This document shows, one piece after another, positions 1-64,000 of a stretch of DNA of 64,000 bases. Position 1 is the first letter of the stretch, and every line of letters starts with the position of its first letter. The position numbers and the translations under genes were made by a program. The notes below the pieces were generated by a model, which saw nothing but the letters and a program-made list of their open reading frames with translations, was not told the DNA's origin and did not search any database. Source of the DNA: Qipengyuania xiapuensis (GTDB lineage Bacteria; Pseudomonadota; Alphaproteobacteria; Sphingomonadales; Sphingomonadaceae); NCBI RefSeq assembly GCF_019711395.1, contig NZ_JAIGNL010000001.1, forward strand, positions 1,550,001-1,614,000, given 5' to 3'.

Positions 1-494
1 AGGTGCATTGAGATCGGCATGGTCCCAGCCCATCCGCATCTTCACGGTCACAGGAACGTCGACTGCCTTCACCGTTGCTTCCATCAGCTTCGTGGCGAGC
101 GGCACTTCCCTCATCAGGGCAGAACCGGCCAGCTGGCCCACGACCTTCCGGACCGGGCAGCCGAAGTTGATGTCGATGATGTCGGCGCCGTTGCCCTGCT
201 GGAGCTTGGCAGCCTCGCCCATGCTATGAGGGTCGCAGCCTACGAGCTGCATCGAAACAGGCTCTTCGATCGGATCCCACGCGGCCTTCTGCACAGACTG
301 CCGCGTCTCGCGGATAGCAGCCTCGCTCGCGATCATCTCGGTGACATTGAGTCCCGATCCGTATCTGCGGACGAGCTTGCGAAACGGAAGGTCCGTGACA
401 CCCGTCATCGGCGCCAGGATCACTGGCGTGTCGATGGTCACATTGCCGATCTGGATCGGCTTCGGTTCGACCGGAGGGGTGGGTATCGCGCTCA
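1..494 (-). CDS. dusB: tRNA-dihydrouridine synthase B, 3' part outside window
   Basis: Reading leftward from an ATG at 494, about 164 codons remain open to the window edge, so the C-terminal half is missing. The product is an FMN enzyme that reduces uridines in the tRNA D-loop. The N-terminus has the Dus barrel signature APMTGVTDLPFR (about residues 31-42), MQLVG, and NFGCPVRK with the catalytic Cys. The KMRMGWD segment that follows is typical of DusB. In many alphaproteobacteria dusB is followed by ntrBC, which would lie outside this window. The gene is divergent from ispDF across about 80 bp. The family call is secure. The B subtype rests on overall resemblance. Confidence 0.93.
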
Positions 495-575
495 TTTTCG
501 ATGTGTGCCTAAATATTGGGCAGGCACATAGTGCGTTGCAGCGAAAACGGCAAGCCGCTAGCGCGCGGCATAGCT

Positions 576-1718
576 ATGCAGGACGATACCGCCCTACCCC
601 CATTCGCTGCGATCGTGGTTGCCGCCGGCAAAGGTCTGCGTGCGGGCCAGCCACTGCCCAAGCAGTTTGCCCCCTATCGCGGCAAGCCGGTGCTGCGCCA
701 TTCGGTCGAGGCGCTACTCGAGGCAGGTGCCGATCCGCTGGTCATCGCGATTCCCGAGGGCGGCGAGGCGGCAACGGCTGAAGCGCTTGTTGGCCTCGAG
801 GGCTGGACGACCGTGGTGGGTGGAGAAACGCGGCAGCAGTCGGTGCGGAACGCCTTGCTGGCGATACCGAAGGCCGAACGCGTCCTGATCCATGACGCGG
901 CTCGCCCGGACCTTCCCCGCCCCGTGATCTCACGATTGCTGGACGCTCTCGAAAAGCATCCCGGCGCCATTCCGGTCCTGCCGGTGGTCGATAGTCTCGT
1001 CATCGACGAAAGCGGCGTGATGGCAGGAAGCGGCGAGCGCGAGAAACTGAAGCGCGTCCAGACACCGCAGGCCTTTCGCTTCGCCGATATCCACGCAGCT
1101 CACGAAAGCTGGCAGGGCTCGAGAGATGCCGGAGACGATGCGCAGGTGTTGCGCGCTGCTGGTGGTTCGGTTGCGCTGGTCGAAGGCGACGCAAGGCTCA
1201 AGAAACTGACATTTTCGGAGGATTTCGTGTCCGACCTTCCCCCAGTACGCATTGGCACGGGTTTCGATGTGCACAAGCTCGCAGCCGGTGAAGAGCTCTG
1301 GCTCGGCGGTATCAGGATCGAGCACGACAAGGGGCTCGCCGGACACAGCGATGCCGATGTCGCTCTCCACGCGATCGTCGACGCACTTCTCGGCGCAATC
1401 GGCAATGGCGATATCGGCGATCACTTTCCGCCCTCCGATCCGCAGTGGAAAGGTGCGAGCAGCGACCGTTTCCTCACCCATGCCTCTGAACTCGTTGACG
1501 AAGCCGGCTACCGGACAGGCAATGTCGACCTGACGATTATCTGCGAGGCCCCCAAGATCGGCCCTCACCGCGAGGCTATCCGAACTCGCATCGCGGAATT
1601 GCTGGGCGTTGACACGGGCGTGATATCGGTGAAGGCGACCACCACCGAGCGGCTGGGCTTCACCGGCCGCGGTGAAGGGATCGCAGCCCAGGCGGCTGTC
1701 ACGGTCCTGCGTAAATAG
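576..1718 (+). CDS. ispDF: Bifunctional IspD/IspF isoprenoid enzyme
   Basis: This 380-residue fusion carries out two steps of the MEP pathway. The IspD domain (about 1-215) makes CDP-methylerythritol from MEP and CTP. The IspF domain (about 222-380) makes the cyclic diphosphate MEcPP. IspD shows the nucleotide-binding AAGKG...PLPKQF stretch near residues 16-31 and HDAARPDLPRP. IspF shows the metal-binding GFDVHKL and HSDADV motifs and the C-terminal TTTERLGFTGRGEGIAA. The fusion is known from alphaproteobacteria and a few other groups. An upstream in-frame TTG at 516 would add 20 unconserved residues. I chose the ATG at 576 because it puts the conserved IspD start at the usual distance. Confidence 0.96.
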   Translation: MQDDTALPPFAAIVVAAGKGLRAGQPLPKQFAPYRGKPVLRHSVEALLEAGADPLVIAIPEGGEAATAEALVGLEGWTTVVGGETRQQSVRNALLAIPKAERVLIHDAARPDLPRPVISRLLDALEKHPGAIPVLPVVDSLVIDESGVMAGSGEREKLKRVQTPQAFRFADIHAAHESWQGSRDAGDDAQVLRAAGGSVALVEGDARLKKLTFSEDFVSDLPPVRIGTGFDVHKLAAGEELWLGGIRIEHDKGLAGHSDADVALHAIVDALLGAIGNGDIGDHFPPSDPQWKGASSDRFLTHASELVDEAGYRTGNVDLTIICEAPKIGPHREAIRTRIAELLGVDTGVISVKATTTERLGFTGRGEGIAAQAAVTVLRK

Positions 1719-1734
1719 ACTCTATGAGGTGAGC

Positions 1735-2238
1735 ATGACGCTCGAGGCACTTCTCCCCGAAGACATCGACGCGCTGGCGCAGCGGGTCATCGACGAGAAC
1801 AAAGCGGCCGGACGCACAGTGGTGGTCGCCGAAAGTTGCACCGGCGGGCTCGTCTCGGCCGCACTTACCGAGATTCCCGGCTCTTCTGCCGTCTTCGACC
1901 GGGGTTTCGTCACCTATTCGAACGAAGCGAAGATGGAAGCGCTCGACGTCCCGCTCGACATCATCGAGACATTCGGCGCGGTCTCGATCGCCTGCGCCTG
2001 GGCCATGGCGAAAGGCGCTCTGGCGAAGAGCAACGCCGACGTCGCAGTCGCCATCAGCGGCGTTGCAGGGCCCACCGGAGGCACCAAGCTGAAGCCGGTC
2101 GGAACCGTCGTATTCGCTCGCGTCATTCGCGGTGAGGAAGGCGAGCCAGAGGGTGAACTCAAGAAGTTCGAACCGACCTCGCGCGCGGATATCCGCCGAG
2201 AAGCGACCGTCTGCGCGCTGGAATTGCTGCTGCCCTAA
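1735..2238 (+). CDS. CinA C-terminal domain protein (nicotinamide-nucleotide amidase)
   Basis: This 167-residue protein consists only of the CinA C-terminal amidohydrolase domain (PncC type). The family deamidates NMN to nicotinic acid mononucleotide for NAD salvage. Visible signatures are AESCTGGLVSAALTEIPGSS (residues 33-52, with the likely catalytic Ser34), FVTYSNEAK and SGVAGPTGG. The N-terminal MoaB-like domain of full-length CinA is absent, which is normal for stand-alone PncC. The ATG at 1735 follows a GAGGTGA-like ribosome site. An earlier in-frame start at 1672 lies inside ispDF and is less likely. The gene is 16 bp behind ispDF and probably co-transcribed. Its stop overlaps the convergent coq10/ratA stop by 4 bp. 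Confidence 0.9.
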   Translation: MTLEALLPEDIDALAQRVIDENKAAGRTVVVAESCTGGLVSAALTEIPGSSAVFDRGFVTYSNEAKMEALDVPLDIIETFGAVSIACAWAMAKGALAKSNADVAVAISGVAGPTGGTKLKPVGTVVFARVIRGEEGEPEGELKKFEPTSRADIRREATVCALELLLP

Positions 2239-2690
2239 AGGTTGGCTGCCGCGTTCTCGCGGCCGTAGAGTTCGTCCGCCCGCTTTTCGAACGCTTCGAC
2301 CATCTTGCGGAAAGCGCGGTCGAAATACTGGCCCGCTAGCCGCTCGAACATGGCGTTGCGAAAGGTGAAGTCGACGCAGAAATCTATCTCGCAGCCACCG
2401 TCCGGCAGGCAGGTGAAACGCCAGTTGTTGTCGAGATCCTTGAGCGGACCGTCGACGTAAAACACCTCGATATGATCCGGGCGATTCTTGATCACCCTTG
2501 AGGTGAACTTCTCGCGGATTGCCTTGAAGCCGACGAGCATGTCGGCCGTCATTTCGCTCTCGCTGTCACTGCGAATCCGCGTGGCGACGACCCAGGGCAG
2601 AAACTCGGGATATTTCGCCACGTCCGCGACGAGGTCGAACATCTGTTCGCAGCTGTAAGGGAGACGGCGCGTCTCGCGGATGCCCGGCAT
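2235..2690 (-). CDS. SRPBCC-fold COQ10/RatA family protein
   Basis: This 151-residue START/polyketide-cyclase-like protein belongs to the Coq10/RatA family. It opens with RRLPYSCEQMFDLVADVAKYPEFLPWV, which is characteristic of the family, and has the later DGPLKDLDNNW and EIDFCVDF strands. Eukaryotic Coq10 binds ubiquinone and supports respiration. E. coli RatA was described as a toxin blocking ribosome subunit joining. For an alphaproteobacterial copy the quinone-chaperone role is the more plausible, by inference. The start codon overlaps the lipA stop by one base, so the two genes are translationally coupled. The same lipA-coq10 order is common in alphaproteobacteria. Confidence 0.88.
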   Translation of the reverse strand: MPGIRETRRLPYSCEQMFDLVADVAKYPEFLPWVVATRIRSDSESEMTADMLVGFKAIREKFTSRVIKNRPDHIEVFYVDGPLKDLDNNWRFTCLPDGGCEIDFCVDFTFRNAMFERLAGQYFDRAFRKMVEAFEKRADELYGRENAAANL

Positions 2691-3655
2691 CAGGCTTTCT
2701 GCCTCGCTTGCTCCTTCGCAAGGCGTTCTTCGCGCGCAGCCTTCATCACGGCGAAATCGTCGCCTGCGTGATAGCTCGAACGCGTCAGCGGGCTCGAGGC
2801 AACCTGCAGGAAGCCCTTGGCGCGGGCGATCGAACCATAGGCTGCGAACGCCTTGGGCGTGACGAAATCCTCGACCTTGGCGTGCTTGGGCGTTGGCTGG
2901 AGGTACTGACCCATGGTGATGAAATCGACATCCGCGCTGCGCATGTCGTCCATGACCTGGTGCACTTCGAGGCGCTGTTCGCCGAGGCCGAGCATGATGC
3001 CCGACTTCGTGAAGATCATGGGGTCGTGCGCCTTCACTTCCTCGAGCAGGCGCAGCGAAGCGTAGTAGCGCGCACCCGGACGGATCGTGGGATAGAGACG
3101 CGGCACCGTCTCGAGATTGTGGTTGTAGACGTCGGGCCCAGCCTCGCAGATCTTTTCGACTGCAGCGCGCATCTTGCCGCGGAAGTCGGGCGTGAGGATT
3201 TCGATCGTCGTGTCGGGCGTCTCGCGGCGAAGCGCCTTGATCACCTTGACGAACTGGTCCGCACCGCCGTCGGGCAGGTCGTCACGGTCGACGCTGGTGA
3301 TGACGATGTGATTGAGACCCATCTGCCCCGCCGCGATCGCGACGTTTTCCGGCTCCATCGGGTCGACCATCCGCGGCATGCCGGTCTTCACGTTGCAGAA
3401 GGCGCAGGCGCGAGTGCAGACATCGCCGAGGATCATGACCGTGGCGTGCTTCTTGTCCCAGCATTCGCCGATGTTCGGACAGGCCGCTTCCTCGCACACC
3501 GTATTGAGCGAGAGGTCGCGCATCAGCTTGCGCGTCTCGTGATAGCCCTTGCTGACCGGAGCCTTGACGCGGATCCAGTCGGGCTTGCGCTGCCGCTTGG
3601 GCTGTTCGCCTTCGGGCTTCGGAGGGGAGGAAAGGTCGTTCATTGCGCGGCCCAT
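2690..3655 (-). CDS. lipA: Lipoyl synthase
   Basis: This 321-residue radical SAM enzyme inserts two sulfurs into octanoyl groups on lipoyl domains, such as those of the pyruvate dehydrogenase encoded at 18362-20827. The auxiliary [4Fe-4S] cluster motif is [12 protein letters not shown] near residues 54-65. The radical SAM cluster motif is CTRACAFC near 80-87. [26 protein letters not shown] and the C-terminal RSSYHAGD are also present, including the RSSY motif that contributes the Ser ligand. Length fits the family. Two in-frame starts, ATG at 3655 and 3643, differ by four residues and neither has a clear ribosome site. Confidence 0.98.
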
Positions 3656-3726
3656 CTAGGGAAAGGCGAGTATGTCTGCAATGGTGCAGCTTGCTCTTTC
3701 GCGAAGCTGGGATTACGCGGCGCGCT

Positions 3727-4710
3727 ATGGAAACGATGGGCATCCAAGCGCTGACCTCTCCGGTCATCTTGTTTTTCGTTCTCGGACTCTTGGCGGCATT
3801 CGCACGGTCCGATCTTGCAATACCCGAAGCCATCGCGAAGGGCATGTCCCTCTACCTCATGGCGGCGATCGGCCTGAAAGGTGGCATCGAGGTCGCCGAA
3901 TCCGGCCTCGACGGCACGGTGCTTGCCGCACTCGCAGCCGGCATCGGCGCGGGTTTTGTTATGCCGATCTACGCTTACTGGGTGCTCAAGGGCTTCGGGC
4001 GGCTCAGCCGAATCAATGCCGGCGCGGTAGCAGCGCATTATGGTTCGATCAGCGTCGTCACATTCGTCACCGCTGTCGAGATCTACACTATTCAGGGCAA
4101 TCCGCCTCAGGGGTACATGGTCGCCGTGATGGCATCCATGGAAAGCCCGGCGATCCTTGCTGGTCTTCTGTTGGCTCGCGGTCTCGGTTCGGAAGAGGGA
4201 CAGAGCCGCAAGGAACTGGCCCACGAGGTGCTTCTCAATCCTTCGGTTGTCCTGCTGTTGGGCGCATTCATCATCGGCATGATCGCGGGTCCCGAAGGCT
4301 TCGCCGATGTGAAACCGTTCTTCGATGGGCTCTTCAAGGGCATCCTCTGCCTGTTCCTGCTGGATATGGGTCTTATCGCGGCGCGACGTATTCTCGATGC
4401 GCGTTCTCTGACCTGGCGGCTGGTCGCCATCGCCATCGTGCTGCCGCTGGTGAACGGCGCCATCGGCACCGTCCTCGGTGTCTCGATTGGGCTCGATACC
4501 GGTTCCGCAGCCGCGCTCGGCGTGCTGTGTGCGAGCGCTAGTTATATCGCCGTACCAGCGGCCATGCGCCTCGCCCTGCCCGAAGCTGATCCGGGCATTT
4601 ACCTGACGATGTCGCTGAGCATCACCTTCCCCTTCAACGTGTTGCTGAACATCGGCCTGATCGGAGCCCTTGCCGCGACGCTGACCGGCGCAGGAGCCGT
4701 GACCCCATGA
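3727..4710 (+). CDS. sbtA: SbtA-family sodium-dependent bicarbonate transporter
   Basis: This polytopic membrane protein of about 327 residues matches the DUF897/SbtA family, which in cyanobacteria takes up bicarbonate with Na+. The sequence alternates hydrophobic helices from residue 8 on, beginning SPVILFFVLGLLAAFARSDL. It keeps the family features IPEAIAKGMSLYLMAAIGLKGG (split between helices 1 and 2), AAHYGSISVVTF and ASASYIAVPAAMR. The next two genes, a PII-like protein and a carbonic anhydrase, strengthen the assignment. The stop shares ATGA with the next gene. Start choice is between ATG 3727 and ATG 3736; a weak purine-rich stretch favours 3736, and both give the same core. The substrate is inferred from family and context. 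Confidence 0.87.
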   Translation: METMGIQALTSPVILFFVLGLLAAFARSDLAIPEAIAKGMSLYLMAAIGLKGGIEVAESGLDGTVLAALAAGIGAGFVMPIYAYWVLKGFGRLSRINAGAVAAHYGSISVVTFVTAVEIYTIQGNPPQGYMVAVMASMESPAILAGLLLARGLGSEEGQSRKELAHEVLLNPSVVLLLGAFIIGMIAGPEGFADVKPFFDGLFKGILCLFLLDMGLIAARRILDARSLTWRLVAIAIVLPLVNGAIGTVLGVSIGLDTGSAAALGVLCASASYIAVPAAMRLALPEADPGIYLTMSLSITFPFNVLLNIGLIGALAATLTGAGAVTP

Positions 4711-5015
4711 TCGAAACAGTTATCCGCAAGCGTATCGAAATCCTTGCCGACCAGGCGCAGGTAAAGCGCGTGACCTCCATCATCGATGAGGTCGGCATTA
4801 CGGGGTGGACGGTACTTCCCGTTTCTTCAGGCCGGGGGCGCGAGGGCCGTTGGCGCGAAGAACGCGTCATGGGAACGGACAAGAATCTGGTGGTAACCAT
4901 CGCGTCGCAAGAGAACTCGCAAGCCTTGGCCCAGGCACTTGCTCCCATACTGACATCTCACGGATTGCTCCTGACTATGTGGGATGTTGAAGTCATCCGC
5001 GGAGAGCGTTTCTGA
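4707..5015 (+). CDS. sbtB: PII-like SbtB-type signalling protein
   Basis: This 102-residue protein resembles PII-fold trimeric regulators, in particular SbtB, which binds cAMP/AMP and ATP and gates SbtA in cyanobacteria. The recognisable part is VKRVTSIIDEVGITGWTVLP (residues 19-38), followed by a Gly/Arg-rich loop SSGRGREGRW in the T-loop position and the later TMWDVEVIRG strand. It lacks the C-terminal Cys-Gly-Pro-x-Gly-Cys motif of many cyanobacterial SbtB proteins, so redox control through that loop is not expected. It overlaps sbtA by ATGA and the carbonic anhydrase start by one base. Which nucleotide it binds cannot be told from sequence. Confidence 0.82.
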   Translation: MIETVIRKRIEILADQAQVKRVTSIIDEVGITGWTVLPVSSGRGREGRWREERVMGTDKNLVVTIASQENSQALAQALAPILTSHGLLLTMWDVEVIRGERF

Positions 5016-5656
5016 TGCCCGAGTTTGCCGAGCTACTTCAGGGCTATCGTCGCTTCCGCAAGGAAGGATACCCACGCCAGAAAGCCCGCTATGACGACCT
5101 CGTCAGCAAAGGCCAAAGTCCAAAGCTGATGATTATCGGCTGTTCCGACAGCCGGGTCGATCCCGCGCAGATTTTCGATGTCGATCCGGGTGAAATTTTC
5201 GTAGTCCGCAACGTGGCCGCACTGGTCCCCCCGTTCGAGACATCGCCGGGACAGCATGGCGTGTCGGCGGCACTCGAATTCGCGGTCCAGTTTCTGAAGG
5301 TGCGCCAGATTGTCGTTATGGGGCACGGGATGTGCGGGGGGTGCAAGGCCGCACTAACCCAAGACCTGCATGGCAATCCGCTCGGCGAAGGCGGTTTCGT
5401 CGCGAATTGGGTGCACCTCCTCGACGAGGCCCGCGAACCGGTTGCGCAGAAATACGGCACCGAAAGTCGCGAGGCCGAACGCGCCATGGAAATGGCTGCT
5501 GTCGGTGTGAGCATCGAGAATTTGCGGACCTTTCCGTGCGTTCGTGAAAAGGAAGCAAGCGGCGAACTCAAGCTGCGGGGCGCTTTTTTCGCGATCTCGG
5601 ATGGTGTGCTTCACGTGCGAAACGAGAAAACCGGGGAATTCGAACCGGCAGAGTGA
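5015..5656 (+). CDS. can: Beta-class carbonic anhydrase
   Basis: This 213-residue beta-carbonic anhydrase interconverts CO2 and bicarbonate in the cytoplasm. Zinc ligands are visible as Cys43 in CSDSRVDP, and His104 and Cys107 in HGMCGGC. Asp45 and Arg47 form the usual catalytic dyad. PGEIFVVRNVAALVPPF is the second conserved block. No signal peptide is present. Its start overlaps the SbtB-like stop by one base, so transporter, regulator and enzyme form one operon. The obvious reading is import of bicarbonate plus equilibration with CO2 for carboxylases. No RuBisCO is in the window, so feeding of anaplerotic or fatty-acid carboxylation is inference. Confidence 0.95.
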   Translation: MPEFAELLQGYRRFRKEGYPRQKARYDDLVSKGQSPKLMIIGCSDSRVDPAQIFDVDPGEIFVVRNVAALVPPFETSPGQHGVSAALEFAVQFLKVRQIVVMGHGMCGGCKAALTQDLHGNPLGEGGFVANWVHLLDEAREPVAQKYGTESREAERAMEMAAVGVSIENLRTFPCVREKEASGELKLRGAFFAISDGVLHVRNEKTGEFEPAE

Positions 5657-5693
5657 CTTGCGCTCCTGACGTGCGCGGCCCATGTGGACGCGC

Positions 5694-6416
5694 ATGGCAG
5701 AAAAAGAACTGAAAAACATCGCCCTGTTGATCGACGCGGACAACATCAAGCCGCAGGGCATCGATCCCGTCCTGACCGTCATGGCCGAACTGGGCCAGGT
5801 CAACATCAAGCGGGCCTATGGCAACTTCGCCAAGACCAATCTTTCGAAGTGGGACAAGATCTCCCACAAGTTCGGCATCCTCCCCCAGCAGCAGTTCGAC
5901 CTGACTGCGGGCAAGAACGCCACCGACATGGCCATGACGATCGATGCGATCGACCTGCTCTACCAGGGCAAGGTGGATGGCTTCGGCATCATGAGCTCCG
6001 ACAGCGACTTTGCGCCCCTTGCCACGCGGCTGAGGCAGGACGGCCTGATCGTCTACGGCTTTGGTGAGAAGAAGACGCCTGACGCTTTCAAGAGCGCCTG
6101 CACGAGGTTCATCGATATCGATGCCCTGATTGCCGGTGCGTCGGACGAACCCTCCCAGTCGAAGTCGAACAACGGCAAGGTCAAGGCTACCATCGACGAT
6201 GAACTCGTCGAGCTTCTCGGTACTGCGTGGAAAGCCGCCAACCGCGACGACGAAGGGTTTGCTCAGATGGGAGAGGTCGGAAGCCTCGCCGGTAACCGGT
6301 CCAGCTTCGACGTCCGGAACTATGGCTTCAAACGCCTGTCGGACCTGTTCCAGTCGCTCGACCAGTTCAAGGTCGAACGCCGCGACAACACGCTCTGGGT
6401 CAAGCGCCTGCGCTGA
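5694..6416 (+). CDS. NYN-domain RNase-like protein with C-terminal OST-HTH/LOTUS domain
   Basis: This protein of about 240 residues has an N-terminal NYN domain of the PIN-like nuclease fold (residues 5-150). Acidic metal-binding positions are visible at Asp14 and Asp16 in LLIDADNI, in KNATDMAMTIDAIDL, and in MSSDSDFAPLATRL. The C-terminal 75 residues, with DDEGFAQMGEVGSLAGNR and the aromatic/basic end, look like an OST-HTH (LOTUS) RNA-binding domain. Bacterial members are often called LabA-like or Maf1-like and are presumed RNases. I prefer the ATG at 5694 over the one at 5682, which adds four residues. It sits 37 bp after the carbonic anhydrase but no functional link is evident. Confidence 0.85.
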   Translation: MAEKELKNIALLIDADNIKPQGIDPVLTVMAELGQVNIKRAYGNFAKTNLSKWDKISHKFGILPQQQFDLTAGKNATDMAMTIDAIDLLYQGKVDGFGIMSSDSDFAPLATRLRQDGLIVYGFGEKKTPDAFKSACTRFIDIDALIAGASDEPSQSKSNNGKVKATIDDELVELLGTAWKAANRDDEGFAQMGEVGSLAGNRSSFDVRNYGFKRLSDLFQSLDQFKVERRDNTLWVKRLR

Positions 6417-6425
6417 ACAAGAAAA

Positions 6426-6453
6426 CGGCGCGGATCCCGTGGGACCCGCGCCG
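6426..6453 (-). terminator. Rho-independent terminator
   Basis: An 8-bp GC stem, CGGCGCGG at 6426-6433 with CCGCGCCG at 6446-6453, is extended inward by TCCC/GGGA around a two-base loop. Read on the minus strand the stem is followed by TTTTC. It therefore best serves the TPR gene ending at 6479, and may also stop transcripts of the convergent NYN gene. Confidence 0.7.
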
Positions 6454-6478
6454 CTGATTTCGATCTGTCAGATCTGGC

Positions 6479-7810
6479 TTATGCGCCGCTCTTCTGGGCA
6501 GCATAGATGGCCCAGAGGTTCGCAACCGGAGCGCGCTTGCCGTCAACCTTGCCGAAGGTCTCGATAGCTTCGGCATACTTGCCCTGGTCGAACTGTGCGA
6601 TACCGAGGCGCGTGAGCACCATCTGGGTGTCGACACCGGCCATGGTCAGCGCCTTGGCGTAGAATTCCTCTGCCTCGGCCGGCTGGTCGTAGCTGAGGAA
6701 GGTGTCGCCTGCGACGACGACCGTCTTCGGGTCCGAGCTCGAACGAGCGTCCGATGCGAGGTTCGGAAGGTCCGCCTTGTCGGCCGCGATACGGCCCGAA
6801 GCTTCCTTGCGCGTCTCGATCAGATAGGGATCGGTACGGTCGGCAGCGCCACTTGCGAAACCTTCGTCGATCACTGCGACAACCTCACCGGGGTAACGGC
6901 GCGGGTCGAGCACTTCGACGTATTCCGAAAGGACACGCTGGTCGTTGTAGATACCGGTACGACGCGACAGGCGCAGCAGGTCGAGAATCTCGGGGTTCTC
7001 GTAGTTGCTGCCGTTCAGCGTGATGATCACGGCATCGCCCCACGAAACGTCGGTCGGATAGTCGCGCACGAGGAATGCAGCGTACTTGGCCGCCTCGGCG
7101 TTCAGGTTGTTCTCGTAGGCATTCGCGAGACCCTGGCGGATCCAGACTTCCGGAGCCTTCTCGCCCGCAGCATGCTTGGCTTCGATGAGGCCGGTCAGAT
7201 AACCGATACCTTCAGCGTAATTGCCGTTCTCTAGATAAAGGTCGGCGATCAGGTAATGCATGCGGTCAGGACCGAAGACCTGCGTGCTACCGTCGGTCAT
7301 CGTGGCGTTGAACGTGTAGTTCGCAGCGATCGCGCGCTCGAGTGCAGCGCGAGCATTCGCGATGTCGCCCATGCCGTTGTACGTCTGGTATGCAGCAAAG
7401 CTGAGCTGGCCGACGAGAGCGGTATCGATCTTGCCGCTTTCGATCATGAGGTCGATGCCCTGAAGCTGCAGCTGGTCGTCGCCGGTGTCGTTGGCGAGGT
7501 TGAACAGCATGCCGCCGGCAGCGTTCTTTTCATCGTCCGACTTAACTTCCGCGAGCATCGCCGGGATCAGCGCCTTGGCAGCGGCGTAGTCCGGTGCTTC
7601 CGACTTCTGGATGTCGGAGATCTTGGTGTATTCCTCGAGGAAAGCCTTCGAGTATTCGGGCTTGGCCTCGTCCTTCTTTTTCTTGTCGCGCTGCGCGTGG
7701 GCAGGCTGCTCGATCGCGGTAGCGGTAAGCGTGCCGCCGACTGCGAGAGCAAGAGCCATGGCAATCGCCGAAGAAGGGCGCGAGGCCCGGCTGAGACGGG
7801 TGAAAATCAT
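6479..7810 (-). CDS. Exported tetratricopeptide-repeat protein
   Basis: The 443-residue product begins with a Sec signal peptide. A basic start MIFTRLSR is followed by a hydrophobic AIAMALALAVGG and a likely cleavage site after QPAHA near residue 40. A short Lys-rich stretch RDKKKKDE follows. The rest is helical with TPR-like helix pairs, for example YLENGNYAEGIGYLTGLIEA, ALERAIAANY and LGIAQFDQGKYAEAIETFGK. No catalytic motif is seen. Envelope scaffolding is likely by fold but the partner is unknown. The start at ATG 7810 follows GGGAG. A TTG at 7825 is in frame but lacks support. The gene is divergent from gyrA. Confidence 0.82.
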   Translation of the reverse strand: MIFTRLSRASRPSSAIAMALALAVGGTLTATAIEQPAHAQRDKKKKDEAKPEYSKAFLEEYTKISDIQKSEAPDYAAAKALIPAMLAEVKSDDEKNAAGGMLFNLANDTGDDQLQLQGIDLMIESGKIDTALVGQLSFAAYQTYNGMGDIANARAALERAIAANYTFNATMTDGSTQVFGPDRMHYLIADLYLENGNYAEGIGYLTGLIEAKHAAGEKAPEVWIRQGLANAYENNLNAEAAKYAAFLVRDYPTDVSWGDAVIITLNGSNYENPEILDLLRLSRRTGIYNDQRVLSEYVEVLDPRRYPGEVVAVIDEGFASGAADRTDPYLIETRKEASGRIAADKADLPNLASDARSSSDPKTVVVAGDTFLSYDQPAEAEEFYAKALTMAGVDTQMVLTRLGIAQFDQGKYAEAIETFGKVDGKRAPVANLWAIYAAQKSGA

Positions 7811-8114
7811 CAAATAAACTCCCAAGAGTGGATGGAGCGGGAACGCCTGATGCGTTCTGATACGTCATCGACGGCGCCAATGCCGTTTCTGCGTCCCCAT
7901 TGCAAATTTTTGTAGCGAAAAGCCGCTGAATGGCGATTGAATAACGCCGCGCCCTCGCGTTCAGCCAAAGTGACGCATTTGGGCGCAGCCATATGTGGAA
8001 AACCTCCCGGTTTGGCTACCGTCGGCCCCGTTCGCAGTGGCGCCGCTGGCCTGCATACCCTACATTCATCTGCAATCATAACTGACCTGTATCAACAGAC
8101 GGAAATACCGAGTT
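7811..8114. promoter_or_regulatory. Divergent intergenic region between TPR gene and gyrA
   Basis: This roughly 300-bp stretch holds no gene I can support. It must contain the promoter for gyrA rightward and for the exported TPR protein leftward. I found no convincing -35/-10 pair on either strand. A GGGAG ribosome site for the leftward gene lies just before 7810 on the minus strand. The sequence near 7990, TGTGGAAAA, loosely resembles a DnaA box but is isolated. Confidence 0.5.
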
Positions 8115-10955
8115 TTGGCTGACGAAACCGACCTGATCGATCCCCCTGCCCCCGGCGGCGACGAATATACCCGTATCGACATCGTCGACGAGATGAAGAC
8201 GAGCTATCTCGATTACGCGATGAGCGTGATCGTGAGCCGTGCGCTGCCCGACGTGCGTGACGGCCTGAAGCCTGTTCACCGTCGTATCCTTTTCGCCAGT
8301 AACGAAGGCGGTTTCGTTACCGGGCGACCGTTCCGCAAGAGCGCCAAGATCGTCGGCGACGTGATGGGTAACTACCACCCGCACGGCGACGCCGCGATCT
8401 ACGATGCTCTGGCCCGCATGACCCAGGACTGGTCGCTGCGCGTCCCGCTTATCGACGGCCAGGGTAACTTCGGCTCGATGGATCCCGATCCGCCCGCCTC
8501 GATGCGTTATACCGAGGCGCGTCTTGCCCGTGTAGCCAATTCGCTGCTCGACGATCTCGACAAGGACACGGTCGATTTCGCCGACAACTACGACGGCTCG
8601 CGCCGCGAGCCGACCGTGCTTCCCGCCCGCTTCCCCAACCTGCTCGTAAACGGTGCAGGCGGTATCGCAGTCGGCATGGCAACGAACATCCCGCCCCACA
8701 ATCTCGGCGAGGTGATCGACGGCTGTTTCGCCTACATGGACAACCCCGCGATCACGAGCGAGGAATTGTTCGAGATCATCCCGGGACCGGATTTTCCGAC
8801 CGCGCCTCTGATCCTCGGCAAGTCGGGCGCCCGTGCGGCCTACACCACTGGCCGAGGTTCGATCCTGCAGCGTGCGCGCCACGAAATCGAAGAAAAGCGC
8901 GGCGACCGGAAGTCGATCGTGCTGACATCGATCCCCTTCCAGGTCGGCAAGAGCGGGCTTGTCGAGAAGATCGCCGAGGCTGCGAAGGACAAACGGATCG
9001 AGGGCATCTCGGACATTCGCGACGAATCCTCGCGCCAGGGCGTGCGCGTGGTCGTGGACCTCAAGCGCGATGCCTCACCCGAGGTCGTGCTCAACCAGAT
9101 CTGGCGTTACACGCCCGCACAGGCGAGTTTCCCGGCCAACATGCTGGCCATCAGCGGCGGCCGCCCCGAAGTCCTGACGCTGCGCGAATTCATCCAGGCG
9201 TTCATATCCTTCCGCGAGGAAGTTATCACCCGCCGGACCAAGTTCGAACTGAACAAGGCCCGTGACCGTGCGCACATCTTGCTCGGTCTCGTGGTCGCGG
9301 TTTCGAACCTCGACGAAGTCGTGGCGATGATCCGCGGCGCTCCGACGCCGGCCGAGGCCCGTGCCCGGCTGCTCGCCAAGGAATGGCCGATCGGCGACAT
9401 CGCGAAGTATATCGCGCTTGTCGAAGCGATCGAACCCAATGCCGAACAGGAAGGCGGCACCTATCGCCTGTCCGAACGGCAGGTGAAGGCAATTCTCGAC
9501 CTGCGCCTGCACCGCCTGACCGCACTTGGCCGTGACGAAATCGGCGACGAGCTGAAAGAGCTCTCGCTGTCCATCGAGGAATATCTCTCGATCCTCGCCG
9601 ACCGCGTAAAGCTTTACGGCGTGATGCGCGGTGAACTCGAAGAGATCAAGGCCGCCTACGCCACGCCGCGCGTCTCCGAGATCGCTCCCGCATGGGACGG
9701 AATCGAGGACGAGGACTTGATCGAGCGCGAGGAGATGGTCGTCACCGTCACTCACGGCGGCTATATCAAGCGCACCCCGCTCGATGCCTTTCGTGCGCAG
9801 GCTCGCGGCGGCAAGGGCCGCTCCGGCATGGCGACGAAGGACGAAGATGCCGTTGTCGAAATGTTCGTAACTTCGACGCACAACCCTGTGTTGTTCTTCA
9901 CGAATACCGGTCGCGTGTACCGGATGAAGGTCTGGAAGCTGCCCGAAGGCGGCCCGCAGACCAAGGGCCGTCCGATGGTCAACCTTCTACCGCTCGGCGA
10001 CGAGGAGCGAGTCACAAACGTGCTCGCCCTCCCCGAGGACGAGGCGGAATGGGCAAACCTCAACATCGTCTTCGCGACCGAGCAGGGCATGGTTCGCCGC
10101 AACTCGATGGATGCCTTCACCAACGTGCCCAGCAACGGCAAATACGCCATGGGCTTCGTTGATGGCAGCGGGGACCGCCTGATCGGCGTCGAATTGCTGA
10201 CCGAAGAGCAGGAGATCTTCCTCGCTTCCAACTCCGGCAAGGCGATCCGTTTCTCCGCCACCGATGCGCGCGAAACCAAGAGCCGCACCGGTATCGGCGT
10301 GCGCGGTATGAAACTCAAGGAAGGCCAGAAGGTTGTCTCGATGGCAATCCTCGACGCGGGCGAGCGCGACACCGAAGTGCGCGATGCCTACCTGCGTGCC
10401 GCCGAGTGGAAGAACAACGAGAACGAAGCCACGCTGGACGCAGCGAAGGTCGAGGAAATGGCCGAAGGCGAGGAGTTCATCCTCACGCTGACCGCCAATG
10501 GCTACGGCAAGATCTCGTCCGCTTATGAGTACCGGACGATCGGCCGCGGCGGCATGGGCCTTACCAATATCGGTGAGCCCTCCAGCAATCCCGATCGCAA
10601 CGGTCCGGTGGTGGCAAGCTTCCCGGTCAAGCACGGTTCGCAGCTCATGCTGGTGACCGACCAGGCCAAGCTGATCCGCCTGCCGATCCAGTTCCGTCAC
10701 ATGATCGAAGGCGGTTTCGAGAGCCACGAAGGTTTCTCGGTATCCGGCCGCGGTTCGTCGGGTGTCCGCATCTTCAATGTCGCCAAAGGTGAGCAAATTG
10801 TCGGGGCAGCATTGATTGACGAGACCGAGGAACCGGAGAACGAAGCGGAAGAACTGGTGCAGGACGAGATCGCCGCGCGCGGCGGCCTCGAGAAGACCGA
10901 GCCCTACACTACCAAACACTCCGACAAGAACATCGACGACGAGCCGGGTGGATGA
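8115..10955 (+). CDS. gyrA: DNA gyrase subunit A
   Basis: This 946-residue type II topoisomerase subunit cleaves and passes DNA to introduce negative supercoils. It shows [20 protein letters not shown], the catalytic Tyr in [30 protein letters not shown], and a C-terminal pinwheel with the GyrA-box-like QARGGKGR. That box and the length favour GyrA over ParC. In the quinolone-determining region the sequence is [10 protein letters not shown]: Ala stands where E. coli has Ser83, while the Asp87 equivalent is kept. The start is a TTG at 8115. The first ATG in frame would begin at residue 27 and remove the conserved lead-in. The stop overlaps the following dioxygenase gene by ATGA. Confidence 0.96.
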
Positions 10956-11794
10956 CTTTGAAGGTCGAGCCCTCCGGTCAGGCGTGCGGTGCGCGCGTGA
11001 CCGGACTCGACCTTTCGGAGCCGGTTGCCGAGGACCTTGCGGCCGAAATCCGGCAGATTTGGCTAAGGCACAAGGTGCTCGCCTTCCCCGGTCAGTCAAT
11101 GGACGACGATGCCCTCGAGGCATTTACACTCGCCATGGGCGGCTTCGGGGAGGATCCGTTCTTCGCGCCCATCGAAGGGCGCCAGCATATCGCTGCGATC
11201 CTGCGCGAGGCCGAGGAAACCTCCCCGCTCTTCGCCGAAAACTGGCACAGCGACTGGAGCTTCCTCGAGCATCCCCCTGCAGGCACCTGCCTTATGGCGG
11301 TCGATATACCGCCTACCGGTGGCGATACGCTGTTCGCGGACCAGGCAGCCGCTTTCGCGGCGCTTCCGGAAGAGCGCAGGGATTACCTCCGCTCGCTCAC
11401 CGCAATCCATAGCGCACAGCTCGCCTATGCTCCCGAAGGAACCTACGGCGAACGCGACAAGGGGCGTTCCATGGCGATCCGTCCGGACGAAAGCGCTCGC
11501 GAAACACGGACCCACCCTCTCGTCCAGCAACACCCGGAGACGGGCGAGGAATGTCTCTACTCAACGCTCGGGTACATCATCGGTATCGAGGGGATGGAAG
11601 CCCAGGAAGCTTTCGCACTCCTCACCGAACTGGCCGCCTGGCAGGGGCGCGAGGAATTCACCTACCGCCACCGTTGGGAAAACGACATGCTCGTGATGTG
11701 GGATAACCGCTCGGTCCTGCACAAGGCGACCGGCGGATACGAAGGCCATCGCCGAGAATTGCACCGCACGACGATTGCGGCCTGGACGAAGTGA
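10952..11794 (+). CDS. TauD/TfdA-family Fe(II)/2-oxoglutarate dioxygenase
   Basis: This 280-residue cytoplasmic dioxygenase has the HxD iron site as His99-Ser-Asp101 in NWHSDWSF. The distal His is probably His257 in NRSVLHKATGGY, followed by the Arg-rich RRELHRTT that should bind 2-oxoglutarate. The opening EPSGQACGARVTGLDLSEP and WLRHKVLAFPGQ are typical of TauD/TfdA. The family oxidises taurine, alkyl sulfates, aryloxyacids and similar compounds; the substrate here cannot be assigned. The start overlaps the gyrA stop (ATGA), so it is coupled to gyrA, an odd partnership that probably reflects packing rather than function. Confidence 0.86.
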   Translation: MTLKVEPSGQACGARVTGLDLSEPVAEDLAAEIRQIWLRHKVLAFPGQSMDDDALEAFTLAMGGFGEDPFFAPIEGRQHIAAILREAEETSPLFAENWHSDWSFLEHPPAGTCLMAVDIPPTGGDTLFADQAAAFAALPEERRDYLRSLTAIHSAQLAYAPEGTYGERDKGRSMAIRPDESARETRTHPLVQQHPETGEECLYSTLGYIIGIEGMEAQEAFALLTELAAWQGREEFTYRHRWENDMLVMWDNRSVLHKATGGYEGHRRELHRTTIAAWTK

Positions 11795-11800
11795 CGGCAG

Positions 11801-11830
11801 GCCGGAGGCCGCTTGAAACAGGCCTCCGGC
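11801..11830. terminator. Bidirectional hairpin terminator
   Basis: A perfect 10-bp stem, GCCGGAGGCC at 11801-11810 with GGCCTCCGGC at 11821-11830, encloses a 10-base loop. It lies between two convergent genes, the dioxygenase and a small secreted protein. There is no T-run on either side, so intrinsic termination is probable rather than certain. Confidence 0.6.
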
Positions 11831-11843
11831 ACACCTTCACGCG

Positions 11844-12092
11844 CTAACCGCGGCAGAATTCACCGGGATTGAAGAAACGCGGATGCAGCCCGAACAGGCG
11901 GAAGACCGCTGCAAACGTCTGCGTAAAGCCCAGTCCATCGCTCAGATCGTCGTTAAGCCCGGAGTATGAGCACTCCGAGGCTCCGTTCACTCCGCCGGGA
12001 ACGAAGCCGCCGTTTCCGTTGACCTCTCCCGCCGAAATCGGCGCGGCTGTCACGAGCGCGCTCGCGGCGAGCGCTATTGCCAGTTTCTTCAT
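11844..12092 (-). CDS. Small secreted protein of unknown function
   Basis: This 82-residue product has a clear signal peptide: MKKLAIALAASALVTAAP, with likely cleavage after SAG near residue 22. The mature part of about 60 residues is Gly/Asn-rich at first, carries Cys41 and Cys80 that could pair, and contains a compact aromatic segment FAAVFRLFGLHPRFFNPGEF. The ATG follows a very good ribosome site (GGAGGAGAG, spacing 4-5), which argues that it is expressed. I do not recognise the family. It is probably a periplasmic or surface peptide with its own promoter, since its upstream neighbour on the same strand starts more than 700 bp away. Confidence 0.68.
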   Translation of the reverse strand: MKKLAIALAASALVTAAPISAGEVNGNGGFVPGGVNGASECSYSGLNDDLSDGLGFTQTFAAVFRLFGLHPRFFNPGEFCRG

Positions 12093-12171
12093 GGTCTCTC
12101 CTCCGTTTTGCTAAACGCGGCCCGAAGGAACTCGGCAGCGGGGGTATGCTCCTGTCGCGGCAGTCAGGCAA

Positions 12172-12831
12172 TTATGCCTCTGACTTACCCCGAATGGTCT
12201 GCACGACTCCCGTCGCAATGAGGAATTGTCCTGCAAAATACAGCGGCCAGACCAGCCATTCGGCGATCTCGCCCGGCAATTGGCCGGATTCGCGAGCGAA
12301 AATGATGAGGTCGCTCACCACGAAAAGAACTGCGCCAACACCAACCCGGTATCGCGGAAAACTGCTGGTCCATGCAGCCCCGCCCATCGCTCCGACCACG
12401 AGCGCGTAGAGCGCCACGAGAGCCCAGTTCTCGAGTGGATAGGTCAGCAGCGCCGCAAGGATCGGCGTTCCGAACAGGAGCGCAATGCCGGCCATTTTCT
12501 GGCTGCCGGTGGTGCTCGGCCTGCGGTTCGACATGTAGAGCCATATCGCAACCAGATGGCCCAGCGCGAAAATCGCTCCGCCGATAATGAAGCTAAATTC
12601 GAGAACCACGTCGGCCAATGCACCCAGCGCCATAACAATCGCAATGAGCGCGCCATCACGGCCTACACCTCGGTGTGCCGCATAGACGGCAAGGAAACCC
12701 ACGCCCGCACCCTTCCACAATGCGAGCCAGCTGCCGCCGACCTTTCCGTCCATCACGAAGAAATAGGTGATGGCGAAAAGGAGGCTCAGAACCAGGTAAG
12801 GCCGATGCTCGACCAGGGCGCGCTTGGGCAT
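12172..12831 (-). CDS. YhhN/TMEM86-family membrane protein
   Basis: The product of about 219 residues has roughly eight hydrophobic helices and matches the YhhN family, whose animal members (TMEM86) are lysoplasmalogenases. Characteristic pieces are LGALADVVLEFSFIIGGAIF, a family core with acidic residues inside a helix, and FVVSDLIIFARE, the usual SD-containing helix near the C-terminus. Enzymatic activity on lysoplasmalogens is established for some members only. For this gene it is inference. The ATG at 12831 has GAGGGG upstream. An open frame extending to 12927 would overlap the divergent trmFO start and lacks conserved residues. Confidence 0.85.
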   Translation of the reverse strand: MPKRALVEHRPYLVLSLLFAITYFFVMDGKVGGSWLALWKGAGVGFLAVYAAHRGVGRDGALIAIVMALGALADVVLEFSFIIGGAIFALGHLVAIWLYMSNRRPSTTGSQKMAGIALLFGTPILAALLTYPLENWALVALYALVVGAMGGAAWTSSFPRYRVGVGAVLFVVSDLIIFARESGQLPGEIAEWLVWPLYFAGQFLIATGVVQTIRGKSEA

Positions 12832-12908
12832 TTCGTCTATTCCCCTCGATAGGCGGATGCGCATCGCGCAATTGCCGCAGCGTTGCAAGCCGCCACGCAC
12901 ACGACTAG

Positions 12909-14288
12909 ATGGCCCTCGCAATGACACACGACATCCAGATCATCGGCGGCGGCCTCGCCGGAAGCGAGGCAGCGTGGCAGCTTGCGCGGCGAGGGTTCAA
13001 GGTGCGCCTCTCGGAAATGCGTGGCAGCGGCGAGACGACCCCTGCTCACCAGACCGACGGCCTGGCGGAACTCGTCTGCTCGAACAGCTTCCGCTCCGAT
13101 GACAGCGACAAGAACGCCGTCGGCCTCCTCCATCACGAAATGCGCCGCCTCGACAGCATCGTGATGCGCGCCGGCGAAAAGGCACGCGTTCCGGCCGGTT
13201 CCGCCATGGCGGTGGATCGCGACGTTTTCTCGGCCGAAGTCCAGCGGACCCTCGAGGAACATCCCAATGTCACGGTCGTGCGCGAGCGGGTCGATGCCCT
13301 CCCCTCGGACGGCCCGGCGATCGTCGCCACCGGCCCGCTGACCGCGCAGTCGCTTGCCGAGAGCATTGTCAGCGCGACCGGCCAGGATCGCCTCGCATTT
13401 TTCGACGCAATCGCGCCGATCGTGCACCGCGACAGCATCGACATGTCGAAATGCTGGATCCAGAGCCGTTGGAACAAGCGCACCGAGGCCTCGAACGAGG
13501 ATGGCGACTACATCAACTGCCCGATGACCAAGGAGCAGTATCTCGCCTTCCACCAGGGATTGATAGACGGCGAAAAAACCGAATTCCGCGAGTGGGAAGC
13601 CGACACCCCCTACTTCGACGGCTGCATGCCGATCGAGGTAATGGCCTCGCGCGGCGTCGAGACCTTGCGCTATGGCCCGATGAAAGGCGTCGGCCTCGAC
13701 AACCCCTATGACACCACCGAAGAACACCCGCAGGGCCGCTGGCCCTATGCGGTCGTCCAGCTGAGGCAGGACAACAAGCTGGGCACACTGTGGAACATGG
13801 TCGGCTTCCAGACGAAGCTGAAGTATGGCGCGCAGGTCGAGCTTTTCCGTACGATCCCGGGCCTCGAGAACGCCGAGTTCGCGCGTCTCGGCGGGCTCCA
13901 CCGCAACACCTTCATCAACTCGCCGCTGGTGCTCGACCGCCAGCTGCGCCTCCGCGGTGGCGAACACATCCGTTTCGCCGGGCAGATCACCGGCTGCGAG
14001 GGCTATGTCGAGAGTTCCGCCGTCGGCCTGATGGCAGGCATGATGGCAGCGAGCGAGCTGGCCGGGCGCGACTGGACGCCTCCGCCGCGCACCACGGCAT
14101 TCGGTGCGCTGCTATCGCACATCACGGGCGATGCAGAAGCGGACACCTTCCAGCCCATGAACGTCAATTTCGGCCTTTTCCCGCCGCTTCACGATGTGAA
14201 GAAGAAGCAGCGCAAGGAAGCTTATACCTCGCGCGCAAAACAGGAATTCGGGGAATGGCTCGATACGCTCGAGGCGGTGCCCGCCTGA
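12909..14288 (+). CDS. trmFO: Folate/FAD-dependent tRNA m5U54 methyltransferase
   Basis: This 459-residue flavoprotein makes 5-methyluridine at position 54 of the tRNA T-loop, using methylenetetrahydrofolate and FADH2. The N-terminal Rossmann motif is [19 protein letters not shown]. The family blocks [45 protein letters not shown] and [16 protein letters not shown] are present. Length is normal. Two in-frame ATGs, 12909 and 12921, differ by four residues and neither has a strong ribosome site. The gene is divergent from the YhhN gene with a gap below 80 bp and ends directly against the convergent EF-hand gene. Confidence 0.96.
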
Positions 14289-14756
14289 TCAGCAATTGCA
14301 GCGCCTGGTCCTAGTCCGCTTGGGCTTCGTGGTCGCAAATTCACCGGGCGACAGTTCGCGGTCGCCATTGGCATCCGCGCCCTCGAATTTCTCGACCGTC
14401 GTCACCGCCCATTCCTCGAAGGTGAGGAGGTTGTTGCCGTCCTTGTCGAGCTTGCGGAAGGCATCGCTTCGCGTCGAGAGCATCTCGCTGCGCGTGATCC
14501 GCCAGTCACGGTTTCGGTCGTAGCGGAAGAAGCGGCGCTGTTCCTTGGTCAGCTCGCTCGCCTCGGGCGGCGCCGGGCCTTCGAGGTCACCGGGATCGAC
14601 CGTGGGGAGGTTTTCGGGATCAGGTGCTTCGCCTGCCAGCGAGATCAGCGACGGCGGAGGAGCAGCAGCCTCGACTTCCGCCGGGCCCTGCCACCAGAAC
14701 AGGCCGATGCCTGCGGCAACCAGTGTCAGGATGCACCCAAGGACTATGCGGCTCAT
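14289..14756 (-). CDS. Membrane-anchored EF-hand protein
   Basis: This protein of about 155 residues has an N-terminal hydrophobic segment (IVLGCILTLVAAGIGLFWW), followed by a Pro/Ala-rich linker. Three canonical 12-residue EF-hand loops come next: DRNRDWRITRSE, DKDGNNLLTFEE and DANGDRELSPGE. All keep acidic residues at positions 1, 3 or 5, and 12. It ends in a strongly basic tail KPKRTRTRRCNC. The helix acts either as an anchor or a signal peptide, so the calcium-binding part is expected in the periplasm. No enzyme domain is present. Start ATG 14756 is preferred over TTG 14762. The stop abuts the trmFO stop. Confidence 0.82.
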   Translation of the reverse strand: MSRIVLGCILTLVAAGIGLFWWQGPAEVEAAAPPPSLISLAGEAPDPENLPTVDPGDLEGPAPPEASELTKEQRRFFRYDRNRDWRITRSEMLSTRSDAFRKLDKDGNNLLTFEEWAVTTVEKFEGADANGDRELSPGEFATTKPKRTRTRRCNC

Positions 14757-14792
14757 CGGCAAGTTCCCCTCTTGCAGGGTGCCTGCCTAGGT

Positions 14793-15464
14793 CTAAGTAC
14801 CGAAAATTCCAAGCCTTAATGCAGCAAAGGGACTGAGGCGGTCACCGAAAAGCGGCTTGCCGCCACGCTTGAGAGAACGGCGTGACAGCCCGCCGATCAT
14901 GGCCAGCGGGCGAAGCCCTGCCGGCAAACGCGGCAATTCTTCGGCGACGCGCAATCCCTCGCTCAAGAGCGCGCTCTCTTTACTTCCACCAATGAGAACC
15001 AGCTCGGCATGCGCCCAGGCTTGGCCGTGACGGGCTGCATCGGAAGCAGCATCGGCAGATCCGCTTATGGTCGCCAGCGCCGCAAATGCCTCGCCCCTCG
15101 CCCCAGCAAGCCCACCAGCCTCGAAGGCGCTGTCCTCGTCCTCGGGGAGCAGCGTTTCCCAACCGTCCGCCAAAGATGCCAGGACCTTGCGCTCGGAGGG
15201 CCAGCTCTCCAGCAAGGATGCAAGCAGCGGGTCGGGCGGTGCCCCCAACCCCTCCCGCTCACGGGTCAGTTCTTCGCGCCACCATGCAAGCCGTATCTGC
15301 GCAAGTGCAGGTTCGTTCGCAGTCAGGACTATGCGGGCAAGCAACCGGTCGACAAGCAACAGGTCGCGCAGCGGATCGCGCAATCCGGGGCGGGCATTGC
15401 CCACCACCAAACTCTCCCAATCGCCCAATTGCTCGTTAGCGGCGTTATCCATGCTTTCCCGCAT
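14793..15464 (-). CDS. Squalene/phytoene synthase-like protein, short and without Asp-rich motifs
   Basis: This 223-residue all-helical protein resembles the squalene/phytoene synthase superfamily in its N-terminal half. LRDLLLVDRLLARIVLTANEP precedes ALAQIRLAWWREELTR, the last part being the family's IRL-WW-RE helix. The two DxxxD/E prenyl-diphosphate motifs of real synthases are not evident and the protein is about 60-70 residues short. It may therefore belong to the non-catalytic branch that includes the complex I assembly factor NDUFAF6. That reading is inference; complex I genes are at the far end of this window. It starts at ATG 15464 or 15452 and is divergent from the Tad-like genes. 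Confidence 0.65.
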   Translation of the reverse strand: MRESMDNAANEQLGDWESLVVGNARPGLRDPLRDLLLVDRLLARIVLTANEPALAQIRLAWWREELTREREGLGAPPDPLLASLLESWPSERKVLASLADGWETLLPEDEDSAFEAGGLAGARGEAFAALATISGSADAASDAARHGQAWAHAELVLIGGSKESALLSEGLRVAEELPRLPAGLRPLAMIGGLSRRSLKRGGKPLFGDRLSPFAALRLGIFGT

Positions 15465-15566
15465 CCGATCAGGCAGCCCGCCCTGTCAAGCAGAACGCCT
15501 GTTAATTCTCCAAGGAAACCGGAAGTTAACTGTTCCCCTCCATGTTGCCGCAGGATTTCCGCCTTA

Positions 15567-15585
15567 ATTGCGGAAGCTGCAATGA
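15567..15585. repeat. Inverted repeat upstream of the Tad-like cluster
   Basis: TTCCGC, a 7-base AT-rich loop, and GCGGAA form an imperfect operator-like or mRNA-leader hairpin about 20-35 bp before the start of the TadG-like gene. A GGGGG ribosome site lies between it and the ATG. Whether it is a protein site or an RNA structure cannot be told. Confidence 0.35.
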
Positions 15586-15603
15586 ATCCTGCTCGGGGGC
15601 ACT

Positions 15604-17241
15604 ATGGCACTTAAGCGACTGAACAAGCTGATGCGTCGGCTCAAAGGCGATACCAGCGGTAACGCGATGCTGCTGACTGCATTGGGGATGCCTATCCTCA
15701 TCGGCAGCTCGGGAATGGCGATCGACGTGGCGCAGTGGTACGTGTGGAAGCGCGAACTGCAATTCGCGACCGACCAGGCTGCGCTGGCCGGTGCCTGGGC
15801 CAGTGCCGAACCGGAGCAGAGGGACAACTACGTCGCGCTCTCGAAGCTCGAGTTCAATTCGAACCTGTCCTACCTCAAGGGCCAGGTAGCCGACCCGACC
15901 ATCGGGTATGAAGACTGGAATGGAGGCACGGGAAATACCGTTGTCGCCACGGCTACCTACACCAAGGCACTGCCTTTCACTTCGATTTTCTGGAAGAACC
16001 AGGCGACTGTGAATGTCAGGGCGCAGGCCAGCTATCAGGCGGCGACCAACTATACCACTTGCCTGCTCGCACTCGATCCGGACGCTGACGATGCCTTCGT
16101 CATCGGGGGGTCGCTTACCGGTGACGTGACCTGCGGTGTGGGCGCATTGTCCAACTCCGTGTCTGCAATCCGCAAGAATGGTTCGACGCTGATCGACGTG
16201 GCCGACCTCATTGCCGCAGGCGGTATCGATGAGGACCTGGCCGTAAACGGCACGATCCACGAGTTCATCAGTAACCTGAGCGATCCTTTCGATGGAGTAA
16301 CGCCGCCGGATTCGCCCTATGCGCGAACATACTCTTGTCCGACGACCACGACGACGCCGATCGTGGCCGGCGACTCCACTGCTGATGTCGCAACGCGTAC
16401 GGTGATTACCTACACCTATTACCAGGGTTCAAACCAGAGCAGCGCGAAAACCGTCGTGACCTATACGGGGAGCGGGTCGAACACCAATTCGGATACGACC
16501 GTCAGGGCATTGGCCCAGGACCTCAGCTATACTCCGGCCGAGGGCTACAACGAGACGGTAAGTGATACCGGTGAAGTCTACACCGGCCAGAATTGGCCCT
16601 CCACCGCCAAGAAGAACGCCTATATCTACGAGTATCGCCAAGAGGTCGTAACCAAGCTCTATTCGAACGTGGTTCCCGACAGCGGGACCTCCACTGCGAC
16701 TTCGGGCACCGCGAATGGCTTGCTCCCGGGTACCTATGGGGACATCACGATCGGTTGTGACACCACTTTCAACCCGGGCGTCTATGTCATCACCGGGGTT
16801 CTCGATTTCGGTCAGAACCACATAGTGCAGGGCAACAACGTGCTTTTCGTCTTCACCGGCGAAGGCACCGAGCGGATGAAGCTGAATTCCCAGTCGATCG
16901 TCAACTTTACCGGCATTACCTACGACCAGCTCGTGAACGAGTATTCCGTGTCTGCGGAAGATGCCGAAGTTATGAACGGCATGATCGTCTACGATCCGGA
17001 ATCCACAGCGGACATCGCGATCAACGGCGGAGCCAACGTGGTATTCGACGGCATTCTCTACATGCCGAACCGGCATGCCCAGTTTAACGGCAACTCGTCC
17101 GTCGGCGGAAGCTGCATGATGCTTGCGGCCGGCACGATCGAGTTGACCGGTAACAACACGATTCAGAGCCTTTGCCTGCCGACGAATGTCACCTCGTTCG
17201 AAATCGGCGGCACCACCATTTCTGTGAGGCTAGTGGCATGA
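15604..17241 (+). CDS. TadG-like Flp pilus assembly protein
   Basis: The 545-residue product starts with a short basic segment. A Tad-type N-terminal hydrophobic helix follows, preceded by GDTSGNAM, and then LLTALGMPILIGSSGMAIDVAQW and RELQFATDQAALAGA, the TadG N-terminal signature. The large remainder is Thr/Ser/Asn-rich and predicted extracytoplasmic, with a late beta-rich part (GTYGDITIGCDTTFNPGVYVITG region) resembling a repeat-type beta-solenoid or adhesin fold. It overlaps the next pseudopilin gene by ATGA. TadG proteins are pilus-associated and export-dependent. The core tad machinery (CpaA-F, TadB/C) is not in this window, so the three genes may be a satellite cluster. Confidence 0.83.
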   Translation: MALKRLNKLMRRLKGDTSGNAMLLTALGMPILIGSSGMAIDVAQWYVWKRELQFATDQAALAGAWASAEPEQRDNYVALSKLEFNSNLSYLKGQVADPTIGYEDWNGGTGNTVVATATYTKALPFTSIFWKNQATVNVRAQASYQAATNYTTCLLALDPDADDAFVIGGSLTGDVTCGVGALSNSVSAIRKNGSTLIDVADLIAAGGIDEDLAVNGTIHEFISNLSDPFDGVTPPDSPYARTYSCPTTTTTPIVAGDSTADVATRTVITYTYYQGSNQSSAKTVVTYTGSGSNTNSDTTVRALAQDLSYTPAEGYNETVSDTGEVYTGQNWPSTAKKNAYIYEYRQEVVTKLYSNVVPDSGTSTATSGTANGLLPGTYGDITIGCDTTFNPGVYVITGVLDFGQNHIVQGNNVLFVFTGEGTERMKLNSQSIVNFTGITYDQLVNEYSVSAEDAEVMNGMIVYDPESTADIAINGGANVVFDGILYMPNRHAQFNGNSSVGGSCMMLAAGTIELTGNNTIQSLCLPTNVTSFEIGGTTISVRLVA

Positions 17242-17690
17242 TCAAGGCGATTAAGAACCGCTTCCGCAAGGAAGAAGACGGCGCAGTCGTTATCGAAACC
17301 GCAATCGTGGTCCCCGTCCTGCTTCTCATGGCACTTGGCGGGATCGACTACGGCACGATGCTCGCGCGCCAGGTCGAGCTCCAGAATGCCATGGCGGAAG
17401 CCTCGCAAATTGCACTTGCCGCAGCGCCCACCGATGCTTCGGCCCGACAGGCAGTGAAAGAGGTTCTGCAAACCTCGACCGGTCTGGACACCGATCATGT
17501 ATCCATCACGGAAAGCTATCGTTGCGGCACGGACGCCGATTACGTCGCGGACTCGGATCTCTGCGGCACCGGTCCCTACGCACGCTTCATCCGTATCGAG
17601 ATCGTCGAGGACTACACTTCGGCTTGGTCCACCATCTCCGGAGCCAAACCGCTCCGGTTCAATTTCGTCCGCATGGTACAAGTGGGATAA
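17238..17690 (+). CDS. TadE-like pseudopilin
   Basis: This 150-residue protein has a short basic leader, MIKAIKNRFRKEEDG. The hydrophobic segment AVVIETAIVVPVLLLMALGG follows, with the Glu five residues after the cleavage Gly that marks TadE-type prepilins processed by CpaA/TadV peptidase. The remainder, with a Cys pair around CGTDADYVADSDLCG, is predicted periplasmic. The ATG overlaps the TadG-like stop. The next gene encodes a second pseudopilin five bases on. TadE and TadF are minor pseudopilins required for Flp pilus assembly. Which of the two this one corresponds to is not clear. Confidence 0.87.
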   Translation: MIKAIKNRFRKEEDGAVVIETAIVVPVLLLMALGGIDYGTMLARQVELQNAMAEASQIALAAAPTDASARQAVKEVLQTSTGLDTDHVSITESYRCGTDADYVADSDLCGTGPYARFIRIEIVEDYTSAWSTISGAKPLRFNFVRMVQVG

Positions 17691-17695
17691 CGGCT

Positions 17696-18280
17696 ATGAT
17701 GAAACGCCTTCGCAACGACGAGAGCGGCGCAACGGTCGTCGAATTCGCCCTTCTCCTCCCGGTGATTTTCGGGAGTTTCCTCGGCGTGCTCCAGGCCGGA
17801 ATGAGCATGATGACGTACAATTCGCTGCGCAATCTGTCGGCCGAGACATCGCGTTACACGCTGGTAGAATACCAGATCAGCAATGAGCTCACGCATACGC
17901 AGATCGAGGATGATGGTAGGGCGCGAGCCGGCAGCCATGGCTTGGACCCCACAAAATTCACGATCGACGTCGAAACCGCTACGACACAGCGGATCGAGGG
18001 TGCGACCGAACTTACGTTGACCACGACTTACGAGGTCATGTCCGTTGTATCGTTCCTTGGGGTAGACAAGTTCGACGTGTCGTTCACCCGCCCAATCTTC
18101 CTGATCGATGAGGTCGACAACAGCGAAGACGGATCAGAACTCGACGGTACAGTCGACGACGGCACCGGGTTCGGCGAAGGCGGCATCGACGATGGAACTG
18201 GCGGTGGTGATGGCGAAACGACCGATCCCGTCGAAGGCGATTGCGCCGAAGCGGGCAACTGTTACGGCCACACCAACTGA
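17696..18280 (+). CDS. TadE/TadF-like pseudopilin with acidic Gly-rich tail
   Basis: The product of about 194 residues begins MMKRLRNDESG, followed by ATVVEFALLLPVIFGSFLGV, again a TadE prepilin signal with Glu at the fifth mature position. The globular part ends near residue 145. The last 45 residues are low-complexity and rich in Asp, Gly, Glu and Thr (DDGTGFGEGGIDDGTGGG), closing with a Cys pair in GDCAEAGNCYG. The tail is unusual for the family and could be a flexible or calcium-binding extension. The start is either of two consecutive ATGs (17696 or 17699). It lies five bases after the preceding pseudopilin gene. Confidence 0.84.
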   Translation: MMKRLRNDESGATVVEFALLLPVIFGSFLGVLQAGMSMMTYNSLRNLSAETSRYTLVEYQISNELTHTQIEDDGRARAGSHGLDPTKFTIDVETATTQRIEGATELTLTTTYEVMSVVSFLGVDKFDVSFTRPIFLIDEVDNSEDGSELDGTVDDGTGFGEGGIDDGTGGGDGETTDPVEGDCAEAGNCYGHTN

Positions 18281-18319
18281 CAGCTGCTTGCATAGGCCGA
18301 CAACCCGGCCAATGCCAAA

Positions 18320-18356
18320 AAGAAAGCCGGACCCGTCATCCCGGGCCCGGCTTTCT
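18320..18356. terminator. Bidirectional terminator between Tad-like genes and pdhB
   Basis: AGAAAGCCGG at 18321-18330 pairs with CCGGCTTTCT at 18347-18356, extended inside by CCC/GGG. A-rich sequence precedes the stem, giving a T-tract on the minus strand (after pdhB, which ends at 18362), and CTTTCTTC follows on the plus strand. It serves both convergent transcription units. Confidence 0.78.
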
Positions 18357-18361
18357 TCGAT

Positions 18362-19753
18362 TTAGTCGCGGTAACAGACGCTCTTGACGGCCTTCACGAT
18401 TTTCGGAGTGTCAATCAGCGCAAGCTTCTCGAGGTTCGCTGCATAAGGCAGCGGCACGTCCTCGTCGCAAACGCGGGTGACCGGCGCATCGAGGTGGTCG
18501 AAGCCTTCCTCCATGCAGATCGCGACGATTTCCGACGCGATCGAGCAGGTCGGCCAGCCTTCTTCTGCGATGACCATGCGATTGGTCTTCTTGAGGCTTT
18601 CGAGCACCGTCTCCTTGTCGAGCGGGCGCAGCGTGCGCAGGTCGATCACTTCGGCATCGATGCCCTCGCCCGCCAGCTCCTCGGCTGCTTCGAGCGCAAG
18701 ACCGACCGCGATCGAATAGGCGACGATCGTAACGTCCGAACCTTCGCGCATGATGCGGGCCTTGCCGATCGGGAGCACGTGGTCGTCGAGCTCGGGAAGT
18801 TCGAAGCTGCGGCCGTAGACGAGCTCGTTCTCGAGGAAGACGACAGGGTCTTCGCAGCGGATCGCTGCCTTCATCAAGCCCTTGGCATCCGACGCGTCAT
18901 AGGGCGCGATCACGATCAGGCCGGGGACGCTCGCGTACCAAGGACCGTAGTTCTGGCTGTGCTGCGCGCCGACGCGGCTTGCGGCTGCATTGGGACCGCG
19001 GAACACGACCGGACAGCGCATCTGGCCGCCCGACATGTAGTTGGTCTTGGCGGCCGAGTTGATGATGTGGTCGATCGCCTGCATGGCGAAGTTGAAGGTC
19101 ATGAACTCGACGATCGGGCGTAGGCCGCCCATTGCCGCGCCCGTGCCGATGCCGGCAAAACCGTACTCGGTGATCGGCGTATCGATCACGCGCTTGGGGC
19201 CGAACTCGTCGAGCAGCCCCTGAGTGACCTTGTAAGCACCCTGGTACTGGGCGACTTCCTCGCCCATCACGAAGACGCGCTCGTCGCGGCGCATTTCCTC
19301 GGCCATGCCGTCGCGCAGTGCCTCGCGGACGGTAATGGTCTGCATGTTGGTGCCATGCGGAATCTCGGGATCCTTCACACCCGTTTTCTTGGCCGGTTTG
19401 GCGATTTCCGCTTCGCTGCCCTCGCCCGAGCTTTCGGGACGGCCCACGTCCTTGCCCTCACCCGGTACGTCTTCGACCGGAGCGGCTTCGGCAGCGGCAG
19501 AGACATCCTCGCCCTCGCCCGCCAGCATCGCGATAACGGTACCGACCTTCACGTTTTCCGTGCCTTCGGCCACGAGGATCTTGCCGAGCGTGCCTTCGTC
19601 GACAGCTTCGAATTCCATCGTCGCCTTGTCGGTCTCGATCTCGGCAATGATGTCACCGGCGACGATCTCGTCACCTTCCTGCTTGAGCCACTTGGCGAGT
19701 GTGCCCTCCTCCATGGTGGGCGACAGCGCGGGCATCTTGAGTTCGATAGCCAT
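18362..19753 (-). CDS. pdhB: Pyruvate dehydrogenase E1 beta subunit with N-terminal lipoyl domain
   Basis: This 463-residue subunit converts pyruvate to acetyl groups together with PdhA. Residues 1-80 form a lipoyl domain: [22 protein letters not shown], with the lipoylated Lys in [11 protein letters not shown] near residue 43. A Pro/Glu/Ala-rich linker runs to about 135. The transketolase-like E1-beta domain follows, from [14 protein letters not shown] and including [17 protein letters not shown] and [16 protein letters not shown]. The fused lipoyl domain is established for alphaproteobacterial PdhB. It lies three bases behind pdhA, in one operon. The E2 and E3 genes are elsewhere. Lipoylation would depend on lipA in this window. 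Confidence 0.97.
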
Positions 19754-19756
19754 GGC

Positions 19757-20827
19757 TCAGTACTCCTCCACCAGGACATCGGTGTAGAGTTCGCTCGGAT
19801 CCGGCTCGGGCGAGTTTTCGGCGAAGTCTGCGGCCTCGCTCACCACCTTGCGGATGTCCTTGTCGATGGCTTTCAAATCGTCCTCGCTGCTGCCCTGTTC
19901 GATCAGGGTCTTCTTCAATCCTTCGATCGGGTCGCGATGCTCGCGCATGTCCTGCACTTCCTCGCGGGTGCGGTACTTCGCCGGGTCGGACATCGAGTGT
20001 CCGCGATAGCGATAGGTCTCGCATTCCATGAGAACAGGGCCCCTGCCCTCACGCACGTGCTTGAAGGCGATCTCGGCAGCCTGGCGCACTTCGAGCACGT
20101 CCATTCCGTTGACCTTCATGCCCGGGATGCGGAACGCGGTCCCGCGACGGTAGAATTCGGTTTCTGCCGAGGAACGGCTGACCGCCGTACCCATGGCATA
20201 CTGGTTGTTCTCGATCACGAAGACGATCGGAAGCTTCCAGAGGGCGGCCATGTTGAAGGTCTCGTAGACCTGGCCCTGGTTGGCTGCGCCGTCACCGAAA
20301 TAGGCAAGGCACAGGCCGCCGTCTTCGTTGTACTGGTGGGCGAGCGCCAGACCGCCACCAAGCGCGACCTGCGCGCCGACGATACCGTGGCCGCCGTAGA
20401 ACTTATGCTCGGTCGAGAACATGTGCATCGACCCGCCCTTGCCCTTCGAGATACCGGCTTCGCGGCCCGTGAGCTCGGCCATGATGACCTTGGGATCGAT
20501 GCCGTAGGCGAGCATGTGGCCATGGTCGCGATAGCCGGTGATCACGCTGTCGAGCTTCTCGGTCAGCGCGGATTGCAGGCCTACTGCGACCGCTTCCTGT
20601 CCGATGTAGAGGTGGCAGAAACCCCCGATCAGGCCGAGGCCGTAAAGCTGTCCGGCGCGCTCTTCGAAACGGCGGATGAGCAGCATCTGCTCGTAAAAGT
20701 CCTGCATCTGCTCCTTCGACGCATCGAAGCGCTTGTTCTTCTCGAACTCTTCCTGAAGCGAATGGAGCGCGAAGTCCGGGTTTTCCGCGGGGCTTCGGGG
20801 GGTCTTGTTCTTGGGGGCCTTGGCCAA
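19757..20827 (-). CDS. pdhA: Pyruvate dehydrogenase E1 alpha subunit
   Basis: This subunit of about 356 residues binds thiamine diphosphate and decarboxylates pyruvate. The ThDP motif runs from FGDGAANQGQVYE to ENNQYAMGT. The phosphorylation-loop-like YRYRGHSMSDPAKYR and the FCHLYIGQEAVAVG block are clear. I place the start at TTG 20827 (peptide starting LAKAPKNK), because AGGAAAAGGGA lies 9 or so bases upstream on the minus strand. A GTG at 20881 would add 18 residues without family support. It heads the pdhA-pdhB operon; about 135 bp separate it from ftsB upstream on the same strand. Confidence 0.96.
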   Translation of the reverse strand: MAKAPKNKTPRSPAENPDFALHSLQEEFEKNKRFDASKEQMQDFYEQMLLIRRFEERAGQLYGLGLIGGFCHLYIGQEAVAVGLQSALTEKLDSVITGYRDHGHMLAYGIDPKVIMAELTGREAGISKGKGGSMHMFSTEHKFYGGHGIVGAQVALGGGLALAHQYNEDGGLCLAYFGDGAANQGQVYETFNMAALWKLPIVFVIENNQYAMGTAVSRSSAETEFYRRGTAFRIPGMKVNGMDVLEVRQAAEIAFKHVREGRGPVLMECETYRYRGHSMSDPAKYRTREEVQDMREHRDPIEGLKKTLIEQGSSEDDLKAIDKDIRKVVSEAADFAENSPEPDPSELYTDVLVEEY

Positions 20828-20964
20828 AATGCTTGTCCCTTTTCCTATCGGGGAATTCTCTCTGCCCGCGCCTATAGGCACAGCCTCGCAGGCAGCGCAA
20901 CGGGGCGCAGCGTCTGCATACGAAAACCTTACGGAAATGAGGGGTTCCGGCTGACCGGAGACCT

Positions 20965-21279
20965 TCAGTCGTCGAGCTTGATCACGACTTCGTCCGGGTG
21001 GACGACATTGAGCTGGCTGCGCAGCAATTCACCGACCATATCGGGGTCGGCGTGATCGGGATGCAGCAGCTGGACCTTGTTTTCTAGCGCAGCCCGTTCC
21101 TTCTGGAGCGCTTCGAGCTGGGCTTCACGCTGGTCGAGAAGACGCAGGTTCTCGCTCCATGCAAGAAGACCCGAAGGACCGGCAATCGCGAGGCCGCCAA
21201 GCACGAGCAGGACCGCAAGCGCCGCATTCTGCGTCGTCTTCCGTTTACGTCCGAGATCGAGTCTGCCCTGCCGCCTCAT
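20965..21279 (-). CDS. ftsB: FtsB/DivIC-family septum formation protein
   Basis: This 104-residue bitopic protein has a basic cytoplasmic start (MRRQGRLDLGRKRK), one transmembrane helix (about residues 18-38) and a periplasmic coiled coil LRLLDQREAQLEALQKERAA. It ends LNVVHPDEVVIKLDD, as FtsB-like proteins do. In the divisome it pairs with FtsL and FtsQ. It lies upstream of pdhA on the same strand, the usual alphaproteobacterial arrangement. An open frame extends upstream to 21345, but the conserved start is at ATG 21279. No strong ribosome site is visible there. Confidence 0.85.
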   Translation of the reverse strand: MRRQGRLDLGRKRKTTQNAALAVLLVLGGLAIAGPSGLLAWSENLRLLDQREAQLEALQKERAALENKVQLLHPDHADPDMVGELLRSQLNVVHPDEVVIKLDD

Positions 21280-21357
21280 AAAACGCACAGAATCACAGTT
21301 AACCTTTGGGCGCAAGGACAAAAGCGGAACCCCCAACGCATTCACTAGGTTGGTTTG

Positions 21358-21386
21358 TTGACAGACAGGCGCTCGCCGCCTATTTG
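21358..21386 (+). promoter_or_regulatory. Sigma-70-type promoter for hppD
   Basis: TTGACA at 21358-21363 and TATTTG at 21381-21386 are separated by exactly 17 bases. This is a near-consensus housekeeping promoter 38 bp before the hppD ATG. A GAGGAATTCC ribosome site follows before the start codon. Confidence 0.72.
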
Positions 21387-21423
21387 GTTTCCATTGAAAC
21401 TATCTAGCGGACAGAGGAATTCC

Positions 21424-22530
21424 ATGCCCGACCTTTTCGAAAACCCCATCGGCCTCGACGGCTTCGAATTCGTAGAATTCTGCGCACCCGAGAAGGGCGT
21501 GATCGAACCCGTGTTCAAGGCGATGGGCTTCACGCAGGTCGCGACGCACCGCTCGAAGGACGTCGACCTGTGGCGCCAGGGCAGCATCAACCTCATCCTC
21601 AACTACGAACCGCGCAGCGCAGCATGGTACTTCGCTCGCGAACATGGCCCCTCGGCGTGCGGCATGGGCTTCCGCGTCCGTGACGCAAGGAAGGCCTATG
21701 ACGAGCTGCTCGAGCGTGGCGCAGAACCTGTCGCTGTCGAAACCGGCCCGATGGAACTGCGCATTCCCGCCATCCGCGGCATCGGCGGTGCGATCGTCTA
21801 CCTGATCGACCGCTATGCCGACGAAGACGGCGAAGGCCTGTCGATCTACGACATCGACTTCGAATATCTCGACGGCGTCGAAAAATGGCCGAAGGGCGCT
21901 GGCTTCAACGTCATCGATCACCTCACGCACAACGTCTACAACGGCCGCATGAAGTACTGGGCGGACTACTACGAGACGCTCTTCAACTTCCGCGAAATCC
22001 GCTTCTTCGACATCAAGGGCGAGTATACCGGCCTCACCTCGAAGGCGCTGACCGCACCCGACGGCAAGATCCGCATTCCGCTCAATGAAGAAGGCGAAGG
22101 CGGCAAGGGCCAGATCGAAGAGTTCCTGCGCGAATTCAACGGCGAAGGTATCCAGCACATCGCGCTTATCTGCGATGATCTCGTGCAGTGCTGGGACAAT
22201 CTCAAGGACCTGGGCGTTCCCTTCATGACCGCACCGCCCGAAACCTATTACGAAATGCTCGACGAGCGTCTCCCGGGTCACGGCGAGCCGGTGGGCGAGC
22301 TCCAGATGCGCGGCATCCTCCTCGACGGCACGACCGAAGGCGGTCAGCCGCGCCTGCTCCTGCAGATCTTCGCAGAAGCTCAGGTCGGACCGGTGTTCTT
22401 CGAATTCATCCAGCGCAAGGGCGACGAGGGCTTCGGCGAAGGCAACTTCAAGGCGCTCTTCGAGAGCATGGAACGCGACCAGATCAAGCGCGGCGTGCTC
22501 GAAGTAGCTGACAAGGAGCCTGCCGAATGA
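21424..22530 (+). CDS. hppD: 4-hydroxyphenylpyruvate dioxygenase
   Basis: This 368-residue Fe(II) enzyme converts 4-hydroxyphenylpyruvate to homogentisate in tyrosine catabolism. It has two vicinal-oxygen-chelate halves. Iron ligands are His in VIDHLTHNV (about residue 164), His in [11 protein letters not shown] (about 243) and Glu in [21 protein letters not shown] (about 325); the last block is diagnostic of HPPD. The ATG at 21424 has GAGGAATTCC before it, behind a TTGACA promoter. Its stop overlaps the next VOC gene by ATGA, which suggests co-function. Homogentisate dioxygenase and later pathway genes are not in the window. Confidence 0.97.
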
Positions 22531-23099
22531 GCGACGTTGCCGAACATCCCGTGAAGCTGGGCGGCGTCCACCACGCCGCCTATCGCTGCAAGGACGCGAA
22601 AGAGACCGTCGAATGGTACGGCAAGGTCCTCGGCATGGATTACACCACCGCATTTGCGGAGGACCATGTTCCCTCGACCGGCGCCTATGATCCCTACATG
22701 CACGTCTTCCTCGACGCAGGTAACGGCAACATTCTCGCCTTCTTCGAACTGCCCAACCAGAAGGACATGGGCCGCGACGAGAATACGCCGGCCTGGGTCC
22801 AGCACCTCGCCTTCCGCGTTGGCAGCGAGGAAGAACTGCTCGCGGCCAAGGAACACATCGAGGGCCTTGGCATCGACGTCCTCGGTCCGACCCATCACGG
22901 CATCTTCAAGTCGATCTACTTCTTTGATCCCAATGGACACCGCGTCGAACTCGCGGCCGACATCGGCACCGAAGAACAGTATGCCGAGCTCAAGCGCGTT
23001 GCGCCGCTGATGCTCGACGAATGGAGCGAGACGAAGAAAGCCCCCCGCCACGCCGACTGGCTGCACGAGATCGCGCGCAAGGAACACGGACACGGTTAA
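22527..23099 (+). CDS. VOC-family (glyoxalase/dioxygenase fold) protein
   Basis: This 190-residue protein is a single VOC-fold unit. [21 protein letters not shown] opens the first beta-alpha-beta-beta-beta module and carries a likely metal His. [15 protein letters not shown] opens the second, followed by [13 protein letters not shown], whose Glu is a typical ligand. It overlaps hppD by ATGA and is therefore made with it. It could be a dioxygenase, lyase or glyoxalase acting on aromatic or thioether intermediates around tyrosine degradation. The exact reaction cannot be read from the sequence. Confidence 0.85.
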
Positions 23100-23175
23100 T
23101 CGCCGCTAAGCGCGATTTTCTGCGATTTCGGAACCCGTTGCGGTGCACACCGTTGCCCCGCAAAGGGAGCCTCGT

Positions 23176-24054
23176 GTGAATTACATCGAAACTCTGCGCG
23201 CCCAGCTGCAGGAAATGGCCGAAGGCTTCGTCGAAAGCCTTCCCAGCCTCGCCATCGCGCTGTTCATCGTCATCATCACGTGGATCGTCGCGCGTTTCGC
23301 GGTGAAGATCTCGGACATGATCGTCGGGCGCACCGAAATCCGCGCCAGCCTTAAGAACCTCGTCGATACCGCTGTCAGGCTGACCATATGGATCATCGGA
23401 CTGTTCGTTGCGGCAGTCGTGGTGATGCCGGATTTGACGCCCGCCAGTCTGTTGGCAGGGCTCGGCATCGGCGCTGTCGCGATCGGCTTCGCTTTCCAGG
23501 ATATCTTCGAAAACTTCTTCGCCGGCATCCTGATCATGCTGCGCGAGAAGATGCGCATCGGCGACATCATCGAGTGCGAGGGCATCACCGGCAAGGTCGA
23601 GCACATAACCCTTCGCGAAACACATGTCCGCAAACTCTCGGGTGAACTCACCGTCGTTCCCAACTCGATCCTGTTCAAGAACCCTGTCGAGATCTTCACC
23701 GACGAGGACCAACGCCGCCACGAGGTTGTGGTCGGCGTGTCCTACGACACCAATCTCGACCATGCCGCTACTGTCATCCGCCGCGCTGTGGAGGGCATCG
23801 ACGACGTACTCGCCAGCAAGGGCATCGATATCTTCGCGCAGGAGTTCAATTCGAGCTCGGTCGATTTCCTGGTCCGCTGGTGGGCTGGTTCCACCCCGCG
23901 CTCAGGGTGGGAGAGCAAGGACAAGGTCGTGCGCGGCATCAAGTCGGCGCTCGACGAGGCAGGGATCGAGATTCCTTTCCCCTATGTCACCCATACCTTC
24001 AAGGAGACGGTGCCGGTCAGCAAGCTGGGTGACAGCAGCAAGCCGACGCCCTAA
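23176..24054 (+). CDS. Small-conductance mechanosensitive channel, MscS family
   Basis: This protein of about 292 residues has three N-terminal transmembrane helices, the third being the pore helix with LLAGLGIGAVAIGFAFQDI, followed by FENFFAGILIMLREKMRIGDIIE. These are the hallmark of MscS, which opens under membrane tension and protects against hypo-osmotic shock. The beta domain contains TGKVEHITLRETHVRK and VVPNSILFKNPVE. Length matches the compact MscS class. I use GTG 23176 as start because GGGAG lies 8 bases upstream. A GTG at 23143 is in frame but unsupported. It probably has its own promoter. Confidence 0.93.
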   Translation: MNYIETLRAQLQEMAEGFVESLPSLAIALFIVIITWIVARFAVKISDMIVGRTEIRASLKNLVDTAVRLTIWIIGLFVAAVVVMPDLTPASLLAGLGIGAVAIGFAFQDIFENFFAGILIMLREKMRIGDIIECEGITGKVEHITLRETHVRKLSGELTVVPNSILFKNPVEIFTDEDQRRHEVVVGVSYDTNLDHAATVIRRAVEGIDDVLASKGIDIFAQEFNSSSVDFLVRWWAGSTPRSGWESKDKVVRGIKSALDEAGIEIPFPYVTHTFKETVPVSKLGDSSKPTP

Positions 24055-24128
24055 AGGTTGCAAAGAGAAACGGGAGTACGGCATCGGTTCGTCCCTTGCC
24101 GCTCCCGCGCAATCGGGGAGATTAAGGC

Positions 24129-25043
24129 ATGGAAATCCTTCGCACACCGGCAGAACGTTTTGCCGATATCCCGGATTACCCCTTCGCTGAAAACTGGATC
24201 GAGATCGATCTGGGCGACGGCCTCACCGCCAACCAGCACTACGTCGACGAAGGTGACAAGGACGCCCCGCCCGTGCTGCTTTTCCACGGCGAGCCGAGCT
24301 GGTCTTTTCTCTATCGCAAGATGATCCCCGTCCTCGTCGACGCAGGCTTCCGCGTGCTCGCACCCGACCTCATCGGTTTCGGCAAGAGCGACAAGCCGGA
24401 CGACATCGACTTCTTCACCTACGAGCGCCACGTCGACTGGCTCAAGCAATGGCGCTCCAAGGTCGAGCCGCGACCCGCGGCGCTGTTCTGTCAGGATTGG
24501 GGCGGCCTGCTCGGCCTGCGCATGGTGGCGCACGATCCCGATCTCTTCGCTTGCGTGGTAGCAAGCAACACCTTCCTGCCTGCCGGGGGAACGCCCTCCC
24601 CCGCCTTCCTTGCATGGCGCGAATTCGCCCGCTCTTCGCCTGACTTCAAGATCGGACCGCTACTCGACAGGGCGACCCAAACACCGCTCACCGAAGCAGA
24701 GATCGCAGCCTACGATGCGCCCTTCCCTGACGAACCCTCAAAGGCGGCGGCGCGCGCTTTCCCCGCGCTAGTGCCGGTCGAAGACGGGATGCCCGGGGTT
24801 GAGGACAACAAGGCGGCGTGGCCCAATCTGGCGGCGTTCGACAAGCCATTCCTAACGCTCTTCGGCGACGAGGATCCGATCACCAAGGGAAGCGAGAAGT
24901 TCCTCATCGAGCGTATTGCCGGTGCCAAGGGGCTTGATCACGAGACGCTCAGTCCGTGCGGACACTTCTGCCAGGAAGACCAGGCCGAAAGGCTCTCGCA
25001 AGGCGTCATCGACATGGCCCGCAAGGCCGGTCTCCTGACGTGA
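24129..25043 (+). CDS. Haloalkane dehalogenase, HLD-I-like
   Basis: This 304-residue alpha/beta hydrolase cleaves carbon-halogen bonds by an Asp nucleophile. HGEPSWSFLYRKM carries the oxyanion-hole region. FCQDWGGLLGLR holds nucleophile Asp123 and halide-binding Trp124. A second Trp at position 163 (AFLAWREF), Asp249 in GDEDPITKG and His279 in CGHFCQED complete a DhlA-like pentad. That placement of the second Trp and the acid fits subfamily I rather than II. No signal peptide is present. A GGGAGATTAAGG site precedes the ATG. The next gene, an MFS transporter, overlaps by GTGA and may move substrate or product. The natural substrate is unknown. Confidence 0.92.
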   Translation: MEILRTPAERFADIPDYPFAENWIEIDLGDGLTANQHYVDEGDKDAPPVLLFHGEPSWSFLYRKMIPVLVDAGFRVLAPDLIGFGKSDKPDDIDFFTYERHVDWLKQWRSKVEPRPAALFCQDWGGLLGLRMVAHDPDLFACVVASNTFLPAGGTPSPAFLAWREFARSSPDFKIGPLLDRATQTPLTEAEIAAYDAPFPDEPSKAAARAFPALVPVEDGMPGVEDNKAAWPNLAAFDKPFLTLFGDEDPITKGSEKFLIERIAGAKGLDHETLSPCGHFCQEDQAERLSQGVIDMARKAGLLT

Positions 25044-26215
25044 GCGAACCCGCGCGGCTGAGCCGCACGCAGGAATATCTCCTTGCGGTGGCTGCGGCCG
25101 TCGTGACTGCCAACGCCTATTACATCCATCCGATCATCGGCGATGTTGCCGCGCATTTCGGTGTGAGCGAGGCGCGGATCGGCCTCGTCCCCGCTCTGAA
25201 CCAGCTGGCGCTCGCGGTCGGTATCCTCCTGCTTCTGCCGCTGGGGGACCGCTATTCGAACCGCCGCCTGACGGTGCTTTTCGCAATCGGCCAGACTGCC
25301 TCGCTTGCCATCATGACCCTCGCGCCGGATTTCGTGACCTTCACGGCGGGATCAACGCTCCTCGGTTTCTGTACGATCGCACCATACCTGCTACCGGCCT
25401 ATGCCTCGAAGCGCGTCGCGCCCGAGCGCTTGGGCCAGGTCACGGCGCTCCTTACTGCCGGTGTCATTTTCGGCATCCTGCTCGCACGGGTAGGAGCCGG
25501 ATGGATCGCTGAGCAGTTCGGATGGCGGACTGTCTACTGGATTGCGACCGGCTTGATGGTCGCAATTACGCTGGCCCTTCCCCGCCTGATGGAGAGCGGA
25601 GAGCGAACGTCCGGCAATACGAGGTACTGGCCGCTGGTATTCTCGGTTTTCCGGCTCGCCGGGCAGCATCGCGAGGTCCTGCTCTCAGGCACGATACAGG
25701 CGCTGAACTTTGCGCAATTCATCGGCTTGTGGCTGGGCCTAGCCCTTTATCTCACCGCACCTGAGATGGGCTACGGGACCGATGTCGTCGGCTACCTGGC
25801 TGCGATCGCGGCAGTCAGCATCTTCTCCACTCCGCGCCTCGGGCGGTGGTCGGACATGGTGGGCCCGCGAAAGGCCCGCGTTGTCTTTGCGGGCATCCAG
25901 CTCTTGGGGATCGCGCTCTTCTGGCCATTGGGCGGCTCTGTCTGGACGCTTCTCATTCCTCTGGTCATCGTTAACCTAGTCGGACCTGCAGTCGATGTGA
26001 CCGGGCGAATGACCTTCCTCTCGCTCGAGCCGGACCTGCGCACTCGGCTGACGACGGTTTACATCGTGATCATGTTCGTCGGCGGCGGGCTTGGCAGCCT
26101 GCTGGGCACCGCGGTTTACGACGCCTTCGGCTGGCCAGGCGTCTGCATCATGCTGACACTTTCGTCGGCCGTGCTGACGCTTCTTTGCAGCGTGGCGCGG
26201 AAACTCGGCAGGTAG
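25040..26215 (+). CDS. MFS transporter, sugar/drug-efflux type
   Basis: This protein of about 391 residues has twelve hydrophobic helices and belongs to the major facilitator superfamily. A cytoplasmic loop motif GDRYSNRRLTVLF follows helix 2, and the duplicate GRWSDMVGPRKARVVF appears in the second half. TRTQEYLLAV-like openings with TANAYYIHPIIGDVA are typical of YnfM/arabinose-efflux-like permeases. The start is GTG 25040, which overlaps the dehalogenase stop as GTGA. An open frame reaches back to 24956 inside the dehalogenase. Coupling to the dehalogenase suggests transport of a related compound, an inference. Confidence 0.9.
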   Translation: MSEPARLSRTQEYLLAVAAAVVTANAYYIHPIIGDVAAHFGVSEARIGLVPALNQLALAVGILLLLPLGDRYSNRRLTVLFAIGQTASLAIMTLAPDFVTFTAGSTLLGFCTIAPYLLPAYASKRVAPERLGQVTALLTAGVIFGILLARVGAGWIAEQFGWRTVYWIATGLMVAITLALPRLMESGERTSGNTRYWPLVFSVFRLAGQHREVLLSGTIQALNFAQFIGLWLGLALYLTAPEMGYGTDVVGYLAAIAAVSIFSTPRLGRWSDMVGPRKARVVFAGIQLLGIALFWPLGGSVWTLLIPLVIVNLVGPAVDVTGRMTFLSLEPDLRTRLTTVYIVIMFVGGGLGSLLGTAVYDAFGWPGVCIMLTLSSAVLTLLCSVARKLGR

Positions 26216-26223
26216 GAAGGAAT

Positions 26224-26300
26224 TGGTGCGCCCGACAGGATTCGAACCTGTGGCCCCCAGATTAGGAATCTGGTGCTCTATCCGACTGAGCTACGGGCGC
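26224..26300 (-). tRNA. tRNA-Arg (anticodon CCT)
   Basis: Read on the minus strand the 77 bases fold as a cloverleaf. Acceptor GCGCCCG pairs with CGGGCGC, followed by discriminator A and an encoded CCA. The D-arm contains GCTC...GAGC. The anticodon stem CCAGA/TCTGG encloses TTCCTAA with anticodon CCT. The T-arm is ACAGG TTCGAAT CCTGT. It decodes AGG. It sits between the MFS gene and the DUF1178 gene; no integrase or duplicated 3' end is near it. Confidence 0.97.
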
Positions 26301-26339
26301 CCCGGGGCGTTCGTATAGCGGCTCGCCGTAAAGAAACAA

Positions 26340-26804
26340 TCAGTTGAGTTCGTCGGGCTCGGCGACCGGGAAAAGTATCGGCGCGACCGAGATACCTTCA
26401 TTCGCAAGATCCTCCGCCTCCTTGCGGGTGGCCTTGCCATGGATCGGCGCCTCGTCCTTCTCGCCATAGTGCTGCGAGCGCGCTTCGTCGGCAAACTTGT
26501 CTCCGACCCAGGTGCTGCTTTCGAGCGCCTTGGCCTGTGCCTTGGCGAGTTGCCTCAAGGCTTTCTCGACCTCGGGCGGCATGGGCGCGTTGGAAAGCTG
26601 TGCGTCCTTGCCCGCCGGTAGCGCTTCGACCGTGTTGCCCTTGGCACCGACAGCAGGTGCCATCGGCGCCTTGCCGACAGTCGTGCTGCCGCATTGCGGG
26701 CAATCGACGAGCCCCCGTTCGCGCTGGTTTTCATAGTCGGCGGACGAGCCGAACCAGCCCTCGAACTTGTGGCCATTGTCGCAGTGGAGGTCGAAGACGA
26801 TCAT
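26340..26804 (-). CDS. DUF1178 family protein
   Basis: This protein of about 154 residues begins MIVFDLHCDNGHKFEGWFGSS, the hallmark of DUF1178. A second Cys pair in VDCPQCGS completes a probable zinc ribbon (Cys8, His12, and CxxC near residue 35). The middle is flexible and Ala/Pro/Lys-rich. The C-terminal part EEARSQHYG-like ARSQHYGEKDEAPIHGKATR and EGISVAPILFPV is also conserved in the family. No function is established. It lies 7 bp behind the nitrilase gene, and the pair nit-DUF1178 after grxC is a frequent alphaproteobacterial order. Residues upstream of ATG 26804 overlap the nitrilase gene and are not part of it. Confidence 0.9.
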   Translation of the reverse strand: MIVFDLHCDNGHKFEGWFGSSADYENQRERGLVDCPQCGSTTVGKAPMAPAVGAKGNTVEALPAGKDAQLSNAPMPPEVEKALRQLAKAQAKALESSTWVGDKFADEARSQHYGEKDEAPIHGKATRKEAEDLANEGISVAPILFPVAEPDELN

Positions 26805-26811
26805 GCGGGCG

Positions 26812-27630
26812 CTATTTGGCGATTTCGCGCCGGTTCGCAAGGCTTGGAACCTGTCGGCGAACATCTTCGATGCGCGAAAGGTCGATATCTGCAAAACCAA
26901 GGCTAGGTCCGTCGCCGCCCATGTCGAGGATGATCTCTCCCCAGGGGTCGATCACCAGGCTGTGGCCATAGGTTTCACGCCCGTCCTCATGGGTCCCGAC
27001 TTGCGCGGCGGCCACGAGAAATGCGCTGGCCTCGATCGCACGGGCTCTGAGCAGGACGTGCCAGTGGGCCCTCCCCGTGGGAACGGTAAAGGCCGCGGGA
27101 ACGGCAATCGTGTCACAGCGAAGGTTGCCCAGTTTCTCGAAGAGCGCGGGGAAACGCATGTCGTAGCAGATCGAAAGTCCGAGCCTGCCGACAGGCGTAT
27201 CCTCGACCGCCACGACCTCCTCACCGGGTTCATAGGCATTCGACTCGCGCCAGCTTTCACCGCTCTCTAGGTCCACGTCGAACATGTGCATCTTGTCATA
27301 GGTCGCGGCGGCATCGCTCGCGCCTTGCTTAAAATAGTACGCGCGGTTCGCCCATTTCCCTCCGCAATGCGCAACAGCCATGGAGCCGATCGCAAGATCG
27401 ATCCCCGCCTCGGTTGCAAGGGCCGCCAAACGGTCCGGGAATTCTCGGGCCGCTGCTTTTACCAGCGGGGCGGCGCGTTTCCGGTTCCTGTCCAGCAGGA
27501 GCGACATCTCGGGAGTGAACAGTACCTGCGCCCCACCCGCACCGGCTTCGCGCGCAGCATCGCGGATCGTTTCGAAATTCGCCTCGGGATCGATGCCCGA
27601 TTGCATCTGCAGGACGGCTATGCGCGGCAT
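26812..27630 (-). CDS. Nitrilase-family carbon-nitrogen hydrolase (Nit1/Nit2-like)
   Basis: This 272-residue amidase has the catalytic triad Glu41 (LFTPEMS), Lys113 (YDKMHMFDVD) and Cys155 (GLSICYDMRFP). The extended motifs, including the HMFDVD stretch and VPAAFTVPTGRAHWHVLLRA, match the Nit1/Nit2 branch. Members repair deaminated glutathione or hydrolyse alpha-ketoglutaramate. Its neighbour upstream is a glutaredoxin gene, and that glutathione context supports deaminated-glutathione amidase as the best guess. The start codon directly follows the grxC stop on the minus strand, so they are one transcript. Confidence 0.92.
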   Translation of the reverse strand: MPRIAVLQMQSGIDPEANFETIRDAAREAGAGGAQVLFTPEMSLLLDRNRKRAAPLVKAAAREFPDRLAALATEAGIDLAIGSMAVAHCGGKWANRAYYFKQGASDAAATYDKMHMFDVDLESGESWRESNAYEPGEEVVAVEDTPVGRLGLSICYDMRFPALFEKLGNLRCDTIAVPAAFTVPTGRAHWHVLLRARAIEASAFLVAAAQVGTHEDGRETYGHSLVIDPWGEIILDMGGDGPSLGFADIDLSRIEDVRRQVPSLANRREIAK

Positions 27631-27894
27631 TCAGCCCTCGAGGAGCGCGTCCAGCTTACCTGCACGTTCCAGCTCGGCCAGTTCGTCCGAACCGCCGACA
27701 TGAGTGTCACCGATGAAAATCTGCGGGACCGTACGTGCTGCCGGGGCCCGATCGAGCATTTCGTCGCGCTTGGGGCCACCCATGGTGATGTCGTGTTCGG
27801 CATAGGTCGCGCCCTTCTTGTCGAGCAGCGCCTTGGCGCGATAGCAGAAACCGCAGCCGAACTTGGTGTAGATGTCGATATGAGGCTGGCTCAT
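27631..27894 (-). CDS. grxC: Glutaredoxin 3 family
   Basis: This 87-residue thiol oxidoreductase uses glutathione to reduce disulfides. The active site is Cys14-Gly-Phe-Cys17 in IYTKFGCGFCYRAKALL, then TVPQIFIGDTHVGGSDEL, which carries the cis-Pro and glutathione-binding residues. Most GrxC proteins have CPYC, while monothiol types have CGFS. CGFC is an intermediate motif. Start ATG 27894 is chosen over an upstream in-frame codon at 27936. It heads the operon grxC-nit-DUF1178. Confidence 0.94.
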   Translation of the reverse strand: MSQPHIDIYTKFGCGFCYRAKALLDKKGATYAEHDITMGGPKRDEMLDRAPAARTVPQIFIGDTHVGGSDELAELERAGKLDALLEG

Positions 27895-27941
27895 GAAAAT
27901 TCCTTGGTCGCTTGGCCGGAGAATAGGGTGTTGCAAGGTGT

Positions 27942-27970
27942 CTTGAAAGCCCTTTGCCCTTCCCTATCTT
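27942..27970 (+). promoter_or_regulatory. Heat-shock (sigma-32, RpoH) promoter of hsp20
   Basis: CTTGAAA at 27942-27948 and CCCTATCTT at 27962-27970 are separated by 13 bases. They match the RpoH consensus (CTTGAAA, 11-15 bases, CCCCATnT) with one change in the -10 part. Transcription would start near 27977, about 84 bases before the hsp20 ATG. Confidence 0.75.
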
Positions 27971-27976
27971 GATTGT

Positions 27977-28066
27977 GTCGCTGCATGGTGCAGCGATGCG
28001 GGAGTGCCGCTGACGGGCTCCCAATACATACTCAAATTGCTCACAGGAGGATTTGTTTCGATGAAC
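27977..28066 (+). ncRNA. Candidate ROSE-type RNA thermometer in the hsp20 leader
   Basis: The leader of about 84 bases folds into successive hairpins. A perfect 8-bp stem is TCGCTGCA 27978-27985 with TGCAGCGA 27989-27996. GGGAG 28000-28004 pairs with CTCCC 28018-28022, with two inner pairs. Near the start codon TTGCT at 28037-28041 faces the ribosome site AGGAGG at 28045-28050. A U(U/C)GCU sequence just before the ribosome site is the conserved element of ROSE thermometers in small heat-shock genes. The fold is my manual pairing. Confidence 0.62.
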
Positions 28067-28531
28067 CGTTTTGACACCACCCCCTATCGCCGTTCGACCG
28101 TAGGTTTCGACCGTCTTTTCGACCTGATGGAACGTCAGGCTCGCAATGCCGGTGGTGACAACTATCCGCCGTTCAACATCGAACGCCGTGACGAGGACCA
28201 GTATCGCATCACCCTGGCAGTGGCCGGGTTCCGCGCACAGGACCTCGATATCACCGCCCAGCAGAACCTGCTCACCATCCAGGGCCGCAAGCGCGACGAT
28301 GAAGTCGATGGCGAAATGCTGCACGTCGGCATCGCGAACCGCGGCTTCGAACGCCGCTTCGACCTTGCCGACTACGTGCGCGTCGAAAACGCCGACCTCA
28401 AGGACGGCATGCTGGTGATCGACCTCGTGCGCGAAGTGCCCGAGGCGATGAAGCCGAAGAAGATTGCTATCGGCGACCAGAAGCCGCTCGAAGTGATCGA
28501 CGGCGACAAGGACGACAGCGCGGCCGCCTAA
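28061..28531 (+). CDS. Small heat shock protein, Hsp20/IbpA family
   Basis: This 156-residue chaperone holds unfolding proteins in an ATP-independent way. The N-terminal arm (MNRFDTTPYRRSTVGFDRLFDLME) is of the IbpA type. The alpha-crystallin domain covers about residues 35-130, with YPPFNIERRDEDQYRITLAVAGF, LLTIQGRK and RGFERRFDLADYVRVENADLKDGMLVIDL. The C-terminal tail is acidic. ATG 28061 is 10 bases after AGGAGG. The sigma-32-like promoter and ROSE-like leader predict dual heat control, at transcription and translation. Confidence 0.95.
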   Translation: MNRFDTTPYRRSTVGFDRLFDLMERQARNAGGDNYPPFNIERRDEDQYRITLAVAGFRAQDLDITAQQNLLTIQGRKRDDEVDGEMLHVGIANRGFERRFDLADYVRVENADLKDGMLVIDLVREVPEAMKPKKIAIGDQKPLEVIDGDKDDSAAA

Positions 28532-28567
28532 TAACGGCTCAATTCCAAGCTTAGACTGGAAACGAAA

Positions 28568-28596
28568 GGGGGCGGCCTCGTAAGAGGACCGCCCCC
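28568..28596 (+). terminator. Terminator after hsp20
   Basis: A GC-rich hairpin: GGGGGCGG then CCTC (28568-28579) pairs with GAGG and CCGCCCCC (28584-28596) around GTAA, with one bulged A. It follows the hsp20 stop by 36 bases. There is no T-run downstream. Confidence 0.6.
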
Positions 28597-28791
28597 GCGA
28601 CGTCTAGCGCCGCCAAGTCCCGAATTCGGTCGTCCGGGTCGCAGAAGACAACCGGGTTCGAGACAAGCCCCACCGCTGGCTGGCGCAGCGAAAACTGCAA
28701 TGACTTAAGGCATTTGCGCCTGTGAGTCGGCAGCGTTCTGCAACAGATATATCAAAAGATAAAGGGACCGGCCCGGGGCGCGACAAAGGAC
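28597..28791. other. Intergenic stretch with no supported gene
   Basis: Between the two hairpins that close hsp20 and pyrG I see no credible gene or RNA. A 60-codon minus-strand frame at 28604-28786 has Arg/Ser-rich composition and no ribosome site. The part near 28740-28765 is locally AT-rich (ATATATCAAAAGATAAAG) but no promoter geometry was found. Confidence 0.5.
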
Positions 28792-28821
28792 GCTGTCGCG
28801 TGGTTACAAGCCCGCGACAGC
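28792..28821 (-). terminator. Hairpin downstream of pyrG
   Basis: A perfect 9-bp stem, GCTGTCGCG at 28792-28800 with CGCGACAGC at 28813-28821, has a 12-base loop. It lies about 50 bases beyond the pyrG stop in the direction of pyrG transcription, with an AT-rich stretch in between. It is likely a transcript end or 3' stabilising structure. Confidence 0.5.
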
Positions 28822-28871
28822 CGGTCTAATGATTACAAGCGTTTACCCGCCTGCATTTTTTGCAACTTTTT

Positions 28872-30506
28872 TTAGACGAGACGCGCCTGTTCAAGCGCCG
28901 CACCGATGAATCCGGCAAAAAGCGGGTGCGGATCAAAGGGTTTCGACTTCAGCTCGGGGTGGAACTGCACGCCGACGAACCACGGATGGTCGGGTCGCTC
29001 GACGATTTCAGGAAGCAGGCCATCGGGCGACATGCCCGAGAAAATCAGCCCCTGTTTTTCGAGCGGCTCGATGTACTTGTCGTTCACTTCGTAGCGATGA
29101 CGGTGGCGCTCCGAAATCTCGGTCGCGCCGCCATAGATCGACGAGACGTGGCTGTTTGCCGCAAGCTTCGCGTCATAGGCGCCGAGGCGCATCGTGCCGC
29201 CGAGATCGCCGTCAGCTTCCCGCTTCTGCAGGCCTTCTTCGGTCATCCACTCGGTGATGATACCGACGACCGGTTCGCTGGTTTCACCGAATTCAGTCGA
29301 ACTCGCCTTGTCGAAGCCGGCGTTACGCGCACCCTCGATGCAGGCCATCTGCATGCCCAGGCAAATGCCGAGGAACGGGACCTTGCGCTCGCGCGCGAAG
29401 CGTACGCTGGCGATCTTGCCCTCGCTGCCGCGCTCACCGAAGCCGCCGGGCACGAGAATCCCGTGCATCGGCTCGAGCTGCGACGCGATGTCGCTATCGC
29501 TCTGCTCGAAGACTTCCGCATCGATCCACTTGATATTGACCTTCACGCGGTGCGCCATGCCGCCGTGAACGAGCGCCTCGTTCAGCGACTTGTAGGCATC
29601 CTGCAGACCGACATACTTGCCGACCACGCCGATCGTAACCTCGCCTTCGGGGTTCGAGTGGCGGTCGACCACGTCGTACCAGCGCGACAGATCGGGCTCA
29701 GGCGCATCGGTGATGCCAAATCCGCGCAGCACTTCGGTATCGAGGCCTTCCGCGTGGTACTGGAGAGGGACCGAGTAGATCGAAGGTGCGTCGAGCGCGG
29801 GAATGACCGCTTCCTTGCGCACGTTACAGAAGTTGGCGATCTTCTGGCGCTCGCCATCGGGGATCGGATGTTCGGCGCGGCAAAGCAGCACGTCGGGCTT
29901 GATGCCGAGGCTTGCGAGTTCGCGGACGGAGTGCTGCGTCGGCTTGGTCTTCAACTCGCCCGCCGCCGCGATGTAGGGCACCAGCGTCACGTGGACGCTG
30001 AGCGACTGCATCGGCTCCAGTTCGTTCCTGAGCTGGCGGATCGCCTCCATGAACGGCAGGCTTTCGATATCGCCGACAGTGCCGCCGATCTCGCACAGGA
30101 TGAAATCGTGATCGTCCTGCCCGGCCAGCGCGAATTCCTTGATCGCGTCGGTGACGTGCGGGACGACCTGCACGGTCGCGCCGAGATAATCGCCGCGGCG
30201 TTCCTTCGCGATGATCTGCTGGTAGACCCGGCCCGAAGTGATGTTGTCGCCCTGGTGAGCGGACACCCCGGTGAATCGTTCGTAGTGGCCAAGGTCGAGA
30301 TCGGTCTCGGCCCCGTCGTCGGTCACGTAGACCTCACCATGCTGATACGGGCTCATCGTGCCCGGATCGACATTCAGATAGGGGTCGAACTTACGAATGC
30401 GGACCTTGTACCCGCGCGCCTGAAGGAGCGCTGCGAGAGAAGCCGCCATGAGACCTTTACCGAGCGAGGAGACCACGCCGCCGGTGATGAAAATATACCG
30501 CGCCAT
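28872..30506 (-). CDS. pyrG: CTP synthase
   Basis: This 544-residue enzyme aminates UTP to CTP with glutamine and ATP. The N-terminal synthase domain has the P-loop in [20 protein letters not shown] (residues 6-25), the [13 protein letters not shown] block and [15 protein letters not shown]. The C-terminal glutaminase (about 290-544) carries the nucleophile Cys in [11 protein letters not shown] and the catalytic His/Glu in [10 protein letters not shown]. Length and all blocks are standard. It lies 102 bp behind secG on the same strand, the common alphaproteobacterial tpiA-secG-pyrG order. The stop is followed by a T-rich stretch on the plus strand and a hairpin at 28792. Confidence 0.98.
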
Positions 30507-30608
30507 GGGAGTCGGGCCTTAAGCGTGGGGGTTGAGTCGGCGCAAGGGAAAAGGCGCGCAAAAAGCCCGCCATCCACAAGCGCAATGCGAATTTTGGTGC
30601 CCGAAGGC

Positions 30609-30968
30609 TTATTCGGCGAGCGGATCGTCTGCCGGAGTTGCCGGTGCCGGCTGTGCTGCGGGAGCAGCGCCCGGCCCGCCAAGCGGATCGAAATCTTGGA
30701 CCGGAGCAACCTCCCCGCCCAGCGTGGTTTCGACGGTCGCGGCATCCTCGTTAACCGCCATCGCTGCCAGCGCGATCGACAGCACCACGAAGATAACTGC
30801 CAGCCACTTGGTCGAACGGGTCAGGAAGTCTGCCGCGCCGCGTGCGCTGAGCATACCGCTCGGGCTACCGCCGATGCCGAGGCCGCCGCCTTCGCTGCGC
30901 TGCATCAGGATAACGGCAATCAGTGCTGCTGCGACGATTGCCTGTACGACGGTGAGGAAGAGGAACAT
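30609..30968 (-). CDS. secG: Preprotein translocase subunit SecG
   Basis: The 119-residue protein has two transmembrane helices (about residues 1-21 and 52-70) joined by RSEGGGLGIGGSPSGMLSARG, followed by ADFLTRSTKWLAVIF. That is the SecG core. SecG assists SecYE during export. A Pro/Ala/Asp-rich cytoplasmic or periplasmic tail of about 45 residues extends the C-terminus, as in other alphaproteobacterial SecG. It lies between tpiA and pyrG on the same strand, 68 bp after tpiA. Confidence 0.94.
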   Translation of the reverse strand: MFLFLTVVQAIVAAALIAVILMQRSEGGGLGIGGSPSGMLSARGAADFLTRSTKWLAVIFVVLSIALAAMAVNEDAATVETTLGGEVAPVQDFDPLGGPGAAPAAQPAPATPADDPLAE

Positions 30969-31036
30969 TGGTGACCAACTCTATCGAATAATCTGTACCC
31001 CGCGCATCTAGGCGCGCGAGTGTGAAACGGCAAGCG

Positions 31037-31798
31037 TCAGGCGTCTTCGCTTTCCGAAGCCGCGACAACGATACCGAGGAAACTTTCGGCGCTCAGGCTG
31101 GCCCCGCCCACCAGGGCACCGCCGACTTCAGGCGTCGACAGGATCTCGCGAGCATTCTCGGGCTTTACCGAACCGCCATAGAGGATACGGACTTCTGCCG
31201 AAGTCTCTTCGCCATAGGTCTCATCGAGCAGACCGCGGATCGCCTTGTGCATTGCCGCGATGTCCTTGGTGGTCGCGGTCCGGCCCGTGCCGATCGCCCA
31301 GATGGGTTCATAAGCAACGGTCAGGCGCTCGGCAGCATCCTCGATCTTGGGAAGGCTGGCGGCGAGCTGCTTCAGGACAAAGTCTTCGGCCTCGCCAGCG
31401 TCTCGCTTCTCAAGGCTTTCACCGCAGCACAAGATGATGCGCAGGCCCGCTTCGAGCGCGCTTTCGATCTTGGCATTGATGAGCTTGTTCGTCTCGCGGT
31501 GGTCGGTCCGGCGTTCGCTGTGACCGAGGATCACGAACTTCGCGCCGGCGTCGGCCAGCATGTTAGCCGAAATGTCGCCCGTGTGCGCGCCATCTTCGCC
31601 TGGGAAGCAATCCTGCGCACCCACACCGATCTGTTCGGCTTCGCGATGTACGGCGTGAATGAGAGTGTACGGTGGTGCCACGGCCACTTCGGCCTTCATG
31701 TAGCGCTGCGCCGCACGGTCGATCGCACGCGCTTCCGAAAGCATTGCGCGCGTACCGTTCATTTTCCAATTGCCAACAATGTAGGGCCGTTCGGCCAT
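31037..31798 (-). CDS. tpiA: Triosephosphate isomerase
   Basis: This 253-residue TIM barrel interconverts dihydroxyacetone phosphate and glyceraldehyde 3-phosphate. Catalytic residues are visible: Asn/Lys in VGNWKMNGT (residues 8-16), His in VILGHSERR (about 95), and Glu in VAYEPIWAIGTGRTA (about 167), together with the phosphate-gripping loop. YGGSVKPENA completes the signature. Length is standard. It is divergent from ppiD, with about 210 bp between the starts that must hold both promoters. It is probably transcribed with secG and pyrG. Confidence 0.98.
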   Translation of the reverse strand: MAERPYIVGNWKMNGTRAMLSEARAIDRAAQRYMKAEVAVAPPYTLIHAVHREAEQIGVGAQDCFPGEDGAHTGDISANMLADAGAKFVILGHSERRTDHRETNKLINAKIESALEAGLRIILCCGESLEKRDAGEAEDFVLKQLAASLPKIEDAAERLTVAYEPIWAIGTGRTATTKDIAAMHKAIRGLLDETYGEETSAEVRILYGGSVKPENAREILSTPEVGGALVGGASLSAESFLGIVVAASESEDA

Positions 31799-32011
31799 AG
31801 AATAATCCTGCTGCGTTCTGATTCAGGCGAGGCGCTATATAGGGACTGCGCGTGTCTTCGCCAGAGATGTTTGTTTCTGCACCAAAACCGGACGGGACCT
31901 GTTGCGGGGAGGTCGCAGGGCGGATAAAGCGCGCTGCACCAAAGGCAATGCACCGTGTCCAGCGTTGGATGTGGTGCGCCCCAAAGCACTGAAAAGGCCG
32001 CACCGCAAGCC

Positions 32012-33955
32012 ATGCTCACTTTCTTCCGCAATTTCTTCAAATCCAAGATCGGTCTCGCCATCACCCTGGCGTTCCTGGGGCTGATCGCTTTTGCCTTTGC
32101 CAGCATGGACGTCTCCAGCACCGGCACCTTCGGCGGCGTAGCCGGTGGAGATAGCGTTGCTGTCGTGGGCGACGAGAAGATCGGTACGGCCGAACTGCAG
32201 CAGGCTGCGAACGATGCTCTGCGCGAAGCGCGGCAGGAAGACCCCGAAATTACGATGAACGAGTTGCTCGCCAACGGCGGTCTCGAGCGGATCCTCGACG
32301 ATCTGATCGATCGTTATGCGATTACAGCATGGGGCGAGGAGAACGGGTTCCGGGCTGGCAATAACCTCGTCAATTACGAGATCCGTAACATCCCGGCCGC
32401 GCGCGGAGCGACCGGCGAGTTCGACCAGAACGCCTATGCCCAGTTCCTTCAGTCGGCCCAGCTGACCGATGCAGGGCTCCGCCAGCAACTGCGCACCTCG
32501 CTCTATTTCCGCCAGACCATCCTTCCGGCGATCTACGGTGCGAAGCTGCCCGAATCGCTTGCCGAGAATTACGCACAGACCTTCAAGGAGCGCCGCAGCG
32601 GCGCGATCGCCACGATCCCTGCGAGCCTCTATGCTCCGTCCGGCGATCCCAGCGACGAAGTCCTGACCGCCTTCTACAACGACAATAGCGAACGCTTCGT
32701 GCGTCCCGAACGTCGGACCCTTCGCTACGCCACCTTCGGTAGCGAGGCGCTTGGCGATCGCATCCAGCCTTCGGAAGAAGATATCGCCGCCTACTTCAAC
32801 GCGAATGCCGAGGAATTCGCGGCGAGAGAAAGCCGCAGCTTCACCCAGCTCATCGTCTCGACGCGACAAGGTGCAGAGGCGATCGCAGCACGCGTCAATG
32901 CCGGCGCAACCTTTGCCCAGGCAGCTGCCGATGCGAATTTCCGTACCACGAGCATCGAAGGCGCGACCCGCGAGGAAATCCGCGAACAGGCTTCGGGCTC
33001 CGACGCTGTCGCCAGTGCCTACTTCGCTGCCGCGCAGGGTTCGCTGACAGAACCTGCCCGCAGCCCGCTCGGCTGGCACCTCGCGCGTGTCGACCGCGTA
33101 ACCCAGACACCGGCCCGTACACTTGAGGATGCCCGCGAGGAAATCGTCGCGACGCTTCGTGAACGCAATCGCCAGCGCGGCATTGCAGAACTCGCCGTGA
33201 CGATCGAGGACCGCCTGTCCGACGGCGCTTCGCTGACCGCGATCGCAGAAGAACTGGACCTCGAACTGCAGACGACGGCTCCGCTGACTGCAACCGGCCA
33301 GGTCTACGGCACTCTCCAGCGGGCACCGGACGTGCTCGCACCCGTGCTGAATTTCGCTTTCCAGATCAACGAAGGCGACACCGAGATCGGTGCTCTGCCC
33401 GGAGGCGAGAACTTCCTCCTTTACGAAGTTGCGCGCATCACGCCGTCGGCAGCAGCTCCGCTCGCGGAAATCCGCGAGGAAGCGATCGCCGCCTGGCGCA
33501 GCACACGCGGTGACGAACTGGCGGAAGCCGCAGCGGACCGCATCCTCGCTCGTGTCCAGGAGGGTCGCACGCTTGCCGAAGCAGTTGCAGCCGAGGAAGC
33601 AGCGATCCGCGCTCCCGAGGACGTCGAGTACAGCCGCGAACAGCTTGCCCGCCTGCAAGGGCGCAATGTCCCCGCGCCGGTCGCTCTGATGTTCGGCATG
33701 GCCCAGGGCACGACCAAGAAGCTCGAAGGCACGCGTGACCAGGGCTGGTACGTCGTTGCGCTCGAGACGATCACGCTCGATGAGCTCGAAGAGAACGACC
33801 CGATCATCGACCAGGCAAAGGCACAGGTCGCACAGGCCTGGAGCGGCGAATATGCTGAGCAGATGCTGCGTGCCATGCGCGCAGCCATCGGTGTCGAGCG
33901 CAACCAGACTGCGATCGACGCGGTGCGCCGCCAGCTCCTCGGCGAAACGAACTGA
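32012..33955 (+). CDS. ppiD: PpiD-like periplasmic peptidyl-prolyl isomerase/chaperone
   Basis: This protein of about 647 residues has one N-terminal transmembrane helix (IGLAITLAFLGLIAFAFASM, residues 11-30) that anchors it with the bulk in the periplasm. A SurA-type chaperone segment follows (about 45-230). A parvulin-like domain begins near 245-345, with RESRSFTQLIVSTRQGAEAI and SPLGWHLARVDRV. The C-terminal part is helical and SurA-like. PpiD assists newly exported proteins at the Sec translocon. I chose ATG 32012 (MLTFFRNFF). An open frame to 31955 adds 19 residues without support. It is followed 8 bases later by trpE. Confidence 0.92.
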   Translation: MLTFFRNFFKSKIGLAITLAFLGLIAFAFASMDVSSTGTFGGVAGGDSVAVVGDEKIGTAELQQAANDALREARQEDPEITMNELLANGGLERILDDLIDRYAITAWGEENGFRAGNNLVNYEIRNIPAARGATGEFDQNAYAQFLQSAQLTDAGLRQQLRTSLYFRQTILPAIYGAKLPESLAENYAQTFKERRSGAIATIPASLYAPSGDPSDEVLTAFYNDNSERFVRPERRTLRYATFGSEALGDRIQPSEEDIAAYFNANAEEFAARESRSFTQLIVSTRQGAEAIAARVNAGATFAQAAADANFRTTSIEGATREEIREQASGSDAVASAYFAAAQGSLTEPARSPLGWHLARVDRVTQTPARTLEDAREEIVATLRERNRQRGIAELAVTIEDRLSDGASLTAIAEELDLELQTTAPLTATGQVYGTLQRAPDVLAPVLNFAFQINEGDTEIGALPGGENFLLYEVARITPSAAAPLAEIREEAIAAWRSTRGDELAEAAADRILARVQEGRTLAEAVAAEEAAIRAPEDVEYSREQLARLQGRNVPAPVALMFGMAQGTTKKLEGTRDQGWYVVALETITLDELEENDPIIDQAKAQVAQAWSGEYAEQMLRAMRAAIGVERNQTAIDAVRRQLLGETN

Positions 33956-33963
33956 GGCCGCGC

Positions 33964-35478
33964 TTGGCAGGCCAACTGGAAGGCCGCGCAAGAGCGCAAA
34001 GTGCGCTGGAGCAGGACCGGCCCGGGCTCGTCTGGCGCAGGCTAGTTGCCGATACCCTCACTCCTGTCGGCGCAGCGCTGCGCCTGATCGAGGAGGGACG
34101 TGGCGATTTCCTGCTGGAATCTGTAGAGGGCGGCGAAGTTCGCGGGCGGTACAGCCTGCTCGGCCTAGATCCCGATCTCGTGTTCCGCGCCGATGGCGAG
34201 ACTGCAGAGATCAACCGTTTCTGGGCTACCGACCGCGATGCCTTCGAGAAGCAAGCCGAGCCGACACTCGCCGCGCTCAGGTCACTGCTCGATGAATGCC
34301 GGATCGACGTGCCGGAGGGCTTGCCCCCTGCCCTCGCCTGCCTCGTCGGTTACTTCGGTTATGAAACCATCGGCCTCGTCGAGAAACTGCCTCGCGCAGG
34401 AGAGCAGGCGCTCGATGTGCCCGACATGCTTTTCGCACGTCCGACGCTGCTGCTGGTCTTCGACAGCCTCAGCGACGAACTGTTCTGCATCGCCCCCCTA
34501 TGGCCGGACAAGGGCAACCCCGAGGCTGCCATCTTCCAGGCGGAGGATCGTATAGATGCGGCCCTTGCCAAGCTGACGAGTGGTCTAGACCGTTCGGTCG
34601 CAAGCACCATCGACCTCGCAACGCCCGAGCCACGGCCCACAATGGCGAGCGAGGACTATGCCGCGATGGTCCACCGCGCGAAGGAATATATCGAGGCAGG
34701 CGACATCTTCCAGGTCGTCCTCTCGCAGCGCTTCACCGCGCCCTTCGAGCTGCCCCCGATTTCGCTCTATCGCGCCTTGCGACGGGTAAACCCCTCACCC
34801 TTCCTCTATTTCCTCGACATGCCGGGGTTTGCAGTCGTTGGATCGAGCCCCGAAATCCTCGTTCGCGTTCGTGACGGGGAAGTGACGGTGCGGCCGATCG
34901 CCGGCACGCGTCCCCGCGGCGCCACTCCCGAAGAGGACCGGGCCGCCGAAGCTTCGCTTCTCGCTGACCCCAAGGAACGCGCAGAGCATCTCATGCTGCT
35001 GGACCTGGGCCGAAACGATGTCGGCCGGGTGGCCGAGAGCGGAACGGTCACGGTGACGGACAGCTTCACCGTAGAACGATACAGTCATGTCATGCATATT
35101 GTGAGCAATGTGGTCGGCCAGCTTGATGAATCGAAGGATGCGATCGACGCGCTGTTCGCGGGGTTCCCTGCGGGCACCGTCAGTGGTGCACCCAAGGTAC
35201 GCGCCTGCGAAATCGTCGCCGAACTCGAACCTGCGACGCGCGGTCCCTATGCGGGCGGCGTCGGATATTTCGCGCCGGACGGATCCCTTGATAGCTGCAT
35301 CGTATTGCGTACCGCTGTGGTGAAGGACGGAACGATGCATGTGCAGGCCGGCGCGGGTATCGTTGCCGATAGCGACCCTGCCTATGAACAGCGCGAGTGC
35401 GAAGCCAAGGCCGGAGCGCTCTTCGCCGCCGCCCGCGAGGCCGTGCGCCTCGCCGGTGAACCGGGGTACGGCCAATGA
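33964..35478 (+). CDS. trpE: Anthranilate synthase component I
   Basis: This 504-residue enzyme forms anthranilate from chorismate with ammonia supplied by TrpG. The N-terminal domain includes FLLESVEGGEVRGRYSLLG, whose ESV-type segment is part of the Trp feedback site. The catalytic domain contains FQVVLSQRF, PSPFLYFLD, IAGTRPRG, LLDLGRNDVGRV and GTVSGAPKVRA. The start is TTG 33964, 8 bases after ppiD; no ATG fits the N-terminus. The stop overlaps the next gene by ATGA. No leader peptide or attenuator precedes it, so control may come through ppiD's promoter. Confidence 0.97.
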   Translation: MAGQLEGRARAQSALEQDRPGLVWRRLVADTLTPVGAALRLIEEGRGDFLLESVEGGEVRGRYSLLGLDPDLVFRADGETAEINRFWATDRDAFEKQAEPTLAALRSLLDECRIDVPEGLPPALACLVGYFGYETIGLVEKLPRAGEQALDVPDMLFARPTLLLVFDSLSDELFCIAPLWPDKGNPEAAIFQAEDRIDAALAKLTSGLDRSVASTIDLATPEPRPTMASEDYAAMVHRAKEYIEAGDIFQVVLSQRFTAPFELPPISLYRALRRVNPSPFLYFLDMPGFAVVGSSPEILVRVRDGEVTVRPIAGTRPRGATPEEDRAAEASLLADPKERAEHLMLLDLGRNDVGRVAESGTVTVTDSFTVERYSHVMHIVSNVVGQLDESKDAIDALFAGFPAGTVSGAPKVRACEIVAELEPATRGPYAGGVGYFAPDGSLDSCIVLRTAVVKDGTMHVQAGAGIVADSDPAYEQRECEAKAGALFAAAREAVRLAGEPGYGQ

Positions 35479-36323
35479 TGCGCGCGATATTGCTCATGCC
35501 GCTCGTCTTGCTCGCAGGATGCGAGCCGCCTGCGGAAGGTGAGCCGGTTACCCGCACGCGTATCGACGGCAAGGCGGAACCACAGGAGCAGGTCACTCCC
35601 GCCTCGGAGCCGACCGAGAGTGTCACGACGCAGGTCGAAAGCGCCTGCCGCTCGATTATCTTCGAGGACACGCCGCTCACCCACTGCCTCGCGACGCCAT
35701 CGCGTCACACGATCTCTGCGGACCTCGGCCCCTCCGGAGGTGAACCCTATCGCAGCCTTTCGGCCTTCTCGCGCACCCGCGACAGCGCAGGTATCGCCTT
35801 CGCGATGAACGGCGGCATGTATGACGAGGATGGCGAACCGATCGGCTACTTTGTCGAGGATTCGGAACGTCTCCAGACGCTCAATACGAACGACGGCGCG
35901 GGCAACTTCCACATGAAGCCCAACGGTGTGTTCTTCGGCTCCGACGGCAAATGGGAAGTGCGCAGCACCGACGACTTCCTTGCAAATGTGACCGAGCGCC
36001 CGCAGTTCGGAACGCAATCCGGCCCCATGCTGGTGATCGACGGCCAGCTCCATCCCGAGATTTCGCATGACGGGGAATCGCGCCTCGTTCGCAATGGCGT
36101 AGGCGTCGACGAACGTGGCCGTGCGCATTTCGTCATCTCGAATGCCCCGATCAGCTTCGGAAAACTCGCGCGTTTCTACCGCGACGAACTCGATGTGAAG
36201 AACGCGCTCTATCTCGATGGCAACGTGTCGGCCCTGTGGAACCCGGTCACCGAGCGCCTCGACACGGGCGCACCGATCGGGCCGATCATCGTGGTCGAAA
36301 AGAAGGAAGCATCCAGTGAATAG
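35475..36323 (+). CDS. Lipoprotein with phosphodiester glycosidase (NAGPA) domain
   Basis: The 282-residue product begins with a lipoprotein signal; LLAGC puts the lipidated Cys at residue 16. A Pro/Glu/Thr-rich linker follows to about residue 55. The remaining 225 residues look like the NAGPA/DUF2233 phosphodiester glycosidase fold: AFAMNGGMYDEDGEPIGYFV, MKPNGVFFG, TQSGPMLVIDG and ALYLDGNVSALWNP. Family members remove GlcNAc from mannose-6-phosphate diesters in animals. In bacteria they act on envelope glycan or are unassigned. It is coupled to trpE by ATGA, yet it is unrelated to tryptophan synthesis. Confidence 0.84.
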   Translation: MMRAILLMPLVLLAGCEPPAEGEPVTRTRIDGKAEPQEQVTPASEPTESVTTQVESACRSIIFEDTPLTHCLATPSRHTISADLGPSGGEPYRSLSAFSRTRDSAGIAFAMNGGMYDEDGEPIGYFVEDSERLQTLNTNDGAGNFHMKPNGVFFGSDGKWEVRSTDDFLANVTERPQFGTQSGPMLVIDGQLHPEISHDGESRLVRNGVGVDERGRAHFVISNAPISFGKLARFYRDELDVKNALYLDGNVSALWNPVTERLDTGAPIGPIIVVEKKEASSE

Positions 36324-37278
36324 CGAACGCCGCGGCCTCTACCCCGAAATCGAGCCTTACGAGACCGGCATGCTGGATGTCGGCGAAGGTCACTCTTTGT
36401 ATTACGAGCGCGTCGGTACGCCTGGAGCCAAGCCCGCGGTCTTCCTTCACGGCGGCCCCGGAGGCGGCATGTCTGAGGACCATCGCCGCCAATGGGATCC
36501 GGAGCTCTATGATGTGCTTCTTTTCGATCAGCGCGGCTGCGGCAAATCGCTGCCGTTCGCAGACATCGAGAACAACGACACCTGGCGCATCGTCGAGGAC
36601 ATCGAGAAACTCCGCGAAATGTGCGGCCACGAGAGGTGGCAGGCATTCGGCGGCAGCTGGGGCTCCACCCTCGCCCTGGCCTATGCGCAAAAGTACCCCG
36701 AGCGGGTAAGCGAACTGGTCCTGCGCGGCGTGTTCCTTGCCCGCCAGACCGAGAAGGACTGGCTCTACACCTATGGTGCCAGCGAGATCATGGCCGAGCA
36801 GTGGGACGATTTCTCCGGCCTGATCCCGGTGGATGAACGCGGCAATCTCGTGCAGGCCTATTACGACCGGCTCACCAGCGAGGATGAGGAAACCCGTCTC
36901 GCCGCTGCGAAGGAATGGTCGCTGTGGGAAGGCAATGTCGCAACGCTGCTGCCCGACGAGGACCTGCTCGACAGCTTCGCCGATCCCTCCAAGGCCGTTC
37001 CTTTCGCAAGGATCTGCGCCAAGTTCTTCCTCGAGGACTTCTTCCTCGATGAAGCGCAACTGCTGAAAGACGTCGACAAGATCAAGCACATCCCCGGCAT
37101 CATCGTGCAGGGCCGTCACGACATCTGCACTCCGCCGACCTCCGCCTGGGCCCTGAAGAAGGCCTGGCCGGAAGCCGACCTCTGGATCGTCCACGATGCG
37201 GGCCATTCTGCCGGGGAACCCGGGATCATCGACGGGCTGGTGCGCGCCACCGACAAGCTCGCCGGCAAGCATGACTGA
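36316..37278 (+). CDS. pip: Prolyl iminopeptidase
   Basis: This alpha/beta hydrolase of about 320 residues (peptidase S33) removes N-terminal proline. Signature motifs are the oxyanion HGGPGGG, DQRGCGKS, nucleophile Ser in FGGSWGSTLALAYAQ, Asp in QGRHDICTPP and His in VHDAGHSAGEPG. The DDLSxF-type PIP blocks PFADIENNDTWRIVEDIEKL and ARICAKFFLEDFFL are present. No signal peptide is seen, so it is cytoplasmic. Start GTG 36316 overlaps the end of the lipoprotein gene and follows AAGGAAG. An in-frame ATG at 36217 would give an unconserved Arg-rich N-terminus. Confidence 0.95.
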   Translation: MNSERRGLYPEIEPYETGMLDVGEGHSLYYERVGTPGAKPAVFLHGGPGGGMSEDHRRQWDPELYDVLLFDQRGCGKSLPFADIENNDTWRIVEDIEKLREMCGHERWQAFGGSWGSTLALAYAQKYPERVSELVLRGVFLARQTEKDWLYTYGASEIMAEQWDDFSGLIPVDERGNLVQAYYDRLTSEDEETRLAAAKEWSLWEGNVATLLPDEDLLDSFADPSKAVPFARICAKFFLEDFFLDEAQLLKDVDKIKHIPGIIVQGRHDICTPPTSAWALKKAWPEADLWIVHDAGHSAGEPGIIDGLVRATDKLAGKHD

Positions 37279-37798
37279 GCATTCGATAACTCAGGAATAC
37301 GATCTCGATCTTGCGGTACGAGCCGTTGCGCTCGACTGTTCACTTAGAAAGACTCCAACCATCCGGCGAAATATCTTCGTCGGAATGATGTTTGTGAATT
37401 TGCTGCTTCTTTTTTCCTTGCACCGGCCCGACGGAGTTCTGGAAATTTCGGTAATGTTGGGAGTGGCCACCCTGGTTGCCTATTTGCTTGCGTGGCCGCC
37501 CAAGAGGTTCGAGGCTTTTGGGCTGAAGCCGCAAATCAAGGCCCGGCAGGAGCAATTGGGGTTAGAAGAGGGAACCACCACCTACTATTTCGACCAAGTT
37601 GGAATGGTCGTCGAATCCGACTTCTTGGGCGGCTCGATTCCTTGGGAAAAACTGCATGGATGGCATGATGCCGCCGATCTACTTCTGATCTACCGAGCCC
37701 CCAGAGTGTTCTACTATCTCGACAAGAAGCAGATCGATGCTGCAATCCTTAGCGATATCAAGGATTGGCTGGTTGCGTCTTCCGGCAAGCAGATTTAG
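37271..37798 (+). CDS. YcxB-like membrane protein
   Basis: This protein of about 175 residues has two adjacent transmembrane helices (about residues 35-75: [16 protein letters not shown] and [17 protein letters not shown]). A soluble C-terminal domain follows with [19 protein letters not shown]-type pattern, [15 protein letters not shown] and [13 protein letters not shown], which matches YcxB-like domains. The function is unknown. Its ATG overlaps the pip stop by 8 bases. Two sampled 60-base lines (37381 and 37561) are 48 percent GC, against 65 percent in sampled lines of pip and trpG, suggesting a recent arrival in the trp cluster. Confidence 0.72.
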
Positions 37799-37809
37799 CG
37801 CAGCGCATC

Positions 37810-38409
37810 ATGATCCTCGTAATCGACAATTACGACAGCTTCACCTTCAACCTCGTCCACTACCTCATGGAACTGGGCGCCGAGGTCGAAGTCGTTCGCA
37901 ACGACGCCATTACGGCGCGCGAGGCGCTGGAGCGCGAGGCTGCGGGCTATCTCATTTCACCGGGGCCTTGCACTCCGAACGAGGCTGGTGTCAGTCTCGA
38001 TCTCGTGGCCGCCTGCGCAGATGCGAGGAAGCCTCTGCTTGGCGTGTGCCTAGGCCATCAGTCGATTGGACAACATTTCGGCGGGCGCGTGGTGCGCGGC
38101 GGGCTCATGCACGGAAAGACCAGCCCGCTCACTCATGACGGGACAGGCGTCTTCGCGGGCCTCCCCTCACCGTACGAAGCAACCCGCTACCACTCGCTCA
38201 TCGTCGAGGACATTCCCGATTCCCTCCTGGTGAACGCGACCAGCGAAACACCGGGCCTGGACGGCTCAAGCGTCATGGGTTTCCGCCACCGCGATCTGCC
38301 CATCCACGGCGTGCAGTTCCATCCCGAGAGCATCGCCACCGAACATGGTCATGCCTTGCTCGCCAATTTCCTCGAAATCTGCGGCATCGACGCCAAGGAG
38401 CCCGCGTGA
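37810..38409 (+). CDS. trpG: Anthranilate synthase component II (glutamine amidotransferase)
   Basis: This 199-residue class I amidotransferase supplies ammonia to Trp[20 protein letters not shown] is the classical start. [12 protein letters not shown], the nucleophile Cys in [16 protein letters not shown], and the His-Glu pair in [14 protein letters not shown] complete the triad. Start ATG 37810 is 11 bases after the YcxB-like gene. The stop overlaps trpD (GTGA). TrpE lies three genes upstream, so the two subunits are separated by a lipoprotein, a peptidase and a membrane protein. Confidence 0.97.
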
Positions 38410-39398
38410 AGACCCTGCCCCCTGCCGACACCCATCTCACCGAAGACAAGGCGCACGAGGTATTCGGCTGGATCCTCGACGGGGAAACCAGTGACGACGA
38501 GATCGGCCGCTTCCTGGTCGAAATGTCGGCGCGTAGCGAAACTTCCGAAGAAATCGCCGGTGCAGCCCGCGCCCTTCGCGAGCGCCTGATCCCGATCGAT
38601 GCGCCCGAGGGCACGGTCGATTGCTGCGGGACGGGCGGTGACGGGCATCATACGCTCAACGTCTCGACGGCAGTCAGCCTGCTGGTCGCTGCCAGCGGTG
38701 TCCCCGTGGCGAAGCACGGCAACCGCGCCGCGAGCAGCAAATCTGGCGCAGCAGACACGCTCGAAGCGCTTGGCCTCGACATGGAAGCAGCCGGAAGAAC
38801 CGCCGAGAAGACCTTGGCAGAACTGGGCATTTGCTTCCTATTCGCGAAGAACCATCACCCGGCCATGGGTCGCATCCAGCCAATTCGCCAGAAGCTGGGC
38901 GTGCGGACAATCTTCAACCTCATGGGACCGTTGTCGAACCCGGCTGGCGTCAAGCGCCAGCTGATCGGTATCGCGCGCCCTGCCTATGTACCGATCTACG
39001 CTGCCGCCAAGGCGAAACTCGGCACGGAACGCACTTTCATCGCTTCGGGAGACGAAGGGCTCGACGAACTGAGCCTGGCAGGCGGAAACGAGCTGGCTGA
39101 TGTCACCGGCAATGATTTCGAAATGCGCCGGATTGTCGCAGTGCAGGCCAACCTCCCCCACGCGCCGGTCGAGGCGATCCGCGGCGGCGACCCGGCACAC
39201 AATGCAAAAGCGCTCGAGGCACTCCTGATGGGTGCGCCCGGCCCATATCGTGACGCGGTGCTCTTCAATGCCTCCGCAACGCTGATCGTCGCGGGCAAGA
39301 CCGACGACTGGACCGAAGGCGCCGAAATCGCTGCCGAAGCGATCGATTCCGGCCGTGCCAAGCAGCTTCTCGCTGACTGGATCGCTCTCGCCCGATGA
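38406..39398 (+). CDS. trpD: Anthranilate phosphoribosyltransferase
   Basis: This 330-residue enzyme transfers phosphoribose from PRPP to anthranilate. The PRPP site is [15 protein letters not shown] (about residues 78-92), followed by [17 protein letters not shown] and the anthranilate-site [37 protein letters not shown] is the other diagnostic block. The GTG start overlaps the trpG stop as GTGA and the stop overlaps trpC as ATGA, so trpG, trpD and trpC are strictly coupled. Confidence 0.98.
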
Positions 39399-40189
39399 AC
39401 AAGCTCGAACAAATCTGCGCGACCAAGCGCGATGAAGTCGCCGCGCGCAAGGCGGAGCACAGCCTTGATAAGCTCGACGGCATTGCCCGCGAGCAATCCG
39501 CGCCGCGTGGATTCCAGAAGCGTCTCGCTGCGGCTCAGGACAAGGGTTTCGGCCTCATCGCCGAGATAAAGAAGGCCTCACCCTCGAAAGGTCTCATCCG
39601 TGCCGACTTCCAGCCTGCCGAGCACGCGCGTGCCTATGCGGCAGGCGGCGCCGCTTGCCTATCTGTCCTGACAGACGCGCCCTACTTCCAGGGACACAAG
39701 GATTACCTCGTAGAAGCACGTGCGGCCTGCGACCTTCCGGTCCTGCGCAAGGATTTCATGGTCGATCCCTGGCAAGTCGCCGAGGCACGCGCACTCGGTG
39801 CCGACGCCATCCTGATCATCGTGGCTGCCCTCGAGGATGGACAGATGGCGGAGATCGAAAGCGCCGCGATCGAACGCGGCATGGATGTCCTCGTCGAAGT
39901 TCACGATGCCGAAGAGCTTGAACGCGCTGCTGCACTGGCGTCACGCCTTCTCGGGGTAAACAATCGTAATCTCAAGACCTTCGAGACCGATCTTGCGACC
40001 ACGGAGCAACTTTCCGCACTCGCGCCATCTGACGCGTTGCTGGTCGGCGAAAGTGGAATCTTCAGTCACGAAGACTGCCAGCGGCTCGCCCGCTCCGGTG
40101 TACGCAGCTTCCTTGTCGGCGAGAGCCTGATGCGGCAAGCTGACGTCGAGGCAGCCACCAGGACGCTGCTTAAAGGTCAGGCGAACTGA
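39395..40189 (+). CDS. trpC: Indole-3-glycerol phosphate synthase
   Basis: This 264-residue TIM barrel closes the indole ring from carboxyphenylaminodeoxyribulose phosphate. Catalytic Lys positions appear in [14 protein letters not shown] and [15 protein letters not shown], and the Glu in [26 protein letters not shown] and [13 protein letters not shown] form the phosphate-binding end. It stands alone, not fused to TrpF. trpF, trpB and trpA are not in the window and are probably a second cluster. It is followed by moaC with a one-base gap. Confidence 0.98.
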
Positions 40190-40190
40190 C

Positions 40191-40664
40191 GTGAGCAGCC
40201 TGACCCATCTCGACAAGCACGGCGCGGCCCGCATGGTCGACGTGGGAGGAAAGGCGGAAACGACGCGCAAGGCCGTGGCCGAGGGCCGGATCCGGATGAC
40301 CGTCGAGGCGCTCGAGGCGATTATGTCCGGAGAGACCGCGAAAGGCGATGCGCTTGCCACTGCGCGCATTGCGGGGATCATGGCCGCCAAGAAGACCGGC
40401 GAGCTCATCCCCCTGTGCCACCCTTTGGGATTGGAAAGTGTCACCGTCGAATTCAGCCGCGAATCGGATGCTATTCGCGTAACCGCAAGTGCCTCGCTGA
40501 CCGGTAAAACCGGCGTGGAGATGGAGGCGATGACCGCTGCCAGCGTTGCGCTACTCACGCTCTACGACATGGGCAAAGCGCTCGACAGAGCCATGGTCAT
40601 CGACGGCGTGCGCCTCCTTGAAAAGCAGGGCGGCAAGTCCGGAAACTGGCGAGCAGAGGACTGA
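40191..40664 (+). CDS. moaC: Cyclic pyranopterin monophosphate synthase
   Basis: This 157-residue enzyme makes cPMP, the first pterin of molybdenum cofactor synthesis, from the MoaA product. Conserved blocks are [39 protein letters not shown] and [20 protein letters not shown], the last two lining the active site; the KALDRAMVI segment supplies a catalytic Asp and Lys. The GTG start follows the trpC stop by one base. The trpC-moaC(-moeA)-lexA order is common in alphaproteobacteria; moeA is not between moaC and lexA here. Confidence 0.96.
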
Positions 40665-40669
40665 AACGG

Positions 40670-40681
40670 GAACGCCTGTTC
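40670..40681. repeat. GAAC-N4-GTTC palindrome after moaC
   Basis: The palindrome GAACGCCTGTTC lies 6 bases after the moaC stop and about 35 bases before the lexA -35 box. Its form resembles the Gram-positive LexA box (GAAC-N4-GTTC). The alphaproteobacterial box is a direct repeat instead. A role in lexA control is possible but unsupported. Confidence 0.35.
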
Positions 40682-40714
40682 TCCACACAACCTGCTCCAG
40701 AATGGCGGGATTGC

Positions 40715-40743
40715 TTGACTTGCGAAAATTGGTTGCCTAATTG
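40715..40743 (+). promoter_or_regulatory. lexA promoter
   Basis: TTGACT at 40715-40720 and TAATTG at 40738-40743 with a 17-base spacer form a good housekeeping promoter. It lies 62 bp before the lexA ATG, and the -10 box touches the LexA operator that follows. Confidence 0.75.
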
Positions 40744-40771
40744 TTCCACATTCGTTCACAGGTTTGTGAAC
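40743..40771. promoter_or_regulatory. LexA operator (GTTC-N7-GTTC) with adjoining palindrome
   Basis: GTTC at 40743-40746 and GTTC at 40754-40757, seven bases apart, form exactly the alphaproteobacterial SOS box. The second half also begins a perfect palindrome, GTTCACA-GGTT-TGTGAAC (40754-40771). Both overlap the -10 and start region, so binding would block transcription. Autoregulation of lexA is the expected result. Confidence 0.85.
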
Positions 40772-40805
40772 AGGATAAATGTGAAACGAATTGGGGAGTG
40801 ACCCG

Positions 40806-41498
40806 ATGCTGACTGCCAAGCAGCACGAATTGATCCGCTTCATCCAGGAACGTCTGGAAGAGACAGGCATCTCGCCCTCTTTCGAGGAAATGAAGGATGC
40901 GCTCGATCTCAAGAGTAAGTCCGGGGTTCATCGCCTGATCTCTGCGCTCGAGGAACGCGGTTTCATCCGCCGCCTGCCCAACAGGGCGCGTGCGCTGGAA
41001 ATCATCAAGCTGCCCGAAGATTCGGTCACCAGCCCCTCCAGGCCGAGCGCGCCTGCGAATGACGCCGTAGTCGCTGCGCATTCCGCAAAGGCAGTCGCGC
41101 CCGAACCTGCCAATGACATTATCGAGGTCCCGCTGCACGGCCGGATCGCCGCAGGCGCTCCGATCGAAGCGATCGAGGGACAGTCGAGCATGCCCGTCCC
41201 CGCCGCCCTCCTCGGCCCGGGCGATCACTATGCGCTCGAAGTCTCGGGCGATTCCATGATCGAAGCCGGAATCTTCGACGGCGACTTCGCGCTCGTGAAG
41301 CGCGCGGAAACAGCACGCGATGGCGAGATCGTCGTTGCACTGGTCGACAACGAGGAAGCGACGCTGAAGTACCTGCGCAAGGAAGGTGCGATGGTCCGCC
41401 TCGATCCGGCGAACGGCGCTTACGAACCGCAGGTCTATGAGGCTGGCCGGGTTAAGGTGCAGGGCAAGCTTGCCGGTCTGCTGCGCCGCTATCACTGA
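40806..41498 (+). CDS. lexA: SOS repressor LexA
   Basis: The 230-residue repressor has a winged-helix N-terminus ([54 protein letters not shown]). A linker of about 40 residues is followed by the S24 autoprotease domain. The cleavage bond is Ala116-Gly117 in [10 protein letters not shown]. Ser150 in [11 protein letters not shown] and Lys188 in [11 protein letters not shown] form the catalytic dyad. When RecA filaments form on damaged DNA, LexA cuts itself and SOS genes are induced. ATG 40806 matches the family start; an ATG five codons earlier is less likely. Promoter and operator are directly upstream. Confidence 0.97.
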
Positions 41499-41527
41499 TA
41501 ACCCGGCGGAGTAGTCCGGAGATTTCG

Positions 41528-41559
41528 AAAGGGCGTCCAAGCCGATTGGGCGCCCTTTT
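41528..41559. terminator. Bidirectional terminator between lexA and comEC
   Basis: AAAGGGCG at 41528-41535 pairs with CGCCCTTT at 41551-41558. Inside it CCAA pairs with TTGG around GCCGA, with a T/G mismatch. A TTTT run follows on the plus strand and the mirror A-run gives T's on the minus strand. It serves both convergent genes. Confidence 0.8.
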
Positions 41560-41566
41560 CCATTGC

Positions 41567-43753
41567 CTAGTCGAATTCGGGCGGGTCCCACCAACCATGC
41601 GCACCCTGCCCATCCGCTACCCTGTCGATCCGCTCTTCCTCTAGGTGGATCGAAAGTCCCCCATTCTGGGCAAGAAAGCGGCCATCGGCCTTCAACCATT
41701 TCGGGGCGCAACTGCGCGGTAGCCAGCGATCGGCAATCACGATGTCGGCCCTTTCGCATGCTGCTGCCAATTGCCGCTCATCGATGCGGTTCTTGGTGCG
41801 AGCGACCATGAGATGCCAGGTGCGACCGCCTTTCACTATCGGTAGGCTGCAGAAGTCCGCGCTGCAGCGCGCCCCTTTCCATTGCGACACGAGCATGGGA
41901 ACTGCCTCGGTGCCTGCCAGCTCGACGATGTTCTCCCGCGCGTATGATCCCGCGGTGTCTCGCAGGACGTAGACCCCCCCGTCACTATCGACCAATCCGA
42001 TGTCGCGACCATCCCGGGTCACGAGGATATCCGGCGTCGGGGTCGCCATCAGCATCGCCACGCCGACAAGGACCGGGAGGAAACCAAGCAGTCTTTCCCG
42101 CCCTCGCCAGAGCGCCAGCCAGAGACTGCCCGCGAGGAACACCAGCAATGTGCCAAGCCCGATGTGCGGCACGAGTTTGACTGCTCCCGGCTGTCCGGCG
42201 GTTACACGCGCGATCCACAGGAGAAGATCGAGCGATTGTCCGGCGAGCCACCAGAACGGAGCACCTGCGCCGACGAGGTCGAGCAGCAGCGCGACCGCGA
42301 TCAGGGGCATGGACATGAATGTGACGAGGGGGATGGCAACCACATTGGCGAACGCCCCGTAAAGACCCGCCCGGTGGAAATGGAACAGGACGATGGGGGT
42401 TAAAGCCAGCTCGATAACCACACCGGTCACGAACAGCATGAGCACGCGCCTAACCAGCCAGCGGCTTCGCCCCTCTTCCCTCGGAGCAAGAAAGCTCCTC
42501 ACCGGCTGCGAATTATGCAGTGCGACGATCGCGATAACCGCGGCAAAGCTCATCTGGAAACTCGGCCCGACCAGGGATTCGGGCCACAGGAAGAGGACAG
42601 TGGCCGCCGCGACAGCCACCATGCGCAGGGACAAGGGCTCGCGCCCCAATGCAAGGGCTGCAAGCACGAGCAGCGCTCCGATGCAGCTTCGCACGGTCGG
42701 CACTTGGGCGCCGGTCAGCAAGGTATAGGCGATCCCGGCCAGAGCAGCGATCGCTGCAGCGACGAGCGGCAGGCGTACGCGCAGCGTGAGCCAAGGCCAC
42801 AGGGCGATCAGCTTCGATGCGAGGAAATACGCAGCAGCGATGACGGCGCTCACGTGAAGGCCGCTGATGGAAAGCAGGTGGGTCAGACCCGCATCGCGCA
42901 TGGCGACCTCGTCCTCCCTCGCGATCGATCCGCGATCTCCGCTCGCAAATGCCGCGGCTATCGTGCCCGACGCCCCGCCGAGCTGGTCCCTCACATGCGC
43001 CGAAAGCCAGCGCTGCACTTGCGCGATGGCGCCCTCCCCTCCCGGCGCTTCCTCGACCAGGCGGATAGTCCCAACGAGCGACCCCGTGGCAGCAAAACCC
43101 TTGAACCAGGCTGCCCTTGCGAAATCATATGCCCCGGGAAGGAGCGGTGCCGATGGGGGCATCAGGCGCGCTCTCGCTTCGATCCTCGCACCTTCGCGCA
43201 GGAAATCCCGATCCTTATCCAGCGGAACGTTGACCCGGACACGCATGGCCCGCCCGTTCTCGGCATCGCGCGTAGCGAGCACGAGCCGAACTCTTCCTTC
43301 TGCCGGCTGCTCCTCGCGTTCGAGTATCCTCGCATCGAGCATCATCACCGAAGGTCGCGCCACGGGCTCCGCACCGACTGTCTCGGATCGCGCCCAGACC
43401 AGCACGAGGCCTATCGCGAACGCAACGCCGAGCGCCGTTCCTGCGAGGCGCAACTCTGCTCTGTCTTCACGCTGTCGCCAAAGTGATTGCGCTGCCAGTG
43501 AAAGGCCAAGCCCCATGACGATTGCCAGGATCCACTGCCACTGGGCCCCCAGCACGAACCAGCTCCCAACTCCGCTGGCCAGGGCCACCACCAGCCAGGG
43601 GCCACGGTCGAAGCCCGATGCGCCAAGAAACCCTTCGAAACCGCTCGCGAATCTGGACAATATGGCGCGCATGCGCCAAGGGCGCTGCACTGCAGCATCG
43701 GCGGTATCATCCGCATCGCCGAACGGAACCAGCGGCGTCCCCTGCGTCGCCAT
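41567..43753 (-). CDS. comEC: ComEC/Rec2 DNA-uptake channel
   Basis: This polytopic protein of about 728 residues carries transforming DNA across the inner membrane. An N-terminal hydrophobic part is followed by an OB-like soluble domain (about 145-240) with PGAYDFARAAWFKGFAATG, the DUF4131 region. The competence domain has the signature MRDAGLTHLLSISGLHVSAV, ALAGIAYTLLTGAQVPTVRS and GPSFQMSFAAVIAIVAL. The C-terminal metallo-beta-lactamase part is short and lacks the HxHxDH motif, as in many proteobacterial versions. Start ATG 43753 is chosen over an extension to 43876 that would overlap gltX. It implies latent competence if partners exist. Confidence 0.93.
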   Translation of the reverse strand: MATQGTPLVPFGDADDTADAAVQRPWRMRAILSRFASGFEGFLGASGFDRGPWLVVALASGVGSWFVLGAQWQWILAIVMGLGLSLAAQSLWRQREDRAELRLAGTALGVAFAIGLVLVWARSETVGAEPVARPSVMMLDARILEREEQPAEGRVRLVLATRDAENGRAMRVRVNVPLDKDRDFLREGARIEARARLMPPSAPLLPGAYDFARAAWFKGFAATGSLVGTIRLVEEAPGGEGAIAQVQRWLSAHVRDQLGGASGTIAAAFASGDRGSIAREDEVAMRDAGLTHLLSISGLHVSAVIAAAYFLASKLIALWPWLTLRVRLPLVAAAIAALAGIAYTLLTGAQVPTVRSCIGALLVLAALALGREPLSLRMVAVAAATVLFLWPESLVGPSFQMSFAAVIAIVALHNSQPVRSFLAPREEGRSRWLVRRVLMLFVTGVVIELALTPIVLFHFHRAGLYGAFANVVAIPLVTFMSMPLIAVALLLDLVGAGAPFWWLAGQSLDLLLWIARVTAGQPGAVKLVPHIGLGTLLVFLAGSLWLALWRGRERLLGFLPVLVGVAMLMATPTPDILVTRDGRDIGLVDSDGGVYVLRDTAGSYARENIVELAGTEAVPMLVSQWKGARCSADFCSLPIVKGGRTWHLMVARTKNRIDERQLAAACERADIVIADRWLPRSCAPKWLKADGRFLAQNGGLSIHLEEERIDRVADGQGAHGWWDPPEFD

Positions 43754-43781
43754 GTAAACTGTTGAAAGGATTGACGAGGGA

Positions 43782-45212
43782 ATGGCAAGCGAAACCGGTA
43801 AAGAGGTCGTCACGCGGTTCGCACCCTCGCCCACGGGCTTCCTCCACATCGGTGGTGCACGTACGGCGCTGTTCAACTGGCTCTATGCGCGCCACCACGG
43901 CGGCAAGGCTCTGCTGCGCATCGAGGATACCGACCGCAAACGCAGCACCCAGGAAGCCATCGACAAGATCATCGAAGGTCTCGACTGGCTGGGCCTCGAT
44001 TTCGACGAAGCCCCGGTGTTCCAGTCCGACCGCGCGGCTCGCCATGCAGAGGTGGCAAACCAGCTTCTCGAAGCCGGCCACGCCTACAAATGTTTCGCGA
44101 CGCCCGAAGAACTCGAGGAAATGCGCGCTGAGCAGCGCGCGAACAAGCAGCCCATGCGTTACGACCGTCGCTGGCGCGATCGCGACGAGAGTGAAGCACC
44201 TGCCGGTGCTCCCTATGTGATCCGCCTCAAGGTTCCCACCGAGGGCGAAACCGTCATCGAAGACGAGGTCCAGGGCAAGGTCACCGTCAAGAACGCCGAA
44301 ATCGACGATTACGTCCTGCTACGCGCCGATGGCACGCCGACCTACATGCTCGCCGTGGTCGTCGACGATCACGATATGGGCGTCACCCACATCATCCGCG
44401 GTGACGACCACCTCAACAACGCATTCCGCCAGCTTCCTGTGATCCGCGCGATGAACGAGATCGAAGGCGGCTGGCCCGACCCGGTCTATGCCCACGTTCC
44501 GCTGATCCATGGCTCGGACGGCGCAAAGCTGTCCAAGCGGCATGGTGCCGTCGGCGTCGAAGCCTATCGCGACGAGGAAGGTGTGCTTCCCGAAGCGCTC
44601 TTCAATTACCTCCTGCGCCTCGGATGGGGCCATGGCGACCGCGAAGAAGTCACGCGCGAAGAAGCGATCGAGCTGTTCGACCTCGACGGTGTCGGCAAGA
44701 GCCCCTCGCGCTTCGACATCAAGAAGCTCCAGAACCTGAACGGCCACTACATTCGCGAAGCCGACGATGCCCGGCTTGCCGCGCTGGTCGCCGAGAAGCT
44801 CGGTCCCGATGCTGACGAGGCGCTCCTGACCGAGGCGATGCCGGTGCTCAAGACCCGCGCGCGGAGCATTAACGAGCTCGCCGATGGCGCGGCCTTCCTT
44901 TTCCAGAAGCGCCCCCTCGAAATGACCGAGAAAGCCGCAGGCCTCCTCGACGATGAAGCCCGAGACAGGCTTAGCGGTTTGTCTAAGGTTCTTGCCGAGG
45001 AAAATAGCTGGACAATCGAGGCTCTCGAAGCCACTACGAAATCGTATGCCGAGCAGCTCGAACTGGGTCTCGGCAAGCTGGCGCAGCCCATGCGGGCGGC
45101 GCTGACGGGCACCACCACATCGCCCGGAATTTTCGATGTACTGGTCCTGCTGGGCAAGGATGAATCGCTCGCGCGTATCGACGCGCAGGCCTCGCCCGCA
45201 GGCAAGGAATAA
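43782..45212 (+). CDS. gltX: Glutamyl-tRNA synthetase
   Basis: This 476-residue class I synthetase charges tRNA-Glu. [23 protein letters not shown] contains the HIGH-type motif (residues 11-33), [24 protein letters not shown] the active-site strand, and [14 protein letters not shown] the KMSKS-type motif. The C-terminal anticodon-binding part is helical. Alphaproteobacteria often carry two gltX copies, one misacylating tRNA-Gln, and this sequence alone does not say which this is. It is divergent from comEC with a gap of about 28 bp and precedes gltA by 20 bp. Confidence 0.97.
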
Positions 45213-45232
45213 GACGGACCAAGGAGATACGC

Positions 45233-46519
45233 GTGGCCGACAAGCAGGCAACTCTCAACGTAGGCGACCAGAGCCAGGACTTCCCCGTACTCGAGGGTAG
45301 CGTCGGCCCGGATGTGATCGACATCCGCAAGCTGTATGGCACCACCGGCAAGTTCACCTACGATCCGGGCTACAAGTCGACTGCGAGCTGCGAAAGCGCG
45401 CTGACCTATATCGACGGCGAAGAGGGCGTCCTCCTCCACCGCGGTTACCCGATCGGCCAGCTGGCCGAGCACTCGAGCTTCATGGAAGTCGCCTACCTGC
45501 TGCTCAACGGCGAACTGCCGAGCCAGGAAGAACTGACCGATTTCGACTATACCATCACGCGCCACACCATGGTGCATGACCAGCTGCGCCAGTTCTACCA
45601 GGGCTTCCGTCGCGATGCGCACCCCATGGCTATCATGTGCGGCGTCGTGGGCGCGCTTTCGGCGTTCTATCACGACAGCACCGACATCTCGGATCCCGAA
45701 CACCGCAAGATCTCGAGCCATCGCCTGATCGCCAAGATGCCGACCATCGCCGCGATGGCATACAAGTATGCAGTCGGTCAGCCCTTCCTGCAGCCGAAGA
45801 ACGACCTCAGCTACACGGGCAACTTCCTGCGTATGACCTTCGGTGTCCCGGCCGAGGAATATGAAGTGCACCCCGCCATCGAGAAGGCGATGGACCGCAT
45901 CTTCATCCTCCACGCCGACCACGAGCAGAACGCATCGACCTCGACCGTCCGCCTCGCCGGTTCGTCGGGCGCGAACCCGTTCGCCTGTATCGCAGCTGGC
46001 ATCGCCTGCCTGTGGGGCCCGGCGCATGGCGGCGCCAACGAAGCGGCGCTCAACATGCTGCAGGAAATCGGTTCGCCCGATCGCATCCCGCACTACATCG
46101 AGCGCGCCAAGGACAAGAACGACCCGTTCCGCCTGATGGGCTTCGGTCACCGCGTCTACAAGAACTACGACCCGCGTGCGACCGTGATGCAGCAGACGCT
46201 GCGCGAAGTCTTCGAAGCGCTGAACGTGAACGACCCGGTCTTCGAGACCGCTCTCCAGCTGGAAGAGCTCGCGCTCAACGACGATTACTTCAAGGAAAAG
46301 AAGCTTTTCCCGAACGTCGACTTCTACTCGGGCATCATCCTGAACTCGATCGGCTTCCCGACCACGATGTTCACCGCACTCTTCGCCCTCGCCCGTACCG
46401 TGGGCTGGGTTGCTCAGTGGAACGAGATGATCTCGGATCCCGGCCAGGTCATCGGCCGCCCGCGCCAGCTCTACACTGGCCCCACCGAACGCGACTACGT
46501 TCCGATCGGCCAGCGCTAA
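45233..46519 (+). CDS. gltA: Citrate synthase (type II)
   Basis: This 428-residue enzyme condenses acetyl-CoA and oxaloacetate to start the TCA cycle. The N-terminal beta domain [19 protein letters not shown] identifies the hexameric, NADH-sensitive type II class. Catalytic residues lie in [39 protein letters not shown] (His) and [10 protein letters not shown] (Asp). Start GTG 45233 has AAGGAGATAC before it, a strong ribosome site. It is only 20 bp after gltX and probably shares its promoter. A strong UUCG-loop terminator follows. Confidence 0.98.
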
Positions 46520-46543
46520 TAGAGAACCGGAAACAATGGATCA

Positions 46544-46566
46544 GGGGCGCTTCGGCGCCCCTTTTT
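46544..46566 (+). terminator. Rho-independent terminator after gltA
   Basis: GGGGCGC (46544-46550), the stable tetraloop TTCG, and GCGCCCC (46555-46561) are followed by TTTTT. It lies 25 bases after the gltA stop and is textbook in form. Confidence 0.93.
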
Positions 46567-46570
46567 CGTA

Positions 46571-47950
46571 TCAGCGTTCTTCGGTGCCGCCGTCCTCGTC
46601 GACCGGTACCGAAAGCGTGAAGCGCGCACCCTGCCCCGGCGCACTTTCCACCGTCAGGTCCCCGCCCATGGCGCGCGCAATCCTTCGCGAGATGTAGAGG
46701 CCGAGGCCCGACCCGCCATCGCCGTGCTTGCCGAGGCGTTCGAATTTCTCGAACACCTTCTTTTGCTGCTCATCGTCGAGGCCGTGGCCCTGGTCGGCCA
46801 CTGTCACAAGCGCACGGCTACCGATCCGGTCCAGCCTGACCCAGACGCGGCTCTCCTCGGGAGAATAGCGGATTGCGTTACCGATCAGGTTGAGGAGCAC
46901 CTGCAGGACACGGCGGAACTCGGCGGTTGCTGGCTGGCTCTCGCCGTCGACCGGCGGTTCCAGCTTGATCTGCTTCTCGGTAGCCCTGACACCGAGGATA
47001 CCGCATGCCCTGCGCGCAACATCGGCTAGATCAATGCGATCCGGCGCGGTGGTGAAGTCCTCTGCCTCGACGACTTCGAGATCCGACAGGTCGTCGATGA
47101 GCGCCAGCAAATGCTGACCCGCACTCGCGATGTCGCCTGCGTAATCGGCGTATTCGTCTGCCAGCGGACCTGCAAGCTTGGTCCGGATCGTTTCGGCATT
47201 CGCGATGATGCGATTGATCGGCTGACGCAGGACCGGCGTGAGTTCCCGGCCCAGCGACGGCGTCCTGCCGCCGCCGGCATTCTCGATGGCGGCAAGCGGT
47301 TGTGCCGCGCTCAGGTAGAGCACGAAACCGGCGCTTCCGGGTTCCGGCTTGCCCAGCGGTTCGAGGTGCGCCGTCCAGCGGCGGCGTGAACCCGCGATGG
47401 TGCACTCTGACCCGTCGAGCAGGCGCCAGTGCATGGGCTGTTCGTGCGCATTGCCCGGCAGGTCCACGAAATCGGTCCAGGGCTTGCCAATGTCCGCACG
47501 GACTGCATCGGACAGGTCGGTAAGGTCCTCCGCATCGGTTTCGATCGACAGGACACGCTGCTGGGGATCGAGATGCGCCGAACATTCGGCGAGATGCCGA
47601 TCGATCTCGGCCCTGCGCTGATGCACATCCTCCTCGCTCTGGACAGGCGCGTCTTCGACCTTCCAGCTTGAAATCGAGATATCGGCGCCCTCACTTTCGC
47701 CCTTAATCGGAGCGATTTCGGCCCATGCGGTTATCCTGTCGTCGCCCGCGACTGCCCGAAACTGCCTTGCCAGCCTCAAGCCGTACTCGCGTGACTTGGT
47801 CACCAGGGCGAGCAATTCCGGGATCGCGAGCGTCTTGCCCACACCCCCGCCGCAAGCCTCGTTCAGCGCAGCGAGTTCGCCCTCGACCTCGATGACGCGG
47901 TCTTCGCCGTCGGTCCGGGCGCGGGAAAAGCTCTGGACGGATGCGCTCAT
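46571..47950 (-). CDS. Histidine-kinase-like protein lacking the phospho-acceptor His
   Basis: The 459-residue soluble protein has an N-terminal PAS-like region (about 20-220). A dimerisation helix pair (235-295) follows, with HELRTP replaced by PVLRQPIN at 239-246. The rest of the helix (INRIIANAETI, GPLADEYADYAGDIASAGQHLLALIDDL) is clearly HisKA. The ATPase domain is intact: N-box NLIGNAIRYSP, G1 DQGHGLDD, F-box VFEKFERLG, G2 GSGLGLYISRR. Pro239 (codon CCG at 47234-47236) occupies the His position, so ordinary autophosphorylation is not expected. No transmembrane helix is seen. Its start overlaps the preceding unknown gene by ATGA, which suggests a joint function. Confidence 0.87.
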   Translation of the reverse strand: MSASVQSFSRARTDGEDRVIEVEGELAALNEACGGGVGKTLAIPELLALVTKSREYGLRLARQFRAVAGDDRITAWAEIAPIKGESEGADISISSWKVEDAPVQSEEDVHQRRAEIDRHLAECSAHLDPQQRVLSIETDAEDLTDLSDAVRADIGKPWTDFVDLPGNAHEQPMHWRLLDGSECTIAGSRRRWTAHLEPLGKPEPGSAGFVLYLSAAQPLAAIENAGGGRTPSLGRELTPVLRQPINRIIANAETIRTKLAGPLADEYADYAGDIASAGQHLLALIDDLSDLEVVEAEDFTTAPDRIDLADVARRACGILGVRATEKQIKLEPPVDGESQPATAEFRRVLQVLLNLIGNAIRYSPEESRVWVRLDRIGSRALVTVADQGHGLDDEQQKKVFEKFERLGKHGDGGSGLGLYISRRIARAMGGDLTVESAPGQGARFTLSVPVDEDGGTEER

Positions 47951-48894
47951 CGTGTCGCCCCCGGGTTACCGGCCGACGACAGCAGGTCCATCGCCTCGCG
48001 CTGGCTCATTTCCGCAAGACCGGCGATGGGCGCGCCTCCGGGATGGAGCATGAGAAGGAGCTCGTCGACCTGTCCTGCCTCCATGCCTGCAGCCCTCAGG
48101 CTCAACGCCAGGCGAACGGCCTGCTTGCCGTGGCTTGCGAGAACCGCGAGATCGCGGGACTGCGAGGATAGTGCGGCAAGCGCCGAGAAGAACAGTCCGC
48201 AGCCTGCATCTTCGATGACCAGCGCCCCCTTTGCACGGTCGCCGAGTGCGGAAACAAGCCGCGCGAACAGCGCAAGACGCCCAGCACTTTCGTCATATGT
48301 GGACCGCAAGCGCGTTTCCGCGCGGGAGACTGCGTCGGACTGCCCGTCCCCGCAGTAGTCCCGCCAAGCAAGAAGCGTGCGATGAAAAAGGTCGCCGGTC
48401 AGTTCACCGAGAGGAAGCTCCATGCGGCGCTGCGCCTGGGCATATCGGGCTTGCGCGGCAAGCGCCGCCATAGCGCCTGAAGAAATCCAGCCATCCGCAT
48501 CGGCAATCATGCGCTGCATGAGCCCGGAAAGCACGGGATCGAGACCCAGCTGGGCTTCCAGGCGCTCGGTCAGCTGCCATTCGATGGCCAGGGCATGGCA
48601 ATGGAGCAAAAGGTCCGGGAATCCTTGCAGGTGCTCGCGTAGCGCTTCCCCGTGCCGCTCCACGAAGGCATCGCGGCCACTTTCGCCGGTCGCTTCGGCC
48701 TGCGCCCTGAGTATTTGACGAGCCAGATCGGCCACCATGCCGCGGACCCTGGCGACAATCTCGTCGCTGAAAAGCGAGTGGTCGGGAGCCGACAGCAGGT
48801 GCCCGAGAATAGGCTCGATACCCGCCAGCGTCGCATCGGCGCGCGCCAACGCTTCGCGCAGCCCGCTTCCGCCTTTGTTCTCGGCGTCATTCAT
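47947..48894 (-). CDS. Unrecognised helical protein coupled to the kinase-like gene
   Basis: The product of about 315 residues is rich in Ala, Leu, Arg and Glu, and by eye almost entirely helical. It has no transmembrane segment, signal peptide or Cys cluster. Notable stretches are LLSAPDHSLFSDEIVARVRG near residue 35, LLHCHALAIEWQLTERLEAQLG near 95 and QRRMELPLGELTGDLFHRTLL near 155. I do not recognise a family. It overlaps the histidine-kinase-like gene (ATGA) on the same strand, so it may be a partner, phospho-acceptor or regulator of that protein. ATG 48894 is preferred; an in-frame ATG at 48912 adds six residues. Confidence 0.65.
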   Translation of the reverse strand: MNDAENKGGSGLREALARADATLAGIEPILGHLLSAPDHSLFSDEIVARVRGMVADLARQILRAQAEATGESGRDAFVERHGEALREHLQGFPDLLLHCHALAIEWQLTERLEAQLGLDPVLSGLMQRMIADADGWISSGAMAALAAQARYAQAQRRMELPLGELTGDLFHRTLLAWRDYCGDGQSDAVSRAETRLRSTYDESAGRLALFARLVSALGDRAKGALVIEDAGCGLFFSALAALSSQSRDLAVLASHGKQAVRLALSLRAAGMEAGQVDELLLMLHPGGAPIAGLAEMSQREAMDLLSSAGNPGATR

Positions 48895-48947
48895 GGGTGG
48901 TAGCCCGTCCATCGTGCGCGTGTAGCACCCACATGGTTAAGCCGCCG

Positions 48948-50249
48948 TTATTTATCCCGGAAGGGCGCGAAAAACCTGCTGACGAGTACGATAAGGGCAA
49001 GAGCGGCCGAAACTTCCAGCGAAATCCCGCCGAATGCCGCCCCTGCGAGCAGGAGGCACAACAGGATGCGATCGCCGAAGGTCGAATGCCACTTTTCGCT
49101 TCCGAACTTCTCCGAGAGGCGAAGCAGCCCGATCAACGTGATCGGTACGAAACCGCGCAGCGGCCCGTATTCCTCGGGCGAGCCAAGATAGAGCAGGAAC
49201 ACGATGACCGGATCGAGGCCCCAGTCGAGGACCCGGTGCAAAAGGCTGGGCTTGGCCTCCGGTTTTCCAAGCTGGGCGACCCTTTCGACGACCCGTCCCA
49301 TGCGCGCGAAAAGCGCGGATGCGGAAGCAAACGCCAGTCCCAAAGCCGGTGCGAAATAGCCTCCGAACCCGACCGCCAACAACGCGAAAAGGCCGGCAGC
49401 GATGGTCGCACTCCGCTCTGCCCCCCTCCCCACGACGTCGCGGGCGAGCCGTGCGCCGGCATATTCTGCGACTGCCAGACCCGGGGCTGCGAAGGAAACC
49501 GGCTCGCGCTGGGCATCGATCCACTTCTTCTCGCGGGCTGCGAGGGCGGAAGGATCGGGATCGATGTGCCATTCCTGATCTTCGATCAAGGCGCGATCGA
49601 GCGGCACCACCCGTGTCCCGGTCTGCAACGCCAGACGCATCAGGGCCGAAGGTGCATCGACGTCATCGGGCAGGTTACCCAATGTCTTGATCAGCTTGCC
49701 CGGGATAAGCATCACACCGCTCCAGGCAAACTCGAGGTCAATCCGCTCGTAGCCAAGCGGAACCGCGATATCGGCTGGCAGGGCCAGCACGCCCTGACGC
49801 TTCAGGCTTGCCTCCGCCGCATCAAAATCGGGCAGGACACCCGACGCCATGACCAGCAGTTCGTCCTCCTCGCCCACGAGCGAGAAAAGGCGAGCTGGCT
49901 CACGGACGTGAACGAACTTGATCCCGGCATCCTGGGCCCTGCGCTGCAACTCGATGACTTCGCGCTCGACGCTGTCGACGAAACAAGCGATTTGCGTGCA
50001 ACCCATCTTCAGGGCGAGATCGAGCTGCCGCTCGACGACCATCGCTCCCGCATAGGTACGGAAGGCGGGGCGCACCAATCCTCCCTCGGGATTTCTCTCG
50101 AGCGTCGACAGCAATGCGATGCGCAAACGGAATACTCCCTCGGGTCCGACAACGGTCATAGAGATGCAGTGCCCCTGCTGCCAAGCCGTGTTATCGGCGC
50201 TTTGCCCGATTGCCGGCATCGCTCGCACAACCCGCCGCAAAACAGCCAT
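48948..50249 (-). CDS. Membrane protein with nucleotidyltransferase-like N-terminus
   Basis: The 433-residue protein falls into two halves. Residues about 45-245 resemble a GT-A/nucleotidyltransferase fold: AGAMVVERQLDLALKMGCTQ, EDELLVMASGVLPD, VLALPADIAVPLGYERID. The C-terminal half has about five hydrophobic helices starting near 278. The layout recalls fused IPCT/DIPPS enzymes that make phosphoinositol lipids, but the CDP-alcohol phosphotransferase signature DGxxAR is not visible and the usual N-terminal GxGxR loop is weak. A lineage-specific or degenerate relative is the best description. Start choice among 50249, 50219 and 50159 is uncertain; 50249 has an AGGG upstream. Confidence 0.6.
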   Translation of the reverse strand: MAVLRRVVRAMPAIGQSADNTAWQQGHCISMTVVGPEGVFRLRIALLSTLERNPEGGLVRPAFRTYAGAMVVERQLDLALKMGCTQIACFVDSVEREVIELQRRAQDAGIKFVHVREPARLFSLVGEEDELLVMASGVLPDFDAAEASLKRQGVLALPADIAVPLGYERIDLEFAWSGVMLIPGKLIKTLGNLPDDVDAPSALMRLALQTGTRVVPLDRALIEDQEWHIDPDPSALAAREKKWIDAQREPVSFAAPGLAVAEYAGARLARDVVGRGAERSATIAAGLFALLAVGFGGYFAPALGLAFASASALFARMGRVVERVAQLGKPEAKPSLLHRVLDWGLDPVIVFLLYLGSPEEYGPLRGFVPITLIGLLRLSEKFGSEKWHSTFGDRILLCLLLAGAAFGGISLEVSAALALIVLVSRFFAPFRDK

Positions 50250-50309
50250 CCGGCAACCCTATGGTTAATCGGGGCTTTATGACCCGAGCGAATGTGGTAA
50301 ATCGCTGGC

Positions 50310-52952
50310 ATGAACAAGCGCTCGCACATCTCGGTCGTCGAAGGGCAACAGGCCCCCGGCGAAGGCCCGGTCGAAAACACCGAGGTTTCCACCCAGCCCT
50401 TGGAAACGGAGACCGAAGAGCTTTCCGAAGACGACTTCGTCGAAGAGGCAGAGTGGTACGAGGAGGACACGCCCCGGCGCCATCGCGGCTGGGTTGTGCC
50501 GACCATTGCGATCATCGTGATCCTGGGTTGGACCGGGTTTTTCGGCTGGACCAATCAAACGGAGATGCTTGCCGGCGCTGGCCCGCAGCAATGGATCGAC
50601 TGGATCACTTCGTGGGCCGTCCCCGTCCTTTTGGTGGTCGGCCTATGGATTTTGGCCACTCGCAATTCCTCACATGAAGCCAAACGCTTTGGCGAGGTAG
50701 CTCGCACCCTTTCTGAAGAGTCGCAGAACCTGGAAAACCGCCTCGCGGTGGTGAACCGCGAGCTCAGTCTCGCTCGCGAATTCCTCGGCAGCCAGACCCG
50801 TGATCTCGAGTATCTCGGGCGCAGTGCCACCGAGCGAATTTCCGAGAACGCCGACCGTTTGCAGGAGCTGATCAGGGGCAATGGCGAACAAGTCGATGCA
50901 ATTGCGAGCGTAAGCCAGACGGCGCTCGAGAATATGAGCAGCCTTCGCGACGATCTGCCCGTGATTGCGAGCTCGGCAAAGGATGTCACCAACCGGATCG
51001 GTAGCGCCGGACGCGAAGCGAAGGAACAGGTCAATGCGCTGGTCGACAGCTTTGCGCTGCTCGAAGAGCATGGCGAACGCAGCGAGCAACGGATCGCTGC
51101 AGTCCGTGGCAGCGTCGATACGGCCATGACCGCATTCAGCGAGCAGGCCGGGGAACTTGAAAAGCTTGCCGAACAGCGCTTTGCCGCGCTGAGGGAAGAA
51201 AGCGCTACATTCCGCGAGGAGCTGCAGGGTCAGGAAATCGAGGCGCTCGCCGCGCTGAATGCCCGCTCGATAACTCTTAGAAGCGAAATCGCCGAGGTCC
51301 ATAAGCAGGCCAGTGCCGACGAGGAGCTTGCCCTTGCCACAATGCGCGAGCGGATCGGCACGCTGCGTAACGAGGCCATGGAAATCGCCCGCTCTGTTCG
51401 TGAAGGCGAGGATGCGGCCATGGGCGCCTGGTCGACGCAGATCGACGCAATGCGCATGCGACTTAACGAAGCCATCGACGAGATCAGGCAGATCGACGAG
51501 GCAGCACTCGAAGCGGCAAACGCCAAGCTTGGCGCGCTCCATGAGGAGGCCGCACGTGTCGATCAGAGAATTACCGAGCGCAACCGGCTATTCGAAAACG
51601 AGACCCAGCAGCGCACTGCCAAGATGGCCGAGGCACAGGACGCCATGCTGGCAAAGCTTCAGGAAAAGCTGGCCATTCTCGACGAGGCTATCGCGGAGCG
51701 TCGTGAAGCCCAGATTGCCCAGATCGCGAAACTCACGGAGGAAGGCGAAGCTCTGGGCGAGCGCATAGGCGCGCTCGGCGAGACCTTTTCCAACATCGCG
51801 GCACACGGGCACCAGGCGCGTGAAGCCGTTGCCGGCGGGATCGACGCGCTCGATGCGCAACTTCGCGAGAGCCGCGAAGCGCTGGAAGGCACGGACCAGG
51901 ATATTGCCCGTCTTACCGACTCCAGCGTACGTCTTCTCGAACTGATCCAGGCGAGCGCAAAGCACAGCAAGGATGATTTGCCGGTAGCGATGGAAGCCTC
52001 GGAAAACCGCCTGGCGGAAATCGAACGGCGTGCGGGCGAAGTCCGCGAACTGCTCGAGCAGGCCCGCAAGACGGGCGACGCGCTTACTGAAGGAATGGGT
52101 TCGATCGAGGAGCGCACCAGGCTTGCGATGCAAGGCTTCGATACCTTCCAGTCGAACTTCGGCGAAACTGCAAGCGCGCAGATCCACAGCGTCGAGAGAT
52201 TGCGTGCCGGCCTCGTGGAGCTCTCGCACGAGAGCACACAGCTCGCTGCGCACGTCCAAGGCGAACTGCGCGAAGCCATCGGGCAGCTGGAAGACAAGGC
52301 ACGCGCATCGCTTGCAGCGATCGAACATGAGCAGGCACACCGGATCGCTCAGATTTCCGACAAGGTCGGTGAAGAAAGCATCGGAGCGGTCGAGAAGGCA
52401 CTGACCGACAAGACGCAGGATACGATCGCCCAGCTGGACAAAGCACGCCAGCGTTCGAACGAAGCCGCCAAGGCGATGACGCAGCAGCTGCGTGACCAGC
52501 TCGGCAGGCTCAACGATCTCACGACAAACCTCGAAACCCGCATTGCCCACGCCCGTGACAAGGCGACGGACAATGTGGACGGCGACTTCGCCCGCCGCGT
52601 GGCACTCATTACCGAGAGCCTGAATTCGAGCTCGATCGATATTGCGAAAGCGCTCTCCAGCGAGGTGACAGACACCGCATGGGCCAGCTATCTGCGCGGC
52701 GACCGCGGTATCTTCACGCGCCGCGCGGTGCGCCTCATCGACAATAGCGAAGCGAGGGATATCGCCGAGCTATACGATGCGGATGCCGACTTCCGAGAGC
52801 ACGTGAACCGGTACATTCACGATTTCGAGGCCATGCTTCGTACCCTGCTCTCCACGCGCGACGGCAACGCGGTGAGCGTGACGCTGCTGTCGAGCGACAT
52901 GGGCAAGCTTTACGTGGTTCTGGCTCAGGCCCTCGAGCGTCTGCGGCAGTAA
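50310..52952 (+). CDS. TipN-like membrane-anchored coiled-coil protein
   Basis: The 880-residue protein has an acidic cytoplasmic start and two transmembrane helices (about residues 61-80 and 101-117). About 650 residues of heptad-patterned coiled coil, rich in Glu, Ala, Gln, Arg and Leu, follow. A distinct C-terminal region from about 780 (AWASYLRGDRGIFTRRAVRLI, ELYDADADFREHVNRYIHDFEAM, SVTLLSSDMGKLYVVLAQALERL) looks globular and conserved. Length and layout match Caulobacter TipN, a pole-marking protein with two N-terminal helices and a long coiled coil. Orthology is inference. It has its own promoter region (about 60 bp) and ends 4 bp from the convergent DUF1467 gene. Confidence 0.72.
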   Translation: MNKRSHISVVEGQQAPGEGPVENTEVSTQPLETETEELSEDDFVEEAEWYEEDTPRRHRGWVVPTIAIIVILGWTGFFGWTNQTEMLAGAGPQQWIDWITSWAVPVLLVVGLWILATRNSSHEAKRFGEVARTLSEESQNLENRLAVVNRELSLAREFLGSQTRDLEYLGRSATERISENADRLQELIRGNGEQVDAIASVSQTALENMSSLRDDLPVIASSAKDVTNRIGSAGREAKEQVNALVDSFALLEEHGERSEQRIAAVRGSVDTAMTAFSEQAGELEKLAEQRFAALREESATFREELQGQEIEALAALNARSITLRSEIAEVHKQASADEELALATMRERIGTLRNEAMEIARSVREGEDAAMGAWSTQIDAMRMRLNEAIDEIRQIDEAALEAANAKLGALHEEAARVDQRITERNRLFENETQQRTAKMAEAQDAMLAKLQEKLAILDEAIAERREAQIAQIAKLTEEGEALGERIGALGETFSNIAAHGHQAREAVAGGIDALDAQLRESREALEGTDQDIARLTDSSVRLLELIQASAKHSKDDLPVAMEASENRLAEIERRAGEVRELLEQARKTGDALTEGMGSIEERTRLAMQGFDTFQSNFGETASAQIHSVERLRAGLVELSHESTQLAAHVQGELREAIGQLEDKARASLAAIEHEQAHRIAQISDKVGEESIGAVEKALTDKTQDTIAQLDKARQRSNEAAKAMTQQLRDQLGRLNDLTTNLETRIAHARDKATDNVDGDFARRVALITESLNSSSIDIAKALSSEVTDTAWASYLRGDRGIFTRRAVRLIDNSEARDIAELYDADADFREHVNRYIHDFEAMLRTLLSTRDGNAVSVTLLSSDMGKLYVVLAQALERLRQ

Positions 52953-52956
52953 CAGG

Positions 52957-53247
52957 TCATTTTGGATCGGGACCGAAGAACATCAGGTCCTCCGGCGTTA
53001 TCCAGCCATAGGCATAATTCAGCACGTAAAGCGTGCAGAGGATCGTCGCGAGCACCGTCGCCCGCTTGGCAACGCGCTTGGGCTGGAAATTTGCCGGAGC
53101 ACTGTCGGCCTGGCCCGGGATCTTGGCGATCCCTGCCTCGTCGTGCGTCTGCACACCGAAAGGCAGCATGATGAAGGCGCTGACGACCCAGAACAGGATG
53201 TAGATCGCGACGATCGACGTCCATTCCATCGGAAGCGAGAAGTTCAT
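52957..53247 (-). CDS. DUF1467 family membrane protein
   Basis: This 96-residue inner-membrane protein has two transmembrane helices (about residues 10-31 and 63-81). MEWTSIVAIYILFWVVSAFIMLP and FGVQT with the AKRATVLATILCTLYVLNY segment identify DUF1467. Its function is unknown. It overlaps the rnj stop by ATGA and is the last gene of the minus-strand run from nuo. Its stop is 4 bases from the convergent TipN-like stop, with no room for a terminator. Confidence 0.9.
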   Translation of the reverse strand: MNFSLPMEWTSIVAIYILFWVVSAFIMLPFGVQTHDEAGIAKIPGQADSAPANFQPKRVAKRATVLATILCTLYVLNYAYGWITPEDLMFFGPDPK

Positions 53248-54902
53248 GGTTGCAGCCTCGTAGGCAGCAGCACACGCACTTGGGGACGCTTACCGGACCA
53301 GCGCTGAGCCGCCCTTCGAGCAGCGAGGCGAGCTGCCTCATGAACTGAAGGAGCCGAGCGCCCGTCCTTACCCTTGAGCCGCTTGATTGCAGTCGCGATG
53401 TCCTGCCGCGCCTCCGCGAGGAAATCTTCGTAATCCTCGTCCAGCGGCAGCCCGAGGCTGTCGATCAGCGGGTTGAGGTGGTCATCCAGCGCAACGATCA
53501 CGACACCTTCGTTCATGATCCGGCGGCGCATGACGATGCTGTCGCCATCTGCCGGAGCGATAATGTCTCCATCGAGGACGAGGCGCCCCGCCCTCACCTC
53601 GGCGATCTTGCCCGGCGCTCCGGGCGCAAGCCGAACGATATCGCCGTTCTGCTGCACGACCGCGTCGGGAATTGCGTTTGCGATGCCGAGGCGCGCCTGT
53701 TCCTGCATGTGACGCATCTCGCCATGGACAGGAACAAGAATCTCCGGCCGAAGCCAGCTGTAGAGGGCCTCCAGCTCGGGCCTGCCGGGATGCCCTGAAA
53801 CGTGGATCATGCTCTGGCGGTCGGTGACCATGGTCACACCTTTGGCCGCAAGGCGGTTCTGGACTGCGCCGATCGAGAGCTCGTTCCCCGGGATCTGGCG
53901 GCTGGAGAAAAGAACTACGTCGCCGGGGACCAGTTCGAGCGGATGGTTATCTTCCGATATCCGTGAAAGCGCCGCGCGAGGCTCGCCCTGCCCGCCAGTC
54001 GCGAGAATGAGGACCTCGCCCCGGGGCAAGCCCATCGCGGTGTCGAAATCGACCGGCTCGGGGAAATCGGTGAGATAGCCGTTCTCCTGCGCCACATCGA
54101 TGATCCGGTCTAGCGAACGCCCTGCAACGCAGACCTGCCTGCCCGTCTCTCGGGCCACTTCCCCCAAGGTGTGCAATCGAGCGACATTGCTGGCGAAGGT
54201 GGTGACGAGCACACGCTTGCCCGGGTGCCGCTGGACCTCTTCGAGCAGTCCCTTGAAGACGGCACCCTCCGAGCCGCTCGGCGATGGATTGAAGACATTG
54301 GTGCTGTCGCAGACGAGCGCCAGGATACCTTCGTCGCCAATCTCGGTGAGCTCTTCCTCGGTCGTCGGCTCTCCGATGATGGGATCCTCGTCGAGCTTCC
54401 AGTCACCGGTATGAAAGATGCGCCCATGCGGCGTCTCGATGAGCAAGGCGTTCCCTTCGGCAATCGAGTGCGCGAGCGGGATATAGGTGATGTCGAACGG
54501 CCCCACGCTGAATTTGCCGTGGTCCTCCTCGATGATGTGGACCTCGATCTCTCCCTCGAGATCGGCTTCCTCGAGCTTGCGACGCACGAGTTCAGCAGTG
54601 AACGGCGTTGCATAGATCGGTACGCCGAGGTCTGCTGCGAAATAGGGGACGGCGCCGATATGATCCTCGTGCGCATGCGTGAGCACGATGGCTTCGAGAT
54701 CCTTCGCACGGTCCTCGATGAACTCGAGATCGGCGAATACCAGGTCGACGCCGGGATACTGTCCGCCCGAAAAGGTCATGCCGAGATCGACCATGATCCA
54801 GCGACCCTGGCAGCCATAAAGATTGACGTTCATGCCAATCTCGCCAGACCCGCCAAGCGCGAGGAAAAGCAGTTCGTCTTCGGGGGTAAAATTCTTCTTC
54901 AA
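53244..54902 (-). CDS. rnj: Ribonuclease J
   Basis: This 552-residue metallo-beta-lactamase/beta-CASP nuclease has both endo- and 5'-3' exonucleolytic activity in its family and matures RNA. Metal ligands are in [40 protein letters not shown] and [16 protein letters not shown]. The beta-CASP domain contains [16 protein letters not shown] and [14 protein letters not shown]. The C-terminus is basic. The start is TTG 54902, which overlaps the coaX stop as TTGA, so coupling supports this unusual codon. Alphaproteobacterial RNase J works beside RNase E. The coaX-rnj pair is typical of the class. Confidence 0.96.
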
Positions 54903-55675
54903 GGGGATGCGCGCTCCGCAAGGATGGCAAGACCGTCGAGCGTCAGGTCGCTATCGACCTCGTCGAACATGTCGGTGATTTCGTCGAACAACAAGGCGAG
55001 GCCGCCAGTGGCCACGACGCGCGCCGGACGACCGATTTCGGCCTTCATGCGCGCCACCAGCCCCTCGATCAGGGCCACATAGCCCCAGAACACGCCGATC
55101 AGCATCTGGTCTTCGGTATTCCGGCCGATAACGCTTTTGCTCGACGGTTTCTCGATCGCGATGCGGGGAAGCTTTGCAGTGTTCCCGACCAGCGCATCGA
55201 GCGAAAGGTTGATGCCCGGTGCGATGATGCCGCCCTTGTAGGCACCGTTGAAGTCCACCGCATCGATGGTGGTGGCCGTCCCGAAATCGATGACGATCAG
55301 GTCGCCTTCGTATTTCTCGTGGGCGGCAATGGCATTGAGGGCCCGGTCTGCGCCCAGCGAGCGTGGTTCGTCGACATCCACTTCGATGCCCCAGTCCGCT
55401 TCGCCCGCGCCGGCGATCATCGGCTCGACATCGAAGTACTTGCGGGACAGGACGCTGAGATTGTGGATCGAGCGCGGGACGACCGAGCCGATGATGATCT
55501 GGTCGATATCCTCACGCGTGTAGCCTTCGATAGCGAGAAGCTGGAGCAGCCAGACCGCATATTCGTCACCGGTACGGCGGGCATCGGTCGCGATGCGCCA
55601 GCGCGCCTTGATCTCGCGCCCCTCGAACAGGGCAAAAACCACATTGGTGTTACCGACATCGGCTGCAAGCAGCAT
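54899..55675 (-). CDS. coaX: Type III pantothenate kinase
   Basis: This 258-residue kinase phosphorylates pantothenate, the first step to coenzyme A, without CoA feedback. The ASKHA-fold phosphate loops are visible: [16 protein letters not shown] at the start, and [11 protein letters not shown] near residue 130. Specific blocks are [17 protein letters not shown] and [20 protein letters not shown]. Length is normal. It follows birA by 3 bases and overlaps rnj. In this order, birA-coaX downstream of nuoN, it is common in alphaproteobacteria. Confidence 0.97.
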
Positions 55676-55678
55676 GGC

Positions 55679-56401
55679 TCAGCCCTCCTCTTCCGCAAGC
55701 ATCACGTCTCCGGCATGGATGACACGCTCCTCGCCTCCCGCCAAGCGAAGACGCAAGGCGCCCGCTTCGGTCAATCCAGCGAATGCGCCCGATATAGGCT
55801 CCTCACCCGGCGGATGGACATTGAGCGGGGTGCCATGCGCATGCGCAATGCTTTCCCAGCGGCGTACCAGCGGGTCGAGGCCGTAGGTACGCCAGCGCTC
55901 GAGCTCACGGTCGAAGCCGCTGGCCAACGAACTGGCAAAGGTGTCGCGATCAGGAGCCGGTCCGTATGACGACAAGGCCACCGTTCGACGATCTGGCAAG
56001 TCAGGAGCCGCGGCGAGATTCACGCCGATGCCGACAATGATCGCATCGCCCTCCCGCTCGAGCAGGATCCCGGCAAGCTTCGCACCGCCCAGCATGAGAT
56101 CGTTGGGCCATTTCAGTGACAGATTGCCCGGCGTCGAGATGAGCGGAACCACGGCCTCGTAGAGAGCCACACCTGCCAGCAAAGCCAGGCTCGAGGGCGC
56201 GGGATCGCGTTCATGCGGCCGGACGATAGTCGACCCCATGAAATTGCCGTGACCGTCGAACCAGGTGCGGCCCTGCCTACCCCGCCCCGCCGTCTGGCGG
56301 TCGGCGACGAGCCAGTACCCCTCACCCAGGGCTTCGCCCGCGCGCAATCGCGCGGCGAGGTCCGCATTGGTGCTGCCGGTTTCTGGGACCGTGTGGATCA
56401 A
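55679..56401 (-). CDS. birA: Biotin-[acetyl-CoA carboxylase] ligase
   Basis: This ligase of about 240 residues attaches biotin to the acetyl-CoA carboxylase carrier. Visible motifs are ETGSTNADLAARL, ADRQTAGRGRQGRTWFDGHG (biotinyl-AMP loop), LSLKWPNDLML and KLAGILLE with VGIGVNLA. There is no N-terminal helix-turn-helix, so it is a class I ligase without repressor function. TTG 56401 is the chosen start because it overlaps the nuoN stop as TTGA and gives the usual N-terminus; extension to 56494 lies inside nuoN. Confidence 0.94.
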   Translation of the reverse strand: MIHTVPETGSTNADLAARLRAGEALGEGYWLVADRQTAGRGRQGRTWFDGHGNFMGSTIVRPHERDPAPSSLALLAGVALYEAVVPLISTPGNLSLKWPNDLMLGGAKLAGILLEREGDAIIVGIGVNLAAAPDLPDRRTVALSSYGPAPDRDTFASSLASGFDRELERWRTYGLDPLVRRWESIAHAHGTPLNVHPPGEEPISGAFAGLTEAGALRLRLAGGEERVIHAGDVMLAEEEG

Positions 56402-57852
56402 GCGCCCAGGAACAGCGCCTGCGCTGCCGCATCCGCCGCTGTGCCGAGCCAAGGCGTCAGCAGGTAGCCGAGGGGCGAAACGATCAGGACACACAGGCCG
56501 AGAACGACCCAGTGCGATACCGGCGCCTTGGCAGGTGCTTCGCCTTTCGCCTCATCGAAGAACATCACCTTGACGAACTTGATGTAGTAGAAGGCGCCGA
56601 TCACGCTGGCAGCGATACCGATGGCGGCCAGAGCGATCATGTCTGCCTGGACAGCGGCCTGGAAGACGACGAACTTGCCCCAGAAGCCGAACAGCGGCGG
56701 AATGCCGGCGAGGCTGAACATGAGCGCAAGCAGGCACCACGCGAGTGCCGGGCTGCGCGTGGCAAGACCGCTGATGTCGTCGAAGGTCGCAAGGGGCTGG
56801 CCGTCTGCATCGCGCAGCATGAGCAGGGCAACGAAGCTGCCGATGGTCATGAAGACGTAGATGAACAGGTAGACCAGCACACCCGAAATGCCGGCAGCAG
56901 TTGCCGCTGCAAGACCGATCAGGATGAAGCCGACATTGTTGATCGACGAGTATGCGAGCAGTCGCTTGAGGTTCTGTTGGCCGATCGCGCCGAGAGCACC
57001 CACTACGATCGACGCGAGCGCCGCGAAGATCACGATCTGCTGCCATGCTTCGACCTGGCCACCGAAGGGCGAGGTCACCATGCGCACCATCATCGCGACA
57101 GCGGCTACCTTGGGCGCACTGGCGAAGAATGCGGTGACCGGCGTCGGCGCGCCTTCATAGACGTCGGGCGTCCACATGTGGAACGGAACGGCGGCGATCT
57201 TGAAGGCCATACCCGCCAGCACGAACACGACGCCGAACATCGCGCCGGTCGCGAAATCGGCAGTGAATGCCGCGCGGATGCCGTCGTAGCTGGTGGTGCC
57301 GGAGAAGCCGTAGACGAGGCTCACACCGTAAAGAATGATGCCCGAGGCGAGGCCGCCGAGAATGAAGTACTTGAGGCCTGCTTCGCTGGACTTCTCGTCC
57401 TTGCGCGCGAAGCTGGCGAGCACGTAGCTCGAGAGGCTCGAAAGCTCGAGACCGACATAGAGCGCCATCAGGTCGACGGCGGAAACCATGATGCCCATGC
57501 CCACCGCATTGAACAGCAGCAGCACTGCATATTCACCGCGGTAGCCACCCCGTCCCTCGAAATAGCGGGGCGCAACGATCAGGCAGGCAATGGTCGCAAG
57601 ATAGATCAGCGTCTTTGCGAAGAGCGCGAAGCCATCGACCCGGAGAAGGCCTCCGAATGCTTCTGCCGGGACGCCGCCATTGGGCAGCGACACCGAGAAG
57701 ATCAGCGCGCCGAACAGTGCAGCGACAGCGGCGATGGTGACGCCGCGCACGGCCTTGGCGCCGGTCCATGCCGTCACGAGCAGGAGGACAAGCGCGACGA
57801 CCGAAAGGCCGATCTCGGCGGCGGTCAGGTGAAGCGAAGCTGCGTAGTCCAT
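56398..57852 (-). CDS. nuoN: NADH-quinone oxidoreductase subunit N
   Basis: This 484-residue antiporter-like subunit of complex I has about fourteen transmembrane helices and takes part in proton pumping. Typical blocks are GLELSSLSSYVLASFARKD (with the essential Glu), FHMWTPDVYEGAPTPVTAF (Lys/His helix) and AYSSINNVGFILIGLA. AGIPPLFGFWGKFVVFQAAV is the broken-helix region. It starts one base overlapping the nuoM stop and ends overlapping birA. Confidence 0.97.
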   Translation of the reverse strand: MDYAASLHLTAAEIGLSVVALVLLLVTAWTGAKAVRGVTIAAVAALFGALIFSVSLPNGGVPAEAFGGLLRVDGFALFAKTLIYLATIACLIVAPRYFEGRGGYRGEYAVLLLFNAVGMGIMVSAVDLMALYVGLELSSLSSYVLASFARKDEKSSEAGLKYFILGGLASGIILYGVSLVYGFSGTTSYDGIRAAFTADFATGAMFGVVFVLAGMAFKIAAVPFHMWTPDVYEGAPTPVTAFFASAPKVAAVAMMVRMVTSPFGGQVEAWQQIVIFAALASIVVGALGAIGQQNLKRLLAYSSINNVGFILIGLAAATAAGISGVLVYLFIYVFMTIGSFVALLMLRDADGQPLATFDDISGLATRSPALAWCLLALMFSLAGIPPLFGFWGKFVVFQAAVQADMIALAAIGIAASVIGAFYYIKFVKVMFFDEAKGEAPAKAPVSHWVVLGLCVLIVSPLGYLLTPWLGTAADAAAQALFLGA

Positions 57853-59396
57853 CAGTGCGCTCCTTCCTTGTCGCCATCGTACTCGACGTAATTGGCGGCC
57901 GTTTCACGCGGCGTGCCTACGGCGAGTTCGCTGTCGTAATGCGGGGCAACGCTGGCAAGGCGGGCTTCGAGCGAAGCAATGTCTTGGCGCATGGGTGCAA
58001 GGAAGCTTTCCGGATAGACGCCCATCCACAGCACTGCGGCCGCGATCGGGGCGAGCATGGCCCATTCACGGGCATTGAGGTCGGGCATGGCTGCGGCATC
58101 GGCGTTCTTCTGCTCGCCAAATGCCACGCGGCGATAAAGGTACAGCATGTAGGCGGCACCGAGGATGATACCCGTCGTGCAGACCAGCGTCACGAAGGTC
58201 GAGACCTCGTAGATACCGGCCAGAGCCAGGAATTCGCCGACGAAGTTGCTGGTCCCCGGCAGGCCGATCGAGGCCATGGTGAACAGCAGGAAGAACAGTG
58301 CGTACTTCGGCATGTTGATCGACAGGCCGCCGTAGCGCGCGATCTCGCGGGTGTGCAGGCGGTCGTAGATAACGCCGACGCACAGGAAGAGAGCGCCCGA
58401 GACGAGCCCGTGGCCGAGCATGACCATCATCGCGCCTTCGAGCCCCTGCACATTGAAGGCGAACAGGCCGACGGTCACGATCGCCATGTGGGCAACCGAG
58501 GAATAAGCGATCAGCTTCTTCATGTCTTCCTGCACCAGCGCGACGAGCGATGTGTAGATCACCGCTACCATCGACAGGCCGAAGACCAGCCAGGCCAGAT
58601 CGGCACTCGCGTCGGGGAACATGGGCAGGCTGAAGCGGATGAAGCCATAGCCACCGAGTTTCAGCAGGACGCCGGCGAGGATAACCGAACCGGCAGTCGG
58701 TGCCTGGACGTGGGCGTCGGGCAGCCAGGTGTGAACCGGCCACATGGGCATCTTCACTGCGAAGCTGGCGAAGAATGCGAGCCACAGCCAGAACTGCGCG
58801 CCGACCGGGAAGTCGTACTGCATCAGCACCGGGATGCTCGACGTGCCCGCCTCGTTCACCATCCACAGCATCGCGATCAGCATCAGGACCGAGCCGAGCA
58901 GCGTGTAGAGGAAGAACTTATACGAAGCGTAGATGCGGTTATCGCCGCCCCACACACCGATGATCAGGTACATCGGGATCAGGCCGGCCTCGAAGAAAAT
59001 GTAGAACAGGAACAGGTCCTGTGCGGCGAAAACGCCGATCATCAGCACTTCCATGAGCAGGAAGGCGCTCATGTATTCGCCGACGCGCTTGCTGATCGAA
59101 TCCCAGCTGGCGAGGATGCAGATCGGCATCAGGAAGACGCTGAGCATGATCAGCATCAGCGCAATGCCGTCGATGCCGAGAGCGTATTCGAACCCGGCGA
59201 AGAGCTGCAGGTTCTCCTGGAACTGCCACTGGGCGCCGCCGATGTCGTAATTGATCCACAGCATCACGCCGAGCGCGAGGTCGATCAGCGTTGCGAACAG
59301 CGCGGTCATGCGCGCGGCAGGCGCGTCGAGGAACAGGCAGGCGATGGCCGCGATCAGCGGCACGGCGAGCATGAGCGAGAGGATGGGGAATTCCAT
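57852..59396 (-). CDS. nuoM: NADH-quinone oxidoreductase subunit M
   Basis: This 514-residue complex I antiporter-like subunit has about fourteen helices. The signature FYIFFEAGLIPMYLIIGVWGG carries the conserved Glu, PMWPVHTWLPDAHVQAPTAG is the Mrp-type block, and AYSSVAHMAIVTVGLFAFN and GLPGTSNFVGEFLAL follow. It sits between nuoL and nuoN with one-base overlaps on each side. The C-terminus has a short hydrophilic extension. Confidence 0.97.
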   Translation of the reverse strand: MEFPILSLMLAVPLIAAIACLFLDAPAARMTALFATLIDLALGVMLWINYDIGGAQWQFQENLQLFAGFEYALGIDGIALMLIMLSVFLMPICILASWDSISKRVGEYMSAFLLMEVLMIGVFAAQDLFLFYIFFEAGLIPMYLIIGVWGGDNRIYASYKFFLYTLLGSVLMLIAMLWMVNEAGTSSIPVLMQYDFPVGAQFWLWLAFFASFAVKMPMWPVHTWLPDAHVQAPTAGSVILAGVLLKLGGYGFIRFSLPMFPDASADLAWLVFGLSMVAVIYTSLVALVQEDMKKLIAYSSVAHMAIVTVGLFAFNVQGLEGAMMVMLGHGLVSGALFLCVGVIYDRLHTREIARYGGLSINMPKYALFFLLFTMASIGLPGTSNFVGEFLALAGIYEVSTFVTLVCTTGIILGAAYMLYLYRRVAFGEQKNADAAAMPDLNAREWAMLAPIAAAVLWMGVYPESFLAPMRQDIASLEARLASVAPHYDSELAVGTPRETAANYVEYDGDKEGAH

Positions 59397-61390
59397 CAGA
59401 AGAGCACCCAGGTGACAGCGGCGACGAGCCCGAGGAGCATCACCAGCGCATAGCTATAGAGATATCCGGTCTGGAACTTCTTGGCACCGACGGCGCCCTT
59501 CTCGACGACCCAGGCAACCCCGTTCGGACCGAAGCGGTCGATGGTGCCAATGTCGCCGAGTTTCCAGAACTGGCGGCCCAGCCAGAAGGCAGGGACGACG
59601 AAGAGGTAGTGGTAGAGCTCGTCGAAATACCACTTGTTGTAGAAGAAGCGGTAGATCGGTCCGAGCTGCTCGGCTGCCTTTCCGGGGATCGTGGTGTCCT
59701 TGATGTAGGCCAGCCACGCCACGAACAGGCCGATCAGCATGACCACGAAGGCAGCATACTTCACCCAGTAGGGCACTGCATGCATACGGTGGATCAGGTC
59801 TTCGTTGTAGAAGATCGAACCGTTCCAAAATGCTTCGCTGTCGAGGAAGGTCGGCGCGAACAGCTGGCCTGCCAGCACGGCACCGATCGACAGCACCCCG
59901 AGCGGAATCAGCATGGAAAGCGGGCTTTCGTGCGGGTGATAACCACCCGTCGTGTCTTCGCCGGCCTCTTCCGGTGTCTTGTGAACCGAGTGCTGGATGT
60001 GCTCGCTCTGGATCCAGCGCGGCTTGCCCCAGAAGGTGAGGAACATCAGGCGCCAGCTGTAGAAGCTGGTCAGCAAGGCGGCGAGCGTACCCATCCAGAA
60101 GGCGAAGTTGCCGAGCTCGGTACCGCGGCCATAGGCCACTTCGAGGATCGCATCCTTCGACCAGAAGCCGGCAAAGCCTGCACCGAGGTGATAGATACCG
60201 ACACCGGTGATCGCCAGGGTACCGGCCATCATCGCCCAGAAGGTGAGCGGGATTTCCTTACGCAGACCGCCGTAATAGCGCATGTCCTGCTCGTGGTGCA
60301 TCGCGTGGATGACCGAGCCTGCACCCAGGAACAGAAGCGCCTTGAAGAAGGCGTGCGTAAACAGGTGGAACATGGCTGCGCCATAAGCACCCACACCTGC
60401 TGCGAAGAACATGTAGCCCAGCTGCGAACAGGTCGAATAGGCGATGACGCGCTTGATGTCCCACTGCGTCGTGCCGACGGTAGCGGCAAAGATACAGGTG
60501 GCCGCACCGATGAAGGTCACGAGGCCGAGCGCGACGGGTGCCGTCTCGAACATCGGCGACAGGCGAACCACCATGAACACGCCCGCGGTCACCATGGTCG
60601 CGGCATGGATCAGCGCCGAAACCGGCGTCGGGCCTTCCATCGCGTCCGGCAGCCAGGTGTGCAGGCCGAGCTGTGCCGACTTACCCATCGCGCCGATGAA
60701 CAGGAGGATGCACAGGATATCCATCGTGTGCACGCGCATGCCGAGGAAGCCGATTGTCGCACCGCTCATGCCCGGGGCTGCTTCGAGGATCTCGGGGATC
60801 GATACCGTGCCGAAAACCAGGAAGGTGCCGAAGATACCGAGCATGAAGCCGAGATCGCCTACGCGGTTGACGACGAAGGCCTTGATCGCGGCGGCGTTCG
60901 CGCTGGGCTTCTTGAACCAGAAACCGATCAGCAGGTAGCTGGCGAGACCCACGCCTTCCCAACCGAAGAACATCTGCACGAGGTTGTCGGCGGTCACCAG
61001 CATGAGCATGGCGAAGGTGAAGAGCGAGAGGTAGGCGAAGAACCGCGGCTGGTCCGGGTCTTCCTCCATATAGCCCCAGCTGTAGAGGTGGACGAGCGCC
61101 GAGACGGTGTTGATCACCACCAGCATGACTGCAGTGAGCGTATCGACACGCAGTGCCCAGTCGAAGGCGAGATCGCCCGACTGCACCCAGGTGAGGACCG
61201 GAACGACGGTCGCTTCGGCGCTGCCGGTCACGAAGCCGAGGAAGATCGGCCAGCTCAGCAGCGCGCTGACGAACAGCGCGCCGGTCGTGATCGACTTGGC
61301 GAAGACGCTCGGTGCGCTCTTGTTGACGAGACCTGCAACGATGCTGGCAAGCAGCGGCAGGAAGACGATGGCGAGGATCTGGGCTTGCAC
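59396..61390 (-). CDS. nuoL: NADH-quinone oxidoreductase subunit L
   Basis: This 664-residue complex I subunit is the distal pump with the long lateral helix. It has about sixteen helices. [20 protein letters not shown] holds the conserved Glu, [20 protein letters not shown] the Lys/His motif, and [20 protein letters not shown] and [14 protein letters not shown] later blocks. The C-terminal 150 residues form the lateral arm, with [20 protein letters not shown]. It starts 6 bases after nuoK and overlaps nuoM by one base. Confidence 0.97.
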
Positions 61391-61396
61391 TGGTGC

Positions 61397-61702
61397 CTAT
61401 CCCTTCATCTGGTTCGCATCGTCGACCGCGATGGTGCCGCGGCCACGGAAGTAGATCATGAGGATGGCGAGACCGATGGCTGCCTCAGCCGCAGCAACGG
61501 TCAGGATGAACATCGCGAAGACCTGGCCGACCAGGTCGCCGAGGAAGGCGCTGAACGCGACCATGTTGATGTTCACCGCGAGCAGGATGAGCTCGATGGC
61601 CATCAGGATGATGATGATGTTCTTCCGGTTCAGGAAGATGCCGAGAACGCCGAGCACGAACAGCAGCGTGCTCACGACGACATAGTGTTCGATGCCGATC
61701 AC
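61397..61702 (-). CDS. nuoK: NADH-quinone oxidoreductase subunit K
   Basis: This 101-residue, three-helix complex I subunit has [20 protein letters not shown], then [20 protein letters not shown] with the essential membrane Glu, and [20 protein letters not shown] with the second Glu. The start is GTG 61702, overlapping the nuoJ stop as GTGA. A longer open frame runs to 62224 through nuoJ, but its N-terminal 170 residues are Arg/His-rich and not part of NuoK. Confidence 0.96.
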
Positions 61703-62319
61703 AGCTCGACCCCCTTGCCCACTTCGGGCTGTTTCATGACGGTAGCCTCGTCGGGATTGCGGCGGACCTGCTTGCCAATGTCCTGCTGCCCGCGCTTCGA
61801 CTTGGAAGGACGGTGCGTCAGGACGATCGCACCGATCATGGCGACCAGCAGGATGATGCCCGCGATTTCGAACAGGAAGATGTACTTCGAATATAGCAAC
61901 GCGCCGATGGCGGCGGTGTTGCTCTCGACCATGGCAGGAGCATCGCTCGCCGCCGCCGTACCGAGGTCGATTGCCCCGGCCTGGTAGGCGCCGATGCCGA
62001 GGACCAGCTCGGCAAGCAGGATGAGCGCGATCGCGATACCCAGCGGGAAGTTCTTCATGAAGCCGGCGCGCATTGCGGCGACATCGATGTCGAGCATCAT
62101 CACCACGAAGAGGAACAGCACGGCGACTGCGCCGACGTAAACGATGACCAGCAGCATCGCGATGAACTCGGCACCGACGAGCACCATGAGGCCTGCCGCG
62201 TTGAAGAACGCGAGGATGAGCCACAGCACCGAGTGCACGGGATTGCGCGCCGTGATTACCATCACGGCCGATGCAATCATGAGCACCGCGAAGAGATAGA
62301 AGGCGAAAGTCTGGATCAT
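61699..62319 (-). CDS. nuoJ: NADH-quinone oxidoreductase subunit J
   Basis: This 206-residue subunit has five helices. [20 protein letters not shown] and [24 protein letters not shown] are the NuoJ hallmarks; the pi-bulge helix [14 protein letters not shown] is involved in coupling. The C-terminal segment [18 protein letters not shown] is hydrophilic and basic. It starts 27 bp after nuoI and overlaps nuoK (GTGA). Confidence 0.97.
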
Positions 62320-62346
62320 AATGCCCCGGTTTCGGTTGCGGCGCGG

Positions 62347-62835
62347 TTAGCGATAGGGTGCGTCGGCTTCAAGGTTCGCGGCGATTGCCCGCTCCCACTT
62401 GTCACCATTCGCGAGCAGCTTGGCCTTGTCGTAAAGCAGCTCTTCGCGGGTTTCGGTTGCATATTCGAAGTTCGGACCCTCGACGATGGCATCGACCGGG
62501 CATGCTTCCTGGCAGAAGCCGCAGTAGATGCACTTGGTCATGTCGATGTCGTAGCGCGTGGTGCGGCGGCTGCCGTCCTCGCGCGGCTCGCTCTCGATCG
62601 TGATCGCCTGCGCCGGGCAGACGGCCTCGCACAGCTTGCAGGCGATGCAGCGTTCTTCACCGTTGGGATAACGGCGCAGCGCATGCTCGCCGCGGAAGCG
62701 CGGGCTGAGCGGGTTCTTTTCGAACGGATAGTTGATCGTCACCTTGGGCTTGAAGAAGTACTTCAGCGTGAGGGCGTGCGCCTTCACGAACTCCCAGAGG
62801 GTGAACGATTTGATGAAGTGGGTGACCGCGCTCAT
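62347..62835 (-). CDS. nuoI: NADH-quinone oxidoreductase subunit I
   Basis: This protein of about 162 residues holds two [4Fe-4S] clusters (N6a and N6b) that pass electrons toward N2. Both motifs are clear: [12 protein letters not shown] near residue 63, and [12 protein letters not shown] near 102. [16 protein letters not shown] is the conserved lead-in. The start is ATG 62835, which overlaps the stop of the preceding inserted gene as ATGA. A longer frame to 62859 would run into that gene. Confidence 0.97.
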
Positions 62836-63317
62836 TGCTTCACCTCGGCCTTCTTGCATGTGCCTAGCATCACCATCTGGAATATCTCGCGGGTGTCGTC
62901 CTGCTGTTTCACCGACCCCATGGGGACCAGTGAGAAACTCGCCTTCTTGGCATTGATATCGGAAATCTCGACCATCGCTCCGCAGCCAAGCTCAGTGAAA
63001 AGGCAATTGCCTTCTTTGCTGGTCGAAAACGCAAACTGTCCAGGCGCCAGCGGAGTTGCATCATACTCACCACCAACGCCTACAGCATCCATGATCCCGG
63101 GATCGTGCGAAACCTTCAACGAACCCTCTTCATCACCTGGCCCGACGATGAACTTCCACTTGAAGACATCGCGTTGGTCGCGCGCGACATCGCTCGCGTT
63201 GTAGGACCATTTGCCATCATCGCTCATCAAGAGGATCTGCTTTTCGGCGACACAGTCGTATTCGGCCGCCGCCGAGCCAGTGAGAACCGAAGCCAGAATT
63301 AGTGCTGCGCCGATCAT
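62832..63317 (-). CDS. Secreted protein of unknown function inserted between nuoH and nuoI
   Basis: The 161-residue product begins with a Sec signal peptide, [18 protein letters not shown], with cleavage expected after residue 18. The mature part is beta-like, with [20 protein letters not shown] and [18 protein letters not shown]. Four Cys (22, 105, 112, 154) could form two disulfides. I know no family for it. ATGA overlaps tie it both to nuoH upstream and to nuoI downstream, so it is translated with complex I. Sampled lines (63001, 63061) are about 54 percent GC, lower than the 72 percent of a sampled nuoI line. A larger open frame up to 63581 is antisense-like noise over nuoH. Confidence 0.82.
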
Positions 63318-64000
63318 CCGTAATGCCCCGTCGCCATGAGGTAACCGGAAATGAGGACAACGAAGAGCAGACTGATCGGAAGGAAGACCTTCCAGCCCAG
63401 GCGCATCAGCTGGTCGTAGCGGTAGCGCGGTACGGTCGCCATGACCCAGCTGAACATGAAGAAGAAGAAGAAGGTCTTCAGCAGCAGCCAGACGATGCCC
63501 GGGATGTCGAACCAGGGGATCAGGTCGATGTTCAGCGGCGGCAGCCAGCCCCCGAAAAACAGGATGGCGTTGAGCATGCACATCAGCAGGATGTTGGCGT
63601 ATTCACCCAGCCAGAAGAGCGCGAAGCTCATCGAGCTGTACTCGGTCTGGTAGCCGGCAACAAGCTCGCTCTCCGCCTCGGTGAGGTCGAACGGCACGCG
63701 CTGCGTCTCTGCGAGGCAGGAGATGAAGAACATCACCCACATCGGGAAGAGCAGCAGGTTGAAGACGTAGCCGTTGACGATGCCGAAGCCATGGCCTTCC
63801 TGGGCCATCACGATTTCGCTCAGGTTGAAGGTGCCCGCGTAAAGCACCACGCAGACCAGGATGAAGCCGATGGAGACTTCGTAGCTGATCATCTGCGCCG
63901 ATGCGCGCATGGCCGAGAAGAACGGATACTTCGAGTTCGAAGCCCAGCCCGCCATGATGACGCCGTAAACCGACAACGAACTGATCGCGAGGATGTAGAG
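63314..64000 (-). CDS. nuoH: NADH-quinone oxidoreductase subunit H, 5' part outside window
   Basis: This is the C-terminal 228 or so residues of the NuoH quinone-site subunit; the frame runs open to the right edge. Recognisable parts are [20 protein letters not shown] with the quinone-chamber loop, [33 protein letters not shown] (the diagnostic Glu-rich loop) and the C-terminal [19 protein letters not shown]. The stop overlaps the start of the inserted secreted gene (ATGA). Confidence 0.97.

Follow-up and report, generated by a model that had tools for sequence, protein, structure and literature searches.

The window, a stretch of 64,000 nucleotides of the Qipengyuania xiapuensis genome, contains a row of three overlapping genes which code for a probable bicarbonate pump of the Sbt family, a probable bicarbonate and energy sensor of the PII type, and the sole beta-carbonic anhydrase (CA) of the bacterium. 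PII-gated Sbt bicarbonate pumps have been studied mainly within photosynthetic carbon concentration. The present set is related to the cyanobacterial one but distinct from it, and is tied to the only beta-CA of an organism without RuBisCO, contrary to the pump-or-CA pattern reported for other taxa in the available text of PMC10880623. We consider it rather probable that the operon serves to supply bicarbonate, under gating of the PII type, to a heterotroph that lacks RuBisCO.

The sbtA-type transporter gene (positions 3727..4710, forward strand; 327 amino acid residues; Pfam Sbt_1, E 8.1e-113) ends in the motif ATGA at 4707..4710, forward strand, where its stop overlaps by 4 bp the start of the gene for a PII-like regulator of CPII/SbtB-like type without the C-terminal R-loop (4707..5015, forward strand; 102 residues; Pfam P-II, E 5.1e-12). 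The stop of this second gene shares 1 bp, at 5015..5015 within the forward-strand motif TGATG, with the start of the beta-CA gene (5015..5656, forward strand; 213 residues; Pfam Pro_CA, E 9.4e-45). The first-pass annotation had described three overlapping genes with the beta-CA in the same row as the other two, and the open reading frames on this one strand confirm it. The gene for lipoyl synthase, lipA (2690..3655, reverse strand; Pfam LIAS_N and Radical_SAM, and synteny), is the upstream landmark of the conserved locus and lies outside the sbtA-sbtB-CA module. The 71 bp gap between the divergent lipA and sbtA (3656..3726, from the gene positions) is the expected place of the operon promoter; a sigma-70-like match was looked for in this gap and none was found.

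The window SbtA matches the Sbt_1 profile with 377.2 bits, against a cut-off of 27, over profile positions 1-306 of 308. This full-length match supports the proposed placement of the first gene in the DUF897/Sbt family. The description of the protein as an SbtA-like transporter holds at the family level; by identity and tree, however, it belongs to a second Sbt clade distinct from canonical SbtA. It is about 47% identical (blastp) to the second cyanobacterial Sbt copies L185-L187 and only 26-27% identical (blastp) to the SbtA1 copies L189 and L190 of Nostoc and Microcoleus. In a quick tree with a midpoint root, whose long branches are flagged elsewhere, 8 type-1 (SbtA1) rows are split from 49 others with an SH-aLRT value of 100. 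The window SbtA does not fall with SbtA1; it clusters with the second Nostoc/Microcoleus copy, and also with L212 and L213, members from cyanobacterial genomes of 1.7-1.8 Mb. SbtA2 is used here as a putative label for this clade, the comparison having been made with second cyanobacterial copies and the published SbtA2 being known by description.

It is important to compare this protein with canonical SbtA. In SbtA6803, residues S114, Y140, S324 and S327 contact HCO3-, and their alanine mutants drop to about 10-40% activity (PMC8352866). The alignment places these residues at S109, M135, S272 and A275 of the window protein, so that two of the four contacts are kept. The canonical pair of Synechocystis, slr1512-slr1513, has in common with the window the Pfam Sbt_1 family, the adjoining PII-like gene, S114 and S324. 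It differs in that the window has SASYIA in place of SSSDIS, has lost Y140 and S327, shows no CGPxGC and has an adjoining CA. The SASYIA motif occurs in all 28 Sbt members of the family.

Published results on the cargo of this second clade conflict, and the present set makes the question testable. According to the text available of PMC4275256, no HCO3- uptake was obtained in E. coli with the SbtA-like protein of Labrenzia alexandrii, the one alphaproteobacterial member for which we found a reported test, nor in a cyanobacterial system with SbtA of Prochlorococcus MED4. The SbtA-like copy of Microcystis seemingly could not substitute for SbtA, as the accessible portion of PMC11890772 describes it. 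However, SbtA2 of marine Synechococcus took up HCO3- in E. coli and is paired with a second PII-like protein (review PMC13249358, available in part). Like the cyanobacterial SbtA2-SbtB2 pair, the window SbtA belongs to a second Sbt clade and has a PII-like partner of its own, but its host is an alphaproteobacterium that lacks genes for a reaction centre or RuBisCO, and the T-loops and tails of the cyanobacterial type-2 partners differ from those of the window regulator.

The PII-like gene lies directly 3' of sbtA, as is the case for SbtB. Its earlier identification as SbtB is correct in that the product is a PII-like partner with a Pfam P-II match; nevertheless, the nearest solved protein in sequence and predicted fold is CPII of Thiomonas intermedia (5d4n/5d4o), not SbtB. 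The best PDB sequence match is CPII 5d4n, with an E value of 7.4e-7 (3.6e-20 by profile). A single-sequence fold was poor (pLDDT 62.5), and an alignment-based model with pLDDT 91.1 was used instead; its best Foldseek match is CPII 5d4o, with a TM value of 0.92 and 21% identity in the structural alignment. Among 70 PII-like sequences, five columns are at least 90% conserved (K8, G42, G44, G47 and R98), and all five are identical in CPII. The T-loop core GRGREGRW, residues 42-49, is encoded at 4830..4853 on the forward strand, and its G-x-G-x-x-G pattern is common to the window protein and CPII.

The SbtBs beside type-1 copies have G-x-G-S-R-N where the window has GRGREG. The T-loop is therefore unlike that of cyanobacterial SbtB, as had been noted, but it is not unique. 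Since it matches that of CPII, for which PDB titles (5d4o/5d4p) give crystal structures with ADP/AMP and bicarbonate, a concrete ligand hypothesis can replace the earlier suggestion that the ligand may differ: by analogy, the PII-like protein probably reads adenylates and bicarbonate as CPII does. Bicarbonate sensing by a CPII-like partner becomes testable in this way. CPII is termed carboxysome-associated in the part of its description available, whereas the window host, taking RuBisCO as a proxy, has no such match. The C-terminal CGPxGC tail (R-loop) is absent from the window protein, as first reported, and from the 72 named PII-like sequences (L180 being cut short) at loci taken from the best 80 of at least 583 named matches. 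Some cyanobacterial SbtBs also lack it, according to the accessible text of PMC10991534.

The CA was the single match in a Pro_CA profile search of the host genome. It carries the active-site motifs CSDSR at residue 43 and HGMC at residue 104, corresponding to C-x-D-x-R and H-x-x-C, and its residues 7-197 match pea beta-CA 1ekj with an E value of 3.1e-37. No N-terminal extension is visible, and the enzyme is therefore probably cytosolic. The Sbt_1 search of 149 family genomes gave 43 matches at E <= 0.001, with 28 genomes over the cut-off and 121 not over it. Of the 28 Sbt-positive genomes, 20 carry sbtA, sbtB and CA in this order on a single strand, an arrangement that is therefore not due to chance, and the 1-bp overlap of sbtB and CA is kept in 15 of these 20 loci (with the start choice of the script). 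The CA linkage is missing in 5 of the 28 Sbt loci, and seven Sbt-positive genomes have their sbt genes elsewhere than at the lipA locus.

The window CA is the syntenic CA of the family, located beside lipA, and sbtAB is a cassette whose presence before this CA often varies. Among 18 fetched CA loci having no sbtAB beside them, the CA adjoins lipA in 15. The 'compact module' of the first-pass annotation is accordingly right as to three genes in a row, but it joins a stationary CA to an sbtAB that comes and goes. The possibility that the CA travelled with sbtAB was rejected for the sphingomonads; the operon and stand-alone CAs intermix on the tree and occupy one syntenic place. Presence or absence of sbtAB changes at least 10 times on a 34-row tree (G005 was too short and was left out). 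The distances of sbtA and of neighbour genes correlate with r 0.43 over 19 genomes, G022 not included, a value reached in 63 of 5000 permutations. Simple vertical descent of sbtAB appears only partly supported by these sequences. Close relatives with and without sbtAB at one locus offer natural pairs for physiology.

A survey of the three-gene order across Alphaproteobacteria, proposed in the first-pass annotation, found it in lipA-locus sphingomonads and in Hyphomicrobiales; the Rhodobacterales have another order and most loci have no CA. It should be noted that the class-level (30), named (80) and cyanobacterial (30) loci are the best-scoring ones and not random samples, and that the flanks of whole-genome loci reach about 1.5 kb, so that a more distant CA would be missed. 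Among the best 80 of at least 583 named matches, a CA is adjacent on the same strand at 24 loci, of which 10 are not at the lipA locus, and at 56 it is not. The 24 include CA-sbtA-sbtB in seven Rhodobacterales loci and sbtA-sbtB-CA in two of Hyphomicrobiales (L136 and L143) and one of Nostoc (L179). A same-strand CA lies within 0.9 kb downstream at 9 of 26 cyanobacterial type-2 loci, counting one weak partial match (L199) and one gene identical to that of L179 (L186); the other 17 show no CA link. The fetched flanks of the 8 cyanobacterial type-1 loci contain no CA, and 1 of 28 class-level loci has one, on the opposite strand. The adjoining CAs fall into at least three groups in a quick tree, in which the long branches L136, L143 and L153 are flagged. 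Within Alphaproteobacteria the separate groups may partly reflect ordinary descent, and the reverse gene order of the Rhodobacterales suggests separate joining more strongly than the groups do. That CA adjacency recurs in Rhodobacterales, Hyphomicrobiales and cyanobacteria speaks for a role in inorganic-carbon metabolism. A Pfam scan of the neighbours of class-level sbtAB found NhaA most often, in 4 of 78 flanking ORFs, and little else.

The host genome (2.71 Mb, rated 100% complete) gave no match to RuBisCO_large (PF00016), Photo_RC or Bac_rhodopsin in profile searches. The host is a heterotroph as far as these tests reach, in agreement with the first-pass annotation, which had also suggested looking for RuBisCO. 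The genome has a PEPcase match (E 3.6e-13). The best named match of the window SbtA, among the matches listed, is 99% identical and comes from Qipengyuania xiamenensis. RuBisCO is absent from all 28 Sbt-positive family genomes and present in 7 of the 121 Sbt-negative ones (Fisher p 0.35). Reaction-centre genes occur in 7/28 against 18/121 (p 0.26) and rhodopsin in 2/28 against 21/121 (p 0.25). These counts are of matches over the family cut-off, with 15 genomes having only weak Sbt_1 counted as negative and a weak reaction-centre match (G118) and a weak rhodopsin match (G109) dropped; the p values are rough because the family genomes are related. A link of sbt to phototrophy or autotrophy was rejected, as no association appears in the 149 genomes. 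The Sbt family permease of SAR11 IIIa/LD12 likewise occurs in heterotrophic Alphaproteobacteria, but is described, in the available text of PMC10030771, without a PII partner or CA linkage.

In the mechanism that we propose, the Sbt-type membrane protein would import HCO3- together with Na+, and the beta-CA, an assignment of enzyme class from which activity and location are presumed, would equilibrate HCO3- with the CO2 that respiration or diffusion provides. The PII-like trimer would sense adenylates, and probably bicarbonate too, by analogy with SbtB and CPII. At low energy or with a full pool its T-loop could plug the cytosolic mouth of the transporter, as these two relatives suggest. PEP carboxylase, acetyl-CoA carboxylase and carbamoyl-phosphate synthase use HCO3-, and the product would feed these enzymes. 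With such gating, the pump could work beside a cytosolic CA without CO2 leaking away uselessly all the time. A comparable role is known from MpsAB of Staphylococcus aureus, which supplies dissolved inorganic carbon (DIC) for anaplerosis in a non-autotroph, according to the accessible portion of PMC6689103; there, however, transporter and CA substitute for each other, while the window has both in one gene row. The MpsAB transporter belongs to a family other than Sbt.

The supply reading is supported by the family and fold assignments, the coupled order in 20/28 genomes, the CA adjacency in separate settings, the Na+ link through NhaA neighbours, the PEPcase match and the lack of RuBisCO. Against it speak the Labrenzia and MED4 negatives, the two lost contacts of four, the Microcystis copy and the majority of loci without CA; moreover, a cytosolic CA beside an HCO3- pump should leak CO2. 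It is possible, though we hold it with some doubt, that type-2 Sbt, CPII-like PII and beta-CA form a carboxysome-free module for inorganic-carbon homeostasis, joined more than once in heterotrophs and cyanobacteria, in which PII directly reads bicarbonate, the product of the module, alongside adenylates. A pump paired with a cytosolic CA, which would otherwise be a waste, would then become useful through product feedback.

The changed contact residues and the Labrenzia result (PMC4275256, in its available part) could also mean that the transporter carries another small anion, formate or another monocarboxylate, with an indirect link to CA. A point mutation in the SbtA-like SO_3758 of Shewanella leads to formate tolerance, the wild-type gene raises that of Zymomonas, and the reported residues S268-A269-S270-Y271-I272-A273 are the same SASYIA motif (accessible text of PMC12093963). 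We nevertheless regard this as unlikely: CA adjacency recurs in at least two gene orders and involves at least two CA groups, the PII-like partner is nearest to CPII, which was solved with bicarbonate, and of the 60 Pfam families counted in class-level neighbours the 25 most frequent include no formate enzyme. The pairing of pump and cytosolic CA in one operon is just what would be required by Na+-driven base import, in which HCO3- enters and CA with a proton releases CO2, for pH or ion homeostasis instead of carbon supply. The lack of RuBisCO to consume HCO3- and the NhaA neighbours (4/78) are consistent with it. Yet the PII-like partner suggests carbon or energy gating and not pH, the 121 of 149 family genomes without Sbt_1 over the cut-off must hold pH otherwise, and this explanation is quite improbable.

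A positional accident, whereby sbtAB landed before a housekeeping CA and stays by inheritance alone, would agree with the CA beside lipA without sbtAB (15/18), the intermixed CAs, the sbt genes elsewhere in seven genomes and the many class-level loci without CA. It is weakened by the recurrence of a CA neighbour in Rhodobacterales (in reverse order), Hyphomicrobiales and cyanobacteria with CAs that group apart, and by the 1-bp overlap kept in 15/20 loci under the script's start choice; we give it little credence. Sbt and CA are components of the CO2-concentrating mechanism in cyanobacteria, but a classic mechanism of this kind feeding RuBisCO is hardly conceivable here, with no RuBisCO in the 100%-complete host genome nor in the 28 Sbt-positive ones and a CA that is the ordinary one of the family. 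For the host genome it is refuted at the PF00016 level.

Located 25 bp 3' of the CA is a gene for an NYN-LOTUS protein (5682..6416, forward strand; Pfam NYN, E 5.2e-36, and OST-HTH, E 8e-11). A terminator-like site was looked for in the interval between the two genes and none was found; judged from this layout, the NYN-LOTUS gene is possibly co-transcribed with the CA. An NYN match is present in 26 of the 34 fetched loci having lipA beside CA or sbtA.

The three genes are arranged head-to-tail on the forward strand of the window. The first (3727-4710, 327 aa) encodes an Sbt-family transporter (Pfam Sbt_1, 377 bits), the second (4707-5015, 102 aa) a PII-like protein (P-II, 46.5 bits) and the third (5015-5656, 213 aa) a β-carbonic anhydrase (CA; Pro_CA, 153 bits). 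All three scores are far above the Pfam cut-offs. The first two genes overlap by 4 bp and the second and third by 1 bp, and from these overlaps we infer co-transcription. The open reading frames, overlaps and Pfam matches agree with the first-pass annotation of three overlapping genes for an SbtA-like protein, a PII-like protein and a β-CA. Upstream of sbtA lies the divergent lipA (2690-3655, reverse strand), and a search of the 71-bp gap between them gave no sigma-70-like site. The gene of an NYN-LOTUS protein (5682-6416, forward strand) starts 25 bp after the CA gene, and no terminator-like site was found between the two in the window sequence; this gene is therefore a possible fourth member of the transcript. 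An NYN match occurs in 26 of 34 fetched stretches of the lipA locus. The product of this gene beside the carbon operon is nuclease/RNA-binding-like.

The host genome (2,713,266 bases, rated 100% complete) gave no match to RuBisCO_large, Photo_RC or Bac_rhodopsin in profile searches, as anticipated for a heterotroph. It contains one Sbt_1 match and one Pro_CA match, so that the operon CA is the only β-CA of the host at the sensitivity of the Pro_CA search. A likely consumer of HCO3- is PEP carboxylase, found as a partial match over the cut-off (E 3.6e-13) in a 933-aa frame. Among the matches listed, the top named SbtA match is 99% identical and belongs to Qipengyuania xiamenensis 1XM1-15A.

The genomes of Nostoc and Microcoleus have two Sbt proteins each. 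By blastp, the window SbtA is 47-48% identical to their second copies (loci L186, L187) and 47% identical to the second copy of a Leptolyngbyaceae genome (L185), but 26-27% identical to the canonical copies (L190, L189). A quick tree of 57 rows, with some long branches flagged (L214 and L178 among them), separates 8 canonical sequences with the SSSDIS motif from 49 others (SH-aLRT 100); next to the second copies from cyanobacteria, the latter side holds the window protein and sequences from proteobacteria and several other phyla. The SASYIA motif is present in all 28 Sbt members of the family Sphingomonadaceae, and sequences L212-L214 lie inside the second clade yet do not match the motif pattern used. 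Four bicarbonate-contact side chains of the Synechocystis reference SbtA6803 were identified by docking, backed by mutants (Liu et al. 2021, PMC8352866). In alignment, two are kept in the window protein (S109, S272) and two are changed (M135 for Y140, A275 for S327). By sequence, the window transporter is a second-clade Sbt protein; its Sbt_1 membership stands, but it is not a canonical SbtA. We call the clade "SbtA2" by inference from a review (PMC13249358) and from PMC9477826.

Published results on HCO3- transport by the second clade conflict. According to Du et al. (2014, PMC4275256), an SbtA-like protein of Labrenzia alexandrii gave no HCO3- uptake in E. coli, and Prochlorococcus MED4 SbtA had no activity. 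L. alexandrii is now Roseibium alexandrii. Because the one Sbt protein of its congener R. sediminicola (L143) belongs to the second clade and stands in an sbtA-sbtB-CA row, the Labrenzia protein is probably its orthologue. Conversely, marine Synechococcus SbtA2 takes up HCO3- with a Km of about 150 uM, dependent on chloride, according to a review (PMC13249358, citing Rourke et al. 2026a). Two further papers report that two Sbt proteins of Thiomicrospira pelophila, which may belong to either clade, rescue CA-deficient E. coli (PMC12628692), and that Shewanella SO_3758, also with the SASYIA motif, affects formate tolerance (PMC12093963).

The PII-like protein was compared with solved structures. 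The closest by sequence is CPII of Thiomonas (E 7.4e-7), followed by the Anabaena PII-like protein 3dfe (1.5e-4) and Cyanobium SbtB (9e-3). A profile of 70 sequences ranks CPII (3.6e-20) before TTHA0516 (3.9e-15), SbtB-type proteins (2.5e-13 to 6.8e-12) and nitrogen PII (from 2e-5). The predicted model (pLDDT 91.1) has its best match among 50 listed in 5d4o (TM 0.92, rmsd 1.7, 21% identity), which by its PDB title is CPII with ADP, AMP and bicarbonate; SbtB chains in the same 50 have TM 0.63-0.77 on the query. CPII is identical at all five columns that are at least 90% conserved among 70 PII-like sequences (K8, G42, G44, G47, R98). A CGPxGC-like tail was found in none of 72 named PII-like sequences (the L180 sequence being truncated). 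The regulator is thus CPII-like in sequence and predicted fold; it is PII-like as first annotated, but SbtB is not its closest solved relative. This closeness makes bicarbonate sensing a reasoned hypothesis.

Within the family, Sbt_1 is over the cut-off in 28 of 149 genomes (43 at E <= 0.001). A PII gene adjoins sbtA in 27 of the 28 loci, and a CA lies within the fetched 1.5 kb in 23 and is absent there in 5. The 23 comprise 20 of order sbtA-sbtB-CA, one CA-sbtA-sbtB (L003), one sbtA-CA without sbtB (L023) and one whose CA is distant and lies on the opposite strand (L014). The common landmark order, incomplete in some loci, is ispDF-cinA-coq10-lipA, then CA-NYN-TPR-gyrA. Among 27 of the 28 genomes (all but G022), sbtA is no further than about 1 kb from lipA in 20 loci, the window included, and elsewhere in 7. 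Of 18 fetched CA loci that lack an adjoining sbtAB, 15 have the CA at most 0.75 kb from lipA with no sbtAB between. Operon and stand-alone CAs are intermixed in the CA tree, and β-CA occurs in 145 of 149 genomes. In this family, sbtAB is therefore a cassette placed ahead of a long-standing CA; the proposed three-gene module is borne out only in part. On a 34-row neighbour-gene tree, sbtAB presence requires at least 10 changes and sbtA distances follow the tree only moderately, which points to a mix of loss and exchange.

In a wider scan, the best 80 of at least 583 named stretches have a PII gene in 72 loci and a same-strand adjacent CA in 24, 14 of these at the lipA locus. The other 10 are seven CA-sbtA-sbtB loci in Rhodobacterales and three sbtA-sbtB-CA loci, two in Hyphomicrobiales and one in Nostoc. 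The remaining 56 have no CA match (52), a CA further off (3) or one on the other strand (1). Cyanobacterial type-2 loci have a same-strand CA downstream within 0.9 kb in 9 of 26, counting a weak partial match (L199) and L186, the same gene as L179; no CA was found in the fetched flanks of 8 canonical type-1 loci. In six cyanobacterial loci (L186, L194, L196, L197, L198, L200) the second Sbt copy, PII-like gene and CA all run in one direction. The five neighbouring CAs sampled are all Pro_CA, and on a quick tree such CAs form at least three groups, cyanobacterial, Rhodobacterales, and sphingomonads with Hyphomicrobiales; the separation within Alphaproteobacteria may partly reflect descent. Sbt_1 is present in 73 of 385 class genomes. 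Twenty-eight further class-level loci have a PII gene in 25 and a CA, divergent, in one. Their commonest Pfam neighbour, the Na+/H+ antiporter NhaA (4 of 78 flanking ORFs), is in line with Na+ coupling. CA linkage of Sbt thus recurs, yet it is not general. Across Alphaproteobacteria, the three-gene order reappears in Hyphomicrobiales, and Rhodobacterales have CA-sbtA-sbtB instead.

Sbt-like proteins of heterotrophs are known from PMC10117731 and PMC10030771; a heterotroph sbt-PII-CA operon was not met in the portions of openly licensed full-text literature covered. In the mechanism proposed, the Sbt-type protein would import Na+/HCO3-, the CA would equilibrate HCO3- with CO2, the PII-like protein would gate the pump via adenylates, perhaps bicarbonate too, and HCO3- would be supplied to carboxylases. 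The pairing is odd, since HCO3- brought in by a pump should be lost wastefully to a CA in the cytosol. Published work reports a pump-or-CA pattern for other groups (PMC10880623) and, for both S. aureus and E. coli, mutual replacement of transporter and CA (PMC6689103). A gate shutting the pump on a pool or energy-charge signal would resolve this waste.

Several individual loci differ from the common arrangement. Family genome G108 (loci L051, L013), rated 100% complete, carries sbtAB 74% and 72% identical to those of the window away from lipA (L051:3823-5114) and has no match to Pro_CA, which covers the β class only; here the pump may naturally take the place of a β-CA. In G030, the CA directly follows sbtA with no sbtB match (L023), and a further Sbt_1 match is in two pieces, one with an internal TGA. 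G078, of the window's genus, has a CA at lipA without sbtAB and sbtAB of another lineage elsewhere (L042, L073; 59% and 44% identical). In Spiribacter salilacus (L135:2-1123), a stop divides sbtA into two open frames, and the sbtB that follows is intact.
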